Shown here: positions 1 through 64,000 of the stretch, piece after piece
Position numbering within the stretch: the first letter of the stretch is position 1
Layout: every line of letters begins with the position of its first letter
NCBI RefSeq assembly: GCF_900109825.1
Contig: NZ_FOBL01000014.1
Span: 1-64,000, forward strand
Length of the DNA stretch: 64,000 nucleotides
Origin: Alkalibacterium putridalgicola
GTDB taxonomy: Bacteria; Bacillota; Bacilli; Lactobacillales; Carnobacteriaceae_A
Direction: 5' to 3'
Notes under the pieces: model-generated
Database searches by the model: none
Told to the model about the DNA's origin: nothing
Seen by the model: only the letters and a program-made list of their open reading frames with translations
Translations under genes and position numbers: made by a program

Positions 1-323
1 AAAGTCATCGCGGTCTATTTTTGAGTGAACATGGCTAAGACCTTTTTTAGGATATCATTGTCTGTCTTAAGACGGGCATTCTCTACTTTAATTTTTTCGA
101 TATCTGCTTCAGAATACCCGGTTTTTTCATCTGTGGAATATTTTTTGATCCACCGATAAATGGTTTGTTCTGCTATGCCATGTTCCTCACTTAAATTCTT
201 TACTGAATGACCATTTTCGTACAAACTGACTAGCGTTTTCTTATAGTCGACATCATAGGTTCTTCGGTTTGACATCGATAGACACTCCTTTTCGATAGTT
301 TTTATTCTATCAAAACGTGTCCA
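1..323 (-). mobile_element. IS3-family insertion sequence, left part only
   Basis: The element reads on the minus strand and runs off the window start. The presumed terminal end is TGGACACGTTTTGATAG, reading down from 323; it begins with TG as IS3-family inverted repeats do. It is followed by a ribosome site and an OrfA gene. An ATG at 8 on the minus strand may begin the second transposase frame, but only eight bases are visible. The other end lies outside the window, so neither completeness nor target duplication can be judged. Confidence 0.6.
15..275 (-). CDS. IS3-family transposase OrfA (helix-turn-helix protein)
   Basis: An 86-residue protein starting MSNRRTYDVDYKK. The start at 275 was chosen because AGGAGTG lies just upstream; the longer frame to 389 runs across the element end. 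It has a helix-turn-helix (residues about 20-45, with AEQTIYRWIKKY) followed by a leucine-zipper-like coil (about 55-83), the normal OrfA layout. In this family OrfA binds the terminal repeats and is usually joined to the OrfB integrase by ribosomal frameshifting. OrfB is beyond the window, so mobility cannot be assessed. Confidence 0.85.
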   Translation of the reverse strand: MSNRRTYDVDYKKTLVSLYENGHSVKNLSEEHGIAEQTIYRWIKKYSTDEKTGYSEADIEKIKVENARLKTDNDILKKVLAMFTQK

Positions 324-370
324 GGATTTCATACTAACATCAAGTTGTATTACAGATAAATAGCTTCCCA

Positions 371-400
371 TTGTTGAATACGTAAACAAAAGCGTATAAT
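371..400 (+). promoter_or_regulatory. Promoter of the nucleotidyltransferase-like gene
   Basis: A perfect -10 TATAAT at 395-400 with TTGTTG at 371-376 (spacer 18). Transcription would begin near 407, which argues against an ATG start at 405 and for the GTG at 429. Confidence 0.55.
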
Positions 401-428
401 AGGTATGAAGAGCAAGAGGAGGGGTTTT

Positions 429-1322
429 GTGAATGTGAATAACTATCTGACAGTTTTAGATGAACTCAAATCTGTACCTGATACAAACACAGACAAACTT
501 ATTCGTGTTGCTGGTGTGATAACAGAGTATGTTAAAGAAGCTTATGACATTGACTTGATCGTCGTTGGTGGTCTGTCAGTAGAAATCTATACAGAAGGTG
601 GATACACGACACAGGACATCGATTTTGTGGGTGTGAACCATGAGAAAATCATGAAGGCATTGAGTGATCTAGGTTTCCGTCGTGAGGGCAGGAACAGTAT
701 CCACGATGAGCTGAAGATTTTTGTCGAAGTTCCTGATTCAGTTTTGAAAGATGCAGATGAACACTATATCAGAAACGTGACCACAGAAGATGGTTTTGAA
801 CTGTCCGTTATTGGCGTTGAAGATATTATTAAAGACCGTCTTGTCGCATTGGTGCAGTGGGATGAATTCATGCAGGACGAGTGGATCTATCAATTGATAC
901 AAAAGCATCACAGCAAACTGGACATTCCTTATATCAGAAATACTTTGGATAAAGCTGAAAGAGAGTTGTTTGACTATTTTTACGATATAGTTAAAGAAGT
1001 AGATGCTTCTGAGAAACGACAATTTGAACTGATTCTGTATCTTCAAAGAGAAGGTATTCCTTATTCGTTATTCGAACTGGGGAAATATGTACTTATTGCT
1101 TTTCCAGCAATAAACGGTGAATACTATGGACTGTCGTTATCGCCAATAGTTATGGGGTATACTTACGAAGAAGATGTTGATGGTGAAGATACTTTTGTGG
1201 CTATAAGAGATAGTGAGTTAAGACTAAGCGAACTGAGAAATTGGTTAAACTCTATTTCGAATAAGGAAGTAAAAAATATCGATAAGATAAAAGATTACTT
1301 AAACGAATTGATAAATGAGTGA
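429..1322 (+). CDS. Nucleotidyltransferase-like protein (DUF6036-type fold)
   Basis: The start is the GTG at 429, eight bases behind a strong GAGGAGGGG; the in-frame ATG at 405 lies at the inferred transcription start and has no ribosome site. The product is 297 residues. Residues about 47-67 carry GGLSVEIYTEGGYTTQDIDF: a glycine pair followed by an Asp-x-Asp pair, the signature of the polymerase-beta nucleotidyltransferase fold. The C-terminal half is helical and not recognised. Related proteins are uncharacterised or serve as the toxin half of AbiE-like systems. The next gene is a small basic protein 55 bases downstream, and both precede one terminator. A toxin-antitoxin role is possible but not shown. 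Confidence 0.6.
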   Translation: MNVNNYLTVLDELKSVPDTNTDKLIRVAGVITEYVKEAYDIDLIVVGGLSVEIYTEGGYTTQDIDFVGVNHEKIMKALSDLGFRREGRNSIHDELKIFVEVPDSVLKDADEHYIRNVTTEDGFELSVIGVEDIIKDRLVALVQWDEFMQDEWIYQLIQKHHSKLDIPYIRNTLDKAERELFDYFYDIVKEVDASEKRQFELILYLQREGIPYSLFELGKYVLIAFPAINGEYYGLSLSPIVMGYTYEEDVDGEDTFVAIRDSELRLSELRNWLNSISNKEVKNIDKIKDYLNELINE

Positions 1323-1377
1323 ATCTGTATCGAAATAATCACTATGTTATAATATAAATGAAGAGAAGGGGCTTATA

Positions 1378-1578
1378 ATGACAAAACTTAAAGTAAACGA
1401 TCAAGTAATCAAGGCACCAAAAGGAATGAGTGAAATGGAGCTCTTGAAGATGAAAAAGCGTTTGGGACGTGACTTGTCAGCCTCTCCTGAACGGAAACGT
1501 CCACGAAACCCTGTCGAGAAACGTGTGTTGAAAGAATGGGAAGACGAACGCGGCGGCGAAAAAATAGGTGAGATTTAG
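1378..1578 (+). CDS. Small basic protein of unknown function
   Basis: A 66-residue, lysine/arginine-rich protein with a good site (AGAAGGGG) before the ATG. It has no membrane segment or signal peptide; a short N-terminal strand is followed by charged helix. It is probably co-transcribed with the nucleotidyltransferase-like gene and lies directly before a terminator. Its size and charge would suit a nucleic-acid-binding or antitoxin-like partner, but no motif supports either and I do not recognise the family. Confidence 0.5.
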   Translation: MTKLKVNDQVIKAPKGMSEMELLKMKKRLGRDLSASPERKRPRNPVEKRVLKEWEDERGGEKIGEI

Positions 1579-1592
1579 AAAGAATTTAAACG

Positions 1593-1634
1593 ACTCCCAA
1601 AACTAGCTTTTAAAGCTTGTTTTGGGAGTTTTTA
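1593..1634 (+). terminator. Rho-independent terminator
   Basis: ACTCCCAAAAC pairs with GTTTTGGGAGT followed by a T run; it ends the two-gene unit before it. Confidence 0.85.
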
Positions 1635-1693
1635 TGGTTTATTAGAGCAGGCGAATAAATTTATAACAGATAAAAAGAAAAAGTCCTTGCATC

Positions 1694-1722
1694 TTTATCA
1701 CTTTACATGTAAACTGATAATA
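1694..1722 (+). promoter_or_regulatory. MarR operator inside its own promoter
   Basis: A 12-bp perfect palindrome TTTACATGTAAA (1702-1713) lies between a weak TTTATC at 1694 and GATAAT at 1716. The surrounding TATCACTT.AC..GT.AA.T pattern recurs before the dioxygenase gene at 2203-2222, so both are probably bound by the MarR protein encoded at 1741. Confidence 0.6.
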
Positions 1723-1740
1723 TCGAAAGGAATGATACCG

Positions 1741-2178
1741 GTGAGAAAGAATACACTAGCTTCACTCATATGGGTGCGTATTACACGGTTCACTCATCAG
1801 AGTGCGTTGCTTTCTAACGAAAATGTAAAAAAATATGACATCACGGCAGCGCAGTTTGACGTACTCAATCAGATCGGCACATATCAGCCTTTGTCGCAGA
1901 GTGAGCTGGCTGATAAGATCACGATTTCAGCCGGCGGGATCTCTCGTATGCTGAGCCGGCTTGAACGTGAGGGATACATTGAACGAACCGTTGAATGGAA
2001 AACCAAGTGGATCAGCCTGACTGAAAAAGGCCAGATAAAGCTGGATGAAGTCTTTGAAGATCAGCTGGACTTTCAGACGTCACTGATGGACGAGTGTCTG
2101 ACCAAGGCTGAGCAGAAGAAATTGTATGCTTTAGTGACAAAAGTACAGAAACACACTGAAAAAAAGTTGAACAGCTAA
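1741..2178 (+). CDS. MarR-family regulator, MhqR-like
   Basis: A 145-residue winged-helix protein. The GTG at 1741 is preferred because GAAAGGA sits ten bases upstream; the in-frame ATG at 1732 is too close to it. The winged helix spans about residues 50-95 (LSQSELADKITISAGGISRMLSRLEREGYIER), followed by a C-terminal dimerisation helix. It sits directly upstream of a ring-cleavage-type dioxygenase and an FMN reductase, the gene set controlled by MhqR/YodB-type repressors that lose DNA binding on quinone or electrophile exposure. A shared palindromic operator before this gene and the next supports autorepression plus control of the operon. The specific inducer cannot be read from sequence. Confidence 0.85.
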   Translation: MRKNTLASLIWVRITRFTHQSALLSNENVKKYDITAAQFDVLNQIGTYQPLSQSELADKITISAGGISRMLSRLEREGYIERTVEWKTKWISLTEKGQIKLDEVFEDQLDFQTSLMDECLTKAEQKKLYALVTKVQKHTEKKLNS

Positions 2179-2202
2179 CAGCAAGCCAGCTTTTTTTTAA
2201 CG

Positions 2203-2228
2203 TATCACTTGACTAGTCAAGTTAAAAT
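2203..2228 (+). promoter_or_regulatory. MarR operator of the dioxygenase-reductase operon
   Basis: The perfect 16-bp palindrome ACTTGACTAGTCAAGT at 2207-2222 resembles the site before the regulator gene (same TATCACTT lead-in, same trailing AAT). No clear separate -35/-10 pair could be assigned; the palindrome probably overlaps the core promoter. Confidence 0.6.
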
Positions 2229-2245
2229 CATAAGGAGGAATCATC

Positions 2246-3184
2246 ATGTCGACACTATTAGGACATCACCACATTTCCATGCTGGTGAAAAATGCGAAAG
2301 AAACCGATAGATTCTATAAAGATAGTTTAGGGCTGCATCGGGTCAAAGTCACGGTCAACCAGGACGATCCGTCGATGTATCATCTGTTTTACGGAGACAA
2401 AACGGGCAGTCCGGGGACAGGATTGACCTTCTTTGAAATGCCGAGCATCGGAAGGACTCACCGAGGGACCAATGCCATCACCCGGATCGGTCTGATGGTC
2501 CCGTCAGAAGAAAGCCTGGCATACTGGAAAGCACGTTTTGAAGACTTAGATGTCTATCACGGAAGCATGACCACCTATGCCAAGCGCAAGGGGCTGAAGT
2601 TTGAAGACCCGGACGGCCTGCAGCTGGTTCTGCTTGTCGCTGATGGTGAAGAGATGGATACTTGGGATCCTTACGAGCAGTCAGAAGTTCCGGTAGAACA
2701 TCAGATTCGCGGGATGGGTCCGATCGAAATCACAGTAAGGGATAGCGATAGATTTACTGAAACGTTGACACAGCTTATGAAATACGAAGAGGTTTACAGT
2801 GAAAACAACGAAAAGCTGTTTCAGACGGTGAAGGAAGACAGTTACGGTGAGATTTTAGTCAAACAACTGGATGGGCCGGATGAGAAACCGGGACGAGGCA
2901 GCGTCCATCATTTAGCCTTGCGTGTGAGTGAAGGATCGGAGCTCCAGTACTGGGATGAAATGGCACGCCAGAACAGATTCCCGTCCTCTGGAGAAGTCGA
3001 CCGGTATTACTTCAGAAGTGTATACTTCCGAGAGCACAACGGTATCCTCTTTGAAATTGCCACAGATGGCCCCGGGTTCACCGTTGACCAGGACCCTGAG
3101 CACTTAGGCAAAGAACTCGTCCTGCCGCCGTTTCTGGAACACAGACGAGAAGAGATCGAAAGCAAACTGGAACCGATCGATTAG
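2246..3184 (+). CDS. Ring-cleaving dioxygenase (VOC family, MhqO/MhqE-like)
   Basis: A 312-residue protein made of paired glyoxalase/dioxygenase (VOC) modules: one at about 5-130 (starting GHHHISML) and one at about 155-290. Candidate metal ligands are His in HHHISML, His in SVHHLALRV (about 219) and Glu in GILFEIATDGPGF (about 269), matching Fe/Mn extradiol-type enzymes. In Bacilli, relatives under MhqR remove hydroquinones and catechol-like electrophiles by ring opening. An AAGGAGG site lies eight bases before the ATG. It is followed 62 bases later by an FMN reductase. The family call is firm; the physiological substrate is inferred from the operon type. Confidence 0.88.
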   Translation: MSTLLGHHHISMLVKNAKETDRFYKDSLGLHRVKVTVNQDDPSMYHLFYGDKTGSPGTGLTFFEMPSIGRTHRGTNAITRIGLMVPSEESLAYWKARFEDLDVYHGSMTTYAKRKGLKFEDPDGLQLVLLVADGEEMDTWDPYEQSEVPVEHQIRGMGPIEITVRDSDRFTETLTQLMKYEEVYSENNEKLFQTVKEDSYGEILVKQLDGPDEKPGRGSVHHLALRVSEGSELQYWDEMARQNRFPSSGEVDRYYFRSVYFREHNGILFEIATDGPGFTVDQDPEHLGKELVLPPFLEHRREEIESKLEPID

Positions 3185-3246
3185 CAGCGATACAAAAACT
3201 ACTGAAACAACAAACTATAAACTAGAAGAAAAAGGAGAGTTTAATC

Positions 3247-3816
3247 ATGGAAAACAAATTAAATATGGGTATTATTTTAGGCAGCACAAGGGACGCTCGC
3301 GTCAGCCCGCAGGTCGGCGAATGGGTCAAAGAAATCGCGGACGAACGTGACGACGCCAACTATGAGATCGTCGATATCCTTGAGTACCAATTACCCTTTT
3401 TAGGAACCACCGACGGGACAGAACCCGGCATCGCTGCCTGGAATGAAAAAATCGACAGCCTGGACGGTTTTGTCTTTGTGGTTCAGGAATACAACCACAG
3501 CTACACAGGCGTACTGAAAAACGCGATCGACCACTTGAGAGAAGCTTGGCACGACAAAGCAGCCGGGATCGTGAGCTACGGTTCGACCGGCGGCGCACGT
3601 GCAGCGGAACATCTTCGCGGCGTGTTTGCTGAACTGAAGATCGCTGATGTCCGTGTGCATCCGACCTTGTCTCTGTTCACTGATTTTGAAAACTTCACGA
3701 CCTTCAACCCCGCCGAGCTGCACTTAGTCAACATGAACGCCATGCTCGATCAGGTCAACGCCTGGAGCAAGGCATTAAAACCGTTAAGAGTCAAAGAAGA
3801 GGAAGCAGTAAAATAA
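3247..3816 (+). CDS. NADPH-dependent FMN reductase / azoreductase-like
   Basis: A 189-residue flavodoxin-fold protein. The phosphate-binding loop is ILGSTRDARVSPQVG (about 9-24). Typical FMN_red features follow: QEYNHSYTGVLKNAIDHL (about 80-98) and SYGSTGGARAAEHLR (about 109-123). These enzymes use NAD(P)H to reduce flavin, quinones or azo compounds. AAAGGAG precedes the ATG. It is the last gene of the MarR-controlled unit and ends at a strong bidirectional terminator. Two-electron quinone reduction would complement ring cleavage by the preceding dioxygenase. Confidence 0.85.
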   Translation: MENKLNMGIILGSTRDARVSPQVGEWVKEIADERDDANYEIVDILEYQLPFLGTTDGTEPGIAAWNEKIDSLDGFVFVVQEYNHSYTGVLKNAIDHLREAWHDKAAGIVSYGSTGGARAAEHLRGVFAELKIADVRVHPTLSLFTDFENFTTFNPAELHLVNMNAMLDQVNAWSKALKPLRVKEEEAVK

Positions 3817-3828
3817 TCTCAAATAAAG

Positions 3829-3878
3829 CAAAGCACCTCTTTATTATCCAGTTTTGGACGGATAAAGAGGTGCTTTAT
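3829..3878. terminator. Bidirectional terminator
   Basis: AAAGCACCTCTTTAT pairs with ATAAAGAGGTGCTTT, with A and T tracts on both flanks. It serves the convergent operons ending at 3816 (+) and 3883 (-). Confidence 0.9.
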
Positions 3879-3882
3879 TGCA

Positions 3883-4689
3883 TTAAAAAGCTTTAGCTAA
3901 CTTTGATCCAATATAGAATAAAGTAACAGCGAGAATAACGGATGCATAGATGATCAGATTGTTTAGACTGACGTCGTCAAAGAAAAATATAAGCAGAACG
4001 GAGGCACTATATAAGATTTGAGCAGCAAATAGTCTGGATCTGTTTACTTTATTTCCCTGATCATCTAAAGCTTCTTCTCGGGACAAAAACCAGAAGAGGA
4101 TAAATGATAACCCAATAAGAGTGAAAAAAACTGTGGTGAGCGTATCCATGCCAGAGACAGGATCGAAATTCAAATAATCCAGAAAGAAACTCTGTACCAG
4201 AAACAGCACGGATGCGATCGCGTTGATGATGACGAAAGTCCGTGTCAGCCTTCGTCCTTTTGAAACAAGATATATGGCTAAAAGAAAGGCGACGAGATAA
4301 ATACTGTTGTCGTTACTAAAAGACAGATAGGTTGTGAGGCCCAAAGTCAAAAGCATATCAAAGACAGTCACCGCTTTCCCGCACAGGCCGTTGACCATTC
4401 TCAAGACCAAAAGCAGCCAGCCGAGAACCAGCAGCTGGACCGATTCATAGTAAAATAGATTGATAAGTGCAAAGCCGGCAGCCAGAATTGCTGAATAGTC
4501 ATGTTTCGGATCGATTTCTCGAGCCAGTGCCCAAGTCAAAAAGACGCCGACACCAATAGATAGACCGGATAGAAACGCGCCAGTCACCAGCCATCCTACA
4601 GCCGAAGCCGCCAGTGTCAACAGGACGACGAGCCGGTTTGTTTTGTAGTTTAAATCGATTATTCTTCCCAATGTAAAAATAATCATCAC
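3883..4689 (-). CDS. Polytopic membrane protein of unknown function
   Basis: A 268-residue, very hydrophobic protein with roughly eight membrane segments and short loops. The single notable polar loop, about residues 198-218, includes LSREEALDDQGNKVNRSR. It is the last gene of a four-gene minus-strand unit (ABC ATPase, ABC permease, SGNH hydrolase, this gene), with 29 bases between it and the hydrolase gene. No motif identifies a transporter or enzyme class. Its position suggests a role tied to the exporter or the exported hydrolase. Confidence 0.6.
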   Translation of the reverse strand: MMIIFTLGRIIDLNYKTNRLVVLLTLAASAVGWLVTGAFLSGLSIGVGVFLTWALAREIDPKHDYSAILAAGFALINLFYYESVQLLVLGWLLLVLRMVNGLCGKAVTVFDMLLTLGLTTYLSFSNDNSIYLVAFLLAIYLVSKGRRLTRTFVIINAIASVLFLVQSFFLDYLNFDPVSGMDTLTTVFFTLIGLSFILFWFLSREEALDDQGNKVNRSRLFAAQILYSASVLLIFFFDDVSLNNLIIYASVILAVTLFYIGSKLAKAF

Positions 4690-4718
4690 TCCTTCATGCG
4701 TATACGTCTAATGATAAG

Positions 4719-5516
4719 TTAATTAGTGCTGTAGTTCAATATCCTGAAAAGTGTTTCTGCAATGACCTGATACCCCATCCCGTTTGGATGAAAGTCATCC
4801 GGTGAAAGATACGCGTCTAAGTGGTAGGTAAATAGTTCATAGGTCGGGATATAGGCAAAAGCAGCATCCGAATTGACGATCAGTCGTGTTTCATGATTCC
4901 AGTCTAATAAAAAGCGTGCATTTTGAGGGTCGTCCTCGCTGTATGGATTATACAAACCAATGATTGCCAGCTGCGCATCCGGATTGATGGACCGGATCTC
5001 ACTCAGGATAAATGTCAGATCTTCTTTATAGATGTTGAGCGCCTCTTCAAAGGCAGGGGCGAGCGTCACGTTATCCTCTAAGTTCAGGCGGTTCAAATCG
5101 TTGCCGCCGATCGAAAGGATGATCAGCTCGGCACCGGCAATACTTGTCCGGTTTTCTCCGCTCTCGATCAAGTCTGCCAGCTGACTGCTTTCAAAACCCG
5201 GGACCGAACTGTTTGTGATGGTTGTATCTGTCTCACTGTCTTCTTCCAGCAGATCCAGATATCTTTCTCCGATCCCCAGGTTTTCTTCGTCTCCAACACC
5301 GAAGCCGATGGAGTCGCCGAGGATGAGGATGTCAGAAGCCCCATCCGGCGGCATGACTTCTTCTGGGATATTTTCAGGGGATTCCGTCTGAGTTTCTGTC
5401 TGAACATCTGCTTCGCCTCCGCTGATGATGATGGACGTGACGAATCCAAAAACAAACACTAGTGCCAGGATCAGGGCACTCGCTGATACCAGCGGCCAAA
5501 CGACTTTTTTAAACAT
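4719..5516 (-). CDS. Membrane-anchored SGNH/GDSL hydrolase
   Basis: A 265-residue protein with an N-terminal membrane anchor (about 8-32), a Glu/Pro-rich linker and an extracellular SGNH domain. Block I is ILGDSIGFGVG, with the nucleophile at Ser69. Block III is SIGGNDLNRL. The block V Asp-His is DDFHPNGMGY near the C-terminus. Such enzymes are esterases or lipases acting on lipids, acylated sugars or wall polymers, often in the YpmR-like lipase group. It lies 23 bases after the ABC permease gene with an AGGAGG site. The substrate is unknown. Confidence 0.85.
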   Translation of the reverse strand: MFKKVVWPLVSASALILALVFVFGFVTSIIISGGEADVQTETQTESPENIPEEVMPPDGASDILILGDSIGFGVGDEENLGIGERYLDLLEEDSETDTTITNSSVPGFESSQLADLIESGENRTSIAGAELIILSIGGNDLNRLNLEDNVTLAPAFEEALNIYKEDLTFILSEIRSINPDAQLAIIGLYNPYSEDDPQNARFLLDWNHETRLIVNSDAAFAYIPTYELFTYHLDAYLSPDDFHPNGMGYQVIAETLFRILNYSTN

Positions 5517-5539
5517 GGTGCACCTCCTTGGGCGTGTGA

Positions 5540-6541
5540 TCAGACCAGGACATCTCTGCGGTTAAACACAATGAAGCTGATCGCTATGGAGCCGATCGCC
5601 CAGACACTTAGTATTAGAATGGAAAAGTTGAGACTCATACCTTCGACCGGCTGGTAGGATCCGGTCAGGTAGCGGGTGAGATCCAGATTCGTCACGAAGA
5701 AATATTTCACCAGCTCCCAGTCGGACAAGAAGAACTGCAGGAACTGGCCGCCGATCAGAGCCGCCATCAGGATGCCGATAGCTGAGGCACTCGTGTCCAC
5801 GATCAATGAGATCAGCAGGGTAATTGAAGCGACGATGATGGAAACGAACCACACGAGAGAATAGATCAGCAGAGTATACTGATATCTGGGGATCAGTATC
5901 GTGGAATCTGAATTCAGTGTGCCTTCAAATAGTGTGAAGCCGGTCACGATGGGTTCGCTGAAGCCCCACTCCTGAAAGAAGAGATAGGAAACCAGGGTCG
6001 TCGTGATTCCTATGATAAACACCAAGAGGGTGGTCATTATAAGCAGGGCAATATACTTGCTCAGCAGCACTTTCCACCGGGGGACGGCGCGGGTGAGTAG
6101 GATTTTGATCGTCTTTCTGGAAAATTCACTGGAAACGAGGTCGGCCGCCAGGATAGCGATGAGCAAAGGAATGAATAAGGTGATGCCCTGTTCAGCGAAA
6201 GACACGTTGAATTTCGCCGCGGTCGGGGTGACTGGATTGATGTCGTTTTCGATAAAATAGTTCAGCTGTTCGATTTCTCTGTCGAAAGAGGCGCGGACTT
6301 CCCCGGGAATGGCTTCGTTCTGGCTGCGTTCTTCAAGCTCATCGAGCCGCTGCGTCGTCAGTCCCTGCCAGTCAAAGGCTGTTTCACCAGACTCTGCTTC
6401 AAACTGGTCTATATTTCTTTCGTAGGCATAATTCTGTCCATAAGAAAGCAGACCAACAAAGATCAGAAGCAGGATCATGATCAGCGGCATTTTCTTCTTC
6501 AATAAAATTTTCATTACTTCATTCCGTACGAGTGCGATCAT
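5540..6541 (-). CDS. ABC-2 type transporter permease
   Basis: A 333-residue permease with six membrane segments: the first at about 15-35, a large outside loop at about 36-115, then five more to the C-terminus. The long first outer loop contains Glu/Asp-rich helix, typical of the bacitracin/lantibiotic-resistance type (BcrB-like). It sits 15 bases after its ATPase gene. The pair probably forms a two-plus-two exporter. The cargo cannot be deduced; the co-transcribed hydrolase suggests an envelope function. Confidence 0.85.
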   Translation of the reverse strand: MIALVRNEVMKILLKKKMPLIMILLLIFVGLLSYGQNYAYERNIDQFEAESGETAFDWQGLTTQRLDELEERSQNEAIPGEVRASFDREIEQLNYFIENDINPVTPTAAKFNVSFAEQGITLFIPLLIAILAADLVSSEFSRKTIKILLTRAVPRWKVLLSKYIALLIMTTLLVFIIGITTTLVSYLFFQEWGFSEPIVTGFTLFEGTLNSDSTILIPRYQYTLLIYSLVWFVSIIVASITLLISLIVDTSASAIGILMAALIGGQFLQFFLSDWELVKYFFVTNLDLTRYLTGSYQPVEGMSLNFSILILSVWAIGSIAISFIVFNRRDVLV

Positions 6542-6556
6542 AACGATCCTCCTCCA

Positions 6557-7465
6557 CTAAATCGTGTGTTTATCGGTAAGTGACAAGAACAGATCTTCCA
6601 GGGTACGCTTTTTATGTTCTACATATGTGATGTCAAAGCCTGAAGCGATGAGAGTGTTATTTATTTCTGAAAGCCTTTCTGGGTCAACTGTGGCTCTAAG
6701 CGTATGTCCTGCGATCGCTGCTTCCACTTTAAACGTGCTTTTTAAAAGCAACTGAGCTTTTTGTGGATCATCTAATGTCCAGACGACCTCGCCGGTGACC
6801 AGAGCATCATCGATCGACGCACTTCGGATGATCCTGCCGTTATTGATGATACTGACGCGGTCGCACATCAGCTGGACTTCACTGATCAGGTGCGATGAGA
6901 TCAGGACCGAAATGTTTTTTTCGCGGGCCAGATTTTTAACGATCTCTCTGAATTCGTGGATGCCCTGAGGGTCGAGACCGTTCGTCGGCTCATCCAGGAT
7001 CAGCAGTCTGGGTTTATGAATCAGGGCCTGAGCCAGACCGATACGCTGCTTCATCCCCATGGAATATACAGCCACTTTATCATGGATGCGGTTTTCCATC
7101 CCGACTAAGGCGACCGCCTCATCGATGTCTTTTTTTGTCACGTCTTTTGACATGCTGGCGAGCAGTTCAAGATTCCGGTACCCGCTCATATAATCATACA
7201 AATCCGGTCCTTCGATGATACAGCCGACATTGGACATCGCTTTGACAAACTCTTTTTTAAGAGAATAGCCGCAGATTTCAACGTCTCCTGAAGTAGGTGT
7301 CGACAAGCCGACGATCATCCGCAGGGTCGTTGTTTTCCCGGAACCGTTGGGACCCAGGAAACCGACGATCTCACCCGCTTGGATATCAAAACTGACATCT
7401 TCGATGATCAGTTTTTTCTGAATCAGTTTTTTCAAGTGTGAAACCTTTAGTACTGAAGTATCCAT
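6557..7465 (-). CDS. ABC transporter ATP-binding protein (BcrA-like)
   Basis: A 302-residue ATPase. Walker A is GPNGSGKTT (38-46), the signature region is YSMGMKQRIGLAQAL (about 134), Walker B with catalytic Glu is LLILDEPTNGLDPQG, and the switch His is ISSHLIS. The C-terminal 80 residues form the extra domain common in drug/bacitracin exporters. It opens a four-gene minus-strand operon. It is divergent from a MarR gene at 7727, separated by 261 bases; the two may or may not be linked in regulation. Confidence 0.9.
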   Translation of the reverse strand: MDTSVLKVSHLKKLIQKKLIIEDVSFDIQAGEIVGFLGPNGSGKTTTLRMIVGLSTPTSGDVEICGYSLKKEFVKAMSNVGCIIEGPDLYDYMSGYRNLELLASMSKDVTKKDIDEAVALVGMENRIHDKVAVYSMGMKQRIGLAQALIHKPRLLILDEPTNGLDPQGIHEFREIVKNLAREKNISVLISSHLISEVQLMCDRVSIINNGRIIRSASIDDALVTGEVVWTLDDPQKAQLLLKSTFKVEAAIAGHTLRATVDPERLSEINNTLIASGFDITYVEHKKRTLEDLFLSLTDKHTI

Positions 7466-7640
7466 GATGAGTCTCCCTTCAGTGAACGGTAAAAAACGTT
7501 TATCATACGAGTTTAAGAAAATTTTGAGTTCATTTAATTGACTTCATTGTATCACTTTATGTATAGGTAAAGTAGTCAGACAGCAGCAAAGTCCTGAAAG
7601 GCTGTTACTGACGTAGTATGAATTGGATATTTCGTTTTAA

Positions 7641-7658
7641 TTGTTGCAAATGCAACAA
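7641..7658. promoter_or_regulatory. MarR-type operator palindrome
   Basis: TTGTTGCA, two A residues, then TGCAACAA: 8-bp perfect arms in the intergenic region, 69 bases before the MarR gene at 7727. The TTGC...GCAA arms are common in MarR-family operators. It is probably the binding site of that protein. Confidence 0.6.
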
Positions 7659-7726
7659 AAATGCTGTAGTCTATTCTTATGAAATAAGAAACAGACTTTT
7701 GATCAACTTTAAGTGTGAGGTGACAC

Positions 7727-8179
7727 ATGAGTGATATTCTAAGAGACATCGGCGTTATCGCCCGGGCACTGGACTCGATCGCGAATATCGAATTCAAAGA
7801 GCTGGCTCTCACGAGAGGGCAGTATCTGTATCTGGTCCGAATCGATGAGAACCCGGGAATCATCCCTGACCGACTGGCTGACCTGGTCAAAGTAGACCGC
7901 ACAACAGCGTCCCGAGCCATCAATAAGCTGGTGAAACAGGACTTCATTGAAAAAAACCCTGACCCGGACAATAGAAAAATCAAGCGGCTGTTTCCAACCG
8001 ATAAAGGTAAAGAAGCTGCGGACTACATTCGTCGGGAAAACAGGCATTCCAACGGGGTAGCCCTTGAAGGACTGACGCAAGAAGAAAAGAAGAACTTATC
8101 TGTTTTGCTGGAAAAAGTAAAGAACAATATCGAAGCAGACTGGAAAGCTGTGAAGCAAGGCGAAACGAGAGAGTATTAA
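7727..8179 (+). CDS. MarR-family transcriptional regulator
   Basis: A 150-residue winged-helix protein. The recognition region LADLVKVDRTTASRAINKLVKQDFIEK lies at about 45-72 and the wing PDPDNRKIKRLFPTDKG at about 76-92. Helices at both ends would form the dimer. It is followed after 23 bases by a B3/B4-domain gene and probably co-transcribed with it. A palindrome at 7641 is a likely autoregulatory site. The ligand is unknown. Confidence 0.88.
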   Translation: MSDILRDIGVIARALDSIANIEFKELALTRGQYLYLVRIDENPGIIPDRLADLVKVDRTTASRAINKLVKQDFIEKNPDPDNRKIKRLFPTDKGKEAADYIRRENRHSNGVALEGLTQEEKKNLSVLLEKVKNNIEADWKAVKQGETREY

Positions 8180-8202
8180 AATCAAGAGCGGAGGATAAAA
8201 GC

Positions 8203-8916
8203 ATGATAAAAATCAACGTGGACAAAGAATTCTGGGACCTGTTCCCTGATGCACAGATCAATGTACTGGTCGTCAAAGGACTCGACAATAAAGTGGATGG
8301 ATCAGATACAGCCTATTTTGAAGGCTTGCTTGAAAAAGGCAAGCAGGAAGCCAAAACTCATCTGACAGAGGAACCCTTCAGTCAGAATCCGGTGATCGAT
8401 GAGTGGCGCCAGGCCTTCCGTCAGTTCAAAACGAAAAAAGGGGCACGGTCATCCATCGAAGCCCTGCTGAAACGTGCCAGTCAAGACCGGGACTTTTCAC
8501 CGATCAATCCATTAGTCGATATTTATAACAGTGTGTCTTTAAAGTACGCCGTGCCATGCGGCGGAGAAGATTTGGATGTCATTGAAGGCGACCTGCACTT
8601 GGGCAAAGCAAAAGGCGGCGAACCCTTCTTCCCGCTCGGAGCAGAGACTGATGCCCCCGCATTGCCTGAGGAGATCATTTACTATGATGACGAAGGAGCG
8701 GTCTGCCGCTGCCTCAACTGGCGTGAAGCCAAGCGGACGATGCTTCAGGAAGACACAGAAAATGCCGTTTTAGTCATTGAGTCCATCAACTCCGAACAGG
8801 CCAAACGAGCAGACCAGGCAGCTTCGGAACTGAAAAATCTGGTGGATGCGTATTTCCAGTTGGAAAGTAAAACCTATACGCTCACAAAAGATACCCCGTC
8901 TGTCAATGTAGATTAA
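8203..8916 (+). CDS. B3/B4 (tRNA-binding/editing) domain protein
   Basis: A 237-residue stand-alone copy of the B3/B4 domain, which in PheRS beta edits mischarged tRNA. Recognition rests on FRQFKTKKGARSSIEALLKRA (about 72-91), NPLVDIYNSVSLKYAVPCGGEDLD (about 105-128) and GGEPFFPLG with the conserved acidic stretches. Stand-alone proteins of this family are widespread in Firmicutes and mostly uncharacterised; trans-editing of mischarged tRNA is one proposed role. GCGGAGGATAAA precedes the ATG. It is co-transcribed with a MarR regulator. Confidence 0.8.
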   Translation: MIKINVDKEFWDLFPDAQINVLVVKGLDNKVDGSDTAYFEGLLEKGKQEAKTHLTEEPFSQNPVIDEWRQAFRQFKTKKGARSSIEALLKRASQDRDFSPINPLVDIYNSVSLKYAVPCGGEDLDVIEGDLHLGKAKGGEPFFPLGAETDAPALPEEIIYYDDEGAVCRCLNWREAKRTMLQEDTENAVLVIESINSEQAKRADQAASELKNLVDAYFQLESKTYTLTKDTPSVNVD

Positions 8917-8994
8917 ATAAAAGCACTTTGGTGATCCAGACTGCTAAGAACAGTTGACATCTAGAAAAGAATTGTCAACCCGTCATATAAACTA

Positions 8995-9045
8995 AGAGCC
9001 TTGCGCTTCAGATAGTAATATCATCTGTAGCGCAAGGCTCTTTCT
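8995..9045 (+). terminator. Rho-independent terminator
   Basis: AGAGCCTTGCGCTTCAGATA pairs with ATCTGTAGCGCAAGGCTCT, then a T run; it ends the MarR-B3/B4 unit. Confidence 0.9.
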
Positions 9046-9144
9046 GTATTGTTTCAGGTACTGTAACAGCATACTTCCATTCCAAATTTCTTGATTATTT
9101 CAATCTCTAAACGATTCGAAAATAGATCTATTTAGATACGTCGA

Positions 9145-9714
9145 TCAGTCTTTCAGATAAACCGTCATGCCTTTTTCGGTGTCTTTAACGAGGATGTCAC
9201 CGGAGTGCCGGGAAAGCAGGAAGACCCAGTAGAAGTCTCCCACACAGGACGCCGCATGGATCGAGGCATAGAAGACAAAGAAATATTCGGTGATAAGGCC
9301 AAGAGCCATCAAAAGCATCAGGCCGGCTGTAATGAAAACGAAGGGAGCCAGGCAGATCATGATAAAGCTGTTCTTTTGGTAATAGGAATTCGGACTGGTG
9401 GCATAGGCCATACCGTTCTTGAAGCCGAAGCTGACTTTTCCGTCCGGATCGAACAGTTTGAAGAAAACGCCGTGTATCAGTTCATGTAGAACGACGAGCA
9501 CAAAGTAAATCACGAAAAAGGACGCGAGTGAGATCAGAAAGCCGCTCAGGTTATCCATGCCGACGCTATAGCCGAAATCACTGGTTCCAAAAAATACATA
9601 GTTAAAAGTAGTGAACAGGACGATGAAGAAGAGGAACAACGGGATGACGGCCATATTTAACCAGAAGATCAGTTTTTTGTCATCCATCAGGTTGTAATCT
9701 TTAAGTAAGGTCAT
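9145..9714 (-). CDS. DUF3267-type putative membrane metalloprotease
   Basis: The ATG at 9714 (MTLLKDYNLMDDKK) is preferred because GGAAGGG lies about eleven bases upstream; the ATG at 9747 has no site. The product is 189 residues with four membrane segments. HELIHGVFF carries the His-Glu-x-x-His zinc motif within a membrane helix, as in site-2-protease-like DUF3267 proteins. A TATAAT-like -10 at about 9762 supports a promoter of its own. Substrate and catalysis are unproven for the family. Confidence 0.75.
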   Translation of the reverse strand: MTLLKDYNLMDDKKLIFWLNMAVIPLFLFFIVLFTTFNYVFFGTSDFGYSVGMDNLSGFLISLASFFVIYFVLVVLHELIHGVFFKLFDPDGKVSFGFKNGMAYATSPNSYYQKNSFIMICLAPFVFITAGLMLLMALGLITEYFFVFYASIHAASCVGDFYWVFLLSRHSGDILVKDTEKGMTVYLKD

Positions 9715-9895
9715 AAGTGGAGACACCCTTCCATTATTTATTAACAAGTAGGTATGAATGCATTATAGTCAGTTTACCACAATGAGTTGAGAGAAGATAA
9801 AAATCGGTAAATGAAAATAATGATGTACTTATGAAAAATAGTTGTGTATTATAAATATTAGAAAATAATGAGTAATGAATTAAAAGGAGAAAAAC

Positions 9896-11257
9896 ATGGA
9901 TAGATTAATGGAAATCAATGCATTTATAAATGACTTGGTCTGGGGATGGCCGTTTCTCATCTTAATAGTGGGGACGGGTGTCTTCTTAAGTATACTGACA
10001 GGATTCATCTCGGTCACTAAGTTCGGTTATGTGATGAAACAGACTTTCTTCAAGATATTCAAAAAAGATCAGGTTGGGGAAGGTGAAATCACGGCTTTTC
10101 AGGCAGTGTCGACAGCTCTGGCCGCTACGGTAGGGACAGGGAACATTGCCGGAGTCGGGACAGCAATCGCGATCGGTGGTCCCGGGGCTGTGTTCTGGAT
10201 GTGGGTTGCTGCCTTGTTCGGGATGGCGACGAAATACGGAGAAGTTGTTTTAGCGATCGTCTACAGAGAGAAGACCGAAGACGGCCGGTTCGTCGGTGGT
10301 CCGATGTATTATTTGACGAACGGCGCCAACATGAAGTGGCTGGGCATTCTGTTCGCTCTCTTTGGGGCGATGGCCACCTTTGGTATCGGCAATATGGTCC
10401 AGTCAAATTCTGTCGCCGCTTCACTGAATGAGACTTTCGGTATCGAGCCGCTTGTCACGGGGATCGTGCTGGCTGTCCTGTCTGCTTTAGTGATCGTCGG
10501 TGGCATCAAAAAAATCGGGAAGGTGACGGAAGTCGTTGTACCTTTCATGGCGGCCATCTACATCCTGGGTGGGCTGATCATTATTCTGGCAAACATCACA
10601 TTGGTCCCTGAAGCCATAGGTATCATTTTCCGTGAGGCCTTCACAGGAAGTGCTGCAGCAGGCGGATTTGCCGGTTCCACACTGGCCATGTCTCTTAGAT
10701 ATGGTGTGGCCAGAGGGGTGTTCACCAACGAAGCGGGACTGGGAAGTGCACCGATCGCCCACGCCGCCGCGACGACAGATCATCCGGTCCGTCAGGGGCT
10801 ATGGGGGATCTTTGAAGTATTCGCGGATACCCTCGTTATCTGTACGATCACAGCTTTAGTCATTGTTATGACGGGTTCTGTGGATACGGGACTGGACGGT
10901 GCAGCGCTGACGACTTCTGCTTTTAACGAAGGGCTCCCGTTCGGCGGGTACATCGTGACGTTCGGACTGGTTTTCTTTGCCTTTTCCACACTGATCGGCT
11001 GGTCTTACTACGGCGAGCGCTGTATCGAGTTCCTGTTCGGACCCAAAGTCATTCTCTTTTACCGACTGGTCTATATCCCATTGATCGTCGTAGGTTCTGT
11101 GGGTGGCCTGCGTGCGATATGGGCTCTGGCGGATACGCTGAACGGTCTGATGGCCTTGCCTAACCTGATCGGGCTATTACTGCTCTGTCCGGTCATCATC
11201 AAAGCAACGAAAAGCTACTTTGGCCGACACGGTATCTATGAACGGGAAAAAATATAA
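9896..11257 (+). CDS. Sodium:alanine (glycine) symporter, AGCS family
   Basis: A 453-residue transporter with about eleven membrane segments. The family signature is plain: AVSTALAATVGTGNIAGVGTA (about 68-88), then GGPGAVFWMWVAALFGMATKYGE and GGPMYYL. AGCS proteins take up alanine or glycine with Na+ (or H+). Length is normal and no lesion is seen. AAAGGAG precedes the ATG. It is a single-gene unit ending at the terminator at 11264. Sodium coupling fits a marine or alkaliphilic lifestyle, which is inference. Confidence 0.92.
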   Translation: MDRLMEINAFINDLVWGWPFLILIVGTGVFLSILTGFISVTKFGYVMKQTFFKIFKKDQVGEGEITAFQAVSTALAATVGTGNIAGVGTAIAIGGPGAVFWMWVAALFGMATKYGEVVLAIVYREKTEDGRFVGGPMYYLTNGANMKWLGILFALFGAMATFGIGNMVQSNSVAASLNETFGIEPLVTGIVLAVLSALVIVGGIKKIGKVTEVVVPFMAAIYILGGLIIILANITLVPEAIGIIFREAFTGSAAAGGFAGSTLAMSLRYGVARGVFTNEAGLGSAPIAHAAATTDHPVRQGLWGIFEVFADTLVICTITALVIVMTGSVDTGLDGAALTTSAFNEGLPFGGYIVTFGLVFFAFSTLIGWSYYGERCIEFLFGPKVILFYRLVYIPLIVVGSVGGLRAIWALADTLNGLMALPNLIGLLLLCPVIIKATKSYFGRHGIYEREKI

Positions 11258-11263
11258 GTGGAG

Positions 11264-11297
11264 GAGTCTGGGGCTACGCTGTCCCAGACTCTTTCCT
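11264..11297 (+). terminator. Rho-independent terminator
   Basis: GAGTCTGGGG pairs with GTCCCAGACTC with a short loop and T-rich tail, directly after the symporter gene. Confidence 0.85.
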
Positions 11298-11329
11298 GTT
11301 TTCACTCAAGTTAAAGTTTTTCAAACATG

Positions 11330-11612
11330 AGTGTGACGAGTTTCAATGCGTATCTCCCCAGCTATCTGTTCTAATAATGATATTGGAACAGGTTTTAATG
11401 AGAATTTTGTAAATAGTTGTTCCAATATTCGTTTTGCTACACGTTTTGATGCGTTTATTCTTAGAAAGATGTTCTAATAACGTTATTGCGACAAGTTTTA
11501 GTACGTATCTTCCTAGAAACCTGTTCTAATACTGATATTGCGACAAGTTTTAGTGACTATCTCCTCAGAAAGGTGTTCTAATAACGTTATTGTGACAAGT
11601 TCTGATGAAAAA
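11330..11612. repeat. 52-bp tandem array (array A)
   Basis: TGTTCTAATAAYGWTATTG-like segments begin at 11367, 11418, 11470, 11522 and 11574: spacing 51, 52, 52, 52. Each is followed by RCAAGTTTTAGTRCGTATCT and then TCCTMAGAAASS. A partial unit precedes the first. The core AATAACGTTATT is a 12-bp palindrome in two units. It lies between the symporter terminator and the convergent MerR gene and has no open frame. The period matches six other arrays in this window. Confidence 0.85.
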
Positions 11613-11721
11613 AGTAAAAAAATGGTGCCAATTACCTCAAGAGGCTGGTTCACAGCATAGAGTGGCTTCCCTAAAACCGGTGACTCAAGCTAATAAGTCG
11701 GATAAACTTAAAGCTACACCG

Positions 11722-12525
11722 CTAGTCTTTTATTTTCACCTGGATCTCGGTCACCATATTATCCTGGTTTTTCTGAATAGAATCGAGGAGCACTTTTTCG
11801 TGAAAGTACCCTTCTAGTTCGATACCCTGCCCCCTGCAGTAGTTGATCAGTTTATCATAGGTCAGATATAGCGTGTCCTCGGTCCCCTGATAAACCAGTG
11901 ACAAATACTCGCCGGCCGGCTTGAGATGGTGTCTATCGTCGTCTATAGGTGCATCGATATATAAATAGTCATAGGATTCGTCTTTTGGATCAGCGAACTT
12001 CTTAGTCGTGCTTATCATAAAGCCGTACTCGTTGTTTGGAAGGGTGTACTGGCTTTTCTGATCGACGAGCTGATGTGCTTCATCCAGAACATTCAGCAAA
12101 GACGGGTCTTTAAGCGGGTCACTTAATATCAGATAACTGTCATCTAAAGTGATACGATTGATCTCCATATGCGACCGCTCAGCCGTTTCGATGTATTCAA
12201 GTTTCCGTGAGATAATATCTTTGATAGTGTGCAGGTCTCGAATTTTTGATTCAATGTCATCCAGCTTGTGTTCCAGCGACAGCGTGTATTCGTTAAAACT
12301 GCCTGTTAAAATGTCTCTGATTTCATCAAGCGGCATGCCCAGTTCTCTTAAAGAAAGAATGATGCTCAAATCCATGATCTGCGTCATCGCATAGTAGCGG
12401 TAGCCGTTGGTATCCTTGAATTCCGGAGAAAACAGGCCGATCTCATCATAATAATGCAGGGTCCGTTTGTTGATATGGACAAGTTGTGCCAGTTCAGAGA
12501 TTTTCAGGTACTTGCTGCTCTTCAT
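11722..12525 (-). CDS. MerR-family regulator with GyrI-like effector domain
   Basis: A 267-residue protein. The N-terminal MerR winged helix is at about 7-75 (KISELAQLVHINKRTLHYYDEIGLFSP), followed by a coiled linker at about 80-120. A C-terminal domain at about 125-260 resembles the GyrI/effector-binding fold of multidrug sensors such as BmrR. It is divergent from a flavodoxin-like gene whose promoter has the long 19-bp spacer typical of MerR control. That gene is the likely target. The inducer is unknown. Confidence 0.85.
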   Translation of the reverse strand: MKSSKYLKISELAQLVHINKRTLHYYDEIGLFSPEFKDTNGYRYYAMTQIMDLSIILSLRELGMPLDEIRDILTGSFNEYTLSLEHKLDDIESKIRDLHTIKDIISRKLEYIETAERSHMEINRITLDDSYLILSDPLKDPSLLNVLDEAHQLVDQKSQYTLPNNEYGFMISTTKKFADPKDESYDYLYIDAPIDDDRHHLKPAGEYLSLVYQGTEDTLYLTYDKLINYCRGQGIELEGYFHEKVLLDSIQKNQDNMVTEIQVKIKD

Positions 12526-12538
12526 AAAGCTTCACTCC

Positions 12539-12569
12539 TTGACTTTACAGCTACTGTATACTTTATGCT
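12539..12569 (+). promoter_or_regulatory. MerR-type promoter with 19-bp spacer
   Basis: TTGACT (12539-12544) and TATGCT (12564-12569) are separated by 19 bp. A perfect dyad TACAG-CTA-CTGTA (12546-12558) sits within the spacer. This is the classical architecture activated by DNA twisting by MerR proteins. It drives the gene at 12617 and overlaps the leader of the divergent MerR gene. Confidence 0.75.
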
Positions 12570-12616
12570 TAAGATAGTCAACTAAGATCCAATAAAATTT
12601 GGAAGGAGCTCATGCA

Positions 12617-13186
12617 GTGAATAATATAGGTGTGGTTCTCATCGATAAGGAGAATGAAAAGGAAAGTGCCACCGTATCTAAAAAAGTACTTCCTTATCTG
12701 AAAAAAGTGGGCAGAAGGGCTTATGATACGACGTTTGAAGTGATTGCTTTAACTGACTTTCTAGTACCGGTCGACGAGCAGTTAATGGTTTCAGACAAAG
12801 GGCATCAGCAGCTGGCAAGAAAAGACGGGTATATCTTTATCGTGCCTACATTTTCAGGTGGGGTACCAGAAGATTACTGTCAGCTTTTCGCAACCATCTC
12901 TGAAGAGTTGAACAATAAAAGTGCACTTGTCATCTGTTATGGCTCTGAAAACGACCGGAAGAATACGAAGCAAAGAATCAACGAAGTCCTGCTGCAGTAT
13001 GATATCGGACTGCCGACGTCAGACATTTTTCTCCCTGAGTACAACTTCTTTGACTGGCATTTAAAAGATGTCATCGAAGATTATGTTGTCTCTCGTGTGA
13101 AAGAATTTATCTACTGGACGCAAGCCATGAAGTATCTTAGAAACCTGAAAAAATCGCTGGACTTGGAACGCTTTGTTGCTGATTAA
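12617..13186 (+). CDS. Flavodoxin/FMN-reductase-fold protein
   Basis: The GTG at 12617 is the start: GGAAGGAG lies eight bases before it, whereas the ATG at 12612 is out of frame. The product is 189 residues of alternating strand and helix. Motifs such as IFIVPTFSGGVPEDYCQLF (about 74-92) and SALVICYGSENDR resemble the FMN-binding edges of flavodoxin-like reductases, but the phosphate loop is not canonical. It is probably a MerR-activated oxidoreductase or flavodoxin-like stress protein; cofactor binding is uncertain. Confidence 0.6.
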   Translation: MNNIGVVLIDKENEKESATVSKKVLPYLKKVGRRAYDTTFEVIALTDFLVPVDEQLMVSDKGHQQLARKDGYIFIVPTFSGGVPEDYCQLFATISEELNNKSALVICYGSENDRKNTKQRINEVLLQYDIGLPTSDIFLPEYNFFDWHLKDVIEDYVVSRVKEFIYWTQAMKYLRNLKKSLDLERFVAD

Positions 13187-13210
13187 CAGTAATCAGATAA
13201 TATGATGTAT

Positions 13211-13254
13211 AAGCTCTGAATGACCTGAAATGAAGGTGATTGGAGCTTTTTTAT
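13211..13254 (+). terminator. Probable terminator
   Basis: AAGCTC...ACCT pairs with AGGT...GAGCTT followed by a long T run; the stem is imperfect. Confidence 0.6.
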
Positions 13255-13394
13255 TTTTCTTAGAAATTTAAACTCGAGCTAAGCTGCTAGTAGGAATAAG
13301 CAAATAAGAATCGTGTTTTAAGTGAGAGGGAGTTGTGATACACTAAATAAAATATATATAAGTACTTATTTGTATACATAACAGGGGGAAAAAG

Positions 13395-13928
13395 ATGACT
13401 GATAAATCAAAAATAAACAAAGGGTTTCCTAAAGCTGGGATGGCCGTATTTATCGCTGTTCTAATGGGAGTGGCTGTTTACGAAATGCTCACCTTGGATG
13501 CGGGTCTTTCCGCAAGAGAAGACACTGGGATACTTGTGGCAGGCGGCCTTATAGGTTCAGTAGGTGGAATCATTGGTGCCCTGATCGGCTTGAGTATTCA
13601 GTATGCCTTTATCAAATTTCCGACTCAGTGGCTGTCCAAAGAGGAATTTGTCTATAAGAATGAGATCTGGGAAGCGATATTCTACTCTAGCGCCATAGGA
13701 GTTGTGCTTAACTTTATTCTAAGACTGCTTGACCTTCAGACGAATCTGCTTACCAGTTCTATTGTCAGTGTGATTACTGCCGGACTGTTCCTGTCTTTTT
13801 ACTTTTCAGGGAGAGAAAAAGAAGCACATATCAAACGTGCTATCACGATCGTTCAAATCATATGGATCGTTTTTGGTGTAGGTTTGGGGATCATATTGAA
13901 TATTTTGTTTGCTGATGTGATTGTTTAA
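13395..13928 (+). CDS. Four-helix membrane protein of unknown function
   Basis: A 177-residue protein with membrane segments at about 11-30, 45-72, 92-112 and 118-138, plus a last one at about 148-175. The second segment is glycine-rich (GGLIGSVGGIIGALIGLSIQ). CAGGGGGAAAAAG precedes the ATG. It is followed by a second small membrane protein (ATG 13957) and an Rgg regulator in the same direction. No family recognised. Confidence 0.55.
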   Translation: MTDKSKINKGFPKAGMAVFIAVLMGVAVYEMLTLDAGLSAREDTGILVAGGLIGSVGGIIGALIGLSIQYAFIKFPTQWLSKEEFVYKNEIWEAIFYSSAIGVVLNFILRLLDLQTNLLTSSIVSVITAGLFLSFYFSGREKEAHIKRAITIVQIIWIVFGVGLGIILNILFADVIV

Positions 13929-13956
13929 CCGTCAAAATCAAAAAGGAGAGTCGAGC

Positions 13957-14250
13957 ATGTCCACTAAGAAAAGCTTCCAGATTCTATGCGTTTTTGACCT
14001 TCTGCTTATAGGCATCTACGTCTTGTACATCGTTCTGCCGGAGAACTATTATCCGGGATATTATCCGATAGGCATTGTGCAGATCATCCTGTTGACAGGT
14101 GCGGTGATTTCTCTAAGCTTGTATCTCAGAAACCGTATAATCTTAAAGAAAATAAGCATAATGGATGGTTTATTATTAGCCGGTTATATCTTCTCGATCA
14201 TGTTTATGGCTTATAGTGTCTTTATCTGGTACGCAGCTATGCCATCGTGA
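13957..14250 (+). CDS. Small membrane protein of unknown function
   Basis: Start ATG 13957 (MSTKKSFQILCVFDLL) chosen for AAAAGGAG ten bases upstream. The product is 97 residues with three membrane segments separated by short loops (NYYPGYYPIG). It sits between another membrane protein and the Rgg gene, 49 bases before the Rgg start. Unrecognised; possibly part of the same transcription unit. Confidence 0.5.
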   Translation: MSTKKSFQILCVFDLLLIGIYVLYIVLPENYYPGYYPIGIVQIILLTGAVISLSLYLRNRIILKKISIMDGLLLAGYIFSIMFMAYSVFIWYAAMPS

Positions 14251-14299
14251 TGGGAGAAGTGTGGACAAATACAATTCAAGTAAAAGGAGAATGAGACCA

Positions 14300-15172
14300 A
14301 TGGATACAGGAGCACTGATCAAGTCATTAAGGAAAGAACGTCAGCTGACGCAGGAGGAACTGGCTGGCACTATCACCACACGAACCACACTATCCAGTAT
14401 TGAAAACCGCAATCAGACACTATCGTTTGATTTGCTGGTAAAACTGCTGGACAGACTAAATGTCCGGATGGAGGAATTCCTATTCCTGCTGGAAGAAGGG
14501 AAATCCTCGAAAAAGCAGGCAATGTATTTAGAAGTATATACGGACTATTACTCAAAAGGAACGTTGTCTGAAGAGGTTGAAAGTAGAATCTTAGTAGAAT
14601 ATGAAAAAACACATGACTTCTATTACCTTGCTCTTCATACACAAATGCTGGGAATTGAACGGAGAAATAAAGGAAACCTGTCTCCTGAAAGAGAAAAACA
14701 GCTTAATAACAATGTACATAAGATAAAAGACCATCTCAATAAAGTGACGCATTGGAACCACATGGAACTGGCTTTATTCATGAACTGTTTATTCCTCTTT
14801 GATACCGAATATATTCAAATGGCGTATAAAAGAACAGTAAAGAAACTGGTTTTCAGAAAAAAATTAAGACTGTACCAGGATGACATTGTTCTGTTTCTGC
14901 TCAATTGCATTGATCTCTTCCTTGAAAGAGATGAGGATGAACTGGTTGGTTATTTTCTGCAAGAACTGGATCAGCATCTTGTTAGAAAGAATCAACTCTA
15001 CGAGAAAACACTCACTCATTTTTACCAGGTCATTTTAGATATCCGCCAAGGAAAACCGCAGGAAATCGAGAGAATAATAAAGATATTAAACTATCTGGAA
15101 TTTATAGGAGAAACAAAGCAAGTGGAAGATTTGAAAAAAGATGTGGAAAAGTATGCGGGTGTTGTCTTGTGA
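14300..15172 (+). CDS. Rgg/MutR-family transcriptional regulator
   Basis: Start ATG 14300 (MDTGALIKSLRKERQLTQ) has GGAG ten bases upstream; the ATG at 14291 is only one base from it. The product is 290 residues. The XRE helix-turn-helix lies at about 5-60 (TQEELAGTITTRTTLSSIENRNQTLSF), followed by a long helical repeat domain at about 70-290 as in Rgg/PlcR-type peptide-binding regulators. Rgg proteins typically bind a short hydrophobic peptide encoded next door. Here two near-identical peptide genes follow at 15320 and 17154, and a fragment duplicating this gene's 3' end lies at 16859. The intact gene is therefore likely the ancestor of a tandem duplication. The peptide link is inferred. Confidence 0.85.
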   Translation: MDTGALIKSLRKERQLTQEELAGTITTRTTLSSIENRNQTLSFDLLVKLLDRLNVRMEEFLFLLEEGKSSKKQAMYLEVYTDYYSKGTLSEEVESRILVEYEKTHDFYYLALHTQMLGIERRNKGNLSPEREKQLNNNVHKIKDHLNKVTHWNHMELALFMNCLFLFDTEYIQMAYKRTVKKLVFRKKLRLYQDDIVLFLLNCIDLFLERDEDELVGYFLQELDQHLVRKNQLYEKTLTHFYQVILDIRQGKPQEIERIIKILNYLEFIGETKQVEDLKKDVEKYAGVVL

Positions 15173-15228
15173 GAAATAATTAAGAAAAAAAATAGTTGAA
15201 TATTAAAGACAGAATAGAATGAAAAGAG

Positions 15229-15319
15229 TTTTGACGCAAAGCTTTACATTCTGTTCTTTTTTTATTTATCGTCGGTATACTCGAGGTGTATTGACTAATA
15301 CTTTGAGAGGAGTGAAAGA
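15229..15319 (+). promoter_or_regulatory. Conserved leader of peptide gene, copy 1
   Basis: This leader plus the start codon (94 bases, 15229-15322) matches 17063-17156 with eight mismatches. The most conserved core is GGTATACTCGAGGTGTATTG. A TATACT -10 is visible but no well-placed -35, as expected of activator-dependent promoters. The site is a candidate Rgg target. Confidence 0.6.
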
Positions 15320-15406
15320 ATGATACCATACGGCTGGGAAATCGTACCAGAACTATTATCTATTGTAATTGGAGTAACTGCATTACTGTTTAAATTGATG
15401 CTATAA
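15320..15406 (+). CDS. 28-residue hydrophobic peptide, copy 1 (candidate Rgg-associated peptide)
   Basis: It starts MIPYGWEI, with GAGAGGAGTG seven bases upstream, and ends after a hydrophobic stretch (LLSIVIGVTALLF) and KLML. It lacks a cationic N-terminus or cleavage site. Copy 2 at 17154 keeps 16 of the first 18 residues and the same leader, so the frame is under selection or recently duplicated. Candidate roles: pheromone precursor for the Rgg encoded at 14300, membrane-active peptide or bacteriocin-like peptide. An exported protein gene follows 21 bases later. Confidence 0.65.
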   Translation: MIPYGWEIVPELLSIVIGVTALLFKLML

Positions 15407-15427
15407 ACAAACTAGGAGGAGTTTATA

Positions 15428-16078
15428 ATGAAAAAAGTAATTTCTGTATTAATAACTTTAGGATGTATGTTCAGTATAATTATATCAGGATCTGAAAACG
15501 TATTGGCTGATGAAGGAACATTAAAAGAACCAATTAATTTAATGAAAACTGGAGATTTTGGTGATTATACAGTTACAGATATTTCTCAATTGGAATATAT
15601 ACAAAAGGTTGCTGAAAATGAAAATATAACATTCAAGGAAGCTCAAGAAAGAGTAATACCATCATCACAATCTAAACAAAGTGTAATGATGACAAGTACT
15701 GCAGGTTCTACTATATACAGGAACGTAAGCTGGACCCAAGCATATTCTCGAAACAGTAATTATAAAGCAGAGCTAAGTGCCACTTTTTTAATCAGAGGTT
15801 ATGGATCTTTTAGACAAATTGATGATTATACACAAGGTTCTGATTCAGCAGCTGGCTCGAGTCAAGCAACCTGGAGAGAGTCTCATTATTATCCTAAAGC
15901 TTCTTTACCTCAAACAAAAGTCACTGTAGGAGTAACAGGTAAATTTGTTCTAAAGCGGAATGTTGGGGGAGGAGTGACGGTATCTATTCCAGGTTTCTCA
16001 AGCAGTGTAAATACAAGTGGCACAGTGACTTACACATCTAGTAATATGACTATTCAAAAAACATATTCATTGTATTAA
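15428..16078 (+). CDS. Secreted protein of unknown function
   Basis: A 216-residue protein with a signal peptide (MKKVISVLITLGCMFS; cleavage probably after VLADE-type Ala at about 27). A pro-like helical segment follows at about 45-80 (YIQKVAENENITFKEAQERV). The C-terminal domain, about 92-216, is Ser/Thr/Tyr-rich and strand-rich (KVTVGVTGKFVLKRNVGGGVTVSIPG). AGGAGGA precedes the ATG. It follows the peptide gene by 21 bases and precedes a lipoprotein gene by 13 bases, so the three probably form an operon. The codon composition is more AT-rich than the flanking core genes, suggesting acquisition. Family not recognised. Confidence 0.65.
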   Translation: MKKVISVLITLGCMFSIIISGSENVLADEGTLKEPINLMKTGDFGDYTVTDISQLEYIQKVAENENITFKEAQERVIPSSQSKQSVMMTSTAGSTIYRNVSWTQAYSRNSNYKAELSATFLIRGYGSFRQIDDYTQGSDSAAGSSQATWRESHYYPKASLPQTKVTVGVTGKFVLKRNVGGGVTVSIPGFSSSVNTSGTVTYTSSNMTIQKTYSLY

Positions 16079-16091
16079 GGAGTAACTCAAT

Positions 16092-16640
16092 ATGTTGAGA
16101 AAAAAATGGATTTTTTATTTACCTATATTACTAATCGTATATATTTCAGGGTGTTCTAACAGCAACAGCAACACCAACCCATATACAGGAGATGCATTAA
16201 GGATAAGTATAATTGGAGATATTCCGGATGTTTCTGAAGATAATATTTCATTTTCAACTGTAACGTTTGATGATTTAGCAGATGAAAATAATGCAATGAA
16301 TGTACAGGGAGATGCATTATTCATAATGCCGGAAAACTTAGTCGAAGCATCTGATGACAAGTATGTTAATGCTTATGAAAAATTAGGAATCCCCGTCTTT
16401 TTTATCGGTACAACAAAAGCCCACAGTCCTTTTGTATTTAAAGGTCCTACTTATCAGAACGTGGCAGACGTTTATCCAAAGAGTTATGCAGCCGGGTATT
16501 TGTATCATTCAGTGAATGATTATGGCGAACACTGGATATTTGAGGGTGGAGAAGAAGGAGAAGAGCTAACTGAAAATGAGATAAAGAATATATACAGTGA
16601 TATTTTTAGAACAATCAGCAATATAAATGTAAATTACTAA
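16092..16640 (+). CDS. Lipoprotein of unknown function
   Basis: A 182-residue protein with a lipobox signal (LIVYISGCSNSN; lipidated Cys at about 21) and an Asn/Ser spacer. The mature domain contains GDALFIMPENLVEAS and GIPVFFIGT, giving an alternating strand-helix look. It is translationally close to the secreted protein gene (13-base gap, TTAAGGAGTAA site). It could act as an immunity or partner protein for that exported product, but only the context suggests it. Confidence 0.65.
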   Translation: MLRKKWIFYLPILLIVYISGCSNSNSNTNPYTGDALRISIIGDIPDVSEDNISFSTVTFDDLADENNAMNVQGDALFIMPENLVEASDDKYVNAYEKLGIPVFFIGTTKAHSPFVFKGPTYQNVADVYPKSYAAGYLYHSVNDYGEHWIFEGGEEGEELTENEIKNIYSDIFRTISNINVNY

Positions 16641-16772
16641 TATAGAAAAGATTATGTGTTTCATCAACCAACAGGAAAAGGAAACTGGATCTTATAAACT
16701 GGGGATAGAATAAGCCCGCTATCTTAGGATCCAGTTATTCATTTAAAAAAGTCACTATGTCTAATAATTGGG

Positions 16773-16805
16773 CCCTTTGTATCACTCAAAGGGGAAGTTT
16801 TTTTC
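16773..16805 (+). terminator. Rho-independent terminator
   Basis: CCCTTTG, a seven-base loop and CAAAGGGG, then T-rich sequence; it ends the peptide-secreted protein-lipoprotein unit. Confidence 0.7.
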
Positions 16806-16858
16806 GAGTCTAATGAGAGGATGCGATGAGGTAGTGGATTGGTAGTCGTCCGTCTATA

Positions 16859-16996
16859 TTAGATATTCACCAAGGAAAACCGCAGGAAATTGAGAAAATC
16901 ATAAAGATACTAAGCTATCTGGAATTTATAGGAGAAACAAAATAAATAAAGGGTTTGAAGAAAGATGTGGAGCAGTATGCAGGTATTTTGTTGTGA
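16859..16996 (+). pseudogene. Duplicated 3' fragment of the Rgg gene
   Basis: It encodes LDIHQGKPQEIEKIIKIL and onward, matching the C-terminus of the Rgg protein at 14300, then a premature TAA at 16943, and continues in degenerate form to TGA at 16996. No start or DNA-binding region is present. It marks the left edge of a segmental duplication with an offset of about 1.8 kb that also carried the peptide leader and gene. Confidence 0.85.
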
Positions 16997-17062
16997 ACAT
17001 ATTCAATAAAAGGAATATATACGTATACAAATTGAATATCAGTGATAGAATAGAATATACAG

Positions 17063-17153
17063 TTTTGACGCAAAGCGTTACATTCTATTCTTTTTTTGTT
17101 TATCGATGGTATACTCGAGGTGTATTGGCTAATACCTTGAGAGGAGTGAGAGA
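17063..17153 (+). promoter_or_regulatory. Conserved leader of peptide gene, copy 2
   Basis: Second copy of the leader described at 15229, including the GGTATACTCGAGGTGTATTG core and the GAGAGGAGTG ribosome site. Confidence 0.6.
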
Positions 17154-17246
17154 ATGATACCATACGGCTGGGAAATCGCACCAGAACTATTGTCCTTTGT
17201 GATCGGCGCAAGTCCAATCTTTTTTAGAGTTTTACTGAAATTTTGA
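17154..17246 (+). CDS. 30-residue hydrophobic peptide, copy 2
   Basis: It begins MIPYGWEIAPELLSFVIG, nearly identical to copy 1, then diverges (ASPIFFRVLLKF at the end). Divergence is confined to the C-terminal third. In a pheromone family that part would be the specificity-determining segment; alternatively the tail is simply unconstrained. No exported-protein partner follows this copy. Confidence 0.6.
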   Translation: MIPYGWEIAPELLSFVIGASPIFFRVLLKF

Positions 17247-17406
17247 TTTAATTTTGTTTTAAGCTAGTGGGATTACCGACTCGCTTCGTCATGTAGGGAA
17301 AGCTCTAAATGCGTGGAGATATTATTATTTATGTCAATGGAAGTAAGAGAACAAGTCTTTTTTTTTGTCAAAAATCAAAATATAAAAAAATCGAGGGGGG
17401 ACATAT

Positions 17407-17739
17407 ATGTTGTCTATAAAACAAAAAAACATTGTAACTGCAGGCTACTTTATTTTACTAGTTGCTTCTTTAGGTTTTTATTCTATTTATTTGAATGATA
17501 ACAACGAAAGTTCTTCGCTTTTTCTATGGGTCGCTTTGATAGGCGCTGGTATATTAGGATGGAAAAACACAAAATTTCAGGGCAGAAAACAACTTGAACT
17601 TATCTGTCTAGAATTATTATGTATAGCAAATTTCCTAATCTTTTCCTTTTGGGACAATGAGTATGGTTTAAACTACTTCATTTCTGGAATCATCGGAGCA
17701 GTAATGGTTGTCTATATAAGACATAAAAAATTAAATTAA
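17407..17739 (+). CDS. Small membrane protein of unknown function
   Basis: A 110-residue protein with four membrane segments (about 9-28, 36-52, 65-82, 88-104). TCGAGGGGGG precedes the ATG by eight bases. It lies in the AT-rich accessory stretch and is followed 15 bases later by a short exported fragment. Not recognised. Confidence 0.5.
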   Translation: MLSIKQKNIVTAGYFILLVASLGFYSIYLNDNNESSSLFLWVALIGAGILGWKNTKFQGRKQLELICLELLCIANFLIFSFWDNEYGLNYFISGIIGAVMVVYIRHKKLN

Positions 17740-17754
17740 AGGGAGATAATAACT

Positions 17755-17937
17755 ATGAAAATCAACAAAAGAAAAAATCGCAAGGCATTCTTGGGCATAG
17801 CAGCAGCTATAGCACTACCTACAAGTATTACCCCATCGATGTCAGTATTTGCAAGTACTGCAAGTACAAAAGAAATTACAAAACAAAATCAGCCATATAC
17901 TTATGAAAAAACAAGGAAAGCAGGTATTTCCCAATGA
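17755..17937 (+). CDS. Short exported peptide, possibly a truncated gene
   Basis: 60 residues: a basic N-terminus (MKINKRKNRK), a hydrophobic core, an Ala-Ser cleavage region (VFASTAS) and only about 27 residues after it. AAAGGGAG precedes the ATG. Such a short tail after a long signal suggests the 5' remnant of a larger secreted-protein gene cut by a stop, but a genuine secreted peptide cannot be excluded. Confidence 0.45.
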   Translation: MKINKRKNRKAFLGIAAAIALPTSITPSMSVFASTASTKEITKQNQPYTYEKTRKAGISQ

Positions 17938-18064
17938 TCGACTCACTCAATAGAATCAGAAATTTTCGCCAGATTCTATGAACTGTTTTTGAAAAAGAGC
18001 TTGTAATTAAGTAGTCTAAAGTTAGTTGATAATAAGATACTAAATTATAAAGTGGGGGGATACG

Positions 18065-18907
18065 ATGTTAAAAATTGTAGGTGGAATAGTAATAGCTACT
18101 TTTTCTCTGGCTGCCTGTGAGAATGCAGATACAGCTCAGTATGCCGAAGAAGTTGAAGAGGCAAGCGAAGAGTTATCTGAAGTGGATAACGGGCGGTTCA
18201 GCGTAACGACCAGTGTTGAGAGAGATGAAGGTGCGGTAGAGACTGAGACAGAAGGTGTATTCGTGATGACGGACGAAGGGATGGACTGGCAGTCGTCCGT
18301 GGTCATGGAAGGACCTGACAGTGACGTCTCAACGAAAACAGAGCTTTCGTCTGTGGATTCAACTACATATGAACGTTTCGGTAGAGTCGATGAGGAAGGC
18401 AGATATATCGACCAGGATGGAGAAGTGGTCAATGATGCTGAATGGGTAAAAGCCGAGAAAGACTTTGGCTCTCCTCTGGAACCTTTGCTGGACATAGACC
18501 TCGATGAGTCGATGATCGATGACATAACGAAAGAAGAACGAAATGATACGGTGGTTTACACTGTAAATTACTCAGAGGCATTCTTGGAGCAACAGAAAGA
18601 AGAAAACCTGTCAGAGTTAGAAGATGAAGTGGAACGTTTACAGGATCTAAACGCTATCGAACAGATCATTCAGTCAGTCGAACACAATATCGCTTATCAG
18701 GAAGGCCTTTCTTATGAAGGGATCGTTCTGGAATCAGTCGTCGATAATGAGGGCGTGCTGGTCCAGTACACGCTGGAAACGGAAGTGCAAGAGTCTGTCG
18801 CCATCCAGCCAGACAGTGAGCCCGGAAGAATGACAACGACGAATGAGATTGAGATCCGGGAGTATAATGATCCGGGAATCGAAGACATGCTTGATGAGAT
18901 GGAGTGA
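18065..18907 (+). CDS. Lipoprotein, DUF6612/LppX-like
   Basis: A 280-residue protein with a lipobox (TFSLAACENAD; Cys at about 19). The mature part is very acidic (many Glu/Asp) and strand-rich, with the pattern of DUF6612-type lipoproteins related to the LppX/LolA fold, thought to hold hydrophobic ligands. GTGGGGGG precedes the ATG. It is monocistronic and ends at a strong terminator. Fold and function are inferred. Confidence 0.65.
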   Translation: MLKIVGGIVIATFSLAACENADTAQYAEEVEEASEELSEVDNGRFSVTTSVERDEGAVETETEGVFVMTDEGMDWQSSVVMEGPDSDVSTKTELSSVDSTTYERFGRVDEEGRYIDQDGEVVNDAEWVKAEKDFGSPLEPLLDIDLDESMIDDITKEERNDTVVYTVNYSEAFLEQQKEENLSELEDEVERLQDLNAIEQIIQSVEHNIAYQEGLSYEGIVLESVVDNEGVLVQYTLETEVQESVAIQPDSEPGRMTTTNEIEIREYNDPGIEDMLDEME

Positions 18908-18940
18908 ATACGCGTAAGACTTAAGTAGACATTTTGGAAG

Positions 18941-18988
18941 AACCCCCGATCTACATCTATTTATAGATAAAGTGGTCGGGGGGTTATT
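18941..18988 (+). terminator. Rho-independent terminator
   Basis: AACCCCCGA pairs with TCGGGGGGTT, with a further paired region in the loop; it follows the lipoprotein gene. Confidence 0.85.
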
Positions 18989-19094
18989 TAAAAGCTTTTA
19001 TCGTTGCAGCAACCATTATTTTCCAATTAACTGTAGAGAACAAATGCGAGAATGGTTCTCCTGTTAGTAGAATGTCTCAGTGATTCTAGTTAGT

Positions 19095-19470
19095 ACCGCC
19101 CAAGTGAGAATTAATATGAGTACTCCTAATGAGTACTCCATTGGCATTGCTCAAAGAGAATTTAGCCTGAGCACGTCCAATGAACGCCACATTAGCATTG
19201 CTCAAAGAGAATTTAGCCTGAGTACGTCCAATGAACGCATCATTGGCATTGCTCAAAGAGAATTTAGCCTGAGTACGTCGAATGAACGCATCATTGGCAT
19301 TGCTCAAACGGAATTTAGCCTGAGCACGTCGAATGAACGCCCCATTGGCATTGCTTAAACGGAATTCAACCTGAGTACGTCCAATGAACGCCTTATTAGC
19401 ATCACTCAAAGAGGAGTTGCCGGCAGTGCGCTTAATGAAAATCGTCTGAGTGTTGCTCAAGTGTACTTTT
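19095..19470. repeat. 51-bp tandem array (array B)
   Basis: ATTGCTCAAA-type segments begin at 19146, 19197, 19248, 19299, 19350, 19401 and 19452, exactly 51 bases apart; a degenerate unit precedes them. Each unit holds TGCTCA...TGAGCA and CCAATG...CATTGG inverted repeats. Because 51 is a multiple of three, both strands stay open for 90-130 codons, but neither frame has a ribosome site. It lies between a terminator and a small-gene cluster. Confidence 0.9.
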
Positions 19471-19724
19471 AACATAAAATACCTAACGTAAGTATTCGTT
19501 GATACAATCCTCGTATTGTGTGCACCTGCTAAAATGACTCGTCACATTTCAAAATGAACGTCGAAAAATAAAATGGTCGGATTACACTACCGTTTTACCA
19601 CTTCTCAGCTCAGATGGTATACAATAATAGCATCTGACTCATGTTTAAGTGATCTCGGATTAAAAGAAAAGGGCCGATAAATCATTATAATTTTGGCAAA
19701 TATATTATGAAGAGGCGCAAAAGT

Positions 19725-19796
19725 ATGTTGAGTACGGATTATATACTAATAATACTGATTATCTACGCTACAATGGTATGGAAAAGTCGAAAATGA
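19725..19796 (+). CDS. Possible 23-residue membrane peptide
   Basis: MLSTDYILIILIIYATMVWK plus SRK: a single membrane helix with a basic tail, after a weak GAAGAGG. Its TGA is followed by another small membrane gene 27 bases later. Size and shape fit a small membrane protein or toxin-like peptide; the call rests only on the frame. Confidence 0.3.
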   Translation: MLSTDYILIILIIYATMVWKSRK

Positions 19797-19823
19797 ATGA
19801 CTTTAGAAGGGAGGAGAAGTCTA

Positions 19824-20057
19824 ATGGAGAGAAGCAATAACAAAGAACTGCAGCTCATCGCAAAAGTCGTCACGCTTATCATGCTGTCATATATCGTTCC
19901 GGTATTTGGCATTGTCTTTTCAACATACATATTAACAAGTTCTGATATCATCAGATATGCAACCTGGGTCAAAGCACTATCCTCGATATCGCTGATCCTT
20001 CAGCTAATGGTTATTTTAGGCATGGTCATCGGCTGGCTGACGTGGCTATTCAGTTGA
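19824..20057 (+). CDS. Small two-helix membrane protein
   Basis: The start ATG 19824 (MERSNNKELQ) has GGGAGGAG eight bases upstream. The product is 77 residues with membrane segments at about 13-35 and 52-75. It is followed at 20143 by another small membrane protein. No family recognised. Confidence 0.5.
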   Translation: MERSNNKELQLIAKVVTLIMLSYIVPVFGIVFSTYILTSSDIIRYATWVKALSSISLILQLMVILGMVIGWLTWLFS

Positions 20058-20142
20058 GGCTATGCAAAGATACACTTTCTGATAGGGTACAATATACTCA
20101 GGAAACCTAGTGTGGTTAAGTAGAGGAGATGAAGCATTCATC

Positions 20143-20388
20143 ATGACAATGAAACTAAGAATACCTATCTTGTTTGCGATATTGTCGGTCACAGCAGCCG
20201 TTTATGAAAGCTTACCAGGATTATTTTTGTCTACTGATAATTACTTCTTGTACAGTTCTCAGTATATATTGACGATTATATCGTTGTTTTATTTGCTTGA
20301 AAAAATGAAGTTTAACGAGAAAGAGGTTAAGCTTTCAAGTGGCATGATCATTGTGGCAGCAACCGTAATGTTCGAACTATTTATATAG
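20143..20388 (+). CDS. Small membrane protein
   Basis: About 81 residues from ATG 20143; GAGGAG lies 14 bases upstream, somewhat far, and a GTG at 20110 with AGGAAA is an alternative start. Three hydrophobic segments. A near copy of its 3' half (21347-21501) lies 1.1 kb away, showing local duplication. Function unknown. Confidence 0.5.
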   Translation: MTMKLRIPILFAILSVTAAVYESLPGLFLSTDNYFLYSSQYILTIISLFYLLEKMKFNEKEVKLSSGMIIVAATVMFELFI

Positions 20389-20444
20389 AAAAATTTAAAG
20401 ACGACACTAGAGCAAATCTAAAGTCATCTTTAAATCAACTGTTA

Positions 20445-20798
20445 TTATTTATGGTAATCTATTTTCTTGATGAACTGAGCTAATCCATCGATATCGTCAG
20501 TGTCTAGAGCACCAATTTTTGTGACGCTGTCTAAATGTGTTCTATTCACTTTCAGTACGCTTCCCACATCGATCCATGATGGTTTTTTCAGACCGGCTTC
20601 TTTCCAGTGTTTTATTGGGTAATACTGCTTTCTGATTTTAGAAGATTTACTCTCATACTGGCTTGTCAGTCGAAAAAAGCTTAATTCTTCTTTATACGTT
20701 TTTAAGATGAGTACTGGACGTCTCTTCCCACCTGTTCCATCTAAATATGAGACATAAAGTCCTACTACATCATTGGGGCTAATAGTCTTGTTCATCAT
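20445..20798 (-). CDS. PemK/MazF-like toxin of a type II toxin-antitoxin pair
   Basis: About 117 residues. The start is inside the antitoxin gene (MMNKTISPNDVVG), overlapping it by 20 bases, with no strong site, so translation is probably coupled. It has the PemK/MazF barrel pattern: GKRRPVLIL (about 22-30), a strand with LTSQ, then PSWIDVGSVLKVNRT. Family members are mRNA endonucleases. The partner is a RelB/DinJ-like antitoxin rather than a MazE-type one. The toxin call is likely but the sequence is divergent. Confidence 0.7.
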   Translation of the reverse strand: MMNKTISPNDVVGLYVSYLDGTGGKRRPVLILKTYKEELSFFRLTSQYESKSSKIRKQYYPIKHWKEAGLKKPSWIDVGSVLKVNRTHLDSVTKIGALDTDDIDGLAQFIKKIDYHK

Positions 20799-21063
20799 CT
20801 TTGAACCATGCATCGACGTCTTCTTTAGTAGTGAGTTTCTTTACAGGCACATCTTCTGCAGCTTTAGATAAATTCAAGGCTGCTTTTTGCTTATCTGTCA
20901 ACTTTAATTCAAAAGGTAGTCCGCCATCCGCTACGACGCGTTTGTAAAAGGCATTTAAAACAGCTGTCTGATTTAAACCGAGTTCATTGAAAATGAGATC
21001 AGCTTCTTCTGCAAGGTTTTTGTCGATCTGAACTTGGATACGCTTTTTTTCTTTTACACTCAT
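20779..21063 (-). CDS. RelB/DinJ-family antitoxin
   Basis: A 94-residue protein. The N-terminal ribbon-helix-helix is at about 5-45 (KRIQVQIDKNLAEEADLIFNE, then LGLNQTAVLNAFYKRVV), and GGLPFELKL is a hallmark of RelB/DinJ. The acidic C-terminal tail would cover the toxin. AGGAGGT precedes the ATG. It lies first in the operon, as antitoxins usually do, and has an inverted repeat around its -10 box for autoregulation. Confidence 0.85.
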   Translation of the reverse strand: MSVKEKKRIQVQIDKNLAEEADLIFNELGLNQTAVLNAFYKRVVADGGLPFELKLTDKQKAALNLSKAAEDVPVKKLTTKEDVDAWFKDDEQDY

Positions 21064-21074
21064 AAGAATACCTC

Positions 21075-21113
21075 CTAGTACACTATAAGTTAATTATACT
21101 CACATTGTACTAG
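21075..21113 (-). promoter_or_regulatory. Promoter/operator of the toxin-antitoxin pair
   Basis: CTAGTACA (21075-21082) and TGTACTAG (21106-21113) are perfect 8-bp inverted arms flanking a TATAAT -10 (21093-21098, minus strand), a likely site for antitoxin or complex binding. Confidence 0.65.
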
Positions 21114-21182
21114 TAAGTGAGTGAAATTACAACATTACTGATTGGCTTAATTTCGATGGAGTAGGCGGGACAATTAATAATG

Positions 21183-21270
21183 GAACTATTGCTTTCTTGG
21201 CGGTGTAAGTTTTGCTACAATAGAGAAAAATAAACATATACATATTGAGGTATACACAAAAAAGATGTTG
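21183..21270 (+). repeat. Duplicated promoter segment
   Basis: GCTTTCTTGG.GGTGTAAGTTTTGCTACAATAG matches the leader of the gene at 22083 (21993-22080). It keeps TTTCTT and TACAAT with a 17-bp spacer and the ATACATATTGAG run, but no gene with an evident start follows directly. It is the left edge of a shuffled duplication. Confidence 0.65.
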
Positions 21271-21346
21271 GGTATATAATACTTTCAAAATTACAGTCGA
21301 ACATTGATTCATAATCTATTGATTAAAAGTTGAGGGATTATACATA

Positions 21347-21501
21347 CTGAGGATTACTTATTGTACAGTTCTCAATATATATTGACGATTATATCTTTGT
21401 TTTACTTATTTGAGAAAATAAAGTTCAACGAGAAAGAGATTAAGCTTTCAAGTGGCATAATCATTGTGGCAGCAACCGTTATGTTCGAAGTGTTTGTATA
21501 G
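21347..21501 (+). pseudogene. Duplicated 3' fragment of the small membrane gene at 20143
   Basis: About 150 bases nearly identical to the last half of the gene at 20143 (TATATATTGACGATTATAT, then GTGGCAGCAACCGT), ending in a TAG. It has no start region. It lies just after the duplicated promoter segment. Confidence 0.8.
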
Positions 21502-21633
21502 AACAATTCAAAGCTAAAAGTGCTAAAACTTAAGATTAGATATAAACATTTACAATCGAGAAGCAAAGTTCTCATCTGATTTTAAATTTTTTGAAGCGAC
21601 ATCAGCTATATTATTATGTGAGGAGAGATAAGT

Positions 21634-21894
21634 ATGGTTAAAGGAATAATTGGCAGTGTATTTATTTTAGCGTCTGCTATTCTTTACAGCACAAAATATT
21701 TGTCAGCTGCTTTGATAAGTGTAAACAGTGGTTCATGGGGTGAAGACCGATTTATACAGGCATTAACTTATACCCCGGATATATTTAATCTATTTATATA
21801 TCTGTCTTTTGGAGCAGGAATACTGTTGATTCTGTGGTATATCAGTGAAATCAACCAGAAAGCTGAAAAAGAGTCGGATAGCATTGATGATTAA
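21634..21894 (+). CDS. Small two-helix membrane protein
   Basis: 86 residues with membrane segments at about 5-25 and 53-72 and a charged tail (EKESDSIDD). TGAGGAGAG precedes the ATG. It is followed by a terminator. Unrecognised. Confidence 0.5.
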   Translation: MVKGIIGSVFILASAILYSTKYLSAALISVNSGSWGEDRFIQALTYTPDIFNLFIYLSFGAGILLILWYISEINQKAEKESDSIDD

Positions 21895-21902
21895 TTGTTA
21901 AT

Positions 21903-21962
21903 AAAATCTCTCGCAGACAGCTCAGACTTAATGAAGTGAACTGTTCGCGAGGGATTTTATTT
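21903..21962 (+). terminator. Rho-independent terminator
   Basis: AAAATCTCTCGC pairs with GCGAGGGATTTT, followed by T-rich sequence. Confidence 0.75.
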
Positions 21963-22002
21963 TATAGTGAAACATTAATATTAATCTAATGCCAACAACC
22001 GC

Positions 22003-22031
22003 TTTCTTGAAGGTGTGAGTTTTGCTACAAT
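22003..22031 (+). promoter_or_regulatory. Promoter of the DUF5050-like gene
   Basis: TTTCTT (22003-22008) and TACAAT (22026-22031) with a 17-bp spacer, conserved in the duplicated segment at 21193-21221. Confidence 0.5.
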
Positions 22032-22082
22032 AGAAGAAATAAACCTATACATATTGAGAAACTTACAGAAAGGGATGCGGGG

Positions 22083-23534
22083 ATGCCGAATAAAATACTG
22101 AACTATCTTAATCTGCTTCTGCGAAGTGCCTTATTTCTTTACCTGCCAGTCGTTTTACTGCTTTCACTCCTGTACCAGATCGTCTTTGGCGTAGCGATGC
22201 GTTTTGACTGGCTAACGGTCCTTGGATATTTAGGTGTTGTAGTGAGCTGGATGTATTCGAGATACAAACATAGACTTGAGGAAGAACAAATCAGTGATGT
22301 CAAACATCTGGAACGGACATTAAATCAGAACCGCTGGGAAATCATCGACCGCAGAAGAGATACGATCATTGCCAGGCCCACCTTTGACTTGCCTTTTAGT
22401 CTGATCATCGATGATAGAGTAGAAATCCACTATAAAGAGGATACAGCGACAATCAGTGGGCCACTGCATTACGTGACGATTTTGTCGGAAACTATTCGCG
22501 AAGGATCGCCTGAAAAGAAATGGAAGTTCAGAAAAGTATTCGGACTGATATTCTCATTAATATTCTTTCCACTCCCATTTATCCGAGAAAGTGGTATCTT
22601 GTGGGAAGTGGATGTCATGAAGCACAATGCAGATGCATCTGAAAAGGCTGAGGCTATGTTAGTCGAAGGTGAGTTTCAGCCTATAGTCGAAAACATCAAC
22701 AATGATGGATTGGGCGCAGAAGATACTGATCATATCTTCTACGTTCATGGGGACTCTTCAGTCATCAAGACAGATAAAGATCTGAATTTTGAAGAGACTC
22801 TTGTGAGAAATAACAACTTTAATACTTTTAGGAATATCAATCTCACAGGGGACTGGCTCTACTTAACTAATAACGAAACAATGCGTCGGATGAAGACAGA
22901 CGGGACAGAGGAACAAGTCCTGTATGACCTGGGGTATACCACGGATGTCCATGTTACAGAGGAAGGCATTTACTTCATCAACACGGTGGACCACTTCAAC
23001 GTTTACCGCATGGATCTGAATGGAGAAAATCTCAAGCGGCTGATGGATGTCGAAGCCAGTGACCTTGCCGTATACGGTGATGAGTTGTTTGTCAGTTATG
23101 ACAGCGTCGTCGAACGCAGGAATCTTGACGGCACTGGGAATGAAGTGATACTCAATGAATCAGCGAGAGATTTAGTCAGGCATGATGGCTATTATTATTA
23201 TATTGGCTCTGACGGAAAATTGTATAAACGCAATGAAAATCAGGCATCGGATACAACAGTGCTGGTAGACAGAGCAGTCGGGACGTATACACTGACAGAA
23301 GATAAAGTCATTTATACGCTTAGTTCTGACAATGATATTCATCCGAGTCATGGCATTCACGAGACGGACCATAATGGTTCTCCAAGTAAACGCGTCTATG
23401 CCACAAACTATGCGGACAGTCTGACCAAAGTTGGAGACTCGATCCTGTTTCGTACCACGAGCGGTCTTGGAACGATGGAAATGAAGCGGTATGATTTGAA
23501 AAGCGATAAAATTGGCGGCATCTACATTGAGTGA
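22083..23534 (+). CDS. Membrane-anchored DUF5050-like beta-propeller protein, paralogue 1
   Basis: A 483-residue protein: two N-terminal membrane segments (about 10-55), a cytoplasmic-looking domain (about 60-150), another membrane segment (about 155-178) and a C-terminal repeat domain (about 215-483). The repeats read like DWLYLTNNETMRRMKTDG, FNVYRMDLNGENLKRL and GYYYYIGSDGKLYKR, the YYY/DG pattern of DUF5050 propellers. A paralogue of the same length lies at 27189. Such domains are thought to be extracellular sensors or scaffolds; the function is unknown. Confidence 0.7.
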   Translation: MPNKILNYLNLLLRSALFLYLPVVLLLSLLYQIVFGVAMRFDWLTVLGYLGVVVSWMYSRYKHRLEEEQISDVKHLERTLNQNRWEIIDRRRDTIIARPTFDLPFSLIIDDRVEIHYKEDTATISGPLHYVTILSETIREGSPEKKWKFRKVFGLIFSLIFFPLPFIRESGILWEVDVMKHNADASEKAEAMLVEGEFQPIVENINNDGLGAEDTDHIFYVHGDSSVIKTDKDLNFEETLVRNNNFNTFRNINLTGDWLYLTNNETMRRMKTDGTEEQVLYDLGYTTDVHVTEEGIYFINTVDHFNVYRMDLNGENLKRLMDVEASDLAVYGDELFVSYDSVVERRNLDGTGNEVILNESARDLVRHDGYYYYIGSDGKLYKRNENQASDTTVLVDRAVGTYTLTEDKVIYTLSSDNDIHPSHGIHETDHNGSPSKRVYATNYADSLTKVGDSILFRTTSGLGTMEMKRYDLKSDKIGGIYIE

Positions 23535-23574
23535 TTCTGTAAAGGATAGCGAACAAGAAATCAATATCAAATAT

Positions 23575-23615
23575 AAAGACCTCTATTCTCATCTAGAGAA
23601 AACAGAGGTCTTTTA
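23575..23615 (+). terminator. Rho-independent terminator
   Basis: AAAGACCTCT pairs with AGAGGTCTTT, followed by TAT-rich sequence. Confidence 0.8.
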
Positions 23616-23634
23616 TGATTTATTATAAAAAGTT

Positions 23635-23660
23635 TGTAAGATTTTGATGGTTGGTGCGTC
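23635..23660 (+). promoter_or_regulatory. ECF-type promoter before the sigma factor gene
   Basis: TGTAAG at 23635-23640 and CGTC at 23657-23660, 16 bases apart, resemble the TGWAAC/CGTC elements read by ECF sigma factors, so the sigma factor may drive its own operon. Confidence 0.5.
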
Positions 23661-23684
23661 TTATATATAGGAGGTGAGAAAGCG

Positions 23685-24167
23685 GTGGAACTTGAAGAGA
23701 TATACGCATTGTATTTTAAGGATGTATATTACTTTGTATTAAGCTTAACCAGAGATAAGCATCTGGCAGAAGATATTACGTCTGAAACGTTTTTAAAAGC
23801 ATTGAAGTCTCTGGATAGTTTTAAAGGGGAGAGTGATATTCACGTCTGGCTTTTTCAGATTGCTAAAAACACCTATTACTCCCATCTGAGGAAATCAAAG
23901 AAGGAGACGGGACTTGATTCCATAGGAGAAATAGAAGCTGAAACAGATATCGAAAAGATTGTCTCTTCAAAAGAAGAAGCGATGGCTGTACATAAAGTTC
24001 TCCATCAGCTTTCTGAACCTTACAAAGAAGTCTTTACGTTGAGGTTATTTGGAGAACTGAGCTTCAAACAGATTGCTGAACTATTTGGTAAAACCGATAA
24101 CTGGGCTTGTGTGACCTTTTATAGAGCGAAAGTAAAAATAAGAGAAGAAATGAGGAAGAACAAATGA
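23685..24167 (+). CDS. ECF-subfamily RNA polymerase sigma factor
   Basis: A 160-residue sigma-70 relative with region 2 (YALYFKDVYYFVLSL through DITSETFLKALKSLDSFKGES) and region 4 (EPYKEVFTLRLFGELSFKQIAELFGKTDNW). Start GTG 23685 follows AGGAGGTGAGAAAG. It overlaps the anti-sigma gene by four bases (ATGA), so the pair is translationally coupled. Such factors respond to envelope stress after release from the membrane-bound partner. Confidence 0.92.
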   Translation: MELEEIYALYFKDVYYFVLSLTRDKHLAEDITSETFLKALKSLDSFKGESDIHVWLFQIAKNTYYSHLRKSKKETGLDSIGEIEAETDIEKIVSSKEEAMAVHKVLHQLSEPYKEVFTLRLFGELSFKQIAELFGKTDNWACVTFYRAKVKIREEMRKNK

Positions 24168-25075
24168 ATGTATCCTGCGATGTCATAAGAGATCTTGTCC
24201 CGTTATACGCGGAAGATATGCTCAGTGAGGATTCTGTCCAACTGGTGGAAACCCATCTTGAGTACTGTAAGGACTGTCAAAAGTTGCTGGAAGAACTGAA
24301 CCAGCCATATCCTGCACCAGAAGATCATAACGCTATGCCTTTACTGAAGATAAAATCTGCACTAAGAAAGAAAAAGACACTTTCGATAGCGTTGACGTTT
24401 GTATTTACACTATTGTTTTCTGCCATCCTCTTTGCTTTTCTGACTGCACCAAAGTATCTGCCATACAGTGAAGACACTATCCAAGTGAGCGACCAAGCAG
24501 ACGGGTCTGTCGTCATTATATTCGACGAACAAGTCTCAGGGTATGATATAAACGAGTATGCGTCAGAAGGAGGATCTGGCACGACTTATCATCTCACTAC
24601 TTGGACGACTATTTGGGATGAATACGTCCAGTCAGACGAGATCGGGACAATTGTCTTGAACGAAGGAGCTGAAACAGTCTCATCGGTTTATTATTATCAG
24701 ACGGATGGGACAGAGGACCGATTGATATACGGAATCAATGAAATCCCAAATGGAGGAATAGTGACTTTGCCGAGATTGAATCTGTCTTACTTTCTTATGA
24801 CAGCTGTTCTGTTTGGATTAATAAGCTTAATTATCGCTCTACTGTTTCGTCGACATAAACAAATCGTAAAATGGTCGTTTACGGCATTTTTACTGTCTAT
24901 CTCTTATGCCGTAGCCCACTTAACAGTGATGGGACTCTCTTCTGCATCCTATAGTTCGACAAGGGATCTGCTGGCTATTATCTTGATTACGATTCCTTTG
25001 TTTGCCCTGATATTACTGGGAAAGGACCTTTACAATATGAGAAGAGAACGAAAACGGATAGAGAAATTAAAATAA
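24164..25075 (+). CDS. Anti-sigma factor with zinc-finger domain
   Basis: A 303-residue membrane protein. The cytoplasmic N-terminus has the zf-HC2 motif THLEYCKDCQK (His-x3-Cys-x2-Cys, about 30-40), which binds sigma. A membrane segment at about 76-98 is followed by an extracellular domain (about 100-200) and three further membrane segments to the C-terminus, more than the usual single span. The four-base overlap with the sigma gene identifies it as the cognate partner. The extra C-terminal helices suggest direct sensing in the membrane. Confidence 0.88.
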   Translation: MNVSCDVIRDLVPLYAEDMLSEDSVQLVETHLEYCKDCQKLLEELNQPYPAPEDHNAMPLLKIKSALRKKKTLSIALTFVFTLLFSAILFAFLTAPKYLPYSEDTIQVSDQADGSVVIIFDEQVSGYDINEYASEGGSGTTYHLTTWTTIWDEYVQSDEIGTIVLNEGAETVSSVYYYQTDGTEDRLIYGINEIPNGGIVTLPRLNLSYFLMTAVLFGLISLIIALLFRRHKQIVKWSFTAFLLSISYAVAHLTVMGLSSASYSSTRDLLAIILITIPLFALILLGKDLYNMRRERKRIEKLK

Positions 25076-25079
25076 AAAT

Positions 25080-25119
25080 AGAGTCCGTCATTTACAATAC
25101 GAGTAAATGACGGACTCTA
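25080..25119 (+). terminator. Rho-independent terminator
   Basis: AGAGTCCGTCATTTAC pairs with GTAAATGACGGACTCT after the anti-sigma gene. Confidence 0.85.
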
Positions 25120-25156
25120 ATGTTTGCGTAAGTGCTGATAAAGCTAAATAATGACA

Positions 25157-25202
25157 AAAAAATAACCGTCCTTAACTTTGGCAAGTTAACGGTTATTTTT
25201 TA
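25157..25202. terminator. Second hairpin with flanking A/T tracts
   Basis: AAAAATAACCGT..TTAAC pairs with GTTAACGGTTATTTTT. It is bidirectional in form; no gene ends directly at it, so it may be a leftover from a lost gene or mobile element. Confidence 0.6.
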
Positions 25203-25239
25203 GTAATCAAATTTGCTACCGTCTTAAACGGTTCTACAT

Positions 25240-25272
25240 TAGAGGGCATGTATCGAGCATGTCCTCTTTTTC
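25240..25272. terminator. Third hairpin, terminator-like
   Basis: AGAGGGCATG pairs with CATGTCCTCT followed by TTTTTC. Three strong hairpins within 200 bases of a non-genic gap suggest remnants of removed genes. Confidence 0.55.
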
Positions 25273-25475
25273 TATTTAAATTATACCATATTAGAAAATT
25301 AATGTACAAAGCAACCACTGATATTTCAAAACTTTGGCATACTTCATAAAACCTGCTTGTCGATAAGCGTATGTCAGGATGTTGACCTCTTCTTTTTGTC
25401 TATTCTTTTAATATTACTTTGGAGTAAGGATTTGTTTCTAAGTTGTTTCATATAAAGGACGTACTTTCTTTTCAC
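25273..25475. other. Gap with a possible decayed coding fragment
   Basis: On the minus strand about 35 codons read RQKEEVNILTYAYRQAGFMK and on to a TAA near 25298, with no start or ribosome site. It may be the tail of a lost gene. Nothing else is evident here. Confidence 0.25.
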
Positions 25476-26942
25476 CTAGAACGTCGACAGGCCAGTAAAT
25501 TCCTGAATGTGATAGAGCCAGTCTTTCCAGGCCGTTGCTTCTGCGTGCTCGGCGTAGTCGACGGTATAGGTGCCGCCCTCGTTGTTCCAGATCCGGTCAA
25601 AGTACTGCAGCATGTCCTCGATTTCTGGCTGATCTTTTGTTCCTGTGATCTTCACATTCGTCTCAAGGTTATAGTCATCCAGGTTCCGACGCGTGAAATT
25701 GGTCGAACCACCGATCATCGTGACCTCGGTCTTTGTCTCATGGATGTAAAACTTAGAATGGAACTGTTCGCCGTGCGACTTGTACCATCTGACAGCGATG
25801 GTACTGTCACCTTTGGTCAGTTCATCTGCGACGGGGCGGTTGGGGATGCCGATTTTTTTATTCCCGAAGGCATCCTGATTGATATCGAGAACCATCTGGA
25901 TCGAAACGTCTCTCTTGTCCGCTTCAAGCAGGGCATCAATGATGTCTCTGTCTGAGAGATAAAACATCCCGATTTTGATCGCATCATTTTCATCTGCCTG
26001 ACTGATCGATTCCAAAAGTGAGACCTTGATTTTCTTTTCCGTCAAAAGCTGGACGCTGTAGGCATCGCCTGATTCACTGCTTTTATTCTGAACTTTAAAC
26101 GATTCAAACAGCGTCGTGTCGAAACCAGACAGCTCAGCTACAGCTTTTTCTGAAGCCAGCAGATCCTTTAAGATGTCGCCTTTCAGGACATAGGCAATAT
26201 TGGAATGATAGGCACTGGCGTCATGAGGATTGGCGGAAGTGATCAGGCCTTCCCGTTCGGTCATCAGTGTTTTCCGGTGGTTCGCTTTGAAGTGCAGCAG
26301 TTTCGTATACGAAGGCACGGCGACCTCAGGCCCCTGTGGACGAAGGATATTCGGAAGATAGCGGGTTCCAGAGCGGTCAAACCAGTCCAGATAGGTGCGT
26401 GAAAAACCGGAATACACAGGATTGGAATCTCTCAGTGGACTTAGATCGGTAAATACCATGCTGATTCCCGCATCCGTCATCTGTGCGATGTGCTCGGGCA
26501 TATATGTACCGTAAAAGGTGTTGATGGGATCGGTGATAAAAACGATCTCCACATCTGGTTCCGTCTGTTTCTTTTCTATCAAAGCGTCGGATAGTTCAGT
26601 CGATAACTGAGGAAAGTTTAAGTCAGGAGCAGTATGGTCATAGTCGTCGTTGAACAAGAACATGTCCAGAACGATAAAGTCCTCGGCTTCGTCGATCATG
26701 CGATACACGCGATCAAAAATCTGCTGTTCGTGTATCACTTCACCTGCTTCATTCTCATAGGTCAGGTCATACAGGAACTCTAGATCATTTGTTTTATGTA
26801 TGGTTCCTTTTGTAGAAAGTCCTTCGGGTACAGGCTTGAAATAATGATACAGAGAGACCAGCATTGGAACTAAAAAGAGCAAAATCAAAAGTACGCTGAT
26901 TACTGCTTTCTTTTTATGAGGATCAGATTGTTTGATAGGCAT
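25476..26942 (-). CDS. Phospholipase D family protein, membrane-anchored
   Basis: The start ATG 26942 (MPIKQSDPHKKK) follows GCAGGTG; the longer frame to 26993 lacks a site. The product is 488 residues with an N-terminal membrane segment (about 13-33) and two PLD half-domains. The catalytic motifs read HRKTLMTE...SANP and HSKFYIHE...GGSTNFTRRN, so both have His-x-Lys-x4-Glu where His-x-Lys-x4-Asp is usual. PLD proteins of this kind act on phospholipids (cardiolipin synthase-like) or other phosphodiesters. The substrate is unknown. Confidence 0.8.
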   Translation of the reverse strand: MPIKQSDPHKKKAVISVLLILLFLVPMLVSLYHYFKPVPEGLSTKGTIHKTNDLEFLYDLTYENEAGEVIHEQQIFDRVYRMIDEAEDFIVLDMFLFNDDYDHTAPDLNFPQLSTELSDALIEKKQTEPDVEIVFITDPINTFYGTYMPEHIAQMTDAGISMVFTDLSPLRDSNPVYSGFSRTYLDWFDRSGTRYLPNILRPQGPEVAVPSYTKLLHFKANHRKTLMTEREGLITSANPHDASAYHSNIAYVLKGDILKDLLASEKAVAELSGFDTTLFESFKVQNKSSESGDAYSVQLLTEKKIKVSLLESISQADENDAIKIGMFYLSDRDIIDALLEADKRDVSIQMVLDINQDAFGNKKIGIPNRPVADELTKGDSTIAVRWYKSHGEQFHSKFYIHETKTEVTMIGGSTNFTRRNLDDYNLETNVKITGTKDQPEIEDMLQYFDRIWNNEGGTYTVDYAEHAEATAWKDWLYHIQEFTGLSTF

Positions 26943-27188
26943 GATGCACCTGCTTTCTTTTATGAAGGATAAATTCATTTGATTATTATTCACAAGTTTA
27001 CCACGAACGGAAAAGGAAGTCTTAAATGTTTAAGATTATGACACAAAGTATTATGCCATGCTATTGGAAAAAATGCATAAAATATAGGTTTATTTTAAAA
27101 AGCGCTATCAAAAGACAGGTCATTTTTGATAAACTAGGATTAAATAATAATACATAGAACTAAAGACAAATGATTAGGAGGAGAACGG

Positions 27189-28622
27189 ATGAAAGAAGTG
27201 AAAAACTGGCTGAATATAGCTGTAAGAGGAACAGTCTTTATCTATCTGCCGCTGGCCCTGCTGTTTTACTGGAGTTACCGAAGCGTTTTTAGCATGGGGC
27301 CCGGGATCCACTGGATATTTATCTTTCTCTATCTCCTGGTATTTCTCCGTTGGCTGATCGCCAAGTACAGGCATCAGTCCAGCGAGGAAGAAGTCCAGAG
27401 CTTTGACGGTCTGGACAGGCTGATCGAGCAGGGCCGGTTTGAAGTGCTTGATAAAAGGCAAGCAGAGATGACCGTCAGACCGACATTCGATATCCCGTTT
27501 AATCTTATTCTTAACGACAAGATCACGCTGTACTACGCAAACAGTAACCTGAGGATCGAAGGACCGAAGCATTACATCACGGTACTCGCAAAAAATATCC
27601 GGGGTGAAGAAAGTCTCTGGACCAGAAAAGGCGTGTCGTCACTCAAGTTTATTTATATTGCCTTTATAGTTCTTCTACCGATTTTAATGGATTCTAATCT
27701 GGTATGGAGCATGAACGTCCTTCGTCACAACTCTTTTTCAAATGTTCGTGAAGAAGTTGAAGCCTCATCCGATGATGCAGCCGGAAATTCTATGGTGAAT
27801 GCAGTGAATGCCGGCTTTGCTGTCGAAACAGAAGACGATATATTCTATGTCGAAAATGACTTGAATCTCGTTAGAACGGATAAATCATTTGAAAGCAAAG
27901 ATTACTTACAGCAAGGTGAGGGCGGGTCGTGGATCAGAAATCTGAATGTGGTCGATGACTGGATCTACTTTACAAAAGGCGAAAGTCTGGAAAGAATGAA
28001 AGTAGATGGCACGGATCACTCGACACTGTATAGCTTGAGTCATCTGTCAGAGATGCAGATTAAAGGGGACTGGATCTACTTTGTGAGCTGGAAAGGCGAC
28101 TTCAATGTCTACCGCATGGACCTGAACGGGCAAAACCTTGAACAGCTGATCGACGTCAGAGCAAAGAGTTTGACACTCCATAACGATCGGCTGCTGGTCA
28201 GTTATGAGAATCGCGATAGAGTAGAGAGTTATGATCTCGATGGAGAAGATCCCCGTATCATTCTTGAAGACGACGCAGATGATTTAATGGTCTGGGAAGG
28301 ACATTACTATTATTTAGGTGAAGATAATGAACTTTACCGAAGTGAAATAGGGGAAAACAGTGAACCGGAATTGATAAAGGACGACCGGGTCTCTGCCTAT
28401 CTCCTTACTGAACAGGGCATTTTCTACTCTCTTCATTCAAGAGACGGTATCTTTACGATGACGCTTGAAGGTGAAGAAGATATGCTGCTGTCCGCATCAG
28501 AAAAGGTCGAAGGATTGGCGAAGGTCGGTGACTCCATTATCTTTTCCTCTGAAGCCACTTACGGTGAAAAAATCGTGAAGCGATTCGATATGGAAGCCGG
28601 CGGGTTCGACGTACTGGACTAA
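27189..28622 (+). CDS. Membrane-anchored DUF5050-like beta-propeller protein, paralogue 2
   Basis: A 477-residue protein with the same plan as the gene at 22083: N-terminal membrane segments (about 12-60), a domain with TVRPTFDIPFNLILNDKITLYY mirroring TIIARPTFDLPFSLIIDDRV in paralogue 1, a third membrane segment (about 152-172) and C-terminal YYF/DG repeats (FNVYRMDLNGQNLEQLID). AGGAGGAG precedes the ATG. It is followed by a small basic protein and a zinc-ribbon protein in the same direction. Confidence 0.7.
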   Translation: MKEVKNWLNIAVRGTVFIYLPLALLFYWSYRSVFSMGPGIHWIFIFLYLLVFLRWLIAKYRHQSSEEEVQSFDGLDRLIEQGRFEVLDKRQAEMTVRPTFDIPFNLILNDKITLYYANSNLRIEGPKHYITVLAKNIRGEESLWTRKGVSSLKFIYIAFIVLLPILMDSNLVWSMNVLRHNSFSNVREEVEASSDDAAGNSMVNAVNAGFAVETEDDIFYVENDLNLVRTDKSFESKDYLQQGEGGSWIRNLNVVDDWIYFTKGESLERMKVDGTDHSTLYSLSHLSEMQIKGDWIYFVSWKGDFNVYRMDLNGQNLEQLIDVRAKSLTLHNDRLLVSYENRDRVESYDLDGEDPRIILEDDADDLMVWEGHYYYLGEDNELYRSEIGENSEPELIKDDRVSAYLLTEQGIFYSLHSRDGIFTMTLEGEEDMLLSASEKVEGLAKVGDSIIFSSEATYGEKIVKRFDMEAGGFDVLD

Positions 28623-28671
28623 AAAAGGGAATTTAAGGAAGAGACTAAAGAGAAGAAAGCAGGGATGGTAA

Positions 28672-28872
28672 ATGAAATTCGGTATGCGTAAACCAAGTAT
28701 CAAGCGCTCGATTAAAGCACAGACCACAGGCAGAGCCAAACGGGCGGTAAAGAAAAAACTGATCCCTGGGTACGGCAAGAAAGGCATGGGATGGCTGAAG
28801 AACCCAAAGAAAGCAGCCTATAACAAAGTTTATAAAAAGACATCCTTTTCTTTCTGGGATCTCTTCAAATAA
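28672..28872 (+). CDS. Conserved small basic protein
   Basis: 66 residues, about one third Lys/Arg, with KKKLIPGYGKKGMGWLKNP and KKAAYNKVYKKTSF. This type is widespread in Firmicutes as a hypothetical protein. AGGGATGGTAA precedes the ATG. It sits between the propeller protein and a zinc-ribbon protein, probably in one operon. Charge suggests nucleic-acid or membrane association; unproven. Confidence 0.65.
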   Translation: MKFGMRKPSIKRSIKAQTTGRAKRAVKKKLIPGYGKKGMGWLKNPKKAAYNKVYKKTSFSFWDLFK

Positions 28873-28890
28873 GGGGAATGAGGAAAACAG

Positions 28891-29406
28891 ATGATGAATG
28901 ACTTAAAATGTCCCTACTGCGGGAATGAAACGGTCGAAATGAATGAACAAGGTACAGACAAATACAGGTGTAAGACCTGCGGTAAGACGTTTGGTTTAAA
29001 ATCGAATGAAGTCGTTAAAGATTGTCACACGTTTTACTTCAGTACCGGCGGTTTTCATCAAGGATTCAAGCAGATCCTCATAGAAGAACGCGACAGCTAT
29101 GCGGATGTGACACTCACACCGCCGATCAGTGTGAGGATAGACGGCGAAATGAAACTGCGCATCACCTTGAACGAATGGCAGGCCATCAAAGATGAGCTGT
29201 TCAACGAACTGTTCATCCTTTCATGGGATGAAGAATACTACGATCCCTACATACTGGACGGCACCCAGTGGGAACTGAAACTGACCTTTGATGACAGAGA
29301 GACATTCGAAGTGTCGGGATCCAATGCATTTCCGGAATTGTTTGGAGAATTGTTGGAATACTTGGACTCTTACTTTGAACAGGTTGGGGCGGAAGAAAAA
29401 CGCTAG
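28891..29406 (+). CDS. Zinc-ribbon protein of unknown function
   Basis: A 171-residue protein. An N-terminal ribbon with CPYCG (about 6-10) and CKTCGKTFG (about 29-37) forms a four-cysteine zinc site. The rest (about 50-171) is an alpha/beta domain rich in acidic residues (LSWDEEYYDPYILDGTQWEL). GAGGAAAA precedes the ATG. It ends in two consecutive stops, after which the same frame stays open for 49 more codons (see 29410). Confidence 0.65.
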   Translation: MMNDLKCPYCGNETVEMNEQGTDKYRCKTCGKTFGLKSNEVVKDCHTFYFSTGGFHQGFKQILIEERDSYADVTLTPPISVRIDGEMKLRITLNEWQAIKDELFNELFILSWDEEYYDPYILDGTQWELKLTFDDRETFEVSGSNAFPELFGELLEYLDSYFEQVGAEEKR

Positions 29407-29409
29407 TAA

Positions 29410-29559
29410 AGAGAAGAGGAATCTCCTCAGGAAAGTGAGGACGTCGTCATAACGGATGTCTGGGGATCAATTGAAAAAAACGAGCGATATTTTGTTTTGG
29501 TGGAATATACCGGATTGATCTTTCCCAAATATAAAATAGAAAAAATGTATGGGTACTGA
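29410..29559 (+). pseudogene. In-frame open continuation after the zinc-ribbon gene
   Basis: After TAG and TAA (29404-29409) the same frame runs on for 49 codons to TGA at 29557. It encodes a plausible strand-rich segment (VVITDVWGSIEKNERYFVLV, then YTGLIFPKYKIEKMYGY) and has no start codon or ribosome site of its own. It could be the severed C-terminus of the upstream protein or the tail of a second lost gene. Confidence 0.4.
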
Positions 29560-29567
29560 AAATCTTA

Positions 29568-29602
29568 AATTGGTAGTTCCTATTCAGAACTACCAATTGT
29601 TC
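29568..29602 (+). terminator. Terminator hairpin
   Basis: AATTGGTAGTTC and GAACTACCAATT form a 12-bp perfect stem followed by T-rich sequence. Confidence 0.8.
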
Positions 29603-29741
29603 TTTAATTGACTATTTTTAGAATAGCAAGAAACAAAATCTAAGGACTTAAAATGAATATGAATATTTGTATAACTGTTATCCATCTACTAACACGATTA
29701 GAAATCGAAGATAGATACTAAACTAATAAGTAGGTGAAAAT

Positions 29742-29924
29742 GTGTTTACCAAAAAACAATTAATTATAGCTATAGTTCTTGCGATTATTTTTGTAACAGT
29801 AATATCTATTTTAGAGCTATCAACTACTTTCGGGACCTTTATGATACTAGTTTTCGCAGGGTTAGGAATATATTTCATATACCAAAATAATAAAGGAAAA
29901 TCCACTAAACGCCCTAAAAAGTAG
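29742..29924 (+). CDS. Small membrane protein of unknown function
   Basis: 60 residues from GTG 29742, with AGTAGGTGA upstream; the overlapping ATG at 29740 is out of frame. Two membrane segments (about 6-24 and 28-48) and a lysine-rich tail. AT-rich, and directly followed by a terminator. No family recognised. Confidence 0.45.
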   Translation: MFTKKQLIIAIVLAIIFVTVISILELSTTFGTFMILVFAGLGIYFIYQNNKGKSTKRPKK

Positions 29925-29937
29925 AAGAATCAAAAAT

Positions 29938-29972
29938 AAAGAACCAGCAAATTACCTGCTGGTTCTTTATTT
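29938..29972. terminator. Terminator hairpin
   Basis: AAAGAACCAGCA pairs with TGCTGGTTCTTT. The same stem recurs after purB at 34070. It lies between the small membrane gene and the convergent toxin relic. Confidence 0.85.
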
Positions 29973-30098
29973 GTAAATATCCCGACGTTGACCAATCTCT
30001 AATATCAATATAGTGACTGTCTCATCGTTAATATATGCAATCAGTCTGTAATTTCCAATTCTTTGACCATGCCTACGAAAGAGATAATCTCTGAATGA
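29967..30098 (-). pseudogene. RelE-type toxin remnant (C-terminal half only)
   Basis: 43 codons encode GQRIGNYRLIAYINDETVTI and EIGQRRDIYK, the C-terminal strands of RelE/ParE toxins. The N-terminal half is missing, and the frame begins directly behind the antitoxin stop. An internal deletion has therefore inactivated the toxin. Confidence 0.85.
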
Positions 30099-30100
30099 GA

Positions 30101-30271
30101 TTAATGTTCTTGCATTGCTTTATCATAAAGTTCTAAGTTGAGGTCAGCTTCTATTTTTTCTGACACGGAAAGTTTTATCAATGCATTTACGCTGCTATTT
30201 TTAGCTTTTGCGTACTCCTTGATCAACCGTTCTTCTTTATCATCAAGATGAAGTGAAACCTTAACCCTAAT
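30101..30271 (-). CDS. RelB-like/DUF6290 antitoxin, possibly non-functional start
   Basis: A 56-residue protein beginning (I)RVKVSLHLDDKEERLIKEYA, typical of the short ribbon-helix-helix antitoxins paired with RelE. AAGGAGG stands five bases before an ATT codon where an ATG is expected, and no ATG or GTG occurs upstream in frame. Either ATT is used as a rare start or the start has been lost. Its toxin is reduced to a remnant, fitting a decaying module. Confidence 0.55.
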   Translation of the reverse strand: MRVKVSLHLDDKEERLIKEYAKAKNSSVNALIKLSVSEKIEADLNLELYDKAMQEH

Positions 30272-30364
30272 AGTATCCTCCTTGTTTTTGATTGATGAGA
30301 CAGTCAGGTACTGTTACAAGGTAAAACAACTAGGAGAGCAACAATGATTCAGCTATTCTCTGTT

Positions 30365-30787
30365 TTATTTAATTGAGTCAGTAATTTTATCATACAATTC
30401 AGCTAATGTTTCTTCTCTTCTGTCTTTTTTTAAATCACATTCCCATACAACAATTACATTCCATCCTGCCTCGTCCAATTCTTCATAATTTTGAATATCT
30501 CTATTTACATTTTTCTGGAACTTATCCAACCAGAAATCAGTATTAGTTTTTGGTGTGGTGGTATACCTGCAGCCATGGCGATGCCAGAAACATCCATTTA
30601 CAAAAACAGCTGTCTTGTATTTCGGGAAAATTAAATCAGGTTTTCCAGGTAACCTTTTGTCGTGGAGACGATAGCGTAAACCACGGTTGAAGAGATACTT
30701 TCTGACAAGCATTTCAGGCTTAGTATCTTTAGACTGAATTAGTGACATGTTTCTACTACGCGCTTCTTTTGAAATTTTATCAGCCAT
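30365..30787 (-). CDS. vsr: Very short patch repair endonuclease
   Basis: A 140-residue protein from ATG 30787 (MADKISKEARSRNMS), with GAGGTGA upstream. Hallmarks: SRNMSLIQSKDTKPE, RLHDKRLPGKPDLIF with the catalytic Asp, FVNGCFWHRHGC with zinc-site residues, and WNVIVVWECDL. Vsr nicks T:G mismatches made by deamination of 5-methylcytosine and is normally encoded beside a cytosine-5 methyltransferase. None is present here, so the gene is either an orphan or what remains of a restriction-modification locus. AT-rich like its neighbours. Confidence 0.92.
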   Translation of the reverse strand: MADKISKEARSRNMSLIQSKDTKPEMLVRKYLFNRGLRYRLHDKRLPGKPDLIFPKYKTAVFVNGCFWHRHGCRYTTTPKTNTDFWLDKFQKNVNRDIQNYEELDEAGWNVIVVWECDLKKDRREETLAELYDKITDSIK

Positions 30788-31210
30788 AAGTTTCACCTCA
30801 AATACATCGTATCACCAGTAGATCGTTTCTTAAACAATTATGTTTACAATCAACTTCTATTTCTACCAATATATAGTATTTCAAAACATATTATTAAGCT
30901 CATAAGCATAAAGTATTATGGTGTTTTTTTTATAGTGTTTTTATCAAATATTAATATGAAAGAATAGTAAAACGATAGCAGATACTATATAAATTAAGAA
31001 AATTGACTTCAAATTAGTAGTAAGCCTCTTGTCATGTACCTAAACACGAACATTAACCACTCAACCACTAAATTCATGCGATATTTTATTGACCTGGGCT
31101 CCATGCCTCTGATACCATTGTTCTGGTATCGAAAGTGAGTGATTTTTGATACCGCTAATGAGGATAAGTGAAGGCTCATAAATAGAGCGATTTACTAAGG
31201 AGGACAATGA
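30788..31210. other. Upstream region of purA
   Basis: AT-rich up to about 31020, then purA leader. AAACACGAACATT at 31042-31054 resembles a PurR box with two mismatches. GATACC..GGTATC and a second GATACC (31111-31153) form an inverted repeat. No open frame. Regulation by PurR is a suggestion only. Confidence 0.3.
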
Positions 31211-32494
31211 ATGTCAACGTTTGTCGTGTTAGGTGCACAATGGGGAGACGAAGGAAAAGGGAAGATGACGGATTTTCTGGCAGAAAGTGCCGATCTGGTC
31301 GTTCGCTTTCAAGGAGGAAACAATGCCGGTCATACGGTGATCGTTGGAGAAAGTGAATACAAGCTTCACCTGATTCCTTCTGGTATTTTATATGATGATA
31401 AACTGAACATTTTGGGTAACGGCACGGTGATCGATCCGGAAGCTCTTTTCAAGGAAATCAGCTATCTGGAAGACTTGAATGTAGAGGTGACGCCAGAAAA
31501 ACTTTTGATCAGTGACCGGGCGCATGTGATTTTGCCTTACCACCGTCTGCTGGACAAAGCCAGTGATAAACTGAGAAAGAACGCCATCGGCACCACCGGC
31601 AAAGGCATTGGACCTGCTTATACGGACAAGGCCGAACGATCAGGTATCAGAATGTGCGACTTGATCAAGCCTGATGTATTTAAACGAAAACTTGAAGAAA
31701 ATATCAAGAAAAAGAATGATTTATTAGTGAGCGTATATGATGAGGAACCGCTGGACTTTGATGAAGTTTATGAAACTTATAGCGCCTATGCTGAAAGGCT
31801 GATCCCATTCGTCAAGGATACGTCTGTGCGACTGTATGATGAGATCAAAGCCGACAAGAAAGTCCTGTTTGAAGGCGCCCAGGGGATGCTTTTGGATATC
31901 GATTACGGGACCTATCCTTTTGTGACGTCGTCCAACACGATCGCTGGCGGCGTCTGTACCGGAACGGGTATCGGTCCGACGATGCTGAAAGGTGCTGTGG
32001 GTGTGGCCAAGGCCTATACGACGCGTGTCGGTGAAGGACCATTCCCGACGGAACTCACCGATGAAACTGGCAGATGGATCCAGGAAAAAGGCGGCGAAGT
32101 CGGGGTAACGACCGGCAGACCACGACGCTGTGGCTGGCTCGATCTGGTCATCCTGAAAACCTCTGCCCGTGTATCCGGACTGACGAATCTGGTCGTGACG
32201 AAAATAGATACGCTGGCCGGTCTGGACACGATCGAAGTGTGTGTCGGGTATAAATTCAATGGTCAGATGATCGATTACTTCCCGGCTTCTCTGGAAGATC
32301 TGGCTGCGTGCGAACCGGTCTATGAAACGTTCGAAGGCTGGGGGGAAGAAGCGGCGACGGCTAAAACGTATGATGAACTGCCGGAAAATGCCAAGATTTA
32401 TTTGAAACGCATTGAAGAATTCACGGGAGTGGAAGTGTCGATCGTTTCGGTCGGACCGAAAAGAGACCAGACGATCGTGGTCAACGAGATCTAG
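31211..32494 (+). CDS. purA: Adenylosuccinate synthetase
   Basis: A 427-residue enzyme joining IMP and aspartate with GTP to make adenylosuccinate, the first committed step to AMP. The N-terminus carries [14 protein letters not shown] with the phosphate loop and catalytic Asp; NNAGHTV with the catalytic His follows, as does [23 protein letters not shown] and KIDTLAGLD (GTP base site) are present. Length is standard. ACTAAGGAGGACA precedes the ATG. It is 63 bases from purB, so both AMP-branch enzymes are probably co-transcribed. Confidence 0.98.
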
Positions 32495-32557
32495 AGAAAG
32501 TCTTTAACTAGATACCTTTTAATAGTCGTCAATCACTAGAGAAAGATAGGGGAACTT

Positions 32558-33988
32558 ATGAGAGAGTCATATACATCACCACTGGAAACGAGATACGCGT
32601 CAAAAGAGATGTCCTACCTCTTTTCAAATGACAAAAAATTCAAGACCTGGCGCAAATTGTGGGTAGCGTTAGCCGAAGCGGAAAGTGAACTCGGGCTGCC
32701 TATTTCAGAAGAACAGCTTGATGAACTGAGAGCGCATGCCGATGACATCAACTATGACGTTGCCGAACAGAAGGAAAAGGAAATCAGACACGATGTGATG
32801 AGTCATGTCCATGCCTACGGTGTTCAGTGCCCGAATGCAAAAGGCATCATCCATCTGGGCGTGACGAGCTGCTTTGTGGGCGACAATACGGACCTGATCG
32901 TCATGAAAGAAGCGCTGCTTTTGACGCGAAAAAAAGTGATCAATGTCATCAGTGAACTGGCCAACTTCGCGAAAGAGTATAAAGACGTTCCGACACTTGG
33001 TTTAACGCATTATCAGCCGGCGCAGCTGACGACGGTCGGGAAGCGGGCCACGCTTTGGATCAACGAGTTGGTCATCGATCTGGAAAAACTGGATTATGTG
33101 CTGGACTCTATTAAATTTAGAGGGGTCAAAGGCACCACCGGTACTCAGGCCAGCTTCATGAACCTCTTTGACGGTGATGAAGAGAAAGTGAAACTGCTGG
33201 ATCAGAAAGTCACTGAGAAAATGGGCTTCAACGAAACGTATCGAGTGACCGGTCAGACCTATTCAAGAAAAGTCGACTCGATCGTTCTGAACACCTTATC
33301 TGAAATTGCTCAAAGTGCCTACAAGTTCAGTAACGACTTGAGACTGCTTCAGGGAATGAAAGAAGTGGAAGAACCGTTCGGCAAGAAACAGATCGGGTCT
33401 TCTGCAATGGCCTATAAACGTAACCCGATGCGTTCGGAACGGATGAGTGCTCTATCCAGACACGTCATCGTGAATGCTTTGAACCCGGCTATAACGGCTG
33501 CGACACAGTGGTTTGAACGTACATTAGATGATTCAGCCAACAGACGGCTGTCTGTATCCGAAGCTTTTCTGGCACTGGACGGCGTGCTGAACTTATACGA
33601 GAATGTCTCCAGTAATCTAGTCGTCTATGAGAAAGTGATTGCCGCACATGTGGAGCAGGAACTGCCGTTTATGGCAACGGAGAATATCCTGATGGAAGCC
33701 GTCAGACGAGGCGGAGACAGACAGGAGCTGCATGAAAAGATCCGCATGCATTCGATGGCCTCGGCCAGACGGGTCAAAGAAGAAGGCCTGGACAATGACC
33801 TGATCGACCGCATTGCTTCCGATGAGGCTTTTAACATTTCAAAAGATGACCTCATGAAGGTGCTGAAGGCAGAAAACTATACCGGCAGAGCCTCCGGACA
33901 AGTGGATGAATTCATCAGCGGATGTGTGCAGCCGATACTAGATGCCAACAAAGACCTGCTCGGCGTGGATGCAGAAGTGAAGGTATAA
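32558..33988 (+). CDS. purB: Adenylosuccinate lyase (long, eukaryote-like type)
   Basis: A 476-residue lyase cleaving adenylosuccinate to AMP and SAICAR to AICAR. The superfamily signature is GSSAMAYKRNPMRSE (about 281-295), with LGLTHYQPAQLTTVGKR carrying the conserved His. It is about 45 residues longer than the B. subtilis type. Stretches such as QWFERTLDDSANRR and ELPFMATENI match the animal/yeast-type ADSL clade rather than the usual short bacterial form. It follows purA. Confidence 0.95.
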   Translation: MRESYTSPLETRYASKEMSYLFSNDKKFKTWRKLWVALAEAESELGLPISEEQLDELRAHADDINYDVAEQKEKEIRHDVMSHVHAYGVQCPNAKGIIHLGVTSCFVGDNTDLIVMKEALLLTRKKVINVISELANFAKEYKDVPTLGLTHYQPAQLTTVGKRATLWINELVIDLEKLDYVLDSIKFRGVKGTTGTQASFMNLFDGDEEKVKLLDQKVTEKMGFNETYRVTGQTYSRKVDSIVLNTLSEIAQSAYKFSNDLRLLQGMKEVEEPFGKKQIGSSAMAYKRNPMRSERMSALSRHVIVNALNPAITAATQWFERTLDDSANRRLSVSEAFLALDGVLNLYENVSSNLVVYEKVIAAHVEQELPFMATENILMEAVRRGGDRQELHEKIRMHSMASARRVKEEGLDNDLIDRIASDEAFNISKDDLMKVLKAENYTGRASGQVDEFISGCVQPILDANKDLLGVDAEVKV

Positions 33989-34069
33989 GAGTTGAGCAGA
34001 GAAACCTTGAGATATTTAGAAAACTTGATGCCAGTCGTTTGAGAATAATATAAATCTGAATATGCAGAC

Positions 34070-34106
34070 AAAGAACCAGCATAATCAATGTGCTGGTTCT
34101 TTGTTA
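34070..34106 (+). terminator. Rho-independent terminator
   Basis: AAAGAACCAGCA pairs with TGCTGGTTCTTT, then TGTTAT; it ends purA-purB. Confidence 0.85.
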
Positions 34107-34175
34107 TGTATCTATATGATCGTTAATAACTTATGTGGATACATCTCTATTGATTTTATTGCAAGTACGGAACTG

Positions 34176-34209
34176 TTGACGCAATCATAAGCGTACGGTA
34201 TGATGTACG
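34176..34209 (+). promoter_or_regulatory. yefM-yoeB promoter with operator
   Basis: TTGACG (34176-34181) and TATGAT (34199-34204), spacer 17. CGTAC/GTACG arms (34192-34209) frame the -10, resembling YefM-type palindromes, and suit autorepression by the antitoxin complex. Confidence 0.7.
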
Positions 34210-34235
34210 TAAAAATAGATAAGAGGTGATCAGTT

Positions 34236-34499
34236 ATGCCGGAGACAACTTTAAACCCCACTTCAGCTCGGAAACAATTCTATCAATTATTAAAAGAAGT
34301 CAATGAGAACCATAGTGAAATTCAAATCATTAGTAGTACAAACGAGAATAATGCTGTATTAATTAGTCTAGATGACTGGAAAGCTATACAGGAAACATTA
34401 TATTTAGAGCAGACGGGTACGTTAGATAAAGTTAGAAGTCGTGAAAAAGATGAAAGTGGTTTTACTGAAGTAGACGCTATCGACTGGGATAATCTGTAA
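34236..34499 (+). CDS. yefM: YefM-like antitoxin (Phd/YefM family)
   Basis: An 87-residue protein. The N-terminal Phd/YefM fold begins MPETTLNPTSARKQFYQLLKE; VLISLDDWKAIQETLYL is the conserved middle. The C-terminal tail is acidic and would wrap the toxin. AAGAGGTGA precedes the ATG. Its stop overlaps the toxin start by one base. It should neutralise YoeB and repress the shared promoter. Confidence 0.93.
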   Translation: MPETTLNPTSARKQFYQLLKEVNENHSEIQIISSTNENNAVLISLDDWKAIQETLYLEQTGTLDKVRSREKDESGFTEVDAIDWDNL

Positions 34500-34765
34500 T
34501 GTCGACTTACGCTATCAAAATAAAGAACTCAGCTAAAAAAGATTTTAAAAAACTAAAGGCCTCAAATTTAAGGAAACAGTTTGAGGAAATCGTTTCAACT
34601 TTGAAAGAGGATCCATATAGTCAATCGCAATCATTTGAAAAACTTTTCCCTAAACACGAAGGAAGATATTCAAGAAGATTGAATCATCAGCATAGAGTAG
34701 TATATAAAGTGAATGAAGAAACTAAAGAAGTTGAAATCTACTCAACATGGTCACGTTATGAATAA
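34499..34765 (+). CDS. yoeB: YoeB-like toxin (RelE superfamily)
   Basis: An 88-residue ribosome-dependent mRNA endonuclease. It has the characteristic C-terminal pattern: GRYSRRLNHQHRVVYKV, then EIYSTWSRYE with catalytic-site His/Arg/Tyr residues. An intact start overlaps the antitoxin stop (TAATG). Together with yefM and the promoter it appears to be a complete module. Confidence 0.93.
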   Translation: MSTYAIKIKNSAKKDFKKLKASNLRKQFEEIVSTLKEDPYSQSQSFEKLFPKHEGRYSRRLNHQHRVVYKVNEETKEVEIYSTWSRYE

Positions 34766-34773
34766 TATAAATC

Positions 34774-34815
34774 AAAACAGACTCAGCATATTACTGTGCT
34801 GAGTCTGTTTTGATT
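34774..34815. terminator. Terminator hairpin
   Basis: AAAACAGACTCAGCA pairs with TGCTGAGTCTGTTTT. It is bidirectional and separates yoeB from the convergent glutathione peroxidase gene. Confidence 0.9.
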
Positions 34816-34856
34816 TGTTTGACGGAATCGTTTGAATGAAGAGTACCGAGATGCCG

Positions 34857-35342
34857 TTACTGTTTCCCCAATACTTTTTGGATATCCTGTTCGATATCTT
34901 CCGGCTTCTTCGCTGGGGCATAGCGCTGAACGACCTGACCGTTTTCATCGACCAAAAATTTAGTGAAGTTCCACTTGATCTTATCGGAGAACAGGCCTTT
35001 CTGCTGGTCCTTCAAGTGTTTATATAAGGGATGAGTGTTTTCGCCGTTCACATCGATCTTCGCGAACATCGGGAAGGAGACGTTATAGTTGACCTGACAG
35101 AATTCCATCGTCTTATTGATGTCGTCAAATTCCTGTTCCTTGAACTGGCCGCATGGAAAGCCGAGCACAACAAGTCCGTCGTCTTTATACTTGTCATATA
35201 ATTGCTGTAAACCTTCAAACTGAGGCGCGAAACCGCAGTGACTGGCAGTGTTCACGATAAGTAGAGGCTGTCCTTCATATTGCTTCAAGTCGAAATCTTC
35301 TCCCGAAGGCGTTTTGACAACGTAGTCATAAGGGGTGGTCAT
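34857..35342 (-). CDS. Glutathione peroxidase-like thiol peroxidase
   Basis: A 161-residue Cys-type GPx. The peroxidatic Cys is in NTASHCGF (about 36), the resolving or partner Cys in GFPCGQF (about 64), and the WNFTKFLVD motif supplies Trp and Asn of the catalytic tetrad. Such bacterial enzymes usually take electrons from thioredoxin. GAGGTAGA precedes the ATG. It stands alone between a terminator and a decayed gene. It removes hydrogen or lipid peroxides in the cytosol. Confidence 0.92.
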   Translation of the reverse strand: MTTPYDYVVKTPSGEDFDLKQYEGQPLLIVNTASHCGFAPQFEGLQQLYDKYKDDGLVVLGFPCGQFKEQEFDDINKTMEFCQVNYNVSFPMFAKIDVNGENTHPLYKHLKDQQKGLFSDKIKWNFTKFLVDENGQVVQRYAPAKKPEDIEQDIQKVLGKQ

Positions 35343-35531
35343 AAGTATCTACCTCATTCAGTATATTTAGGATTTTAAATGGTTTTGTTTATTGGAAATC
35401 CTATAAACCGTTCGTTAGTATCTTTGTTTTGCTTACCTAAAGTAAACCACACACCGTCTAAGGATGCAATGATTCCAGATGCGAGTACTTATCCAGGAAG
35501 GTAACTGAATCCTGCATAGACATGTCAAGAG

Positions 35532-35636
35532 TCAGGTTTCTATGACTAGGATGGTCTGTCTGGATACGCCGGCCTAATGTGCCAAGTCATTCTGTGTAAT
35601 GTGTTTAGCCGCACGTGCTTTTCTCAGGCAGTCTTT
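35532..35636 (-). pseudogene. Decayed XRE-family regulator
   Basis: On the minus strand: LRKARAAKHITQNDLAH, a TAG stop, then AGVSRQTILVIET and another stop. This is the helix-turn-helix of a small Cro/CI-type regulator that is commonly paired with a membrane protein like the gene at 35667. Stops and loss of the later part show that it is inactive. Confidence 0.8.
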
Positions 35637-35666
35637 AAATAAGAGCGTCTCTTTATTCTTCAGTAT

Positions 35667-35987
35667 TTAAAAGACACCATATTGACTTAACAAGGCAAAT
35701 ACACCTAGTCCCAAGGCAAAGAGGGATAAAAGTGTCCCGAAGGTCAGTTTTGTCAGCTCTCTTTTCTGGTAGTACTGGTAAAGCATCAGACCAAAATTAT
35801 GAGTGATCAGGATAAGAAATAAATCTGTAACGGTTTCATTTTGGAATACCCGGAACCCTGCAAGAGCAAGGAGTGTAATAGAGACGAGTATCCAGCTGAA
35901 TTTATACGATTTATTCCTGATCTGCATCTCTCGTTCATCTTTGCCCGACTTTTGCGCTTTTTCTACTATTGTTTCTTTGTCCATCAA
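35667..35987 (-). CDS. DUF6442-like membrane protein
   Basis: 106 residues: a charged N-terminus with KSGKDEREMQIRNKSYKFSW (about 13-32), then three membrane segments (about 31-46, 52-68, 80-102). Proteins of this design are often encoded next to a small XRE regulator; here that partner is a pseudogene immediately downstream. AGGAGGCGA precedes the ATG. The function is unknown. Confidence 0.65.
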   Translation of the reverse strand: MMDKETIVEKAQKSGKDEREMQIRNKSYKFSWILVSITLLALAGFRVFQNETVTDLFLILITHNFGLMLYQYYQKRELTKLTFGTLLSLFALGLGVFALLSQYGVF

Positions 35988-36184
35988 GTCGCCTCCTCCT
36001 TAAAGTTGCATTAAGTATAGTTTAATGAAACGGTCGTGTGAAGCTTTATTGACGTCGACACACGTTTAACTGGCTTGTTTATTTCTTTTTGTCTGCTCAG
36101 CATACTCAGTCTTCTGAGTGGGACATAAAACCTGTCTATAGTGACTGCTCAAATTATCATCTCTTATCAGATGGACTTAAATCA

Positions 36185-36490
36185 ACCAGATACGACCCAG
36201 TCAAGGGCCCTGAATTTTTGGGTAGTCACTAGAAGCACCTTCTGATTCCAACCCAATAAATAGAAGGCAGTGAGTGGGCACTACAAGAGTTTTATACTGT
36301 CTGCTCGACAGATTGTGGATAGCGGGTATGACCTAAAAGACTCATTTAGAGGCATCTCATGAAGAGATACTTTCGAGCAGGCACTACAGGAATCATTTGA
36401 TCCTACTCAACCATAAACAATAAACCAGTAGTCACTACCCAACCGAATGTTCTTACAATAAGGAAAGCCTTCGACGCGGGTCGAAGGCTC
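36185..36490. repeat. 51-52-bp periodic intergenic element (array C)
   Basis: GTCACTA/GGCACTA motifs at 36225, 36277, 36380 and 36431 keep steps of 52, 103 (two units) and 51. The missing step near 36328 has a degenerate TATGACCTA. The whole 300-base block, including its last hairpin (AGCCTTCGAC/GTCGAAGGCT), is homologous to 42980-43285. It has no open frame. Upstream bases 36004-36184 show no further feature. Confidence 0.8.
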
Positions 36491-36514
36491 ACATAACTAA
36501 AAATCTATATTTAA

Positions 36515-37705
36515 CTAGCTCTTCACACTTGCGCCACTACCGGCATCCACGGTTTCTTCCTCTTTCTGAGAGGCTCCGGATGCGGCATCGATATCGCCGT
36601 CGAGTTTCAGACCGGTTTGTTTGAGGTACCAGTCTACGATCGGCTTAAAGTCAAGGATATATTCATTGATGCCTTTATAGTTTCCTTCCGCGTCATGCAT
36701 CGCCTGATAGTTGTGAACGACGAACTTGTCTGGACCGTGTGTCGGTACGTGAACGCGAACGACGTCCTGTCTACCTGAACGGAGCTGCTGGATGACCCAG
36801 CCAACATTCTTGAGGGCACTCTCAGGGTGACAGAGGACCAGCGGATTACCTACTTGTCCCGGAACACGGTCAGCAAGCATATCTTCCGCTTCCGTGGTGT
36901 AATTGTAATAAAGGAACTGGTTGTTTTCGTCGGCGTAGGTCAGTTCCATCGGCATGGAGGACAGGAAAGTATTGATCTGGTCGACCGTCAGGATCCCGCG
37001 GTTCAGTTTTACATAGGTATCCCCTTCAACTGCATTGACTTTTTCGGCTGCCTGTTCGACCCAGTCTTCTGCAGCCATATCGACCCCTTCGATAGTGGTG
37101 TCGATCGGTTGAGACGCATGCAGATCTTCTTCCGGTAAAGGTTCTTCAACCGGCGCTTCCAGACGATTCACCAGGCGTACAAAAGAGAGGAATTTCTCGA
37201 GCACGGTCTGAAGAAAGTCCACAGTGTTCTGATCAGTTAAATTGTATTCTTCGTCAAAAGCCTGTTTGACTCTGCCAAGCAGGAATTCATTTCCGGGCAT
37301 AACAATAGCATTGACACCGGGTGCATACAGGATCTGACGCAGGTGCAATTGGGCACGTGAAGAGCCCTGGTCATAATAAGATGCACCAACGATCATGACC
37401 GGTTTATTTTCCAGTGGATGGATCTTGAATGACAGCCATTCAAGGACACTTTTCAAGCTGGCCGGTATCGTATGGTTGTGCTCGGGCGTGGCGATGATCA
37501 CCCCGTCGGCCGCCATAATTTTCTGATTGAGCTGCTGGATAGGGTAGCTGTTTGTCTGGTCGTCATCCTGATTGAACATCGGGATGTCTTTGATCTCAAC
37601 AACATCCAGGTCAAATAAACCAGAATAATGGCGTTTGATGAAGTTAAGTAAATAACGGTTATATGAGATGTCCGCGTTTGAGCCGACGATGCCTATTAAT
37701 TTCAT
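36515..37705 (-). CDS. FMN reductase-PAS fusion with two C-terminal flavinylation motifs
   Basis: A 396-residue cytosolic protein. Residues about 1-180 are an NADPH-dependent FMN reductase domain ([39 protein letters not shown]). Residues about 230-365 are a PAS domain of the kind attached to DUF438 ([34 protein letters not shown]). The tail holds DAASGAS (373-379) and DAGSGAS (387-393), both matching the ApbE target pattern Asp-x-x-Ser-Gly-Ala-Ser. An ApbE gene lies two genes upstream in the same direction. Covalent FMN on Ser379 and Ser393 is therefore predicted. AGGAGTG precedes the ATG. It probably transfers electrons from NAD(P)H through bound and tail flavins; the acceptor is unknown. 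Confidence 0.85.
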
Positions 37706-37723
37706 TGTTTTAACACTCCTATG

Positions 37724-38332
37724 TTAGATAGTTTCCCAGGAAAAGTTTTCCGCTGCTTTTACATTGCTGTCGTGGGCTTGAACCAGCTGGTTGACCAGAT
37801 CGACGAATATCAGGAAATCAGCAAACAGGCCGGTAAGTTTTTCGATTTGACTCGCATCTTTCAATCGGTTTTCTTCGTCAAAGGCCTGCAGAGAATGACT
37901 CAACAGAAATTCTGAACTCGGCATGATGCGTGCTTTCAGTTCAGGTGAATCCAAAATCTGTCGCAGTTGTGCCTGGGCACGGGAAGAGCCTAAAGTGCCG
38001 TACGAAGCACCTGTGATCATGACTGGTTTATCCACAAAAGGATAGATATCATAGGATAACCAGTTCAAAGCATTGATCAGTGACGCAGGGATGGCATGGT
38101 CATATTCAGGTGTGCTGATGATGACGCCATCTGCCTGTTCGATTCTGTCCGCCGCTTCCTGGATGACAGGAGGAAGGGGGCTGTCTGTCGGTTTATTGAA
38201 AACCGGGAAGTCTTTGATCTCCATTAATTCCATAGTAGCCTCTTCAGCAAAGTGACTTTGTATAAATTGAAGCAGTTTACGGTTGGTTGACTGGCTGGAG
38301 TTTGTACCAACAAGCCCGATTAAATGTTTCAT
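37724..38332 (-). CDS. NADPH-dependent FMN reductase
   Basis: A 202-residue stand-alone FMN_red domain, paralogous to the N-terminal domain of the following gene: LVGTNSSQSTNRKLLQFIQ for phosphate binding, STPEYDHAIPASLINALNWL and MITGASYGTLGSSRAQAQLR. It has no PAS domain and no flavinylation tail. It lies between the ApbE gene (34 bases) and the fusion gene (18 bases), so the three are likely one operon. It may reduce free FMN/FAD or feed the fusion protein. Confidence 0.85.
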   Translation of the reverse strand: MKHLIGLVGTNSSQSTNRKLLQFIQSHFAEEATMELMEIKDFPVFNKPTDSPLPPVIQEAADRIEQADGVIISTPEYDHAIPASLINALNWLSYDIYPFVDKPVMITGASYGTLGSSRAQAQLRQILDSPELKARIMPSSEFLLSHSLQAFDEENRLKDASQIEKLTGLFADFLIFVDLVNQLVQAHDSNVKAAENFSWETI

Positions 38333-38366
38333 AAGTCGTTAGTTCCTTTCTTATTCATAGAGTTGG

Positions 38367-39320
38367 TTACCTGGAAGATAAGGGAATGAGTTTTTCTTCC
38401 AGGCCTTTTGAATACATGACAGTGTTGCTTTTCGTGATAAGGATGCAGTCGATATCCACAAGTGCTTCGACAGTGGAAAGAATGGTGGAAGGATTGTGAC
38501 CAAACAGACGCGTGGTCCAAATTTCACCATCGACAGACTCCTTGGAGATGATCGTGAGACTTGCAAGGTCCGTTTCGATCGGATAGCCCGTTTGGGTATC
38601 AAAAATGTGATGAAAGGACTCGTTCTCGTGGTGGAGCTGGCGCTCGTAAATGCCGGAAGTCACAACGGACTGGTTCTGAGTGTCCACCGCAAGCAGATAG
38701 TTGCCGCGGGGCCGTTTTGGATCCTGGATACCGATGCGGTAACAGCCCGAGGCGCGCTTTTGTGAGAAGCCAGTTGACACAAAATTTCCGCCCAAGTTGA
38801 TATAGGCCGATGTGATCGGCTGATTTTTTAAGTCCTTCATGATCAAATCAGCGATATGGCCCTTTGCCAAGGCACCGAGGTCGATCTGCATCCCTTTTTT
38901 CTCCAGATAAACCGACTGCCGTTCCTCATCGAGATGGATCAGATCCGGATCGGTGAGCTCTAGTGCTGCAGTGATTTCTGTTTCCGCCGGTTTTCTAGCA
39001 TCGTCAAAGCCGATCCGCCAAGCTTTGATCAAAGGACCCAAGGCAATGTTCAGATGGCTGCCCTCAGCCAGACTGTGTGCTTTTCCTTTCTTTATAATCT
39101 GATAAAGGTCAGGGTGAACGCTCACAGGAGAGATGCCTGCCGCCAGATTAACAGCCATCAGTTCTGACTTGGTGTCGTTGGCGCTGAAGCGCTGCTCGTA
39201 GATGTGGAGTTTTCGAATCACGTCTTCAATGATCAACGCACTGATCTTATCATCTAAAGTGTCGACCATGATATCGATGACTGTGCCCATCATCCGGATG
39301 GTGCTTAGTTGTTCTGGCAT
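38367..39320 (-). CDS. apbE: FAD:protein FMN transferase, cytosolic ApbE
   Basis: A 317-residue ApbE. Motifs: FSANDTKSELMAVN, GSHLNIALGPLIKAWRIG, DLGALAKGHIAD, INLGGN and HIFDTQTGYPIE. It transfers FMN from FAD to Ser/Thr of the Asp-x-x-Ser/Thr-Gly/Ser-Ala-Ser/Thr motif. It begins MPEQLSTIRMMGTVIDIMVD, with no signal peptide or lipobox, unlike the exported ApbE, so it should act in the cytosol. The only visible target motifs nearby are the two in the tail of the FMN reductase-PAS protein at 36515. GGGAGGAG precedes the ATG. Confidence 0.92.
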   Translation of the reverse strand: MPEQLSTIRMMGTVIDIMVDTLDDKISALIIEDVIRKLHIYEQRFSANDTKSELMAVNLAAGISPVSVHPDLYQIIKKGKAHSLAEGSHLNIALGPLIKAWRIGFDDARKPAETEITAALELTDPDLIHLDEERQSVYLEKKGMQIDLGALAKGHIADLIMKDLKNQPITSAYINLGGNFVSTGFSQKRASGCYRIGIQDPKRPRGNYLLAVDTQNQSVVTSGIYERQLHHENESFHHIFDTQTGYPIETDLASLTIISKESVDGEIWTTRLFGHNPSTILSTVEALVDIDCILITKSNTVMYSKGLEEKLIPLSSR

Positions 39321-39367
39321 GAGTTCTCCTCCCTTATGTTAAAAAGGTAACAAGCATTGGTAAAAAA

Positions 39368-40234
39368 TTAAATGGTTTCGAGAACCGATCGTTCAAGATC
39401 AGCCAGTTCTGTCAGAGCGATTTCATTCCGGTTTACTTTAGAATAGGCTCGTGCATCATAAATAAGTTCCAGGATCTTCTCTTTCGGCTCGTTTTTGATG
39501 ATTGCATTTTTCGCCAGCTGGATCGCCGCTTTAGCTAAGTAGTAAGTGACATGGTTATCTGAACAGATGTTGACGGCATGCCAAAGGAGTGCATCACTGA
39601 TCTCGATTTCATCGATCCTTGAATAAAAGACCCCGCTGTTATAGACGATATTCAGTACACGCCAGGTGTCTTCCATATCATTATTGGGATAGTTATAGAT
39701 TTTCTCAAGAACCTTATTGAAGTAGAATTCTGCTTTTCTGAGATCCCCTTCTCGTGAATAAACCATACCGATTCCTGTATGGGCGAGTAAACGGAAAATC
39801 GTTGTATCAGCCGTTTCTTCTTCCAGGAGGACTTGGTCAAAGGTGAAAAGAATATCCATGATCGGCTGATGTTGGAAAATCATAATGAAACCATTCAGGT
39901 AATGATAACGAAGCAGCAGCTGCGCATCTTCGATCGTGTCGATAGCAATGCTGCTGATAAGCTGGTGAGCTTTTTCATACTTACTCGTAATAAGGAAAAA
40001 CTCCGCCTGGTTCATTTTTTCAACGACTTCAGAATAACGAACCCCGACTTTGGGAAATAAGTCACTTAAAGGGAAGTCAATGCGGTTGCATAGTTTATTT
40101 AATATTTTCAAGTTAGGAACTTGTCCATTATTTTCAAAACGACTGAGTGTAGCTTGGGTACAGATCCCATCAGCCAGGTCACTCTGCGAGTATCCCTTAG
40201 CTTTTCGGATTTCGATGAAACGATGGATATTCAT
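39368..40234 (-). CDS. Rgg-like XRE regulator
   Basis: Start ATG 40234 (MNIHRFIEIRKAKGYSQ), with GAAGGAG eight bases upstream. The product is 288 residues: helix-turn-helix at about 5-58 (SQSDLADGICTQATLSRFENNG), then a helical repeat region as in Rgg/MutR/PlcR proteins. It lies 47 bases upstream of apbE in the same direction and probably controls the flavinylation operon. No small peptide gene was found beside it, so a peptide ligand is unproven. Confidence 0.82.
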   Translation of the reverse strand: MNIHRFIEIRKAKGYSQSDLADGICTQATLSRFENNGQVPNLKILNKLCNRIDFPLSDLFPKVGVRYSEVVEKMNQAEFFLITSKYEKAHQLISSIAIDTIEDAQLLLRYHYLNGFIMIFQHQPIMDILFTFDQVLLEEETADTTIFRLLAHTGIGMVYSREGDLRKAEFYFNKVLEKIYNYPNNDMEDTWRVLNIVYNSGVFYSRIDEIEISDALLWHAVNICSDNHVTYYLAKAAIQLAKNAIIKNEPKEKILELIYDARAYSKVNRNEIALTELADLERSVLETI

Positions 40235-40490
40235 GTTAAAGACTCCTTCGCGTTGGTCTTTGGAACTGGAAAGTGGTGCATTCAACTTTGTATTGATAAT
40301 GTTTTCACATATTCGGCATTGATCATAGTATACAGTGAGAATTATTATCAGTCAATAAGGATATATAAAAATGTATATAAAGATTTGTCTAAAAAATGAA
40401 TAAAATTCATCTTGAGAAGTTAAATAACGTTATATAATTGAGAAATAAGGGCTGTTTTACTCTGGATTAAAGAGACATTGGTTCTATATA

Positions 40491-40530
40491 AAAAAAGTAT
40501 TGACCACTTAAGTGGTCAATACTTTTTATT
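40491..40530. terminator. Bidirectional terminator
   Basis: A perfect palindrome, AAAAAGTATTGACCACTT mirrored around its centre, with T runs. It terminates the DUF454 gene. Confidence 0.9.
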
Positions 40531-40544
40531 CAGTCGAGCTCGTT

Positions 40545-40967
40545 TCAATTTCGGAAAGCTGCCTGCAGCTGTTTGATCTCACTGATTTTCTCCTTCGGAA
40601 GGGTCGTCAGTGAAAGGATATAGACTGTTACTATGGCTGCGATAACTGCCAGCATGAGCCTTAGCCAGATGTTATCGATAAGGGACATGGAAAACAGAAT
40701 GGATACCCATAGAATACTAAGGGCACTGATTTTTGTCTTCAAAGGAACTGCCTTAAATTTTACATAGCTGTAGATATACGCACCGAACACGCGGTGATGG
40801 ATCAGCCACTGGTATAGTTTTTTGGAACTTCTCAGGTAGAAAAAGGCAGTCAGGAGCAGGAGCGGTGTCGTAGGCAGGATGGGCAGGAATATCCCGATCG
40901 TCCCGATCAGAAGCGTCAGGGTGCCTAAAATAATATAAAGATATTTTTTTAATCGTATCGTCTTCAT
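40545..40967 (-). CDS. DUF454 (YbaN-like) membrane protein
   Basis: A 140-residue protein from ATG 40967 (MKTIRLKKYLYII), with GAGGTAA seven bases upstream. The family marker LGTLTLLIGTIGIFLPILPTTPLLLLTAFFY spans the first two membrane helices (about 8-45). SSKKLYQWLIHHRVFGAYI follows, then two more helices. DUF454 proteins are widespread inner-membrane proteins without a settled function; some are found near redox and haem genes. Confidence 0.88.
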   Translation of the reverse strand: MKTIRLKKYLYIILGTLTLLIGTIGIFLPILPTTPLLLLTAFFYLRSSKKLYQWLIHHRVFGAYIYSYVKFKAVPLKTKISALSILWVSILFSMSLIDNIWLRLMLAVIAAIVTVYILSLTTLPKEKISEIKQLQAAFRN

Positions 40968-41265
40968 TGTGTTTACCTCATTCGATTTATTATGCCAAAT
41001 ACGTCTCATTCGGTTACTCCATACTTATAGCATGATGTAGTTTTGAAGTCAAGAAGAGGGAAGGGGGACTGCCTTCTTTAGAGTAATCATCAAACGTGTT
41101 TAACTCCTGCAGATCCCCTTTTAAAATAAGAGTACTTAAAGTTGACAAAAGTTTAACATCATGAAGCATATAAGTGTGTTAGAATGATTAAGAAAATTAT
41201 TCACGAAGTCAGTTTTATATAAAAAAGTATTAAGTGATTTATTAACTAAAGAGAGGAATTGAGCC

Positions 41266-41505
41266 ATGGATAATGTGATAGATTTTACGGTTCCAGTCTT
41301 TAAGGTTCTGGAAAAGTTTCCTGAAATCAAACCGCTGCTTGTCAAAGCAGGGTTTAAACCTTTAACGGATCCGAAGATGTTAAACTCAGTTGGCCGACTG
41401 GTCAGCTTGAATCAGGGCGCAAAAAAGATCAATGTGAAGCCGAACGATTTGGCAAAACAACTGGAATGGAACGGATACGAAGTAAAAGGGGTAACAGAAG
41501 CATGA
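41266..41505 (+). CDS. DUF1858 domain protein
   Basis: 79 residues making one DUF1858 domain: DFTVPVFKVLEKFPEIKPLL, then LVKAGFKPLTDPKMLNSVGR and NVKPNDLAKQLEWNGYEV. This small helical domain commonly accompanies DUF438/hemerythrin proteins. GAGAGGAATTGAG precedes the ATG. Its stop overlaps the start of the DUF438 gene by four bases (ATGA), so the two are translationally coupled. Confidence 0.88.
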   Translation: MDNVIDFTVPVFKVLEKFPEIKPLLVKAGFKPLTDPKMLNSVGRLVSLNQGAKKINVKPNDLAKQLEWNGYEVKGVTEA

Positions 41506-42794
41506 AGAAACCGGAATACATGAATGAAAATCAGCAAAAACGTGTAACGGTACTCAAGGATATCCTGCTGCGCCTTCATGGAGGAGCGGATTCCGAGTCG
41601 GTCCAAGCCGAGTTTGACGAACATTTCCAGGGTATCAGTGCAATCGAAATCTCACTGATGGAACACGAACTAATTGACAGTGAAGACAACGATATTACTT
41701 TTGAAGATGTCATGAAACTGTGCAATGTCCATGCCAATCTGTTTAAAAATAGAGTCTCAGAACCGGGTAAAGTCAGTGAATTCGAAAAACCAGGTCATCC
41801 GATCCAGATCATGCGCACTGAAAATCAGGCCATGCGTGCAGCCGTCATGCGCATCAACCGGATCATCGCAAATCTGGGTGAACTGCCTTATGAAAAAGGC
41901 TTGCTCAGAGGCTTGAACAACCAGCTGGATTTACTGGCCCAGTTTGATACCCATTACAAACGTAAAGAAGAAGTGTGGTTCCCGGTCATGGAAAAATACG
42001 GGCATGATGCACCGCCGAAAGTCATGTGGGGAGTCGATGATCAGATCCGCGAGCTGTTCGACCAGGTGCAGCGTGATTTAGGTGCGATAGATCAAGTCGG
42101 AAAGAAAAAACTGCAGAAAAGCTTTGAGACTTTCTCTTTTGAATTCAATGAAATGATTTTTAAAGAAGAGACGATCCTCGTACCTTTAGTCCTTGATATC
42201 TTTAATGAAGACGACTGGATAGGCATAGCTAAAGACAGTAAAGAATACGGCTACACGATCGTTAAACCGGCAGAAGAATGGGTGCCTGAACGGGTTTCCT
42301 TTATTGAAGAGGATAGTGACAGCGAAGAAAAAGAAGAAATCGCCATCGAAGATGTTCCGCGTCACAAGGAAATGCCTTTCGGGAATGGCTTCTTGACGCT
42401 GAATGAAGTGGAGAAGATCCTGGATATCCTCCCTCTGGAACTGACCTTCATCAACAAAGACAATGTGTTCAAGTATTTCAATGACAGTATTCCTGATGAG
42501 GAAAAAGTTTTCCGCCGTGCCCCAAGTGCGATCGGTCGGGAAGTCAAAAACTGTCATCCTCCAAAAAGTCTGGATATGGTTCTCGGTCTGATCGCGGATC
42601 TAAGCTCAGGCAGAAAAGACAAGGAAAGCATGTGGTTCCCGCGTAAAAACGGACAGTTCATTCATGTGACCTATGCTGCAGTCAGAGATGACGATGGCAC
42701 ATATATGGGCATCCTGGAATATGTACAGGACATCCAACCGCTTCGCGACCTTACAGGTATGAAGCGCGGGTTAAGTGAGCAGGACGCTGAATGA
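41502..42794 (+). CDS. DUF438 protein with hemerythrin and PAS domains
   Basis: 430 residues from ATG 41502 (MKKPEYMNENQQK). Order: DUF438 at about 5-75; hemerythrin-like HHE domain at about 90-235 (HPIQIMRTENQ, DTHYKRKEEVWFPVMEKYG, EETILVPLVLDIF); acidic linker; PAS domain at about 295-415 (FLTLNEVEKILDILPLELTF; NCHPPKSLDMVLGLIADLSSGRK). Hemerythrin domains bind di-iron and react with oxygen or NO. The PAS domain is closely related to that of the FMN reductase fusion at 36515, including a Cys-His-Pro motif, suggesting a shared redox-sensing network. Confidence 0.9.
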   Translation: MKKPEYMNENQQKRVTVLKDILLRLHGGADSESVQAEFDEHFQGISAIEISLMEHELIDSEDNDITFEDVMKLCNVHANLFKNRVSEPGKVSEFEKPGHPIQIMRTENQAMRAAVMRINRIIANLGELPYEKGLLRGLNNQLDLLAQFDTHYKRKEEVWFPVMEKYGHDAPPKVMWGVDDQIRELFDQVQRDLGAIDQVGKKKLQKSFETFSFEFNEMIFKEETILVPLVLDIFNEDDWIGIAKDSKEYGYTIVKPAEEWVPERVSFIEEDSDSEEKEEIAIEDVPRHKEMPFGNGFLTLNEVEKILDILPLELTFINKDNVFKYFNDSIPDEEKVFRRAPSAIGREVKNCHPPKSLDMVLGLIADLSSGRKDKESMWFPRKNGQFIHVTYAAVRDDDGTYMGILEYVQDIQPLRDLTGMKRGLSEQDAE

Positions 42795-42979
42795 ATGATG
42801 TAAAGGAGAAGTAAGCTAAAAATAATGGGATAGACTCAGCGATTCCCTTTACTGACTGGTATAAAGGGAAAAGATTTCGGCCAACTCGTTTTCTCGTTCT
42901 ATTTGATAAGGTTGTAAAGGCCTCTGCTTTTGCCTGCTGTAATGGTATAGGTGCTCCGGTTGACTGTACTTGCGTGTGA

Positions 42980-43285
42980 TACAGCCTGGTCAAAGGTCCG
43001 AAAATTTTGGGCGGTCACTAGAAGCCCTTTCTGATGGCCAATTAATAAATAATAGGCGCTGAGTGGTCACTACAAGAGGTTTTTACCGCCCGCTCAGCGA
43101 ATTACTGATAGCGAGCATAACCTACTGGACGCATATAGAGCCTTCTCAAGCAGACATACTTTCGAGCCGGCACTACAGAAATCACTTGGTTATACTCAAC
43201 CATAAACAATAACCCAGCAGTCACTTCCCAACCCAAAGCTCTTGCAATAAGGAAAGCCTTCGACCAAAAAGTCGAAGGCCTCTTT
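42980..43285. repeat. 51-52-bp periodic intergenic element (array D)
   Basis: GTCACTA/GGCACTA motifs at 43014, 43066, 43169 and 43220: steps 52, 103 (two units) and 51. It is homologous over about 300 bases to 36185-36490, in the same orientation, including the closing hairpin AAGCCTTCGAC/GTCGAAGGC. It separates the DUF438 gene from the chemotaxis receptor. The parts at 42795-42979 and 43286-43445 show nothing further. Confidence 0.8.
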
Positions 43286-43445
43286 AGTTTGTACTTTATA
43301 ATACAGAACTATTTTAAAAATCTAGACATAAGCACAAAATCCTTTGAATAGGGTTAATTTCACTGGGTTTCCTCCGATTATAAAACTGTATGACTCATTA
43401 TTAGTAAATGGGTATAGCTATTATTAGAACATTGGGGGAATATCT

Positions 43446-45128
43446 TTGAAAATCACAACCAAATTACTGTTATCATACTTAACGATCGCCTTGCTCGTCG
43501 TCATGCTGGGGGTCCTGTCGTTTTTCGGCTTGAGAACAGTCAATGAGAACTCTGAAGAACTGTATACCGAACGTCTTCAGCCCGCCATCATCTTATCCGA
43601 AGTGTCTCAGCTGATGGAGAATACGAGGGTCCATTTACTGACCGGTGTCGTGGGAACCGTGCCGGCTCGAGGGGAAAGTGCGGTAGAGAATTTAGAAGAA
43701 GTGGATCTTTTACTGGAAGAATACAGCGCCAGAGATTTACGGGAAGATGAACAGGAGATTTTTGATTTGATGCAAGTGAACTGGGACTTGTTTGCGGAAT
43801 CCATACGTACCACAGCAGCCAGTTTATCGGCAGGTGATTACACGGCAACGATGGAGGGCGTGCGTGACAGCGGAGCACGATATGGGGCTGCCAATATGTA
43901 TCTGGAAGAACTGCTCACTTTGACAGACGAGTTATCCAGTGAAACACATAATCAGAATCTGAATACGTATGAAACACTAAGAAACGTCATTATCCTTATC
44001 AGTCTGATCGCGACTGTACTGGCTGTAGTTATTGGTGTTCTCATGGGAAGAATGATCGGTACGCCGCTGAAAGGTATTTCGCATAATTTGAACGAAGTAG
44101 CCAAAGGCAATCTGACCGTCAAGCCGCTGAAAACGAAACGCAAGGATGAAATCGGCACACTGGTCAACGCCAGCAACGCGATGCAGAATGAACTGCGAAC
44201 TATCATTTCATCTGTTTCCCAGGCGACGACACAGGTCATGAGTTCCAGTGAAGAACTGACTCAATCGACACACGAAGTCGGTCAGGGTGCGGAACAGATC
44301 GCAGTCACCATGCAGGAACTGGCTTCCGGCTCTGAGTCCCAAGCCAATTACACCAGTGACTTATCCATGAATATGCAGAACTTTGTCCAGACGATCGAAG
44401 ATTCAGCCGATCAGAGTGACCGGATCTACCAGACCTCCAATGACGTCAGAGCTTTGACTGAAAAAGGAAAAGGACTGATGGATTCTTCTGTCATGCAGAT
44501 GCAGAAGATCGACCAGATCGTCAAGCAGTCGGTCGATGGTGTGAAAGAACTGGATAACAAGTCGGGTCAAGTCACAAAGCTGGTTTCAGTGATTGAAGAA
44601 ATCGCTGAACAGACGAATCTGCTGGCATTGAATGCGGCGATCGAAGCGGCACGTGCCGGTGAACAGGGTAAGGGATTTGCGGTTGTTGCGGAAGAGGTCA
44701 GGAAACTGGCTGAACAAGTTTCCCACTCCGTCGGTGATATCACAGAGATCGTTTTAAGCATCCAGTCAGAATCATCCAGTGTGGCTCAGAGTTTAGAGAA
44801 TGGATATGAACAGGTGGCTAAAGGGACGACCCAGATCGAAAGCACTGGAGAAACGTTCAATAAGATTTCGTCATCCGTTCAGTCGATGGGGGCATCGATC
44901 AAAGAGATTTCAGACAAGCTGCAGGCCAACAAGCAGCAGACGCTGGATATGAGTGCAAGCGTGGAAGAAATCGCCAGCGTTTCCGAAGAATCTGCAGCAG
45001 GTATCGAACAGACCTCAGCATCCGCCCAGCAGACCACCAGCACGATGCAGGAAGTTTCAGCCAGTTCCGAAGAACTAGCTAAGATCGCCGAAGAACTGAA
45101 TCAGCTGGTCGACCGCTTCAAGCTATAA
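43446..45128 (+). CDS. Methyl-accepting chemotaxis protein
   Basis: A 560-residue receptor from TTG 43446, with GGGGGAA upstream. Membrane segment about 7-29, extracellular four-helix bundle (MCP_4HB-like) about 30-178, second membrane segment about 183-205, HAMP about 206-262, and a long cytoplasmic coiled coil. The hairpin tip, around residue 390, reads [22 protein letters not shown] and then [17 protein letters not shown]. It lacks an obvious C-terminal CheR tether. It feeds a chemotaxis/flagellar system not seen here, implying motility. The ligand is unknown. Confidence 0.95.
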
Positions 45129-45140
45129 AAGGTATTGTTA

Positions 45141-45177
45141 AGACTTCCTGACTCCATTGAGTGAGGAAGTCTTTTTA
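45141..45177 (+). terminator. Rho-independent terminator
   Basis: AGACTTCCT pairs with AGGAAGTCT, then TTTTTAG; it follows the receptor gene. Confidence 0.85.
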
Positions 45178-45281
45178 GTACTCAATCAGTTCTGAGTAGC
45201 TAATCTGCCTGCTTATACTATATAATAGAGCTAAGTAAGCGGTTTAATGGTACATAAACTAATGGTGTGGAGTGATGTCAG

Positions 45282-46196
45282 ATGATAAAAAAAGGGTTGG
45301 CTTTCCTGCTGCTTTTCATAGTGATGTTAAGCGGCTGCGCAAGTGGAAGTAACGACACGTCGGAATCGACCGAATCGGACTCGGGTGCTGGATATATGGA
45401 CGAAAGAGCGGCTGAGGATGCCGCTGTTGAAGAAGAGATGGGAGAAGCGGAAATCACAGATGGTCAGGGTGAGCAGCTGATCGGTGACAAGGTCATCCGC
45501 CGGGTCCAGCTTGAGTACGAAACGCTCGATTTCCAGGAAACGACGTCCTTTGTTCTGGACACAGTGAGCGAGTATGACGGCTATATCGAATATTCCAATG
45601 AGTCCAGCTATTCGCCGTCAGGCATCGCTCCAAGAGACCAGTCGCGGCAGTACCGACGGGTGAATTACCTGTTCAGGATCCCGACCGATTCACTGAACGA
45701 CTTTTTAGACGATCTGGATGGTATGGATGCGTATAAGTTAAGCGAGAACATCGGAACAGAAGATGTCACGCAGACCTACCGGGACACGGAATCTCGTATT
45801 CAGGTACTGGAAAATAAAGAAGAACGACTGAACGAGCTGCTGGAACAGGCCGAAACGATCGAAGACATCCTTCAGATCGAAAACAGCTTGAGTGAAACGA
45901 TCGCGGAACGTGAAGCCCTTCAGTCACGGCTGGAAACCTTTGATGATCTGATCGATTATACAGAAGTCCATCTGTCGGTAACTGAACGTCCACGCATCGC
46001 AAATACACGGGAAGATGGCCTGTCGTTCCTGGCCCGTATCAGAGAAGCGTTTGTGGATTCCTTCTTTGCTTTCTATTATTTCATGCAGGACGCATTTATT
46101 TGGTTAATTTACGCCATTCCATTTATACTGATATTAGTCTTACTCATTGGTGTAGGATTTTATATCCGGAAAAAAGTATCTAATAAAAGAAAGTAG
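45282..46196 (+). CDS. DUF4349 lipoprotein
   Basis: A 304-residue protein. The lipobox is VMLSGCASGS (Cys19), followed by a Ser/Glu-rich linker. The DUF4349 domain (about 75-235) includes RRVQLEYETLDFQET and a coiled coil LENKEERLNELLEQAETIEDILQIENSLSETI written in two parts by the heptads. A C-terminal membrane helix lies at about 268-292 with a basic tail. It is thus anchored at both ends. The function of the family is unknown; an envelope-stress role is often supposed. Confidence 0.85.
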   Translation: MIKKGLAFLLLFIVMLSGCASGSNDTSESTESDSGAGYMDERAAEDAAVEEEMGEAEITDGQGEQLIGDKVIRRVQLEYETLDFQETTSFVLDTVSEYDGYIEYSNESSYSPSGIAPRDQSRQYRRVNYLFRIPTDSLNDFLDDLDGMDAYKLSENIGTEDVTQTYRDTESRIQVLENKEERLNELLEQAETIEDILQIENSLSETIAEREALQSRLETFDDLIDYTEVHLSVTERPRIANTREDGLSFLARIREAFVDSFFAFYYFMQDAFIWLIYAIPFILILVLLIGVGFYIRKKVSNKRK

Positions 46197-46205
46197 TGAA
46201 GCAGT

Positions 46206-46586
46206 GTGAGAATTGAACATATCGGTTTATGGACTATCGATCTGGAAAAAATGCGGGAGTTCTACGAAACTTATTTTGAAGCAAAAAGCGGTAAACCTTA
46301 TCATAATCCGAAAAAGGGGTTCCGTTCCTATTTTCTGACCTTTGATTCAGGCAGCCGACTGGAACTGATGCACAGAGAAGACATCAAACGTCCGAATGTA
46401 GAAAGCTACGGTTATGCACATCTCGCCCTTAGCGTCGGAGATGAAAAGGCTGTGGATAACCTTGTGGATAAGTTGAAGGCGGACGGTTATACGTTGATGG
46501 ATGGACCGCGTACGACAGGAGACGGGTATTATGAAGCGGTGATCGAAGACCCTGAAGGCAACCTGATCGAACTGACTGCAGAATAA
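46206..46586 (+). CDS. VOC-family protein (glyoxalase-like)
   Basis: 126 residues forming one VOC module: MRIEHIGLWTIDLEKMREFY, LELMHREDI, YAHLALSVGDEKAV and the terminal DPEGNLIEL with a Glu ligand. The start GTG 46206 lies ten bases after the preceding gene with only a weak site, so translation may be coupled. Metal-site His/Glu are in place. Small relatives detoxify methylglyoxal or act on thiol adducts. The neighbouring gene is a glutathionyl-hydroquinone reductase. Confidence 0.82.
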   Translation: MRIEHIGLWTIDLEKMREFYETYFEAKSGKPYHNPKKGFRSYFLTFDSGSRLELMHREDIKRPNVESYGYAHLALSVGDEKAVDNLVDKLKADGYTLMDGPRTTGDGYYEAVIEDPEGNLIELTAE

Positions 46587-46615
46587 ACGGATCTGAACGT
46601 TAGAAGGAGGACATT

Positions 46616-47581
46616 ATGGGGTTACTAGTAGATGGACAGTGGCATGATAAATGGTATGATACCGAAAAAAATGACGGACGTTTCATAAGAGAAGAATCCC
46701 AGTTCAGGAACTGGGTCACCAAAGACGGCAGTGCCGGTCCCAGTGGTGAAGCGGGCTTTAAAGCCGAACCAGGCAGATATCACTTGTATATTTCCAATGC
46801 CTGCCCCTGGGCGAACCGTACGATGATCATGCGCAAATTAAAAGGTCTGGAAGACATGATCTCCGTGTCGGTCGTCAATCCGTTGATGGCGGAAAACGGC
46901 TGGACTTTCGAGCCGGATGAAGGGGGCGTCCCGGATCCGGTGGATGATGCGGATTACTTATACGAAGTGTACACGCGTGTCGAACCGGACTACAGCGGAC
47001 GGGTAACGGTTCCTGTCTTGTATGATCTGAAACAGCACAAGATCGTCAACAACGAATCCTCAGAAATCATGCGCATGCTGAACAGTGCCTTTGATGAAGT
47101 TGGAGCGCTAGAAGGTGACTATTATCCTGAAGAACTGAGGGACGATATCGACAAGATCAATGACCGTGTCTACAATGCGATCAATAACGGGGTGTATAAA
47201 GCCGGCTTTGCGACGAAGCAGGAGGTCTACGACGAAGAAGTCACCAAACTCTTTGAAGCCCTGGATGAAGTGGAAGCGATCCTTGAAAAAAATCCGTATC
47301 TGATCGGCAACCGGATCACTGAAGCAGACTGGCGCCTGTTTACGACGCTGATCCGTTTTGACAGTGTCTATCATGGTCACTTCAAGTGCAACCTCAAACG
47401 CATCACAGATTATGAAAATCTCTGGCTCTACACAAGAGAGTTGTATAATTGGCCGGGCGTTTCTGAAACGATCAACTTCCGTCACATCAAAGAGCATTAC
47501 TACCGCAGCCACAAAACCATCAATCCGACGGGGATCGTCCCTAAAGGACCCGACCTGGACTTCAGTATGGACACGATTTAA
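46616..47581 (+). CDS. Glutathionyl-hydroquinone reductase (Xi-class GST)
   Basis: A 321-residue Xi-class glutathione transferase. The catalytic Cys is in SNACPWANRTM (about 61), followed by MAENGWTFEPDEGGVPDP and NNESSEIMRML. The C-terminal helical domain has ITEADWRLFTTLIRFDSVYHGHF and YNWPGVSETINFRHIKEHYY, diagnostic for this class. It reduces glutathionylated hydroquinones. AGAAGGAGGA precedes the ATG. Whether the host makes glutathione or another thiol is not visible here. Together with the MarR operon at 1.7 kb it points to frequent quinone exposure. Confidence 0.92.
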   Translation: MGLLVDGQWHDKWYDTEKNDGRFIREESQFRNWVTKDGSAGPSGEAGFKAEPGRYHLYISNACPWANRTMIMRKLKGLEDMISVSVVNPLMAENGWTFEPDEGGVPDPVDDADYLYEVYTRVEPDYSGRVTVPVLYDLKQHKIVNNESSEIMRMLNSAFDEVGALEGDYYPEELRDDIDKINDRVYNAINNGVYKAGFATKQEVYDEEVTKLFEALDEVEAILEKNPYLIGNRITEADWRLFTTLIRFDSVYHGHFKCNLKRITDYENLWLYTRELYNWPGVSETINFRHIKEHYYRSHKTINPTGIVPKGPDLDFSMDTI

Positions 47582-47594
47582 CATGTAATTTGAA

Positions 47595-47643
47595 AAAGGA
47601 ACGACCATTTTCCCTGATGCAGGGAGACGGTCGTTCCTTTTGT
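47595..47643 (+). terminator. Rho-independent terminator
   Basis: AAAGGAACGACC pairs with GGTCGTTCCTTT, with an inner CCCTG/CAGGG stem, followed by T-rich sequence. Confidence 0.88.
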
Positions 47644-47712
47644 TTGGGTAAACGTATTGAGCTGTCTACTTATTTGTGATCTCTGATCTCTTTTTGACTT
47701 AGTCGATAGGGA

Positions 47713-48429
47713 TCAAACGGAGCGAGTGACTCCTCGTTTTAAATTGAACAGGTGGAGTAATTCAAGCAGGCTGGTGATCGTATAGGTACTCTGGGCGAGT
47801 TCGGCATCGACAGATACTTCAGCATAGTTGTACCAGACACTGTCTATCCCGGCGTTATTAGCGCCTTTGATATCCGAAGTGAGACTGTCCCCGACCATCA
47901 GGAATTCCTCTTTAGTGTGGGCGTTTAAGGTGTCAAAAATATGATGGAAGAAGTGAGGGTCCGGTTTTTCGACACCGATGTCCTCAGAAATAAAGACCTC
48001 TTCGAAAAAGTGAGTGATGCCGGCGCCTTTCATCCGCTGCCACTGGGTTTTTGCGACACCGTTCGATCCGGCATAAAGCTTGTACCCGTTGTTTTTAAGG
48101 ACGGTCATCAGCTCATGGGCGTGTTCCATCATCTTATAGCCTTCGCCAAGATACTCGCTGAAATAGGCATCCACTTTTTTGCCATCCACCTTTATATCGA
48201 ACGTTTCAAGGAACAAGGCGAAACGACTGGAAAAAAGCTCTTCCCGTGTAATGATCCCCTGCTCGAGCTTTCGCCATAAGCCGTGGTTGATGTCTTTATA
48301 TGTCTGAACCGTTTCCTTTGTATAAGGAAGGTCATACATCTCTATGACTCTTTTCAGAGACTTTTCCTCGGTATCTGAAAAATCGAGTATCGTGTTATCT
48401 AAATCAAAAATTATTTTTTTATATCTCAT
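47713..48429 (-). CDS. HAD-family hydrolase, YjjG-like nucleotidase
   Basis: 238 residues from ATG 48429 (MRYKKIIFDLDNTILDF); nearby upstream ATGs at 48441 and 48447 are alternatives, as the ribosome site is weak. HAD motif I is FDLDNT with both Asp; motif II is YAGSNGVAKTQ; motif III/IV is GVEKPDPHFF and MVGDSLTSDIKGANNAGID. YjjG-type members dephosphorylate non-canonical pyrimidine nucleotides. The substrate assignment is by similarity of layout only. Confidence 0.85.
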   Translation of the reverse strand: MRYKKIIFDLDNTILDFSDTEEKSLKRVIEMYDLPYTKETVQTYKDINHGLWRKLEQGIITREELFSSRFALFLETFDIKVDGKKVDAYFSEYLGEGYKMMEHAHELMTVLKNNGYKLYAGSNGVAKTQWQRMKGAGITHFFEEVFISEDIGVEKPDPHFFHHIFDTLNAHTKEEFLMVGDSLTSDIKGANNAGIDSVWYNYAEVSVDAELAQSTYTITSLLELLHLFNLKRGVTRSV

Positions 48430-48683
48430 GGATCCTATCATCCTCATCCGCTTTGTCATGAAAAATTTATTCCATTATACCTATTCTATCTATCTGTGCC
48501 ACTAAATTCAAATGCTTTTTAACCTGGCAAGCTGGGTCAGAAGGGTCTTATTCTTTTGGGATCCTTTTAAAGGAAAAACAGAGAATGGGGTATCCGTTAT
48601 TCTGTCTATTCTGTAAGGTTTGTCTTATACTATAGGGTAATAAAGGGTTCCAGTACAACGATGTTTGATGAAAGGAGCAAATT

Positions 48684-49544
48684 ATGCGTTATACCATTAC
48701 AGGAGCAACGGGACGTTTAGGCAAAGAAGTCATGACCGTTGCTTTAAATAGCTTACCGGCTAAAGAACTGCGGGTCTCTGTCCGCAATGTCGATAAAGCT
48801 GAAGAGTATAAAGAACAGGGGGTGGAAGTGAAGAAAGCAGATTACCGGAACAAATCAGAACTGGTTTCGGCCTGGGAGGATACCGATGTCCTGATCTATA
48901 TCCCAAGCATCGTTCACCCAAGTTATGAGCGGCTGCCGGAAATCGAGAATGTGGTCACGGCGGCAGAGGAAGCAGAGGTGAAGCAGTTCATTTTTGTCAG
49001 TTTCTACGCGGACCAGGAGAATAATCCGTTTCAGATGAGTCCGTTTTACGGGTACGCCAGCAGACGTCTGGCCAGCTCCAAGCTTTCTTATACGGTTATA
49101 AAGAATGCGATGTACGCGGATCCACTGGTCAGTTATCTGCCTGAACTGATCGAACGGAAAAATGTCGTTTATCCGGTCCCGCATGAAAAAGTCAGTTATA
49201 TTTCACGAGAAGACAGTGCCAAGGCGATCGTGGAAGTGGCAGGAGATGCCACACTTCAGAACCGGACATACACGTTAACTCAGGACCGCTCTTACACAAT
49301 GAGGGAGCTGGCAGATACGCTCAGCGATGTGTCGAGAAAGAAAATCGGTTTTGAGCCTCTATCGCTTGAAGAGTTCGCAGAAACGTATGATGAACCGGAA
49401 GGGTTTGGTGCGTTGCTGGCTTCTATGTATAAAGCAGCCAATCTGGGTCTTTTGGATATCGTTACGGATGACTTCCGGACCATAACAGGAAGAAAAGCGG
49501 AATCCCTGGCCAGTTACCTGAACCGTCACTATTCAAAGAGTTAG
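48684..49544 (+). CDS. NmrA-like NAD(P)-binding protein (quinone oxidoreductase-2 type)
   Basis: A 286-residue atypical SDR. The N-terminus ITGATGRLGKEVM (about 3-15) is the NAD(P) loop, followed by LRVSVRNVDKAEEY, FVSFYADQENNP and a C-terminal substrate domain with YTLTQDRSYTMRELADTLSDV. QOR2/NmrA relatives bind NADPH and reduce quinones or act as redox sensors. GAAAGGAG precedes the ATG. It is monocistronic, with a 52-bp repeat array behind it. Confidence 0.85.
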   Translation: MRYTITGATGRLGKEVMTVALNSLPAKELRVSVRNVDKAEEYKEQGVEVKKADYRNKSELVSAWEDTDVLIYIPSIVHPSYERLPEIENVVTAAEEAEVKQFIFVSFYADQENNPFQMSPFYGYASRRLASSKLSYTVIKNAMYADPLVSYLPELIERKNVVYPVPHEKVSYISREDSAKAIVEVAGDATLQNRTYTLTQDRSYTMRELADTLSDVSRKKIGFEPLSLEEFAETYDEPEGFGALLASMYKAANLGLLDIVTDDFRTITGRKAESLASYLNRHYSKS

Positions 49545-49614
49545 AGCTTGAGTAGAATTTGAATCGATCGCTCGGTAAAAGGATGGGGCTCCCATCCTTT
49601 TTTCTTTTATAAGA

Positions 49615-49866
49615 ACAAAGCGTGCCCTTCGCGATCAGAAAGTCGAGCTGGAGGGCACGCAATGAGGTCGCACGTGCCCTTCGCTATCAGAAAGCCGAGC
49701 TGGAGGTCACGCATTGGGTCCGCGCGTGCCCTTCGCGATCAGGAAAATGGTCTGGAGGTCACGCAAACGGTCCGCGCGTGCCCTTCGCGAACAGAAAGTC
49801 GAGCTGGAGGGCACGCAATGAGGTCGCGCGTGCCTTTCACGATCAGAGAACCTACTTGAAAGGCAC
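49615..49866. repeat. 52-bp tandem array with hairpin units (array E)
   Basis: CGTGCCCTTC or CGTGCCTTTC begins units at 49621, 49673, 49725, 49777 and 49829, exactly 52 bases apart. Within each unit CGTGCCCT pairs with AGGGCACG (or AGGTCACG) about 30 bases on, giving a stem-loop. Units are 75-95% alike by eye. It lies in the convergent gap between the NmrA and YflT genes and is related to array G at the window end. Open frames across it are by-products of composition. Confidence 0.9.
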
Positions 49867-49944
49867 AGAATCTATGCTGAAGCACCTATAAAATGAAAAA
49901 GAAAGAAGCCAGCCGGCTTCTTTCTTCAAATTCGAAATAGTAAA

Positions 49945-50448
49945 TTATAGTGAACGGTTAGGTCCGTTATCTAGTGGTGTCTCATTCGGATTCTTCATAC
50001 TGTCGGAATAGCCGATCGCATCATTGGAACGGTTGTTGGAAGGGTCCGTGCTGCTGTTTCTGAGGTCTTCCAGTAGTTCGGCATCAGCCGTGTAGGAACC
50101 TTCTTCCGAAGTAAGACCAGAATCATCGCCAGTATAGGCCCGGTCTGCCTGCAAAGGATTGACATCGGGAGACTGTTCCTTCGATTCGCCTTTGTCTTCA
50201 GTCACCTGAACGACAAAGCGCCCGTCTTCCAGATCTTCCATATGCTTGCCTAACTCTTTCTTATCCTGATCAGTCAGATCTGAAATCTGTTTGACCGTGA
50301 TATCAACGGCTTTGAGCTGTTCTTCCTGATGTGCCTTACTGCTGATGAGTATGATCGCATCAGCATCGTAACCACGCATGATCAGCGTGTCCACGGCACG
50401 CAGGGCATCTTCCACTTTGGCATAACTGCCTTCGACATGTGTATTCAC
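49945..50448 (-). CDS. General stress protein with YflT domain
   Basis: A 167-residue protein from GTG 50448 (MNTHVEGSYAKVEDALRAVD), with GGAGGA upstream. The YflT domain spans about 1-90 (LIMRGYDADAIILISSKA; GKHMEDLEDGRFVVQV). The C-terminal half is an acidic, low-complexity, Asn/Asp-rich tail. YflT is under general stress control in Bacillus; here regulation is unknown. It is 29 bases downstream of an oxidoreductase gene on the same strand. Confidence 0.88.
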   Translation of the reverse strand: MNTHVEGSYAKVEDALRAVDTLIMRGYDADAIILISSKAHQEEQLKAVDITVKQISDLTDQDKKELGKHMEDLEDGRFVVQVTEDKGESKEQSPDVNPLQADRAYTGDDSGLTSEEGSYTADAELLEDLRNSSTDPSNNRSNDAIGYSDSMKNPNETPLDNGPNRSL

Positions 50449-50477
50449 AAGTTAGTCCTCCTCATATATTGCCTGGT

Positions 50478-51686
50478 TTAAGAGTCGTCTTCTTTATCGC
50501 GAATGAGTCCGCGCAAATCTTCAGCTGTCTCTGGTGGATTCTTAAGCACCTCTCTGACTTTATCCAGATCGGGTTCCACGTTCCAAGTCAGGATACCGAC
50601 CGGTTTTCCTTCTTTAAGATAATAAGCCACTTTGCCGTCATCGACATGATCGATAAAGATATGCAGATCCGGATCGAGTGTGCCGATGGCTTTCCATGAA
50701 ATATCAAAGACTTTTGAATAGAAGTAAGGGGTATAGTCATACGGTTCGCCGGCACCGGCCATGCTTTTTCCGACGGCTGTTCCTGATTTGCGGGCATGAT
50801 CGACGTGTTCGATACGGTGTCGACCTAAAATCGGATCCGGATAAGCCGAAATATCTCCGGCCGCATAGACGTCAGGGTCAGACGTGCGGAAGTAGTCGTC
50901 AACGATGACCCCGTCCTCGACGTCCAGACCGGCTTCTTCTGCCAGGGAGAGACGCGGTTTGACGCCCAGGCCTAAAACGAGGGCATCGCCTTCAACTGTT
51001 TCTCCGTCCTCCAGTTCAAGGACCAGTTTTCCGTCGTCTTTTTTATAAGAATCGGCGCGGCTGTCATGCATTAAAGTGACGCCGGCTTTCCGGTAACTGT
51101 CTTCATATTCTTTTGCCAGTTCAAGTGGAAAACGCGTATCACCCAGGACTTGCTGCGGATAAATGAGAGTGACTTCAGTATTGTTCAGTTTCAGGTTGGC
51201 AGCCAGCTCCGTTCCGATATAACTGCCGCCGACAACGATGACGTGCTGGTTGTCTCCTGAGACGTCTCTCAACTTGCGGTAGTCTTCAAATGAACGGAAG
51301 GCGATGACGCGGTCGTCTTCTGGTCCGTCCAGTGTCTGTGGTTCACCGCCAGTGACTAGAAGCAGCTTGCTGTAAGTGTAAGATTTACCGTCCTCAGTGG
51401 TGACAGATTTGTTTTGCCGGTCGATAGTCGTCACCACCGTTTCGAGCATGACGTCTGCATCTGTTTCTTCGGCTGTGTCGAAAGGGACATCGTCAACGGT
51501 AAACGTGTCATCTGTCCATATTTTTTTCGTTAAAGCCGGACGTGTGTATGGACCATCCTGGTCAGAAGAGAGGATACCGATGGAGCCTTTTTTATCCACT
51601 TCTCTGATGCCTTCTGCAGCATAGCCGGCAGCGATCCCGCCACCGATAAATAAGTAGTCATAATAGTTTTCGCTGGATAAAGTCAT
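50478..51686 (-). CDS. FAD-dependent pyridine nucleotide-disulphide oxidoreductase family protein
   Basis: A 402-residue flavoprotein with FAD loop YLFIGGGIAAGYAAEGI (about 10-26), NAD(P) loop VIVVGGSYIGTELAANL (about 150-166) and the FAD-closing motif DVYAAGDISAYPD (about 272-284). It has no redox-active CxxxxC pair, so it resembles ferredoxin/rubredoxin reductases or apoptosis-inducing-factor-like oxidases rather than disulphide reductases. AAAGGAGAGATC precedes the ATG. It forms a unit with the SDR upstream and the stress protein downstream. Confidence 0.88.
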   Translation of the reverse strand: MTLSSENYYDYLFIGGGIAAGYAAEGIREVDKKGSIGILSSDQDGPYTRPALTKKIWTDDTFTVDDVPFDTAEETDADVMLETVVTTIDRQNKSVTTEDGKSYTYSKLLLVTGGEPQTLDGPEDDRVIAFRSFEDYRKLRDVSGDNQHVIVVGGSYIGTELAANLKLNNTEVTLIYPQQVLGDTRFPLELAKEYEDSYRKAGVTLMHDSRADSYKKDDGKLVLELEDGETVEGDALVLGLGVKPRLSLAEEAGLDVEDGVIVDDYFRTSDPDVYAAGDISAYPDPILGRHRIEHVDHARKSGTAVGKSMAGAGEPYDYTPYFYSKVFDISWKAIGTLDPDLHIFIDHVDDGKVAYYLKEGKPVGILTWNVEPDLDKVREVLKNPPETAEDLRGLIRDKEDDS

Positions 51687-51719
51687 TAACTGATCTCTCC
51701 TTTAAAAATAAATGAAGTA

Positions 51720-52517
51720 TTATATCGTCGCAACGGATCCGCCGTCTACACGGTAATTGGCTCCGTTGACGAATGAGGCTTTTTCTGAACATAAAAAGGT
51801 GATGACGGCAGCCACTTCTTCGGTCTGACCGCGGCGCTTCAATTCAATATGGGGGCGTTCTTCGTCTAAGAAGGAGTCTACAGCCTCGTCAAAGGAAACA
51901 TTCTTCTCTTCCGACCGCTTCTGCATCATTCTGTCGGTCATCGGCGTTTCAATAAATGCCGGGGAGACCGTATTGACGAGTAATCCCTCCTTGGCATACG
52001 AACGGGACAGCCCTTTGGCAAAGGACAAGACCGCCGCTTTGGCACTGTCGTAAGGCAGTTCGTTGTCATAAGGCTGAACTGCATTCTCTGAAGAAATAAA
52101 GATGAGCCGTCCCCAGCCGCCTTCTCTTAAATCGGGAAGGAATTCTCTGGCGACGCGCACAGGGCCGTGCAGGTTCTGCTCGATGGTATAGACCCAGTCG
52201 TCATCCGAGAGCGTATGAAACAGTCCCTGAGCCCCCGTGACACCTGCATTCTGAACTAAAATATCGATACTCCCCAGACTCTTTTTGATATATTCATGTA
52301 ACTGCTTAAGAGATTCGAGACTTCTGATGTCTGAAGGGAAATAGAGCAGTCTGTCATTTTCAGTCAGTTCCATGGCAGCTTGTTTCAAGTCTTCCTCATC
52401 TAGATCAGTCATCACGACCGTTGCGCCTTCTTCTAAAAGAGCCCGGGTCGTCTCTTTACCGATCCCTGAAGCTGCTCCTGTGACTAATGCGACTTTGTCT
52501 TTTAAACCTAATTCCAT
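51720..52517 (-). CDS. Short-chain dehydrogenase/reductase
   Basis: 265 residues of classical SDR: NAD(P) loop VTGAASGIGKET (about 12-23), DILVQNAGVTG, the catalytic Ser in LIFISSEN, and the Tyr-x3-Lys in YDSAKAA (about 158-162). ENAVQPYDNELPYDSAK is intact. The substrate is unknown. AAAGGAGAGG precedes the ATG. It is followed 33 bases later by the FAD oxidoreductase gene. Confidence 0.9.
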   Translation of the reverse strand: MELGLKDKVALVTGAASGIGKETTRALLEEGATVVMTDLDEEDLKQAAMELTENDRLLYFPSDIRSLESLKQLHEYIKKSLGSIDILVQNAGVTGAQGLFHTLSDDDWVYTIEQNLHGPVRVAREFLPDLREGGWGRLIFISSENAVQPYDNELPYDSAKAAVLSFAKGLSRSYAKEGLLVNTVSPAFIETPMTDRMMQKRSEEKNVSFDEAVDSFLDEERPHIELKRRGQTEEVAAVITFLCSEKASFVNGANYRVDGGSVATI

Positions 52518-52684
52518 AGCGCCTCTCCTTTCATGGCTTGCTTAAATATTTCGAAATCTATTCGATCCTTGTTACTTTAAAGATTACTATTCATACTGTA
52601 AAACTTCAATTAATAGCTATTGTAAAGCTGTTTCAGGGTAGGCAAGATCACACGGTTCTAAATAATCGAACCCGTTTCGGGATG

Positions 52685-52715
52685 AAAAAAAGACCAGACG
52701 ATTAGGTCTGATCCT
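52685..52715 (-). terminator. Terminator of the Rgg-like gene
   Basis: On the minus strand AGACC...GGTCT followed by seven T, 30 bases after the stop at 52746. Confidence 0.7.
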
Positions 52716-52745
52716 GCAATAAATAACGTTATAGTTGTCGATCCG

Positions 52746-53648
52746 TTAATTACTTTTCAAGTCTACATATCCATATGGATTATAGACAGCCTTGGGATTT
52801 TTACGCGTGCCTTCCACATAATCCTCCCGATCCATGATTTCAAACATTTCTATAGCCGAGTTGAATGCATTCTCACTGTCTTCTGAAAACCCGTCACCTT
52901 TCAGGCACATCCCTTTTCGTACAAGAGCAGCTCCTAAAACAATGATCTGGTATTCTTTTTTGCTTTCAGTGATCAAGTGGTCAACATAGACCATGGCCCG
53001 CTTATATTGACCATTATCGATCAGTATACAGGCGATATTGGATAAGTAAGAAAGTCTCAGATCATCTGCTTCCTGAAATGACTTATATTCCTGAAGGTCG
53101 TCCAGTGCTTTGTTCGTTAGTGAAATGGCTGTTTCGATTTCAAATAAATAGAGCGTTCTATTCAGAAGTTGATATTCAGCAAGGTACATCTTATCGAGTG
53201 TTTTCAAGCGGTCCCAAACTTTACCAGCGTACATCTGCGCTTTCTTCAGATCGTGATCATTCAGAAGTGCCCAGTAACCTAACGTTACATTGAGGATGTC
53301 CTGAACCATGTGATCTGAACGTTTTTGGAGTAAGTCATTTGAAGCTTTTATCAAATTCTGAAGATAGGGTAGCGAAGGGGACTGGGTCATATTTTTGAAT
53401 AAATACAGAATATGCTCTTTTTCGTTTAAATTATAACCATTCAAAATAAAGGAGAACTCATCCACTGACATATCCATATGGTCGAGGATTGCAAAAAACT
53501 TGACGATATTCGGATTGATTTCATCATTCTCTACCTTAGTATAGTTGGATCGCGACATTTTACCGTCCGCGATGTCTTCCTGGGTATAGCCTTTGTTCAT
53601 ACGGATCGTTTTCAGCGTCTGACCAAAATGATAGTATATATTATCCAT
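52746..53648 (-). CDS. Rgg/MutR-family regulator
   Basis: A 300-residue protein with an XRE helix-turn-helix at about 8-62 (LKTIRMNKGYTQEDIADGK, then SRSNYTKVENDEINPN) and a long helical repeat C-terminal domain. It is the third such regulator in the window. AAGGAGAAT precedes the ATG. It is a single gene with its own terminator. The neighbouring SDR-FAD oxidoreductase-stress protein unit in the same direction is a plausible target. No adjacent peptide gene is evident in the 263-base upstream gap. Confidence 0.82.
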   Translation of the reverse strand: MDNIYYHFGQTLKTIRMNKGYTQEDIADGKMSRSNYTKVENDEINPNIVKFFAILDHMDMSVDEFSFILNGYNLNEKEHILYLFKNMTQSPSLPYLQNLIKASNDLLQKRSDHMVQDILNVTLGYWALLNDHDLKKAQMYAGKVWDRLKTLDKMYLAEYQLLNRTLYLFEIETAISLTNKALDDLQEYKSFQEADDLRLSYLSNIACILIDNGQYKRAMVYVDHLITESKKEYQIIVLGAALVRKGMCLKGDGFSEDSENAFNSAIEMFEIMDREDYVEGTRKNPKAVYNPYGYVDLKSN

Positions 53649-53911
53649 TTGTATTCTCCTTAATAGAGCATGAGTGAATATTAAATCAGAAATGAATAAT
53701 TTAATATGCGGAATAGTTGATTTATAGGGCTCTTAAAATTATCGCTACTGTAAATTATACAGTAAGGAGATGGTTTACTAACATTTGGGTAAAATTTGAA
53801 CATATATTAAAATAGTTACAAAAACGTGGTATCATGTTACTAATTTAACAATGGGATATACAAATAAGTTGAGTTGTTGGTTTTTTTTACTATTCTGATG
53901 GGGTGACATGA

Positions 53912-54202
53912 ATGAAAGAAGAATCGAAAATAACGCTGCATCCGTTAAAATCTCTGATGATCGTGTTGATCGGGACGGAGAAAGTGATCACTTTAACTGT
54001 GGATGAGAATGATTTAGTGATGAATGCGGATGGTGAGATAGACTGTCCGATGGAGACAACGTTAAGAAAGAATAAAATTACTGCCGAGACTATGAATAAG
54101 TGGGGAATCGAAAGCGTTCGATTAGTGGAGATGACGAGTGAGAAAGAGAAGGTACTGTATGATTTTGAACCGGAAGTGGTTTTAGATTTGTTACAACTTT
54201 AA
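53912..54202 (+). CDS. Conserved small protein of unknown function
   Basis: 96 residues with no membrane segment: KITLHPLKSLMIVLIGTEKV followed by an acidic strand-rich region and VVLDLLQL at the end. GGGGTGAC precedes the ATG. It is divergent from the Rgg-like gene and followed by a terminator. Unrecognised. Confidence 0.5.
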   Translation: MKEESKITLHPLKSLMIVLIGTEKVITLTVDENDLVMNADGEIDCPMETTLRKNKITAETMNKWGIESVRLVEMTSEKEKVLYDFEPEVVLDLLQL

Positions 54203-54275
54203 CACAGATGAGTGAGAATAGATAGTTATTCGATGTGATATAAATCGCAGCAAATAACTATAACTTATATAACTT

Positions 54276-54310
54276 GAGTGCAGATACACTTTATTATCTG
54301 CGCTCTTTTT
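54276..54310 (+). terminator. Rho-independent terminator
   Basis: GAGTGCAGATA pairs with TATCTGCGCTC, followed by TTTTT. Confidence 0.85.
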
Positions 54311-54552
54311 GTGTCTAACAAAAGGAATCCAAGAACAAAGAGCAGATACTTTTACAAGCGTCCAGACAAGATATCAGAGTTTTCAGTATGTTATTCTATA
54401 TGTAAGAGGATTCTGGACGAACTAGTCAGTAACTCGTGTGTATGCAATAATCATGATGTGACTGAATGGCAGAATCAGCTGGGATACAGGCAAAGTAAGA
54501 AACAGTATGAATGACTCAAGAAATTCTATAATCTCATAAAGAAGGGGACCTT
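54311..54552. other. Gap without a supported gene
   Basis: A frame stays open across most of this region (to 54514), with no ribosome site and a rare start overlapping the terminator. It may be relic coding sequence. Otherwise only the AAGAAGGGG site of the P-type ATPase gene is seen. Confidence 0.3.
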
Positions 54553-57210
54553 ATGGCTGACATAAAATGGTTTACATTAAGCGAAGAAGAAGTCGAGCAG
54601 GAACTTGAGACGGATAAAGAAACCGGGCTAAGCGAAAATGAAAGTGAAGAACGAAAAGATAAGTACGGCTTGAATAAACTGCCTGAGGGTGAACAGACAC
54701 CGGAATGGGTCAAGTTTCTGAGGCAGTTCAATGACATCCTGATATATATTCTACTGGTCGCCGCTGTCGTTACCTTTATATTGGAACAGTATATCGATAC
54801 CTCTGTCATCCTTTTAGTCGCTATCGTGAATGGCGTCATTGGTTATGTTCAGGAAAGCAAGGCCGAAAAAGCGCTGGAAGGAATCAAAAACATGCTGTCT
54901 CTGGAAGCGATTGTTCTGCGGGACAAACAGAAAGCAGAGGTGGATTCCACAGAAATCGTTCCCGGAGATATCGTCCTTTTGAAATCCGGTGACAAAGTAC
55001 CGGCTGATATAAGGCTGTTTGAAGAGGACAGGCTGAAAGTAGAAGAATCACCACTGACAGGGGAATCGACATCTGTTGAGAAACAGACGGAGAAACTGGA
55101 CGAAGATACCCCGCTGGGTGACCGGACGAACATGGTTTTCTCTGGAACAACGGTATCTTCTGGAACAGCAAGAGGCATCGTTGTGGAAACAGGGGAATCC
55201 ACTGAGATAGGGCAGATCAATCGTTCCATGAATGAAGTAGAAGAAATCAAGACACCGCTGCTCAGGCAGACAGATAAATTCGGCAAGACGATTTCAGTCG
55301 TCATCCTTGTGCTGGCTGTCCTTTTATTTATCGCCGGCATGCTGATCCATGATTATGAATGGGGAGAGCTTTTACTTTCGGTCATCAGTCTGACTGTCGC
55401 GTCCATCCCGGAAGGTCTGCCGGCCATCCTGACGATCATTCTGGCGCTTGGGGTGCAGTCGATGGCAGACAAGAATGCGATCATGCGTACGCTGCCGTCG
55501 GTCGAAACCTTAGGCGCCGTGACAGTCATCTGTTCAGATAAGACAGGGACCCTGACGAAAAATGAAATGACTGTCCAGTCAGTTGTGACGAGAGACAAAG
55601 CTTACTCCGTGACTGGTCTGGGTTATGAACCTGAAGGCGAGATATTAAATGAAAAGGAAGAAGCCGTTGATGTGGCAGAAGAAAATGATTTGAAAGAACT
55701 TCTGACAGCGGCAAAAACAATCAATGAAGCAGATATATATCAGAAAGACGACCAGTGGGAAGTAAGAGGCGATCCGACAGAAGGCTGCCTGATCACACTG
55801 GCTGAAAAATCAAACGTAGACATTGAGGCTCTTGATATCCAGTCAAAAATACCTTTTGATTCAGAATATAAATATATGGCAGGGTTAGTGGAAGAGAGCA
55901 ATTTGAAAAAAATCTATATCAAAGGGGCACCTGACCGGTTGTTTGATATGGCAGACCTCGATTCAGAAGAACGTGAATACTGGGAAGAGCGGGTGAGCGA
56001 GCGTTCGAAAAAAGGCGAGCGTGTCCTGGCTGTAGGAGTGAAAGAAGTTTCAAAATCAACTGATCGTATCGATCATGATGATGTCCAGTCCGGCATCACG
56101 CTGCTGGGTCTGACAGGAATCATCGATCCGCCGCGGGAAGAAGTGATCGAAGCAATAAAAGTCTGTAAAGAAGCCGGTATTCAGGTTAAAATGATAACAG
56201 GCGATCACAAAGAAACGGCGCTGGCGATCGCAAAGGAATTAGGTATTACAGATAAGGATAAAGTAACAGAAGGTCGTGAACTGGAGGACATGTCGGAAGA
56301 GGAGATCCAGTCACTGGTAGAAGAAGTGGATGTTTTTGCCAGGACGAGTCCGCAGAACAAACTTCAGTTAGTTGAAGCTCTCCAGAGTAATGGCCATGTA
56401 AGTGCGATGACTGGTGACGGTGTAAACGATGCGCCGGCACTGAAACGTGCAGATATCGGTGTCGCTATGGGGATAAAGGGAACGGAAGTAGCCAAGGAAG
56501 CGTCTGAAATGGTCTTGGCAGACGATGACTTCTCCACCATTGTCAACGCTGTAAGAGAAGGCCGTCGGGTGTACGATAACCTGAAGAAAACCATCCTTTT
56601 CATCTTGCCGACTAATGGGGCTGAAGCGCTTCTTGTGGTGGCTGCTCTGCTGATCGGTATAGAAATGCCGCTGACTCCGGTTCAGATCCTCTATGTCAAT
56701 ATGATCACAGCCGTAACGATCGCACTGGCACTGGCTTTTGAGCCTCTTGAAAAAGGAACGATGTCCAAGCCGCCAAGAAATCCGAATGAGCGGCTGTTGA
56801 GTCCCTATTACGTGTTTCGTATCCTTTTTGTCTCGGTGCTTATAGGTGGAGCCATTATGTGGATCAATCAGGGACTGCTGGCAGGGTATGACCGTGAACA
56901 CTTGAATACCATCACGCTTCATTCGCTGGTGTTCGCTCAGCTGTTTCACTTATTCAATGTCAGAAACGAGCGACACTTCAGTCTGAATGATCAGTTTTTC
57001 AACAACGCGGCTGCCTTTTTAGTATCTGGTTTACTGATCGTCTTCCAGTTGCTGGTGACTTATGTGCCGTTTCTGTCTAATGCGCTTGGACTGTACCCGA
57101 TCGACCTGTATGACTGGGTATATCCCGTATTGGTCGGTTTCAGCGTATTTGTCGTCGTTGAAATCGAAAAATTCATTACACACAACATTTTAAAAAGAAA
57201 TAAAGGTTAG
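54553..57210 (+). CDS. Cation-transporting P-type ATPase (P2A/PMR1-like, probably Ca2+)
   Basis: An 885-residue P2-type ATPase. Cation_ATPase_N at about 5-70; TGES at about 168-171; phosphorylation motif DKTGTLT with Asp329; KGAPD nucleotide loop; MITGDHKETA; TGDGVNDAPALK hinge; about ten membrane segments. The fourth segment reads SIPEGLPAILTIILALG: a PEGL motif as in Ca2+-type pumps. Ca2+ export is the best guess, though Na+/K+ variants share much of this. AAGAAGGGGACC precedes the ATG; a FAD amine oxidase gene follows by 33 bases. Confidence 0.9.
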   Translation: MADIKWFTLSEEEVEQELETDKETGLSENESEERKDKYGLNKLPEGEQTPEWVKFLRQFNDILIYILLVAAVVTFILEQYIDTSVILLVAIVNGVIGYVQESKAEKALEGIKNMLSLEAIVLRDKQKAEVDSTEIVPGDIVLLKSGDKVPADIRLFEEDRLKVEESPLTGESTSVEKQTEKLDEDTPLGDRTNMVFSGTTVSSGTARGIVVETGESTEIGQINRSMNEVEEIKTPLLRQTDKFGKTISVVILVLAVLLFIAGMLIHDYEWGELLLSVISLTVASIPEGLPAILTIILALGVQSMADKNAIMRTLPSVETLGAVTVICSDKTGTLTKNEMTVQSVVTRDKAYSVTGLGYEPEGEILNEKEEAVDVAEENDLKELLTAAKTINEADIYQKDDQWEVRGDPTEGCLITLAEKSNVDIEALDIQSKIPFDSEYKYMAGLVEESNLKKIYIKGAPDRLFDMADLDSEEREYWEERVSERSKKGERVLAVGVKEVSKSTDRIDHDDVQSGITLLGLTGIIDPPREEVIEAIKVCKEAGIQVKMITGDHKETALAIAKELGITDKDKVTEGRELEDMSEEEIQSLVEEVDVFARTSPQNKLQLVEALQSNGHVSAMTGDGVNDAPALKRADIGVAMGIKGTEVAKEASEMVLADDDFSTIVNAVREGRRVYDNLKKTILFILPTNGAEALLVVAALLIGIEMPLTPVQILYVNMITAVTIALALAFEPLEKGTMSKPPRNPNERLLSPYYVFRILFVSVLIGGAIMWINQGLLAGYDREHLNTITLHSLVFAQLFHLFNVRNERHFSLNDQFFNNAAAFLVSGLLIVFQLLVTYVPFLSNALGLYPIDLYDWVYPVLVGFSVFVVVEIEKFITHNILKRNKG

Positions 57211-57243
57211 GGAACGATATATCAGAAAGTGGGGAACAGTGAC

Positions 57244-58551
57244 ATGATGGAAAATCAGGTGTCCGAATATGATGTGATAATTGTTGGTGCGGGGTTGGCA
57301 GGGTTATCTGCAGCGAAAGTCCTGCATGAAGAAGGTAAAAGCTATATGATCCTTGAAGCAACGGAACGTCCAGGTGGAAAGGTCTATTCCAAAACTTCAG
57401 AAGATACGTCCCGTTACTTTGAGCTGGGTGCTCAGTTCATCAATAAAGAGATGATCGAAATAGTTAAACTCATAGAAGAAACCGGAATGACACTTACCAG
57501 GAACGAGGGAACACAAAACAGTATAGTTATCAGTGACAAGAGCAAAGAACTCATTAATCTGGATTTTAGTGACATCACAGATACCCTGGGAGCCATTTCA
57601 GGTGAACATTTTGACTCGAAACCGCTTGACCAGGTACTTGAAAAGCATATCAGCCAGAAAAGAAAGCGTCAGATCCTGAAAAGTTTTATAGCTGCAGAAA
57701 CGACTGTGAACAGCAGATATATCAATGCAGAGGCTATGAAAAATCTGGTCAGTCGGGTCACCACCACGACCAGCGGTTTGGAATATCAAGCCTCAGATCC
57801 GCTTTCAAATGTCATCAAATATTTGGAGACACTCAATAAAGATGCCATTCACTACCTTGAACCTGTAGCGAAAGTTAAGGAAACTAAATCAGGCTACACC
57901 CTGAAAACCAAAAACAAAGCAAAACATCATACAAAAGCCCTTATTATGGCGGTGCCGCCTACAGCAGCGTCAAGGATCACATTCAGTTCCACCATTGCCG
58001 ATCATTATAGGCCTTATCTGGAAAGTTATACTGATGGTGCTGTAATAAAGATGACGTTTGTCTATGACACACCTTTCTGGCGAGAGAGAGACATCAAAGA
58101 TAAGAAAAAGAGTATCTACGGTGTTATTTATAGTGCCCATGAAGGTGTCAACCTGATGGATTCTTCAAAAGAGAGTGGAGAAAATCGACTGACTCTGTTT
58201 ATTGGTGGCGACAAAGCGAAGGAGCTTGCCGATGTGCCGATCGAGGTGAAAGAATTCTATGCCAGAGAGCGACTGATAGAAGTATTAGGAGAAGATGCAG
58301 AGCATTACAAAGATTATGAAATCAGTGAGTGGCAGCATTCTCCTTATTACGGTGGCGGATATGGGGCGATCATCCATCATCATGGCATTCCGGATGCGAA
58401 TAAGACGTTAAGGGAACCCCATCGAAATATGGTGTTTGCCAGCACGGAACTGGCCTTTGATTTCCCTCTCTTCATGGAAGGTGCTGTTCGGTCCGGTCAA
58501 TATGCCGCAAAGCGACTGCTTGAAAAAATGAGTGAGAACGTAACGGAATAG
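57244..58551 (+). CDS. FAD-dependent amine oxidase family protein
   Basis: 435 residues from ATG 57244 (MMENQVSEYDVIIVGAG), with a GGGGAAC site. The FAD loop GAGLAGLSAAKVL is followed by EATERPGGKV, the arginine/glycine motif of the monoamine-oxidase/phytoene-desaturase superfamily. The C-terminal FAD segment is MVFASTELAFDFPLFMEGAVRSG. It oxidises an amine or related substrate; the substrate is unknown. Probably co-transcribed with the P-type ATPase, though no functional link is evident. Confidence 0.85.
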   Translation: MMENQVSEYDVIIVGAGLAGLSAAKVLHEEGKSYMILEATERPGGKVYSKTSEDTSRYFELGAQFINKEMIEIVKLIEETGMTLTRNEGTQNSIVISDKSKELINLDFSDITDTLGAISGEHFDSKPLDQVLEKHISQKRKRQILKSFIAAETTVNSRYINAEAMKNLVSRVTTTTSGLEYQASDPLSNVIKYLETLNKDAIHYLEPVAKVKETKSGYTLKTKNKAKHHTKALIMAVPPTAASRITFSSTIADHYRPYLESYTDGAVIKMTFVYDTPFWRERDIKDKKKSIYGVIYSAHEGVNLMDSSKESGENRLTLFIGGDKAKELADVPIEVKEFYARERLIEVLGEDAEHYKDYEISEWQHSPYYGGGYGAIIHHHGIPDANKTLREPHRNMVFASTELAFDFPLFMEGAVRSGQYAAKRLLEKMSENVTE

Positions 58552-58566
58552 AGTTTGAACATAAGA

Positions 58567-58602
58567 AAAAGGAGCTGGGACATAAAGTCTCAGCTCCTTT
58601 GG
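58567..58602 (+). terminator. Rho-independent terminator
   Basis: AAAGGAGCTGGGAC pairs with GTCTCAGCTCCTTT just after the amine oxidase gene. Confidence 0.85.
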
Positions 58603-58769
58603 CGTTTCCGGAAGTTTTTGATAAATGCCCTGTGCGAAAAAAGCAACCCCGCGGTCCGTAGAAGTGTTTTGAATAGACGTTTAGTGACCAGTTTATGCTG
58701 GGACTTCTCAGGAAGTGGTTGTTGTATGAGGTCATCGATCGGCAGAACGCTTTTCTTTCTATAATCGTT

Positions 58770-58804
58770 TTAAAAAGAAAAAGGCTAGGATTTATCCCAG
58801 CCTC
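58770..58804 (-). terminator. Terminator of the symporter gene
   Basis: On the minus strand AGGCTGGGA pairs with TCCTAGCCT, followed by a T-rich tail, 30 bases after the stop at 58833. Confidence 0.8.
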
Positions 58805-58832
58805 ATTCCTTCTTACTTATGCAATTATTAGA

Positions 58833-60077
58833 TCAGTTGTTGATAGGGGGGACGACTTCACCCTCTGATTCAACGGCTTCTTTCAGGATATATTTTCCGT
58901 AAATTTTGTCGATCACAAGCGCAATGGCATTGTCGCCGGAAACATTGGCGGCAGTACCGAAGCTGTCCTGTGTGATATAAAGAGAAATAAGCAGGTTACC
59001 TAATGAACCGGTTGGGTCAATGCCGACCATGTAAACAAAGGGTAAAGCACTCATGACAGCTCCACCTGGTGCGCCCGGTGCTGCGACTAAGGCCACACCT
59101 AATGTAGCAATAAAGGCAGCCATCATACCGAAACTGTGTGTCATGTCGAACATCAGGAGGACGGCTGTCACACAAGATGTGATCGTTACGACACTTCCCA
59201 TAAGATGGATCGTTGCACTCAATGGAATAACAAATTCTCTGATTTCCGTAGATACACCGTTCTTGCGTGCACATTCCATATTGACCGGTATAGTAGCGGC
59301 AGAAGACTGTGTGCCCAAAGCTGTAAAGTATCCAGGGATCTGATTTCTGAGTAAAGTGATCGGGTTCTTGCCAGTATACAGACCTGCGAAAATGAACAGC
59401 AATGTGACAAGCAGGAGCTGAAGGCCGATAACGACGATGAAGACTCTCCAGAAAACGGATAGCAGAGAGAAGACAGAACCGCTGTAGCTTAAGTTTAAGA
59501 AGTTACCGAAAATGTAGAAGGGTAAACCTGGAATAATAATAGCTGACAAAATTTGAGTGATTATGGCACCAAATTCAGAGAAGAAGTTATACATGACTTC
59601 GCCTTTTTTCTCTTTACGCAGCCAGGAGATAAAGACCCCGAACAGGAAGGCAAAGACGATGGCAGAAGTAACGCTGAACAGTGGTTCAAGCGGAAGGTCG
59701 AATAGCGGTTCTAGGGCTGTTCCTTCCGTCTGCACCGTTTCCCTTACAGAGGCATCGATGAAGAGCGGGAATAGATTGGAAGCTAACAGATACGCAATGA
59801 ACCCACCGATCAGTGTGTTTGAATAAGCCATTAGAGCATTAAGGCCAAGTAATTTTCCGGCACCATCTGTCAGATCAGAAATACCCTTGACAACAAAGCC
59901 GACGATCATTAAAGGAATAATAAAGGCTAATAAACGACTGAATAAGGCTGAAAATGTAACGGGGATCTGAAGAATGAAATCAGGTATAAAGGTCAACTGC
60001 CCCACCAGGACCCCCAGACCAATAGCGATGAGTAACTTTGGAACTAAACCAACTGTAAATTTCTTTCGTTTTTCCAT
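58833..60077 (-). CDS. Dicarboxylate/amino acid:cation symporter (DAACS family)
   Basis: A 414-residue transporter with eight membrane helices and two re-entrant loops. Characteristic segments: GTQSSAATIPVNMECARKNGV (serine-rich hairpin), NLDGT-like region replaced by SATIHLMGSVVTI, and the substrate helix with SLYITQDSFGTAANVSGDNAIAL. Na+- or H+-driven uptake of glutamate, aspartate, serine or C4-dicarboxylates is expected. TGGAGGAGATAC precedes the ATG. Monocistronic. Confidence 0.9.
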   Translation of the reverse strand: MEKRKKFTVGLVPKLLIAIGLGVLVGQLTFIPDFILQIPVTFSALFSRLLAFIIPLMIVGFVVKGISDLTDGAGKLLGLNALMAYSNTLIGGFIAYLLASNLFPLFIDASVRETVQTEGTALEPLFDLPLEPLFSVTSAIVFAFLFGVFISWLRKEKKGEVMYNFFSEFGAIITQILSAIIIPGLPFYIFGNFLNLSYSGSVFSLLSVFWRVFIVVIGLQLLLVTLLFIFAGLYTGKNPITLLRNQIPGYFTALGTQSSAATIPVNMECARKNGVSTEIREFVIPLSATIHLMGSVVTITSCVTAVLLMFDMTHSFGMMAAFIATLGVALVAAPGAPGGAVMSALPFVYMVGIDPTGSLGNLLISLYITQDSFGTAANVSGDNAIALVIDKIYGKYILKEAVESEGEVVPPINN

Positions 60078-60370
60078 TGTATCTCCTCCAATTTTTATCC
60101 GTTTAATTGATAAACAGATTGTGTAATTTTTTACAGTATACTACATTAAGCTAGAATAAGATATAACAAATTATATTTTTATTTAAAAAATTATTAGAGG
60201 TTTTTATACGCTTTGTTAGCGCATCCAATACTTGTTTTGTTTGGTGTGACAACATTAGAATAGGATGTGAAGATAATGTGTATACGCTTACGTTGCGTTG
60301 GCGTAATTGACTGGAAAAATGAAAGATAGTCCATTATAATTTAATAGAAGGGCAAGAAAGGAAGCTGGTC

Positions 60371-61237
60371 ATGTACTTAAAATCCATATGTTTTCCTGAT
60401 AAAGAAACAGAGTTTGATTTTTTTATCGGAATCAAACGAAAAGTATACAATACATATTATCCTTTTCAGGTCCTGTCAAAAAAAGATCTGAGTCGACTGG
60501 ATCTGGCACCCGTTACGATCCTGTATGGCGGAAATGGGTCGGGAAAAACAACCGTACTGAATATTATCGCTGAGAAAATCGGAGCTCACCGGGATGCCCT
60601 GTATAATAGATCCAGTTTCTTTCCGGCTTATCTGGATTTCTGTTCCATTGAACACACCTTTAATGAACCTGTACATAAGCGGATCATTACCAGTGACGAT
60701 GTGTTTGATTATATCCTGACTCTGCGTTCAGTCAACGAGGGGATCGACGAGAAAAGAGAAGAGATGTTTGATGAGTACCTTGAAGCAAAGTTTGCCACAT
60801 TCCAGTTGAAGTCTCTGGATGATTATGACGAGCTGAAAAAGATGACCGAAGCCCGCCGGAAGACCCAGTCCAGATATGTCAGAGAACATCTAATGAGTAA
60901 CGTGCGTGAACAGTCCAATGGGGAAAGTGCCTTCCGCTATTTTATCGAAATGATGGACGAGAATGGCCTGTATCTCCTGGATGAGCCCGAGAACAGCCTC
61001 TCCCCGGACAAACAGCTGGAACTGAAACAGTTCATTGAAGATTCTGCCCGATTTTTCGGCTGTCAGTTTATCATATCAACCCATTCGCCTTTTCTTCTTT
61101 CTCTGGAAGAAGCTCAAGTCTACGACCTGGACTCGGAACCGGTATCTGTCAGAAAGTGGACGGAGCTGGAGCACGTGAGGGACTATTATGAATTTTTCAG
61201 GAAGCATAAAGCGTCTTTTGAAGTGGAAGATCAGTAA
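60371..61237 (+). CDS. AAA ATPase (SMC/ABC-like, small)
   Basis: A 288-residue ATPase with Walker A GGNGSGKTT (about 54-62), Walker B LYLLDEPENSLSP (about 198-210) and FIISTHSPFLLSL as the D-loop/switch His. It lacks membrane segments or a coiled-coil arm. These stand-alone ATPases (related to RecF/OLD-type) are common and uncharacterised; some belong to defence or regulatory modules. Here no nuclease or toxin partner is adjacent. GAAAGGAAGC precedes the ATG. Ends at a hairpin. Confidence 0.85.
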   Translation: MYLKSICFPDKETEFDFFIGIKRKVYNTYYPFQVLSKKDLSRLDLAPVTILYGGNGSGKTTVLNIIAEKIGAHRDALYNRSSFFPAYLDFCSIEHTFNEPVHKRIITSDDVFDYILTLRSVNEGIDEKREEMFDEYLEAKFATFQLKSLDDYDELKKMTEARRKTQSRYVREHLMSNVREQSNGESAFRYFIEMMDENGLYLLDEPENSLSPDKQLELKQFIEDSARFFGCQFIISTHSPFLLSLEEAQVYDLDSEPVSVRKWTELEHVRDYYEFFRKHKASFEVEDQ

Positions 61238-61240
61238 GGA

Positions 61241-61270
61241 AAAGTCTCCTGTGACGGAGACTTTTTTCAT
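61241..61270 (+). terminator. Rho-independent terminator
   Basis: AAGTCTCC, short loop, GGAGACTT, then TTTTTT. Confidence 0.88.
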
Positions 61271-61354
61271 TTATCCAGAGCAGTTATCTCTTATCCATAT
61301 TTTTGGAGTATGTAGAGACTACTGGCTGACTATAAAATGAAGAGTGTGTAGTAG

Positions 61355-61590
61355 ACACATGCATAATGACCGCTGAGTCAAAATTCAGTATGAGCCGGTC
61401 CTGTATGGCAGGTATAGTGACTGGTCAGAAAACAAAGGGGAATCAGTTTGCCTTAAAAGTAGGGAATAGTGACCTCTGGAGGGAGGCTGTTTTTGGGGCA
61501 GCTAAAACGCCCTTCAAAGGAATGCTCAAAAATAAAAGGCACGTGGGCAGGCGCTACCTTAGCTTTTTAGGATCGACTGATCGAAAAGAA
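61355..61590. repeat. 51-52-bp periodic intergenic element (array F)
   Basis: TAATGACC at 61364, TAGTGACT at 61415 and TAGTGACC at 61467 (steps 51 and 52), with weaker units near 61519 and 61571. TAGTGACC is the reverse complement of GGTCACTA, so this is the inverted relative of arrays C and D. A 95-codon frame across it has no ribosome site. Bases 61590-61839 hold nothing else clear apart from the GGAAAGGAAG site of the next gene. Confidence 0.65.
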
Positions 61591-61839
61591 AAGTTTGAGA
61601 TTGCCTTACTACTCCAATTTAGCATCGGCTCATCCATGGAACGTAACGAGTAGTAAGAACTGATTTAATTAGGGACGACTCAACATGTCAAGGGGTTTCA
61701 GCAGATGAAACGGATATTCGATCTTCAAGACAGAATACCCATTTCCTCAAACAGATGAAGGAATAATTGAATCAGTAGGATACCTGCTCCTTAAAATGAT
61801 ATAGTAGGGATAATGAAGATGGAAAGGAAGACGATAGAC

Positions 61840-62835
61840 ATGAGATTAAGTGTACTGGATCAGGCACCGATAACGAGCGGTAATACAGCTCAAGGTGCGC
61901 TGGAAAAAGCGGTGGAACTTGCTCAGCTCACAGAAGAGTTGGGGTATTACCGTATGTGGATGGCTGAGCATCATGGGAGTTCCAGCTTTGCCAGTTCGGC
62001 TCCTGAAGTCGTGGTGGCGTATCTGGCAGCTAAAACAGATCACATCCGCTTAGGGACGGGTGGAACCATGATGATGCATTATTCACCTTTGAAAATGGCT
62101 GAAGTTTTCAAAACATTGAGTGCTCTGGCGCCCGGACGGATCGATTATGGGGTCGGGCGGGCTCCCGGCGGTGACCAGAATGCGATCTATGCACTGGCTC
62201 AGGGAAATGATCCGGATTTTGACCGTTTATATGAGAAGCTGGATGTGGCCCTAGACTTGATCAAAGATGAGATCCCTAAAGAATCGTTATACAAAAAGAC
62301 GCCTGCTTCACCTCAAAATGTGACCTTACCCGAAGCCTGGCTCTTGGGTTCAAGCGGCAACAGCGCGATTCAGGCAGGACAGAAGGGGCTTGGCTATTCC
62401 TTTGCCCAGTTCTTCATGCTTGGTGCGATGCGAAAAGAAATTTTTGACTTATACAGACAACGGTTCGTGCCGTCCGAATTCATGGAAAAGCCGGAAATCA
62501 GCGTTGCGTATCTGGTGACCGTAGCTGAAACGACAGAAGAAGCCGAATTTCAGGCCAAACCGCAGGACATTGCCCGGATCCGTCTTGGACAGGGCCGCAT
62601 GTCGCCGTTGATGACACCTGAAGAAGCACGTGACTACCCACTGACGGAGGACGAAAAGGAAGCGATTCAGACGAACCGCGAGATCCATCTAGTGGGGACG
62701 GCCAAAGAAGTCGCTGAAAAACTGTATCAGGATCAGGAAAGATACGGCTTTCAGGAAGCGATGATCTGCAGTATCGCTCATTCACAGGAACAGCGTCTGA
62801 ATGCGTATAAACTTCTGGCCGAAGAAATGCTTTAA
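61840..62835 (+). CDS. Luciferase-like (LLM class) flavin-dependent oxidoreductase
   Basis: 331 residues from ATG 61840 (MRLSVLDQAPITSG), chosen for GGAAAGGAAG upstream; the frame also opens at 61813. Family marks: LAQLTEELGYYRMWMAEHHG, then IRLGTGGTMMMHYSPLKMAE, GRIDYGVGRAPGGD and AWLLGSSGNSAIQAGQKGLGY. FMN-using monooxygenases or reductases of this MsnO8/YvbT-like group have few known substrates. It is followed by the dehydrogenase gene after 48 bases and probably shares its transcript. Confidence 0.9.
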   Translation: MRLSVLDQAPITSGNTAQGALEKAVELAQLTEELGYYRMWMAEHHGSSSFASSAPEVVVAYLAAKTDHIRLGTGGTMMMHYSPLKMAEVFKTLSALAPGRIDYGVGRAPGGDQNAIYALAQGNDPDFDRLYEKLDVALDLIKDEIPKESLYKKTPASPQNVTLPEAWLLGSSGNSAIQAGQKGLGYSFAQFFMLGAMRKEIFDLYRQRFVPSEFMEKPEISVAYLVTVAETTEEAEFQAKPQDIARIRLGQGRMSPLMTPEEARDYPLTEDEKEAIQTNREIHLVGTAKEVAEKLYQDQERYGFQEAMICSIAHSQEQRLNAYKLLAEEML

Positions 62836-62883
62836 ATGATAAACTTTTTATAGATATAGAATCGATACGAAAGGAAGAAGAGC

Positions 62884-63837
62884 ATGAAAGTCGCTTTACT
62901 GGAACCATTGAGAGTACCAAAAGATATGATCGATAAATTGGCTCGACCCATTAAAAATGCAGGTCACGACTTTATTTACTATGAAGAGAAAACAACGGAT
63001 CCTGATGAACTTTTGAAACGCAGTCAGGATGCTGATGTGGTGATGATCGCCAACAATCCGTATCCGAAAGAAGTCGTGGCTAAGCTGAAAGAGACCAAAC
63101 TGATCAACGTTGCTTTTACTGGTGTGGATCATGTCGCACGAGAGACGGCTAAAGAGAAAGGCATTAAAGTTGCCAATGCGGCCGGGTATTCTGACCAGTC
63201 AGTGGCTGAGCTGGTCATCGGTCTGACGCTGGACGTGTACCGTTCCATCTCTCGAGGCGACAAGGATATTAGAAAAGAATCGTTTTCCGGAATGATCCAG
63301 GGAAGAGAGATCAGAGGCAAGACTGTAGGCATCATTGGGACGGGTAATATCGGACTGAAGACAGCTGATCTGTTCAAAGCCTTTGGCGCCAACCTGATCG
63401 GATACAACCGCACGAAAAAAGAGGCAGCGAAAGATTTAGGGCTGGAGTATCTGCCGCTAGAAGATGTCCTTGCACAAAGTGACATCGTTTCTGTCCATTT
63501 ACCGATGAATGAGGAAACAAGAAACTTCCTGTCCAAAGAAAAACTGGAAAAAATGAAGGACTCAGCCGTACTCATCAACTGTGCGCGGGGACCGATCATT
63601 GATAACGCAGCTTTAACGGATCTTTTGAATGAAGGAAAGCTGGCAGGTGCCGGTATCGATGTCTTCGATATGGAGCCGCCGCTTCCAGAAGATTATCCGC
63701 TGCTGAATGTTAAAAACGCCGTATTGACACCGCATGTCGACTATCTGACAGATGAAGCTATGGTCATGCGTGCTGAAATCGCCTTTGACAACACACTGGC
63801 TTTCTTGAAAGGACGACCACAGAATATAATTGATTAA
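62884..63837 (+). CDS. D-isomer-specific 2-hydroxyacid dehydrogenase
   Basis: A 317-residue NAD-dependent enzyme. NAD loop GIIGTGNIGLKTADLFKAFG (about 149-168); catalytic residues fit the family: Arg in NCARGPIID (about 237), Glu in FDMEPPLPE, and His in LTPHVDYLT (about 285). It interconverts a D-2-hydroxyacid and 2-oxoacid; the substrate (for instance glycerate, lactate or a branched acid) is not determined. AAAGGAAGAAG precedes the ATG. Confidence 0.9.
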   Translation: MKVALLEPLRVPKDMIDKLARPIKNAGHDFIYYEEKTTDPDELLKRSQDADVVMIANNPYPKEVVAKLKETKLINVAFTGVDHVARETAKEKGIKVANAAGYSDQSVAELVIGLTLDVYRSISRGDKDIRKESFSGMIQGREIRGKTVGIIGTGNIGLKTADLFKAFGANLIGYNRTKKEAAKDLGLEYLPLEDVLAQSDIVSVHLPMNEETRNFLSKEKLEKMKDSAVLINCARGPIIDNAALTDLLNEGKLAGAGIDVFDMEPPLPEDYPLLNVKNAVLTPHVDYLTDEAMVMRAEIAFDNTLAFLKGRPQNIID

Positions 63838-63844
63838 TAAAGAG

Positions 63845-63873
63845 GATACCGGGACGAAATCCCAGTATCTTTC
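63845..63873 (+). terminator. Rho-independent terminator
   Basis: GATACCGGGA pairs with TCCCAGTATC, followed by TTTCCTT. Confidence 0.8.
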
Positions 63874-63904
63874 CTTATTTCTGCTTTGAAAAAGCACACG
63901 TTTA

Positions 63905-64000
63905 GCTTTTATGTGCCCTTTGTGTCTTCGTTTGTAGCGTGAAGGGCATGCAAATGTGTTTTAAGTGCCCTTCGTGACTTTGTCTGTAGCGTGAAGGGCA
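63905..64000. repeat. 52-bp tandem array running off the window (array G)
   Basis: GTGCCCTT starts at 63913 and 63965, 52 bases apart; each unit ends in GTAGCGTGAAGGGCA, pairing with TGCCCTT to form a stem-loop. The GTGCCCTTCG core is shared with array E at 49.6 kb. The array continues past the end of the window. Confidence 0.8.

Follow-up and report, generated by a model that had tools for sequence, protein, structure and literature searches.

A cytosolic FMN reductase-PAS protein of Bacilli with a disordered tail of predicted ApbE flavinylation motifs

What does a flavin transferase that stays in the cytosol modify, and what would the attached flavin do there? Both questions are raised by a minus-strand operon of Alkalibacterium putridalgicola, a bacterium whose genome lies near those of Alkalibacterium kapii and A. 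gilvum (87-88% protein identity). The operon is located in the window, that is, the whole 64,000-nucleotide stretch of DNA that was analysed. It runs from an HTH_3/TPR regulator through ApbE and a small FMN_red protein to the gene for a larger FMN_red-PAS-tail protein, which comes last; the intergenic gaps are, in the same order, about 47, 34 and 18 bases (Table 1). Rfam returned no RNA element or riboswitch match in the operon region. Positions 36003-36515 form a half-kilobase non-coding segment in which several short words recur (CACTAC, GCAGGCACTAC), likewise without an Rfam match, and genes for a YefM-type antitoxin and a YoeB/ParE-type toxin lie side by side at 34236-34765 on the plus strand.

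Table 1. Features of the operon, in window coordinates
Feature	Position	Strand	Basis
FMN_red-PAS_10-tail protein, 396 aa	36515..37705	-	ORF, Pfam, AlphaFold2
Tail motif 1, DAASGAS, residues 373-379, predicted FMN on Ser379	36569..36589	-	
Tail motif 2, DAGSGAS, residues 387-393, predicted FMN on Ser393	36527..36547	-	
Partner FMN_red, 202 aa, without motif	37724..38332	-	Pfam
Cytosolic ApbE (FAD:protein FMN transferase), 317 aa	38367..39320	-	PF02424, E=5e-67
HTH_3 + TPR transcriptional regulator, first operon gene	39368..40285	-	Pfam
Terminator-like hairpin, 11-bp stem, directly 3' of last gene	36465..36490	-	Consensus scan only
Promoter-like site 5' of regulator	40327..40355	-	Consensus scan only; site numbers near chance

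In the large protein Pfam finds FMN_red (PF03358) at residues 1-145 (E=1.2e-36) and PAS_10 (PF13596) at residues 244-353 (E=3.7e-26; 92.3 bits against a cut-off of 22.1). An AlphaFold2 model built from 42 orthologues consists of a folded FMN_red up to residue 183, a linker, the PAS at about 215-364 and a tail at 371-396; only in this last segment does pLDDT fall below 50 (to about 30), and the tail is therefore predicted to be disordered. The N-terminus leads directly into the FMN_red fold, and no signal was found in the sequence, the Pfam matches or the model. ApbE, for its part, has neither a signal peptide nor a lipobox according to hydropathy and lipobox scans. It aligns with the solved members 7esa (E=1.1e-60) and 4ifu and keeps TSGxYER, HHI-D-TGYP and the D...T region near the C-terminus. 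The first-pass annotation had described an FMN reductase and a PAS domain in one chain, a flexible tail ending in two ApbE target motifs, and a signal-less ApbE two genes away; each of these points is borne out, the flexible tail by the model, with both motifs exactly at the residues it had given.

By fold and sequence comparison, the FMN_red domain is nearest to the ChrR/YieF/FerB-type quinone and chromate reductases (3svl, 1rtt, 3u7r), which, unlike the window protein, are single-domain enzymes with neither PAS nor tail. The closest solved relative of the PAS, matched by fold and sequence only, is 2qkp, the C-terminal domain of S. mutans SMU_1151c. The DUF438-hemerythrin-PAS_10 proteins to which this structure belongs share the PAS_10 family with the window protein but have no reductase domain, and as a control none of 14 such DUF438-type proteins carries an ApbE motif. 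One of them is encoded in the window itself (41466-42794), following a DUF1858 gene (the pair spans 41266-42794 on the plus strand, 1 kb from the regulator), and A. kapii and A. gilvum retain the pair beside their operons (L021, L022). We considered the DUF438-hemerythrin-PAS protein as a partner of the operon and rejected it: it is near the operon only in the window and the two other Alkalibacterium loci, a more distant 39% copy being present at L077, and it is thus not a general partner.

Are the tail motifs more than a coincidence of composition? We searched for the pattern D-x-x-[ST]-[GS]-A-[ST], in which Ala at position 6 is fixed by the pattern, in 99 orthologues: 20 from whole genomes and 79 intact ones from 80 named loci, a few being the same gene reached twice, so that the distinct tails number 89. 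All 99 tails contain at least one motif and 94 contain two to four, while the bodies of the same proteins (the other ~360 residues) contain none. The tails hold 241 motifs in total, against 0.009 expected per shuffled tail, and shuffling the window tail yields two or more motifs with P=1.5e-5. Together, the shuffles and the orthologue tails rule out a chance origin. Retention of the motifs in orthologues beside cytosolic apbE genes, on which the first-pass annotation had staked its reading, is seen throughout the set. Motifs are spaced 10-35 residues apart (median 15), and the last one ends 2-4 residues before the C-terminus in 75 of 79 proteins. The linkers vary in length and sequence and the motif residues are nearly fixed, with Asp in 222 of 223 copies. 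Position 5 is Gly in 134 and Ser in 89 of these 223 copies, both window copies having Gly. The strict ApbE consensus is D-x-x-[S/T]-G-A-[S/T] (PMC12052999); the Ser variant departs from it, which counts against the reading of the tail as flavinylated. As to spread beyond Bacilli, the PAS-tail query matched, in 149 genomes sampled across the phylum, the PAS part only, at 22-33% identity, and the matches that were read are DUF438-type.

If the tail is the substrate of the cytosolic ApbE, the two should occur together. In a survey of 60 Lactobacillales genomes, ApbE frames fell into two length classes: long ones of 353-418 aa, as in secreted ApbEs, and short, cytosolic-type ones of about 310-335 aa. 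Of the 24 genomes with an FMN_red-PAS-tail protein, 23 have a short ApbE, against none of the 33 without the protein or a variant of it (Fisher 4.5e-15, a value that overstates independence because the genomes are related). The single exception, G022, is only 72% complete, and its contig breaks off next to the operon; in G012 only a fragment is left, at a contig end. The remaining three genomes encode variants (a split PAS-tail or an FMN_red-FMN_bind-FrdA protein) and also have a short ApbE. Within the genus, the short ApbE accompanies the protein in 3 of 3 genomes and is found in 0 of 9 without it. Seven genomes (G013, G029, G030, G037, G044, G050 and G057) have the short ApbE as their sole ApbE and no FMN_bind protein, which leaves the tail as the only evident substrate there. 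The window protein has no Pfam match to FMN_bind (PF04205), nor does its own genome at E<=0.001, though that genome (G000) encodes a second, longer ApbE at contig C24:11015-11854.

At the level of loci, a short ApbE adjoins the operon in 71 of the 80 named cases, and hydropathy and lipobox scans found a signal peptide or lipobox in none of the 71. For seven of the nine loci without a neighbouring apbE, the genome holds a cytosolic-type apbE elsewhere. Another of the nine is that of Tetragenococcus halophilus DSM 20339 (L051, genome G065), in which apbE and the FMN_red-PAS gene both appear interrupted; this looks like joint decay, although sequencing error may also account for it. The ninth comes from a MAG. 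The MAG G061 has no cytosolic-type apbE, which tells against the link.

Biochemical precedent for such a modification is available. ApbE takes FMN from FAD and attaches it to the final Ser/Thr of its motif, and seven residues are enough for this (PMC12052999). The engineered Flavin-tag likewise relies on a bare seven-residue motif, but it is synthetic, whereas the motifs of the window type are natural, repeated and conserved (PMC12052999). Klebsiella pneumoniae modifies a cytosolic fumarate reductase with a signal-less ApbE (PMC12052999), a system similar to ours in pairing such an ApbE with a soluble cytosolic reductase; it differs in that the window protein has no FMN_bind or fumarate-reductase domain. 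Closest of all, Huang et al. 2024 described FMN_red proteins, mainly of Firmicutes, with an extended C-terminal region bearing one to two motifs and with co-localised apbE, and demonstrated covalent flavin on two Lactococcus proteins, those of L. lactis and L. taiwanensis, with an alanine-mutant control; their methods give in vitro flavinylation with Listeria ApbE (PMC11334425). FMN_red tails can thus be ApbE substrates, and the core idea is known. We consider it very likely that the cytosolic ApbE attaches FMN to the tail of the window protein as well, by analogy with these related tails, for which the experiments were done, and from the sequence evidence above.

The opposite reading is that the tail motifs go unmodified here and serve some other purpose, ApbE acting on a different substrate. 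The degenerated copies (DAVASAS in L058 and L092) are what one would cite for it. Against it stand the strict retention of the motifs while the linkers diverge, the co-occurrence with ApbE, the genomes without another evident substrate, the apparent co-decay in one genome, and the published flavinylation of related tails (PMC11334425); we judge it highly improbable. The first-pass claim that the tail is flavinylated by the cytosolic ApbE is upheld by these same lines of evidence. Its claim that no such protein had been described survives in part: a 2024 paper described FMN_red proteins that carry ApbE motifs at the C-terminus (PMC11334425), and the PAS-bearing form with many flavins is apparently undescribed. 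A search of the open-access literature found no paper combining ApbE, an FMN reductase and a PAS domain. The genes EF1225-EF1227 of E. faecalis, which may be orthologues, returned no relevant paper on expression in the same literature when searched by locus tag.

How far do the published proteins overlap with ours? Both have an FMN_red domain and an unstructured C-terminal motif extension, with apbE nearby and Firmicutes as hosts. The theme of Huang et al. is extracytosolic transfer, and their text mentions neither PAS nor FMN_red motif arrays above two, and neither a cytosolic class of ApbE nor a partner subunit (PMC11334425). The published description of their proteins (WP_021723379.1 and WP_205872264.1) fits a clade of PAS-less tailed reductases better than the PAS clade. 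A plasmid-borne PAS form does exist in L. lactis.

To place these forms, we built a tree of 66 FMN_red domains. The PAS-tail reductases form one clade (98/99) and the small partner FMN_reds another (100/96). PAS-less tailed reductases fall into a separate clade on a long branch (100/99), which includes the motif-less L145; this relative ends abruptly at residue 214 and is for that reason weak as a control. The nearest relatives of the PAS-tail clade are FMN_red-FMN_bind-FAD_binding_2 (fumarate-reductase) fusions (joint support 95/99). These fusions (L106, L107, L143 and L151), about 800 aa where complete, have the same small FMN_red partner and are probable NAD(P)H:fumarate-type reductases. 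They form the sister clade of the PAS-tail reductases. The single FMN_red-PAS-tail clade appears to be new, as does a sister clade in which the same platform would feed FMN_bind-FrdA.

Domain variants suggest that the PAS-tail behaves as a mobile module, found with FMN_red, alone, with FMN_bind, and repeated. PAS-tail proteins that stand alone, 178-245 aa long with one to three motifs and no reductase, occur at L102, L104, L108 and L109. The 882-aa protein of L105 (4500-7145, minus strand), encoded next to a small FMN_red and a cytosolic ApbE, has an FMN_red domain and three PAS_10 domains, with nine motifs in clusters that follow each folded domain. The lipoprotein variant, seen only at L110 (5151-6350, minus strand), joins FMN_bind to PAS_10 and additional ApbE motifs and represents a PAS-tail module outside the cytosol. 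The PAS-tail standing alone or repeated up to nine motifs likewise appears to be new here. PAS-less FMN_red proteins with one to four tail motifs are found at L146-L150, L162 and L164, most of them beside a cytosolic apbE. That of L147 adjoins a free-standing PAS_10 gene, L146 has near-motifs (DADTGSS), and the peptide EGWWIEAINL lies near the motifs in both.

These variants bear on the role of the attached flavin. Huang et al. propose that ApbE tethers the active-site FMN of their FMN_red proteins and model the L. lactis motif near the reductase flavin site (PMC11334425). Applied to the window protein, this would mean that the tail folds back and pins the enzyme's own cofactor, with no extra carrier. 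PAS-less relatives with a single motif right behind the reductase domain do exist (L148 and L150), and in these the flavin might do no more than occupy the site of the reductase itself, which speaks against a carrier role. In the PAS form, however, the tail lies beyond the PAS, about 190 residues after the reductase domain; its motifs (2-4, up to 9) outnumber the one flavin site per subunit; the partner FMN_red is motif-less in 80 of 80 loci; and PAS-tail proteins without any reductase domain occur. We regard a pinned active-site flavin as unlikely. The reductase-free PAS-tails and the variable motif number, exceeding one per flavin site, favour a carrier instead.

A further alternative gives the PAS the leading part: it would bind the tail-tethered FMN and signal redox state, or light, to a partner such as the operon regulator, with the reductase resetting the signal. 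PAS and at least one motif do come together in four arrangements (FMN_red-PAS-tail, PAS-tail alone, FMN_bind-PAS-tail and the triple-PAS form), and the HTH/TPR regulator is present in 44 of the 80 named loci. But many loci have no regulator, the protein has no output domain, there are many motifs per PAS, the sister clade has a catalytic fumarate-reductase module in place of the PAS-tail, and the closest solved PAS is of the DUF438 type, a match by fold and sequence. Such a sensor seems to us improbable. The first-pass annotation, too, called the PAS a sensor, a role that stays putative for a domain that behaves as part of a mobile module.

The reading that we prefer, and think probable with considerable reserve, is that of a two-subunit flavoenzyme with an ApbE-flavinylated tail that works as a swinging redox arm. 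The small FMN_red adjoins the large protein in all 80 named loci and appears, from this strict pairing, to be its obligate paralogous partner, which is new here; the two would assemble into a cytosolic NAD(P)H-dependent flavoenzyme, its larger subunit extended by the PAS and the disordered tail with two ApbE target motifs. Enzymes of the FMN_red family take NAD(P)H as donor and bind FMN. The signal-less ApbE of the operon would use FAD as donor and place FMN on the final Ser of both motifs (Ser379 and Ser393) in the cytosol. From NAD(P)H, electrons would then first reach the non-covalent FMN in the FMN_red core, next the tethered tail FMNs, and finally a partner encoded outside the operon, with the PAS most likely docking tail or partner. 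The sister clade, in which the platform of two FMN_reds is combined with FMN_bind and a fumarate-reductase-type domain, suggests the natural direction: NAD(P)H, FMN_red, covalent FMN, acceptor. From these fusions we infer electron transfer from core to tail and onward, and delivery to a partner by the window protein is a reasonable inference. No fifth conserved gene that could encode the acceptor was found beyond the four operon genes in the 80 named loci.

Gene order varies between hosts, being regulator-ApbE-FMN_red-large in most Lactobacillales and FMN_red-large-ApbE in several Bacillaceae. The operon is also plasmid-borne, on p71_2_192kb of E. faecium (L115) and pUC11A of L. lactis. On the former, a conjugative plasmid, IS1216 copies flank the four genes and aac(6')-aph(2'') lies nearby, so the operon can travel.

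Multi-FMN_bind proteins offer the nearest parallel to many flavins on one chain, with several flavin sites and a possible flavin wire; they are generally extracytosolic and use folded FMN_bind domains, whereas the window protein has linear motifs in a disordered cytosolic tail (PMC10339131, PMC11334425). More broadly, and tentatively, Bacilli may have built a cytosolic flavin wire, in which two-subunit FMN_red platforms pass electrons to disordered tails, each with an array of short linear motifs that hold FMN covalently; the tails would belong to interchangeable PAS-tail modules (free-standing, fused, in tandem or on a lipoprotein) served by a dedicated ApbE. It would be an intracellular, disordered counterpart of multi-flavinylated or multihaem carriers; we hold this wider picture to be possible but doubtful.

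To our knowledge, research on ApbE has dealt almost entirely with folded domains located outside the cytosol. The attachment sites predicted here are short motifs that recur in the disordered tail of a cytosolic enzyme; it occurs in enterococci, lactococci and many salt-tolerant bacilli and is also encoded on plasmids of E. faecium and L. lactis. Through the sister relationship to the FMN_red-FMN_bind-FrdA fusions, the electron route can be tested directly. If the prediction is true, the cytosolic class of ApbE gains a dedicated substrate. If the tail flavins accept electrons, they would form a movable redox cofactor with a tunable copy number, and the tail is probably a built-in movable electron carrier for the cell.
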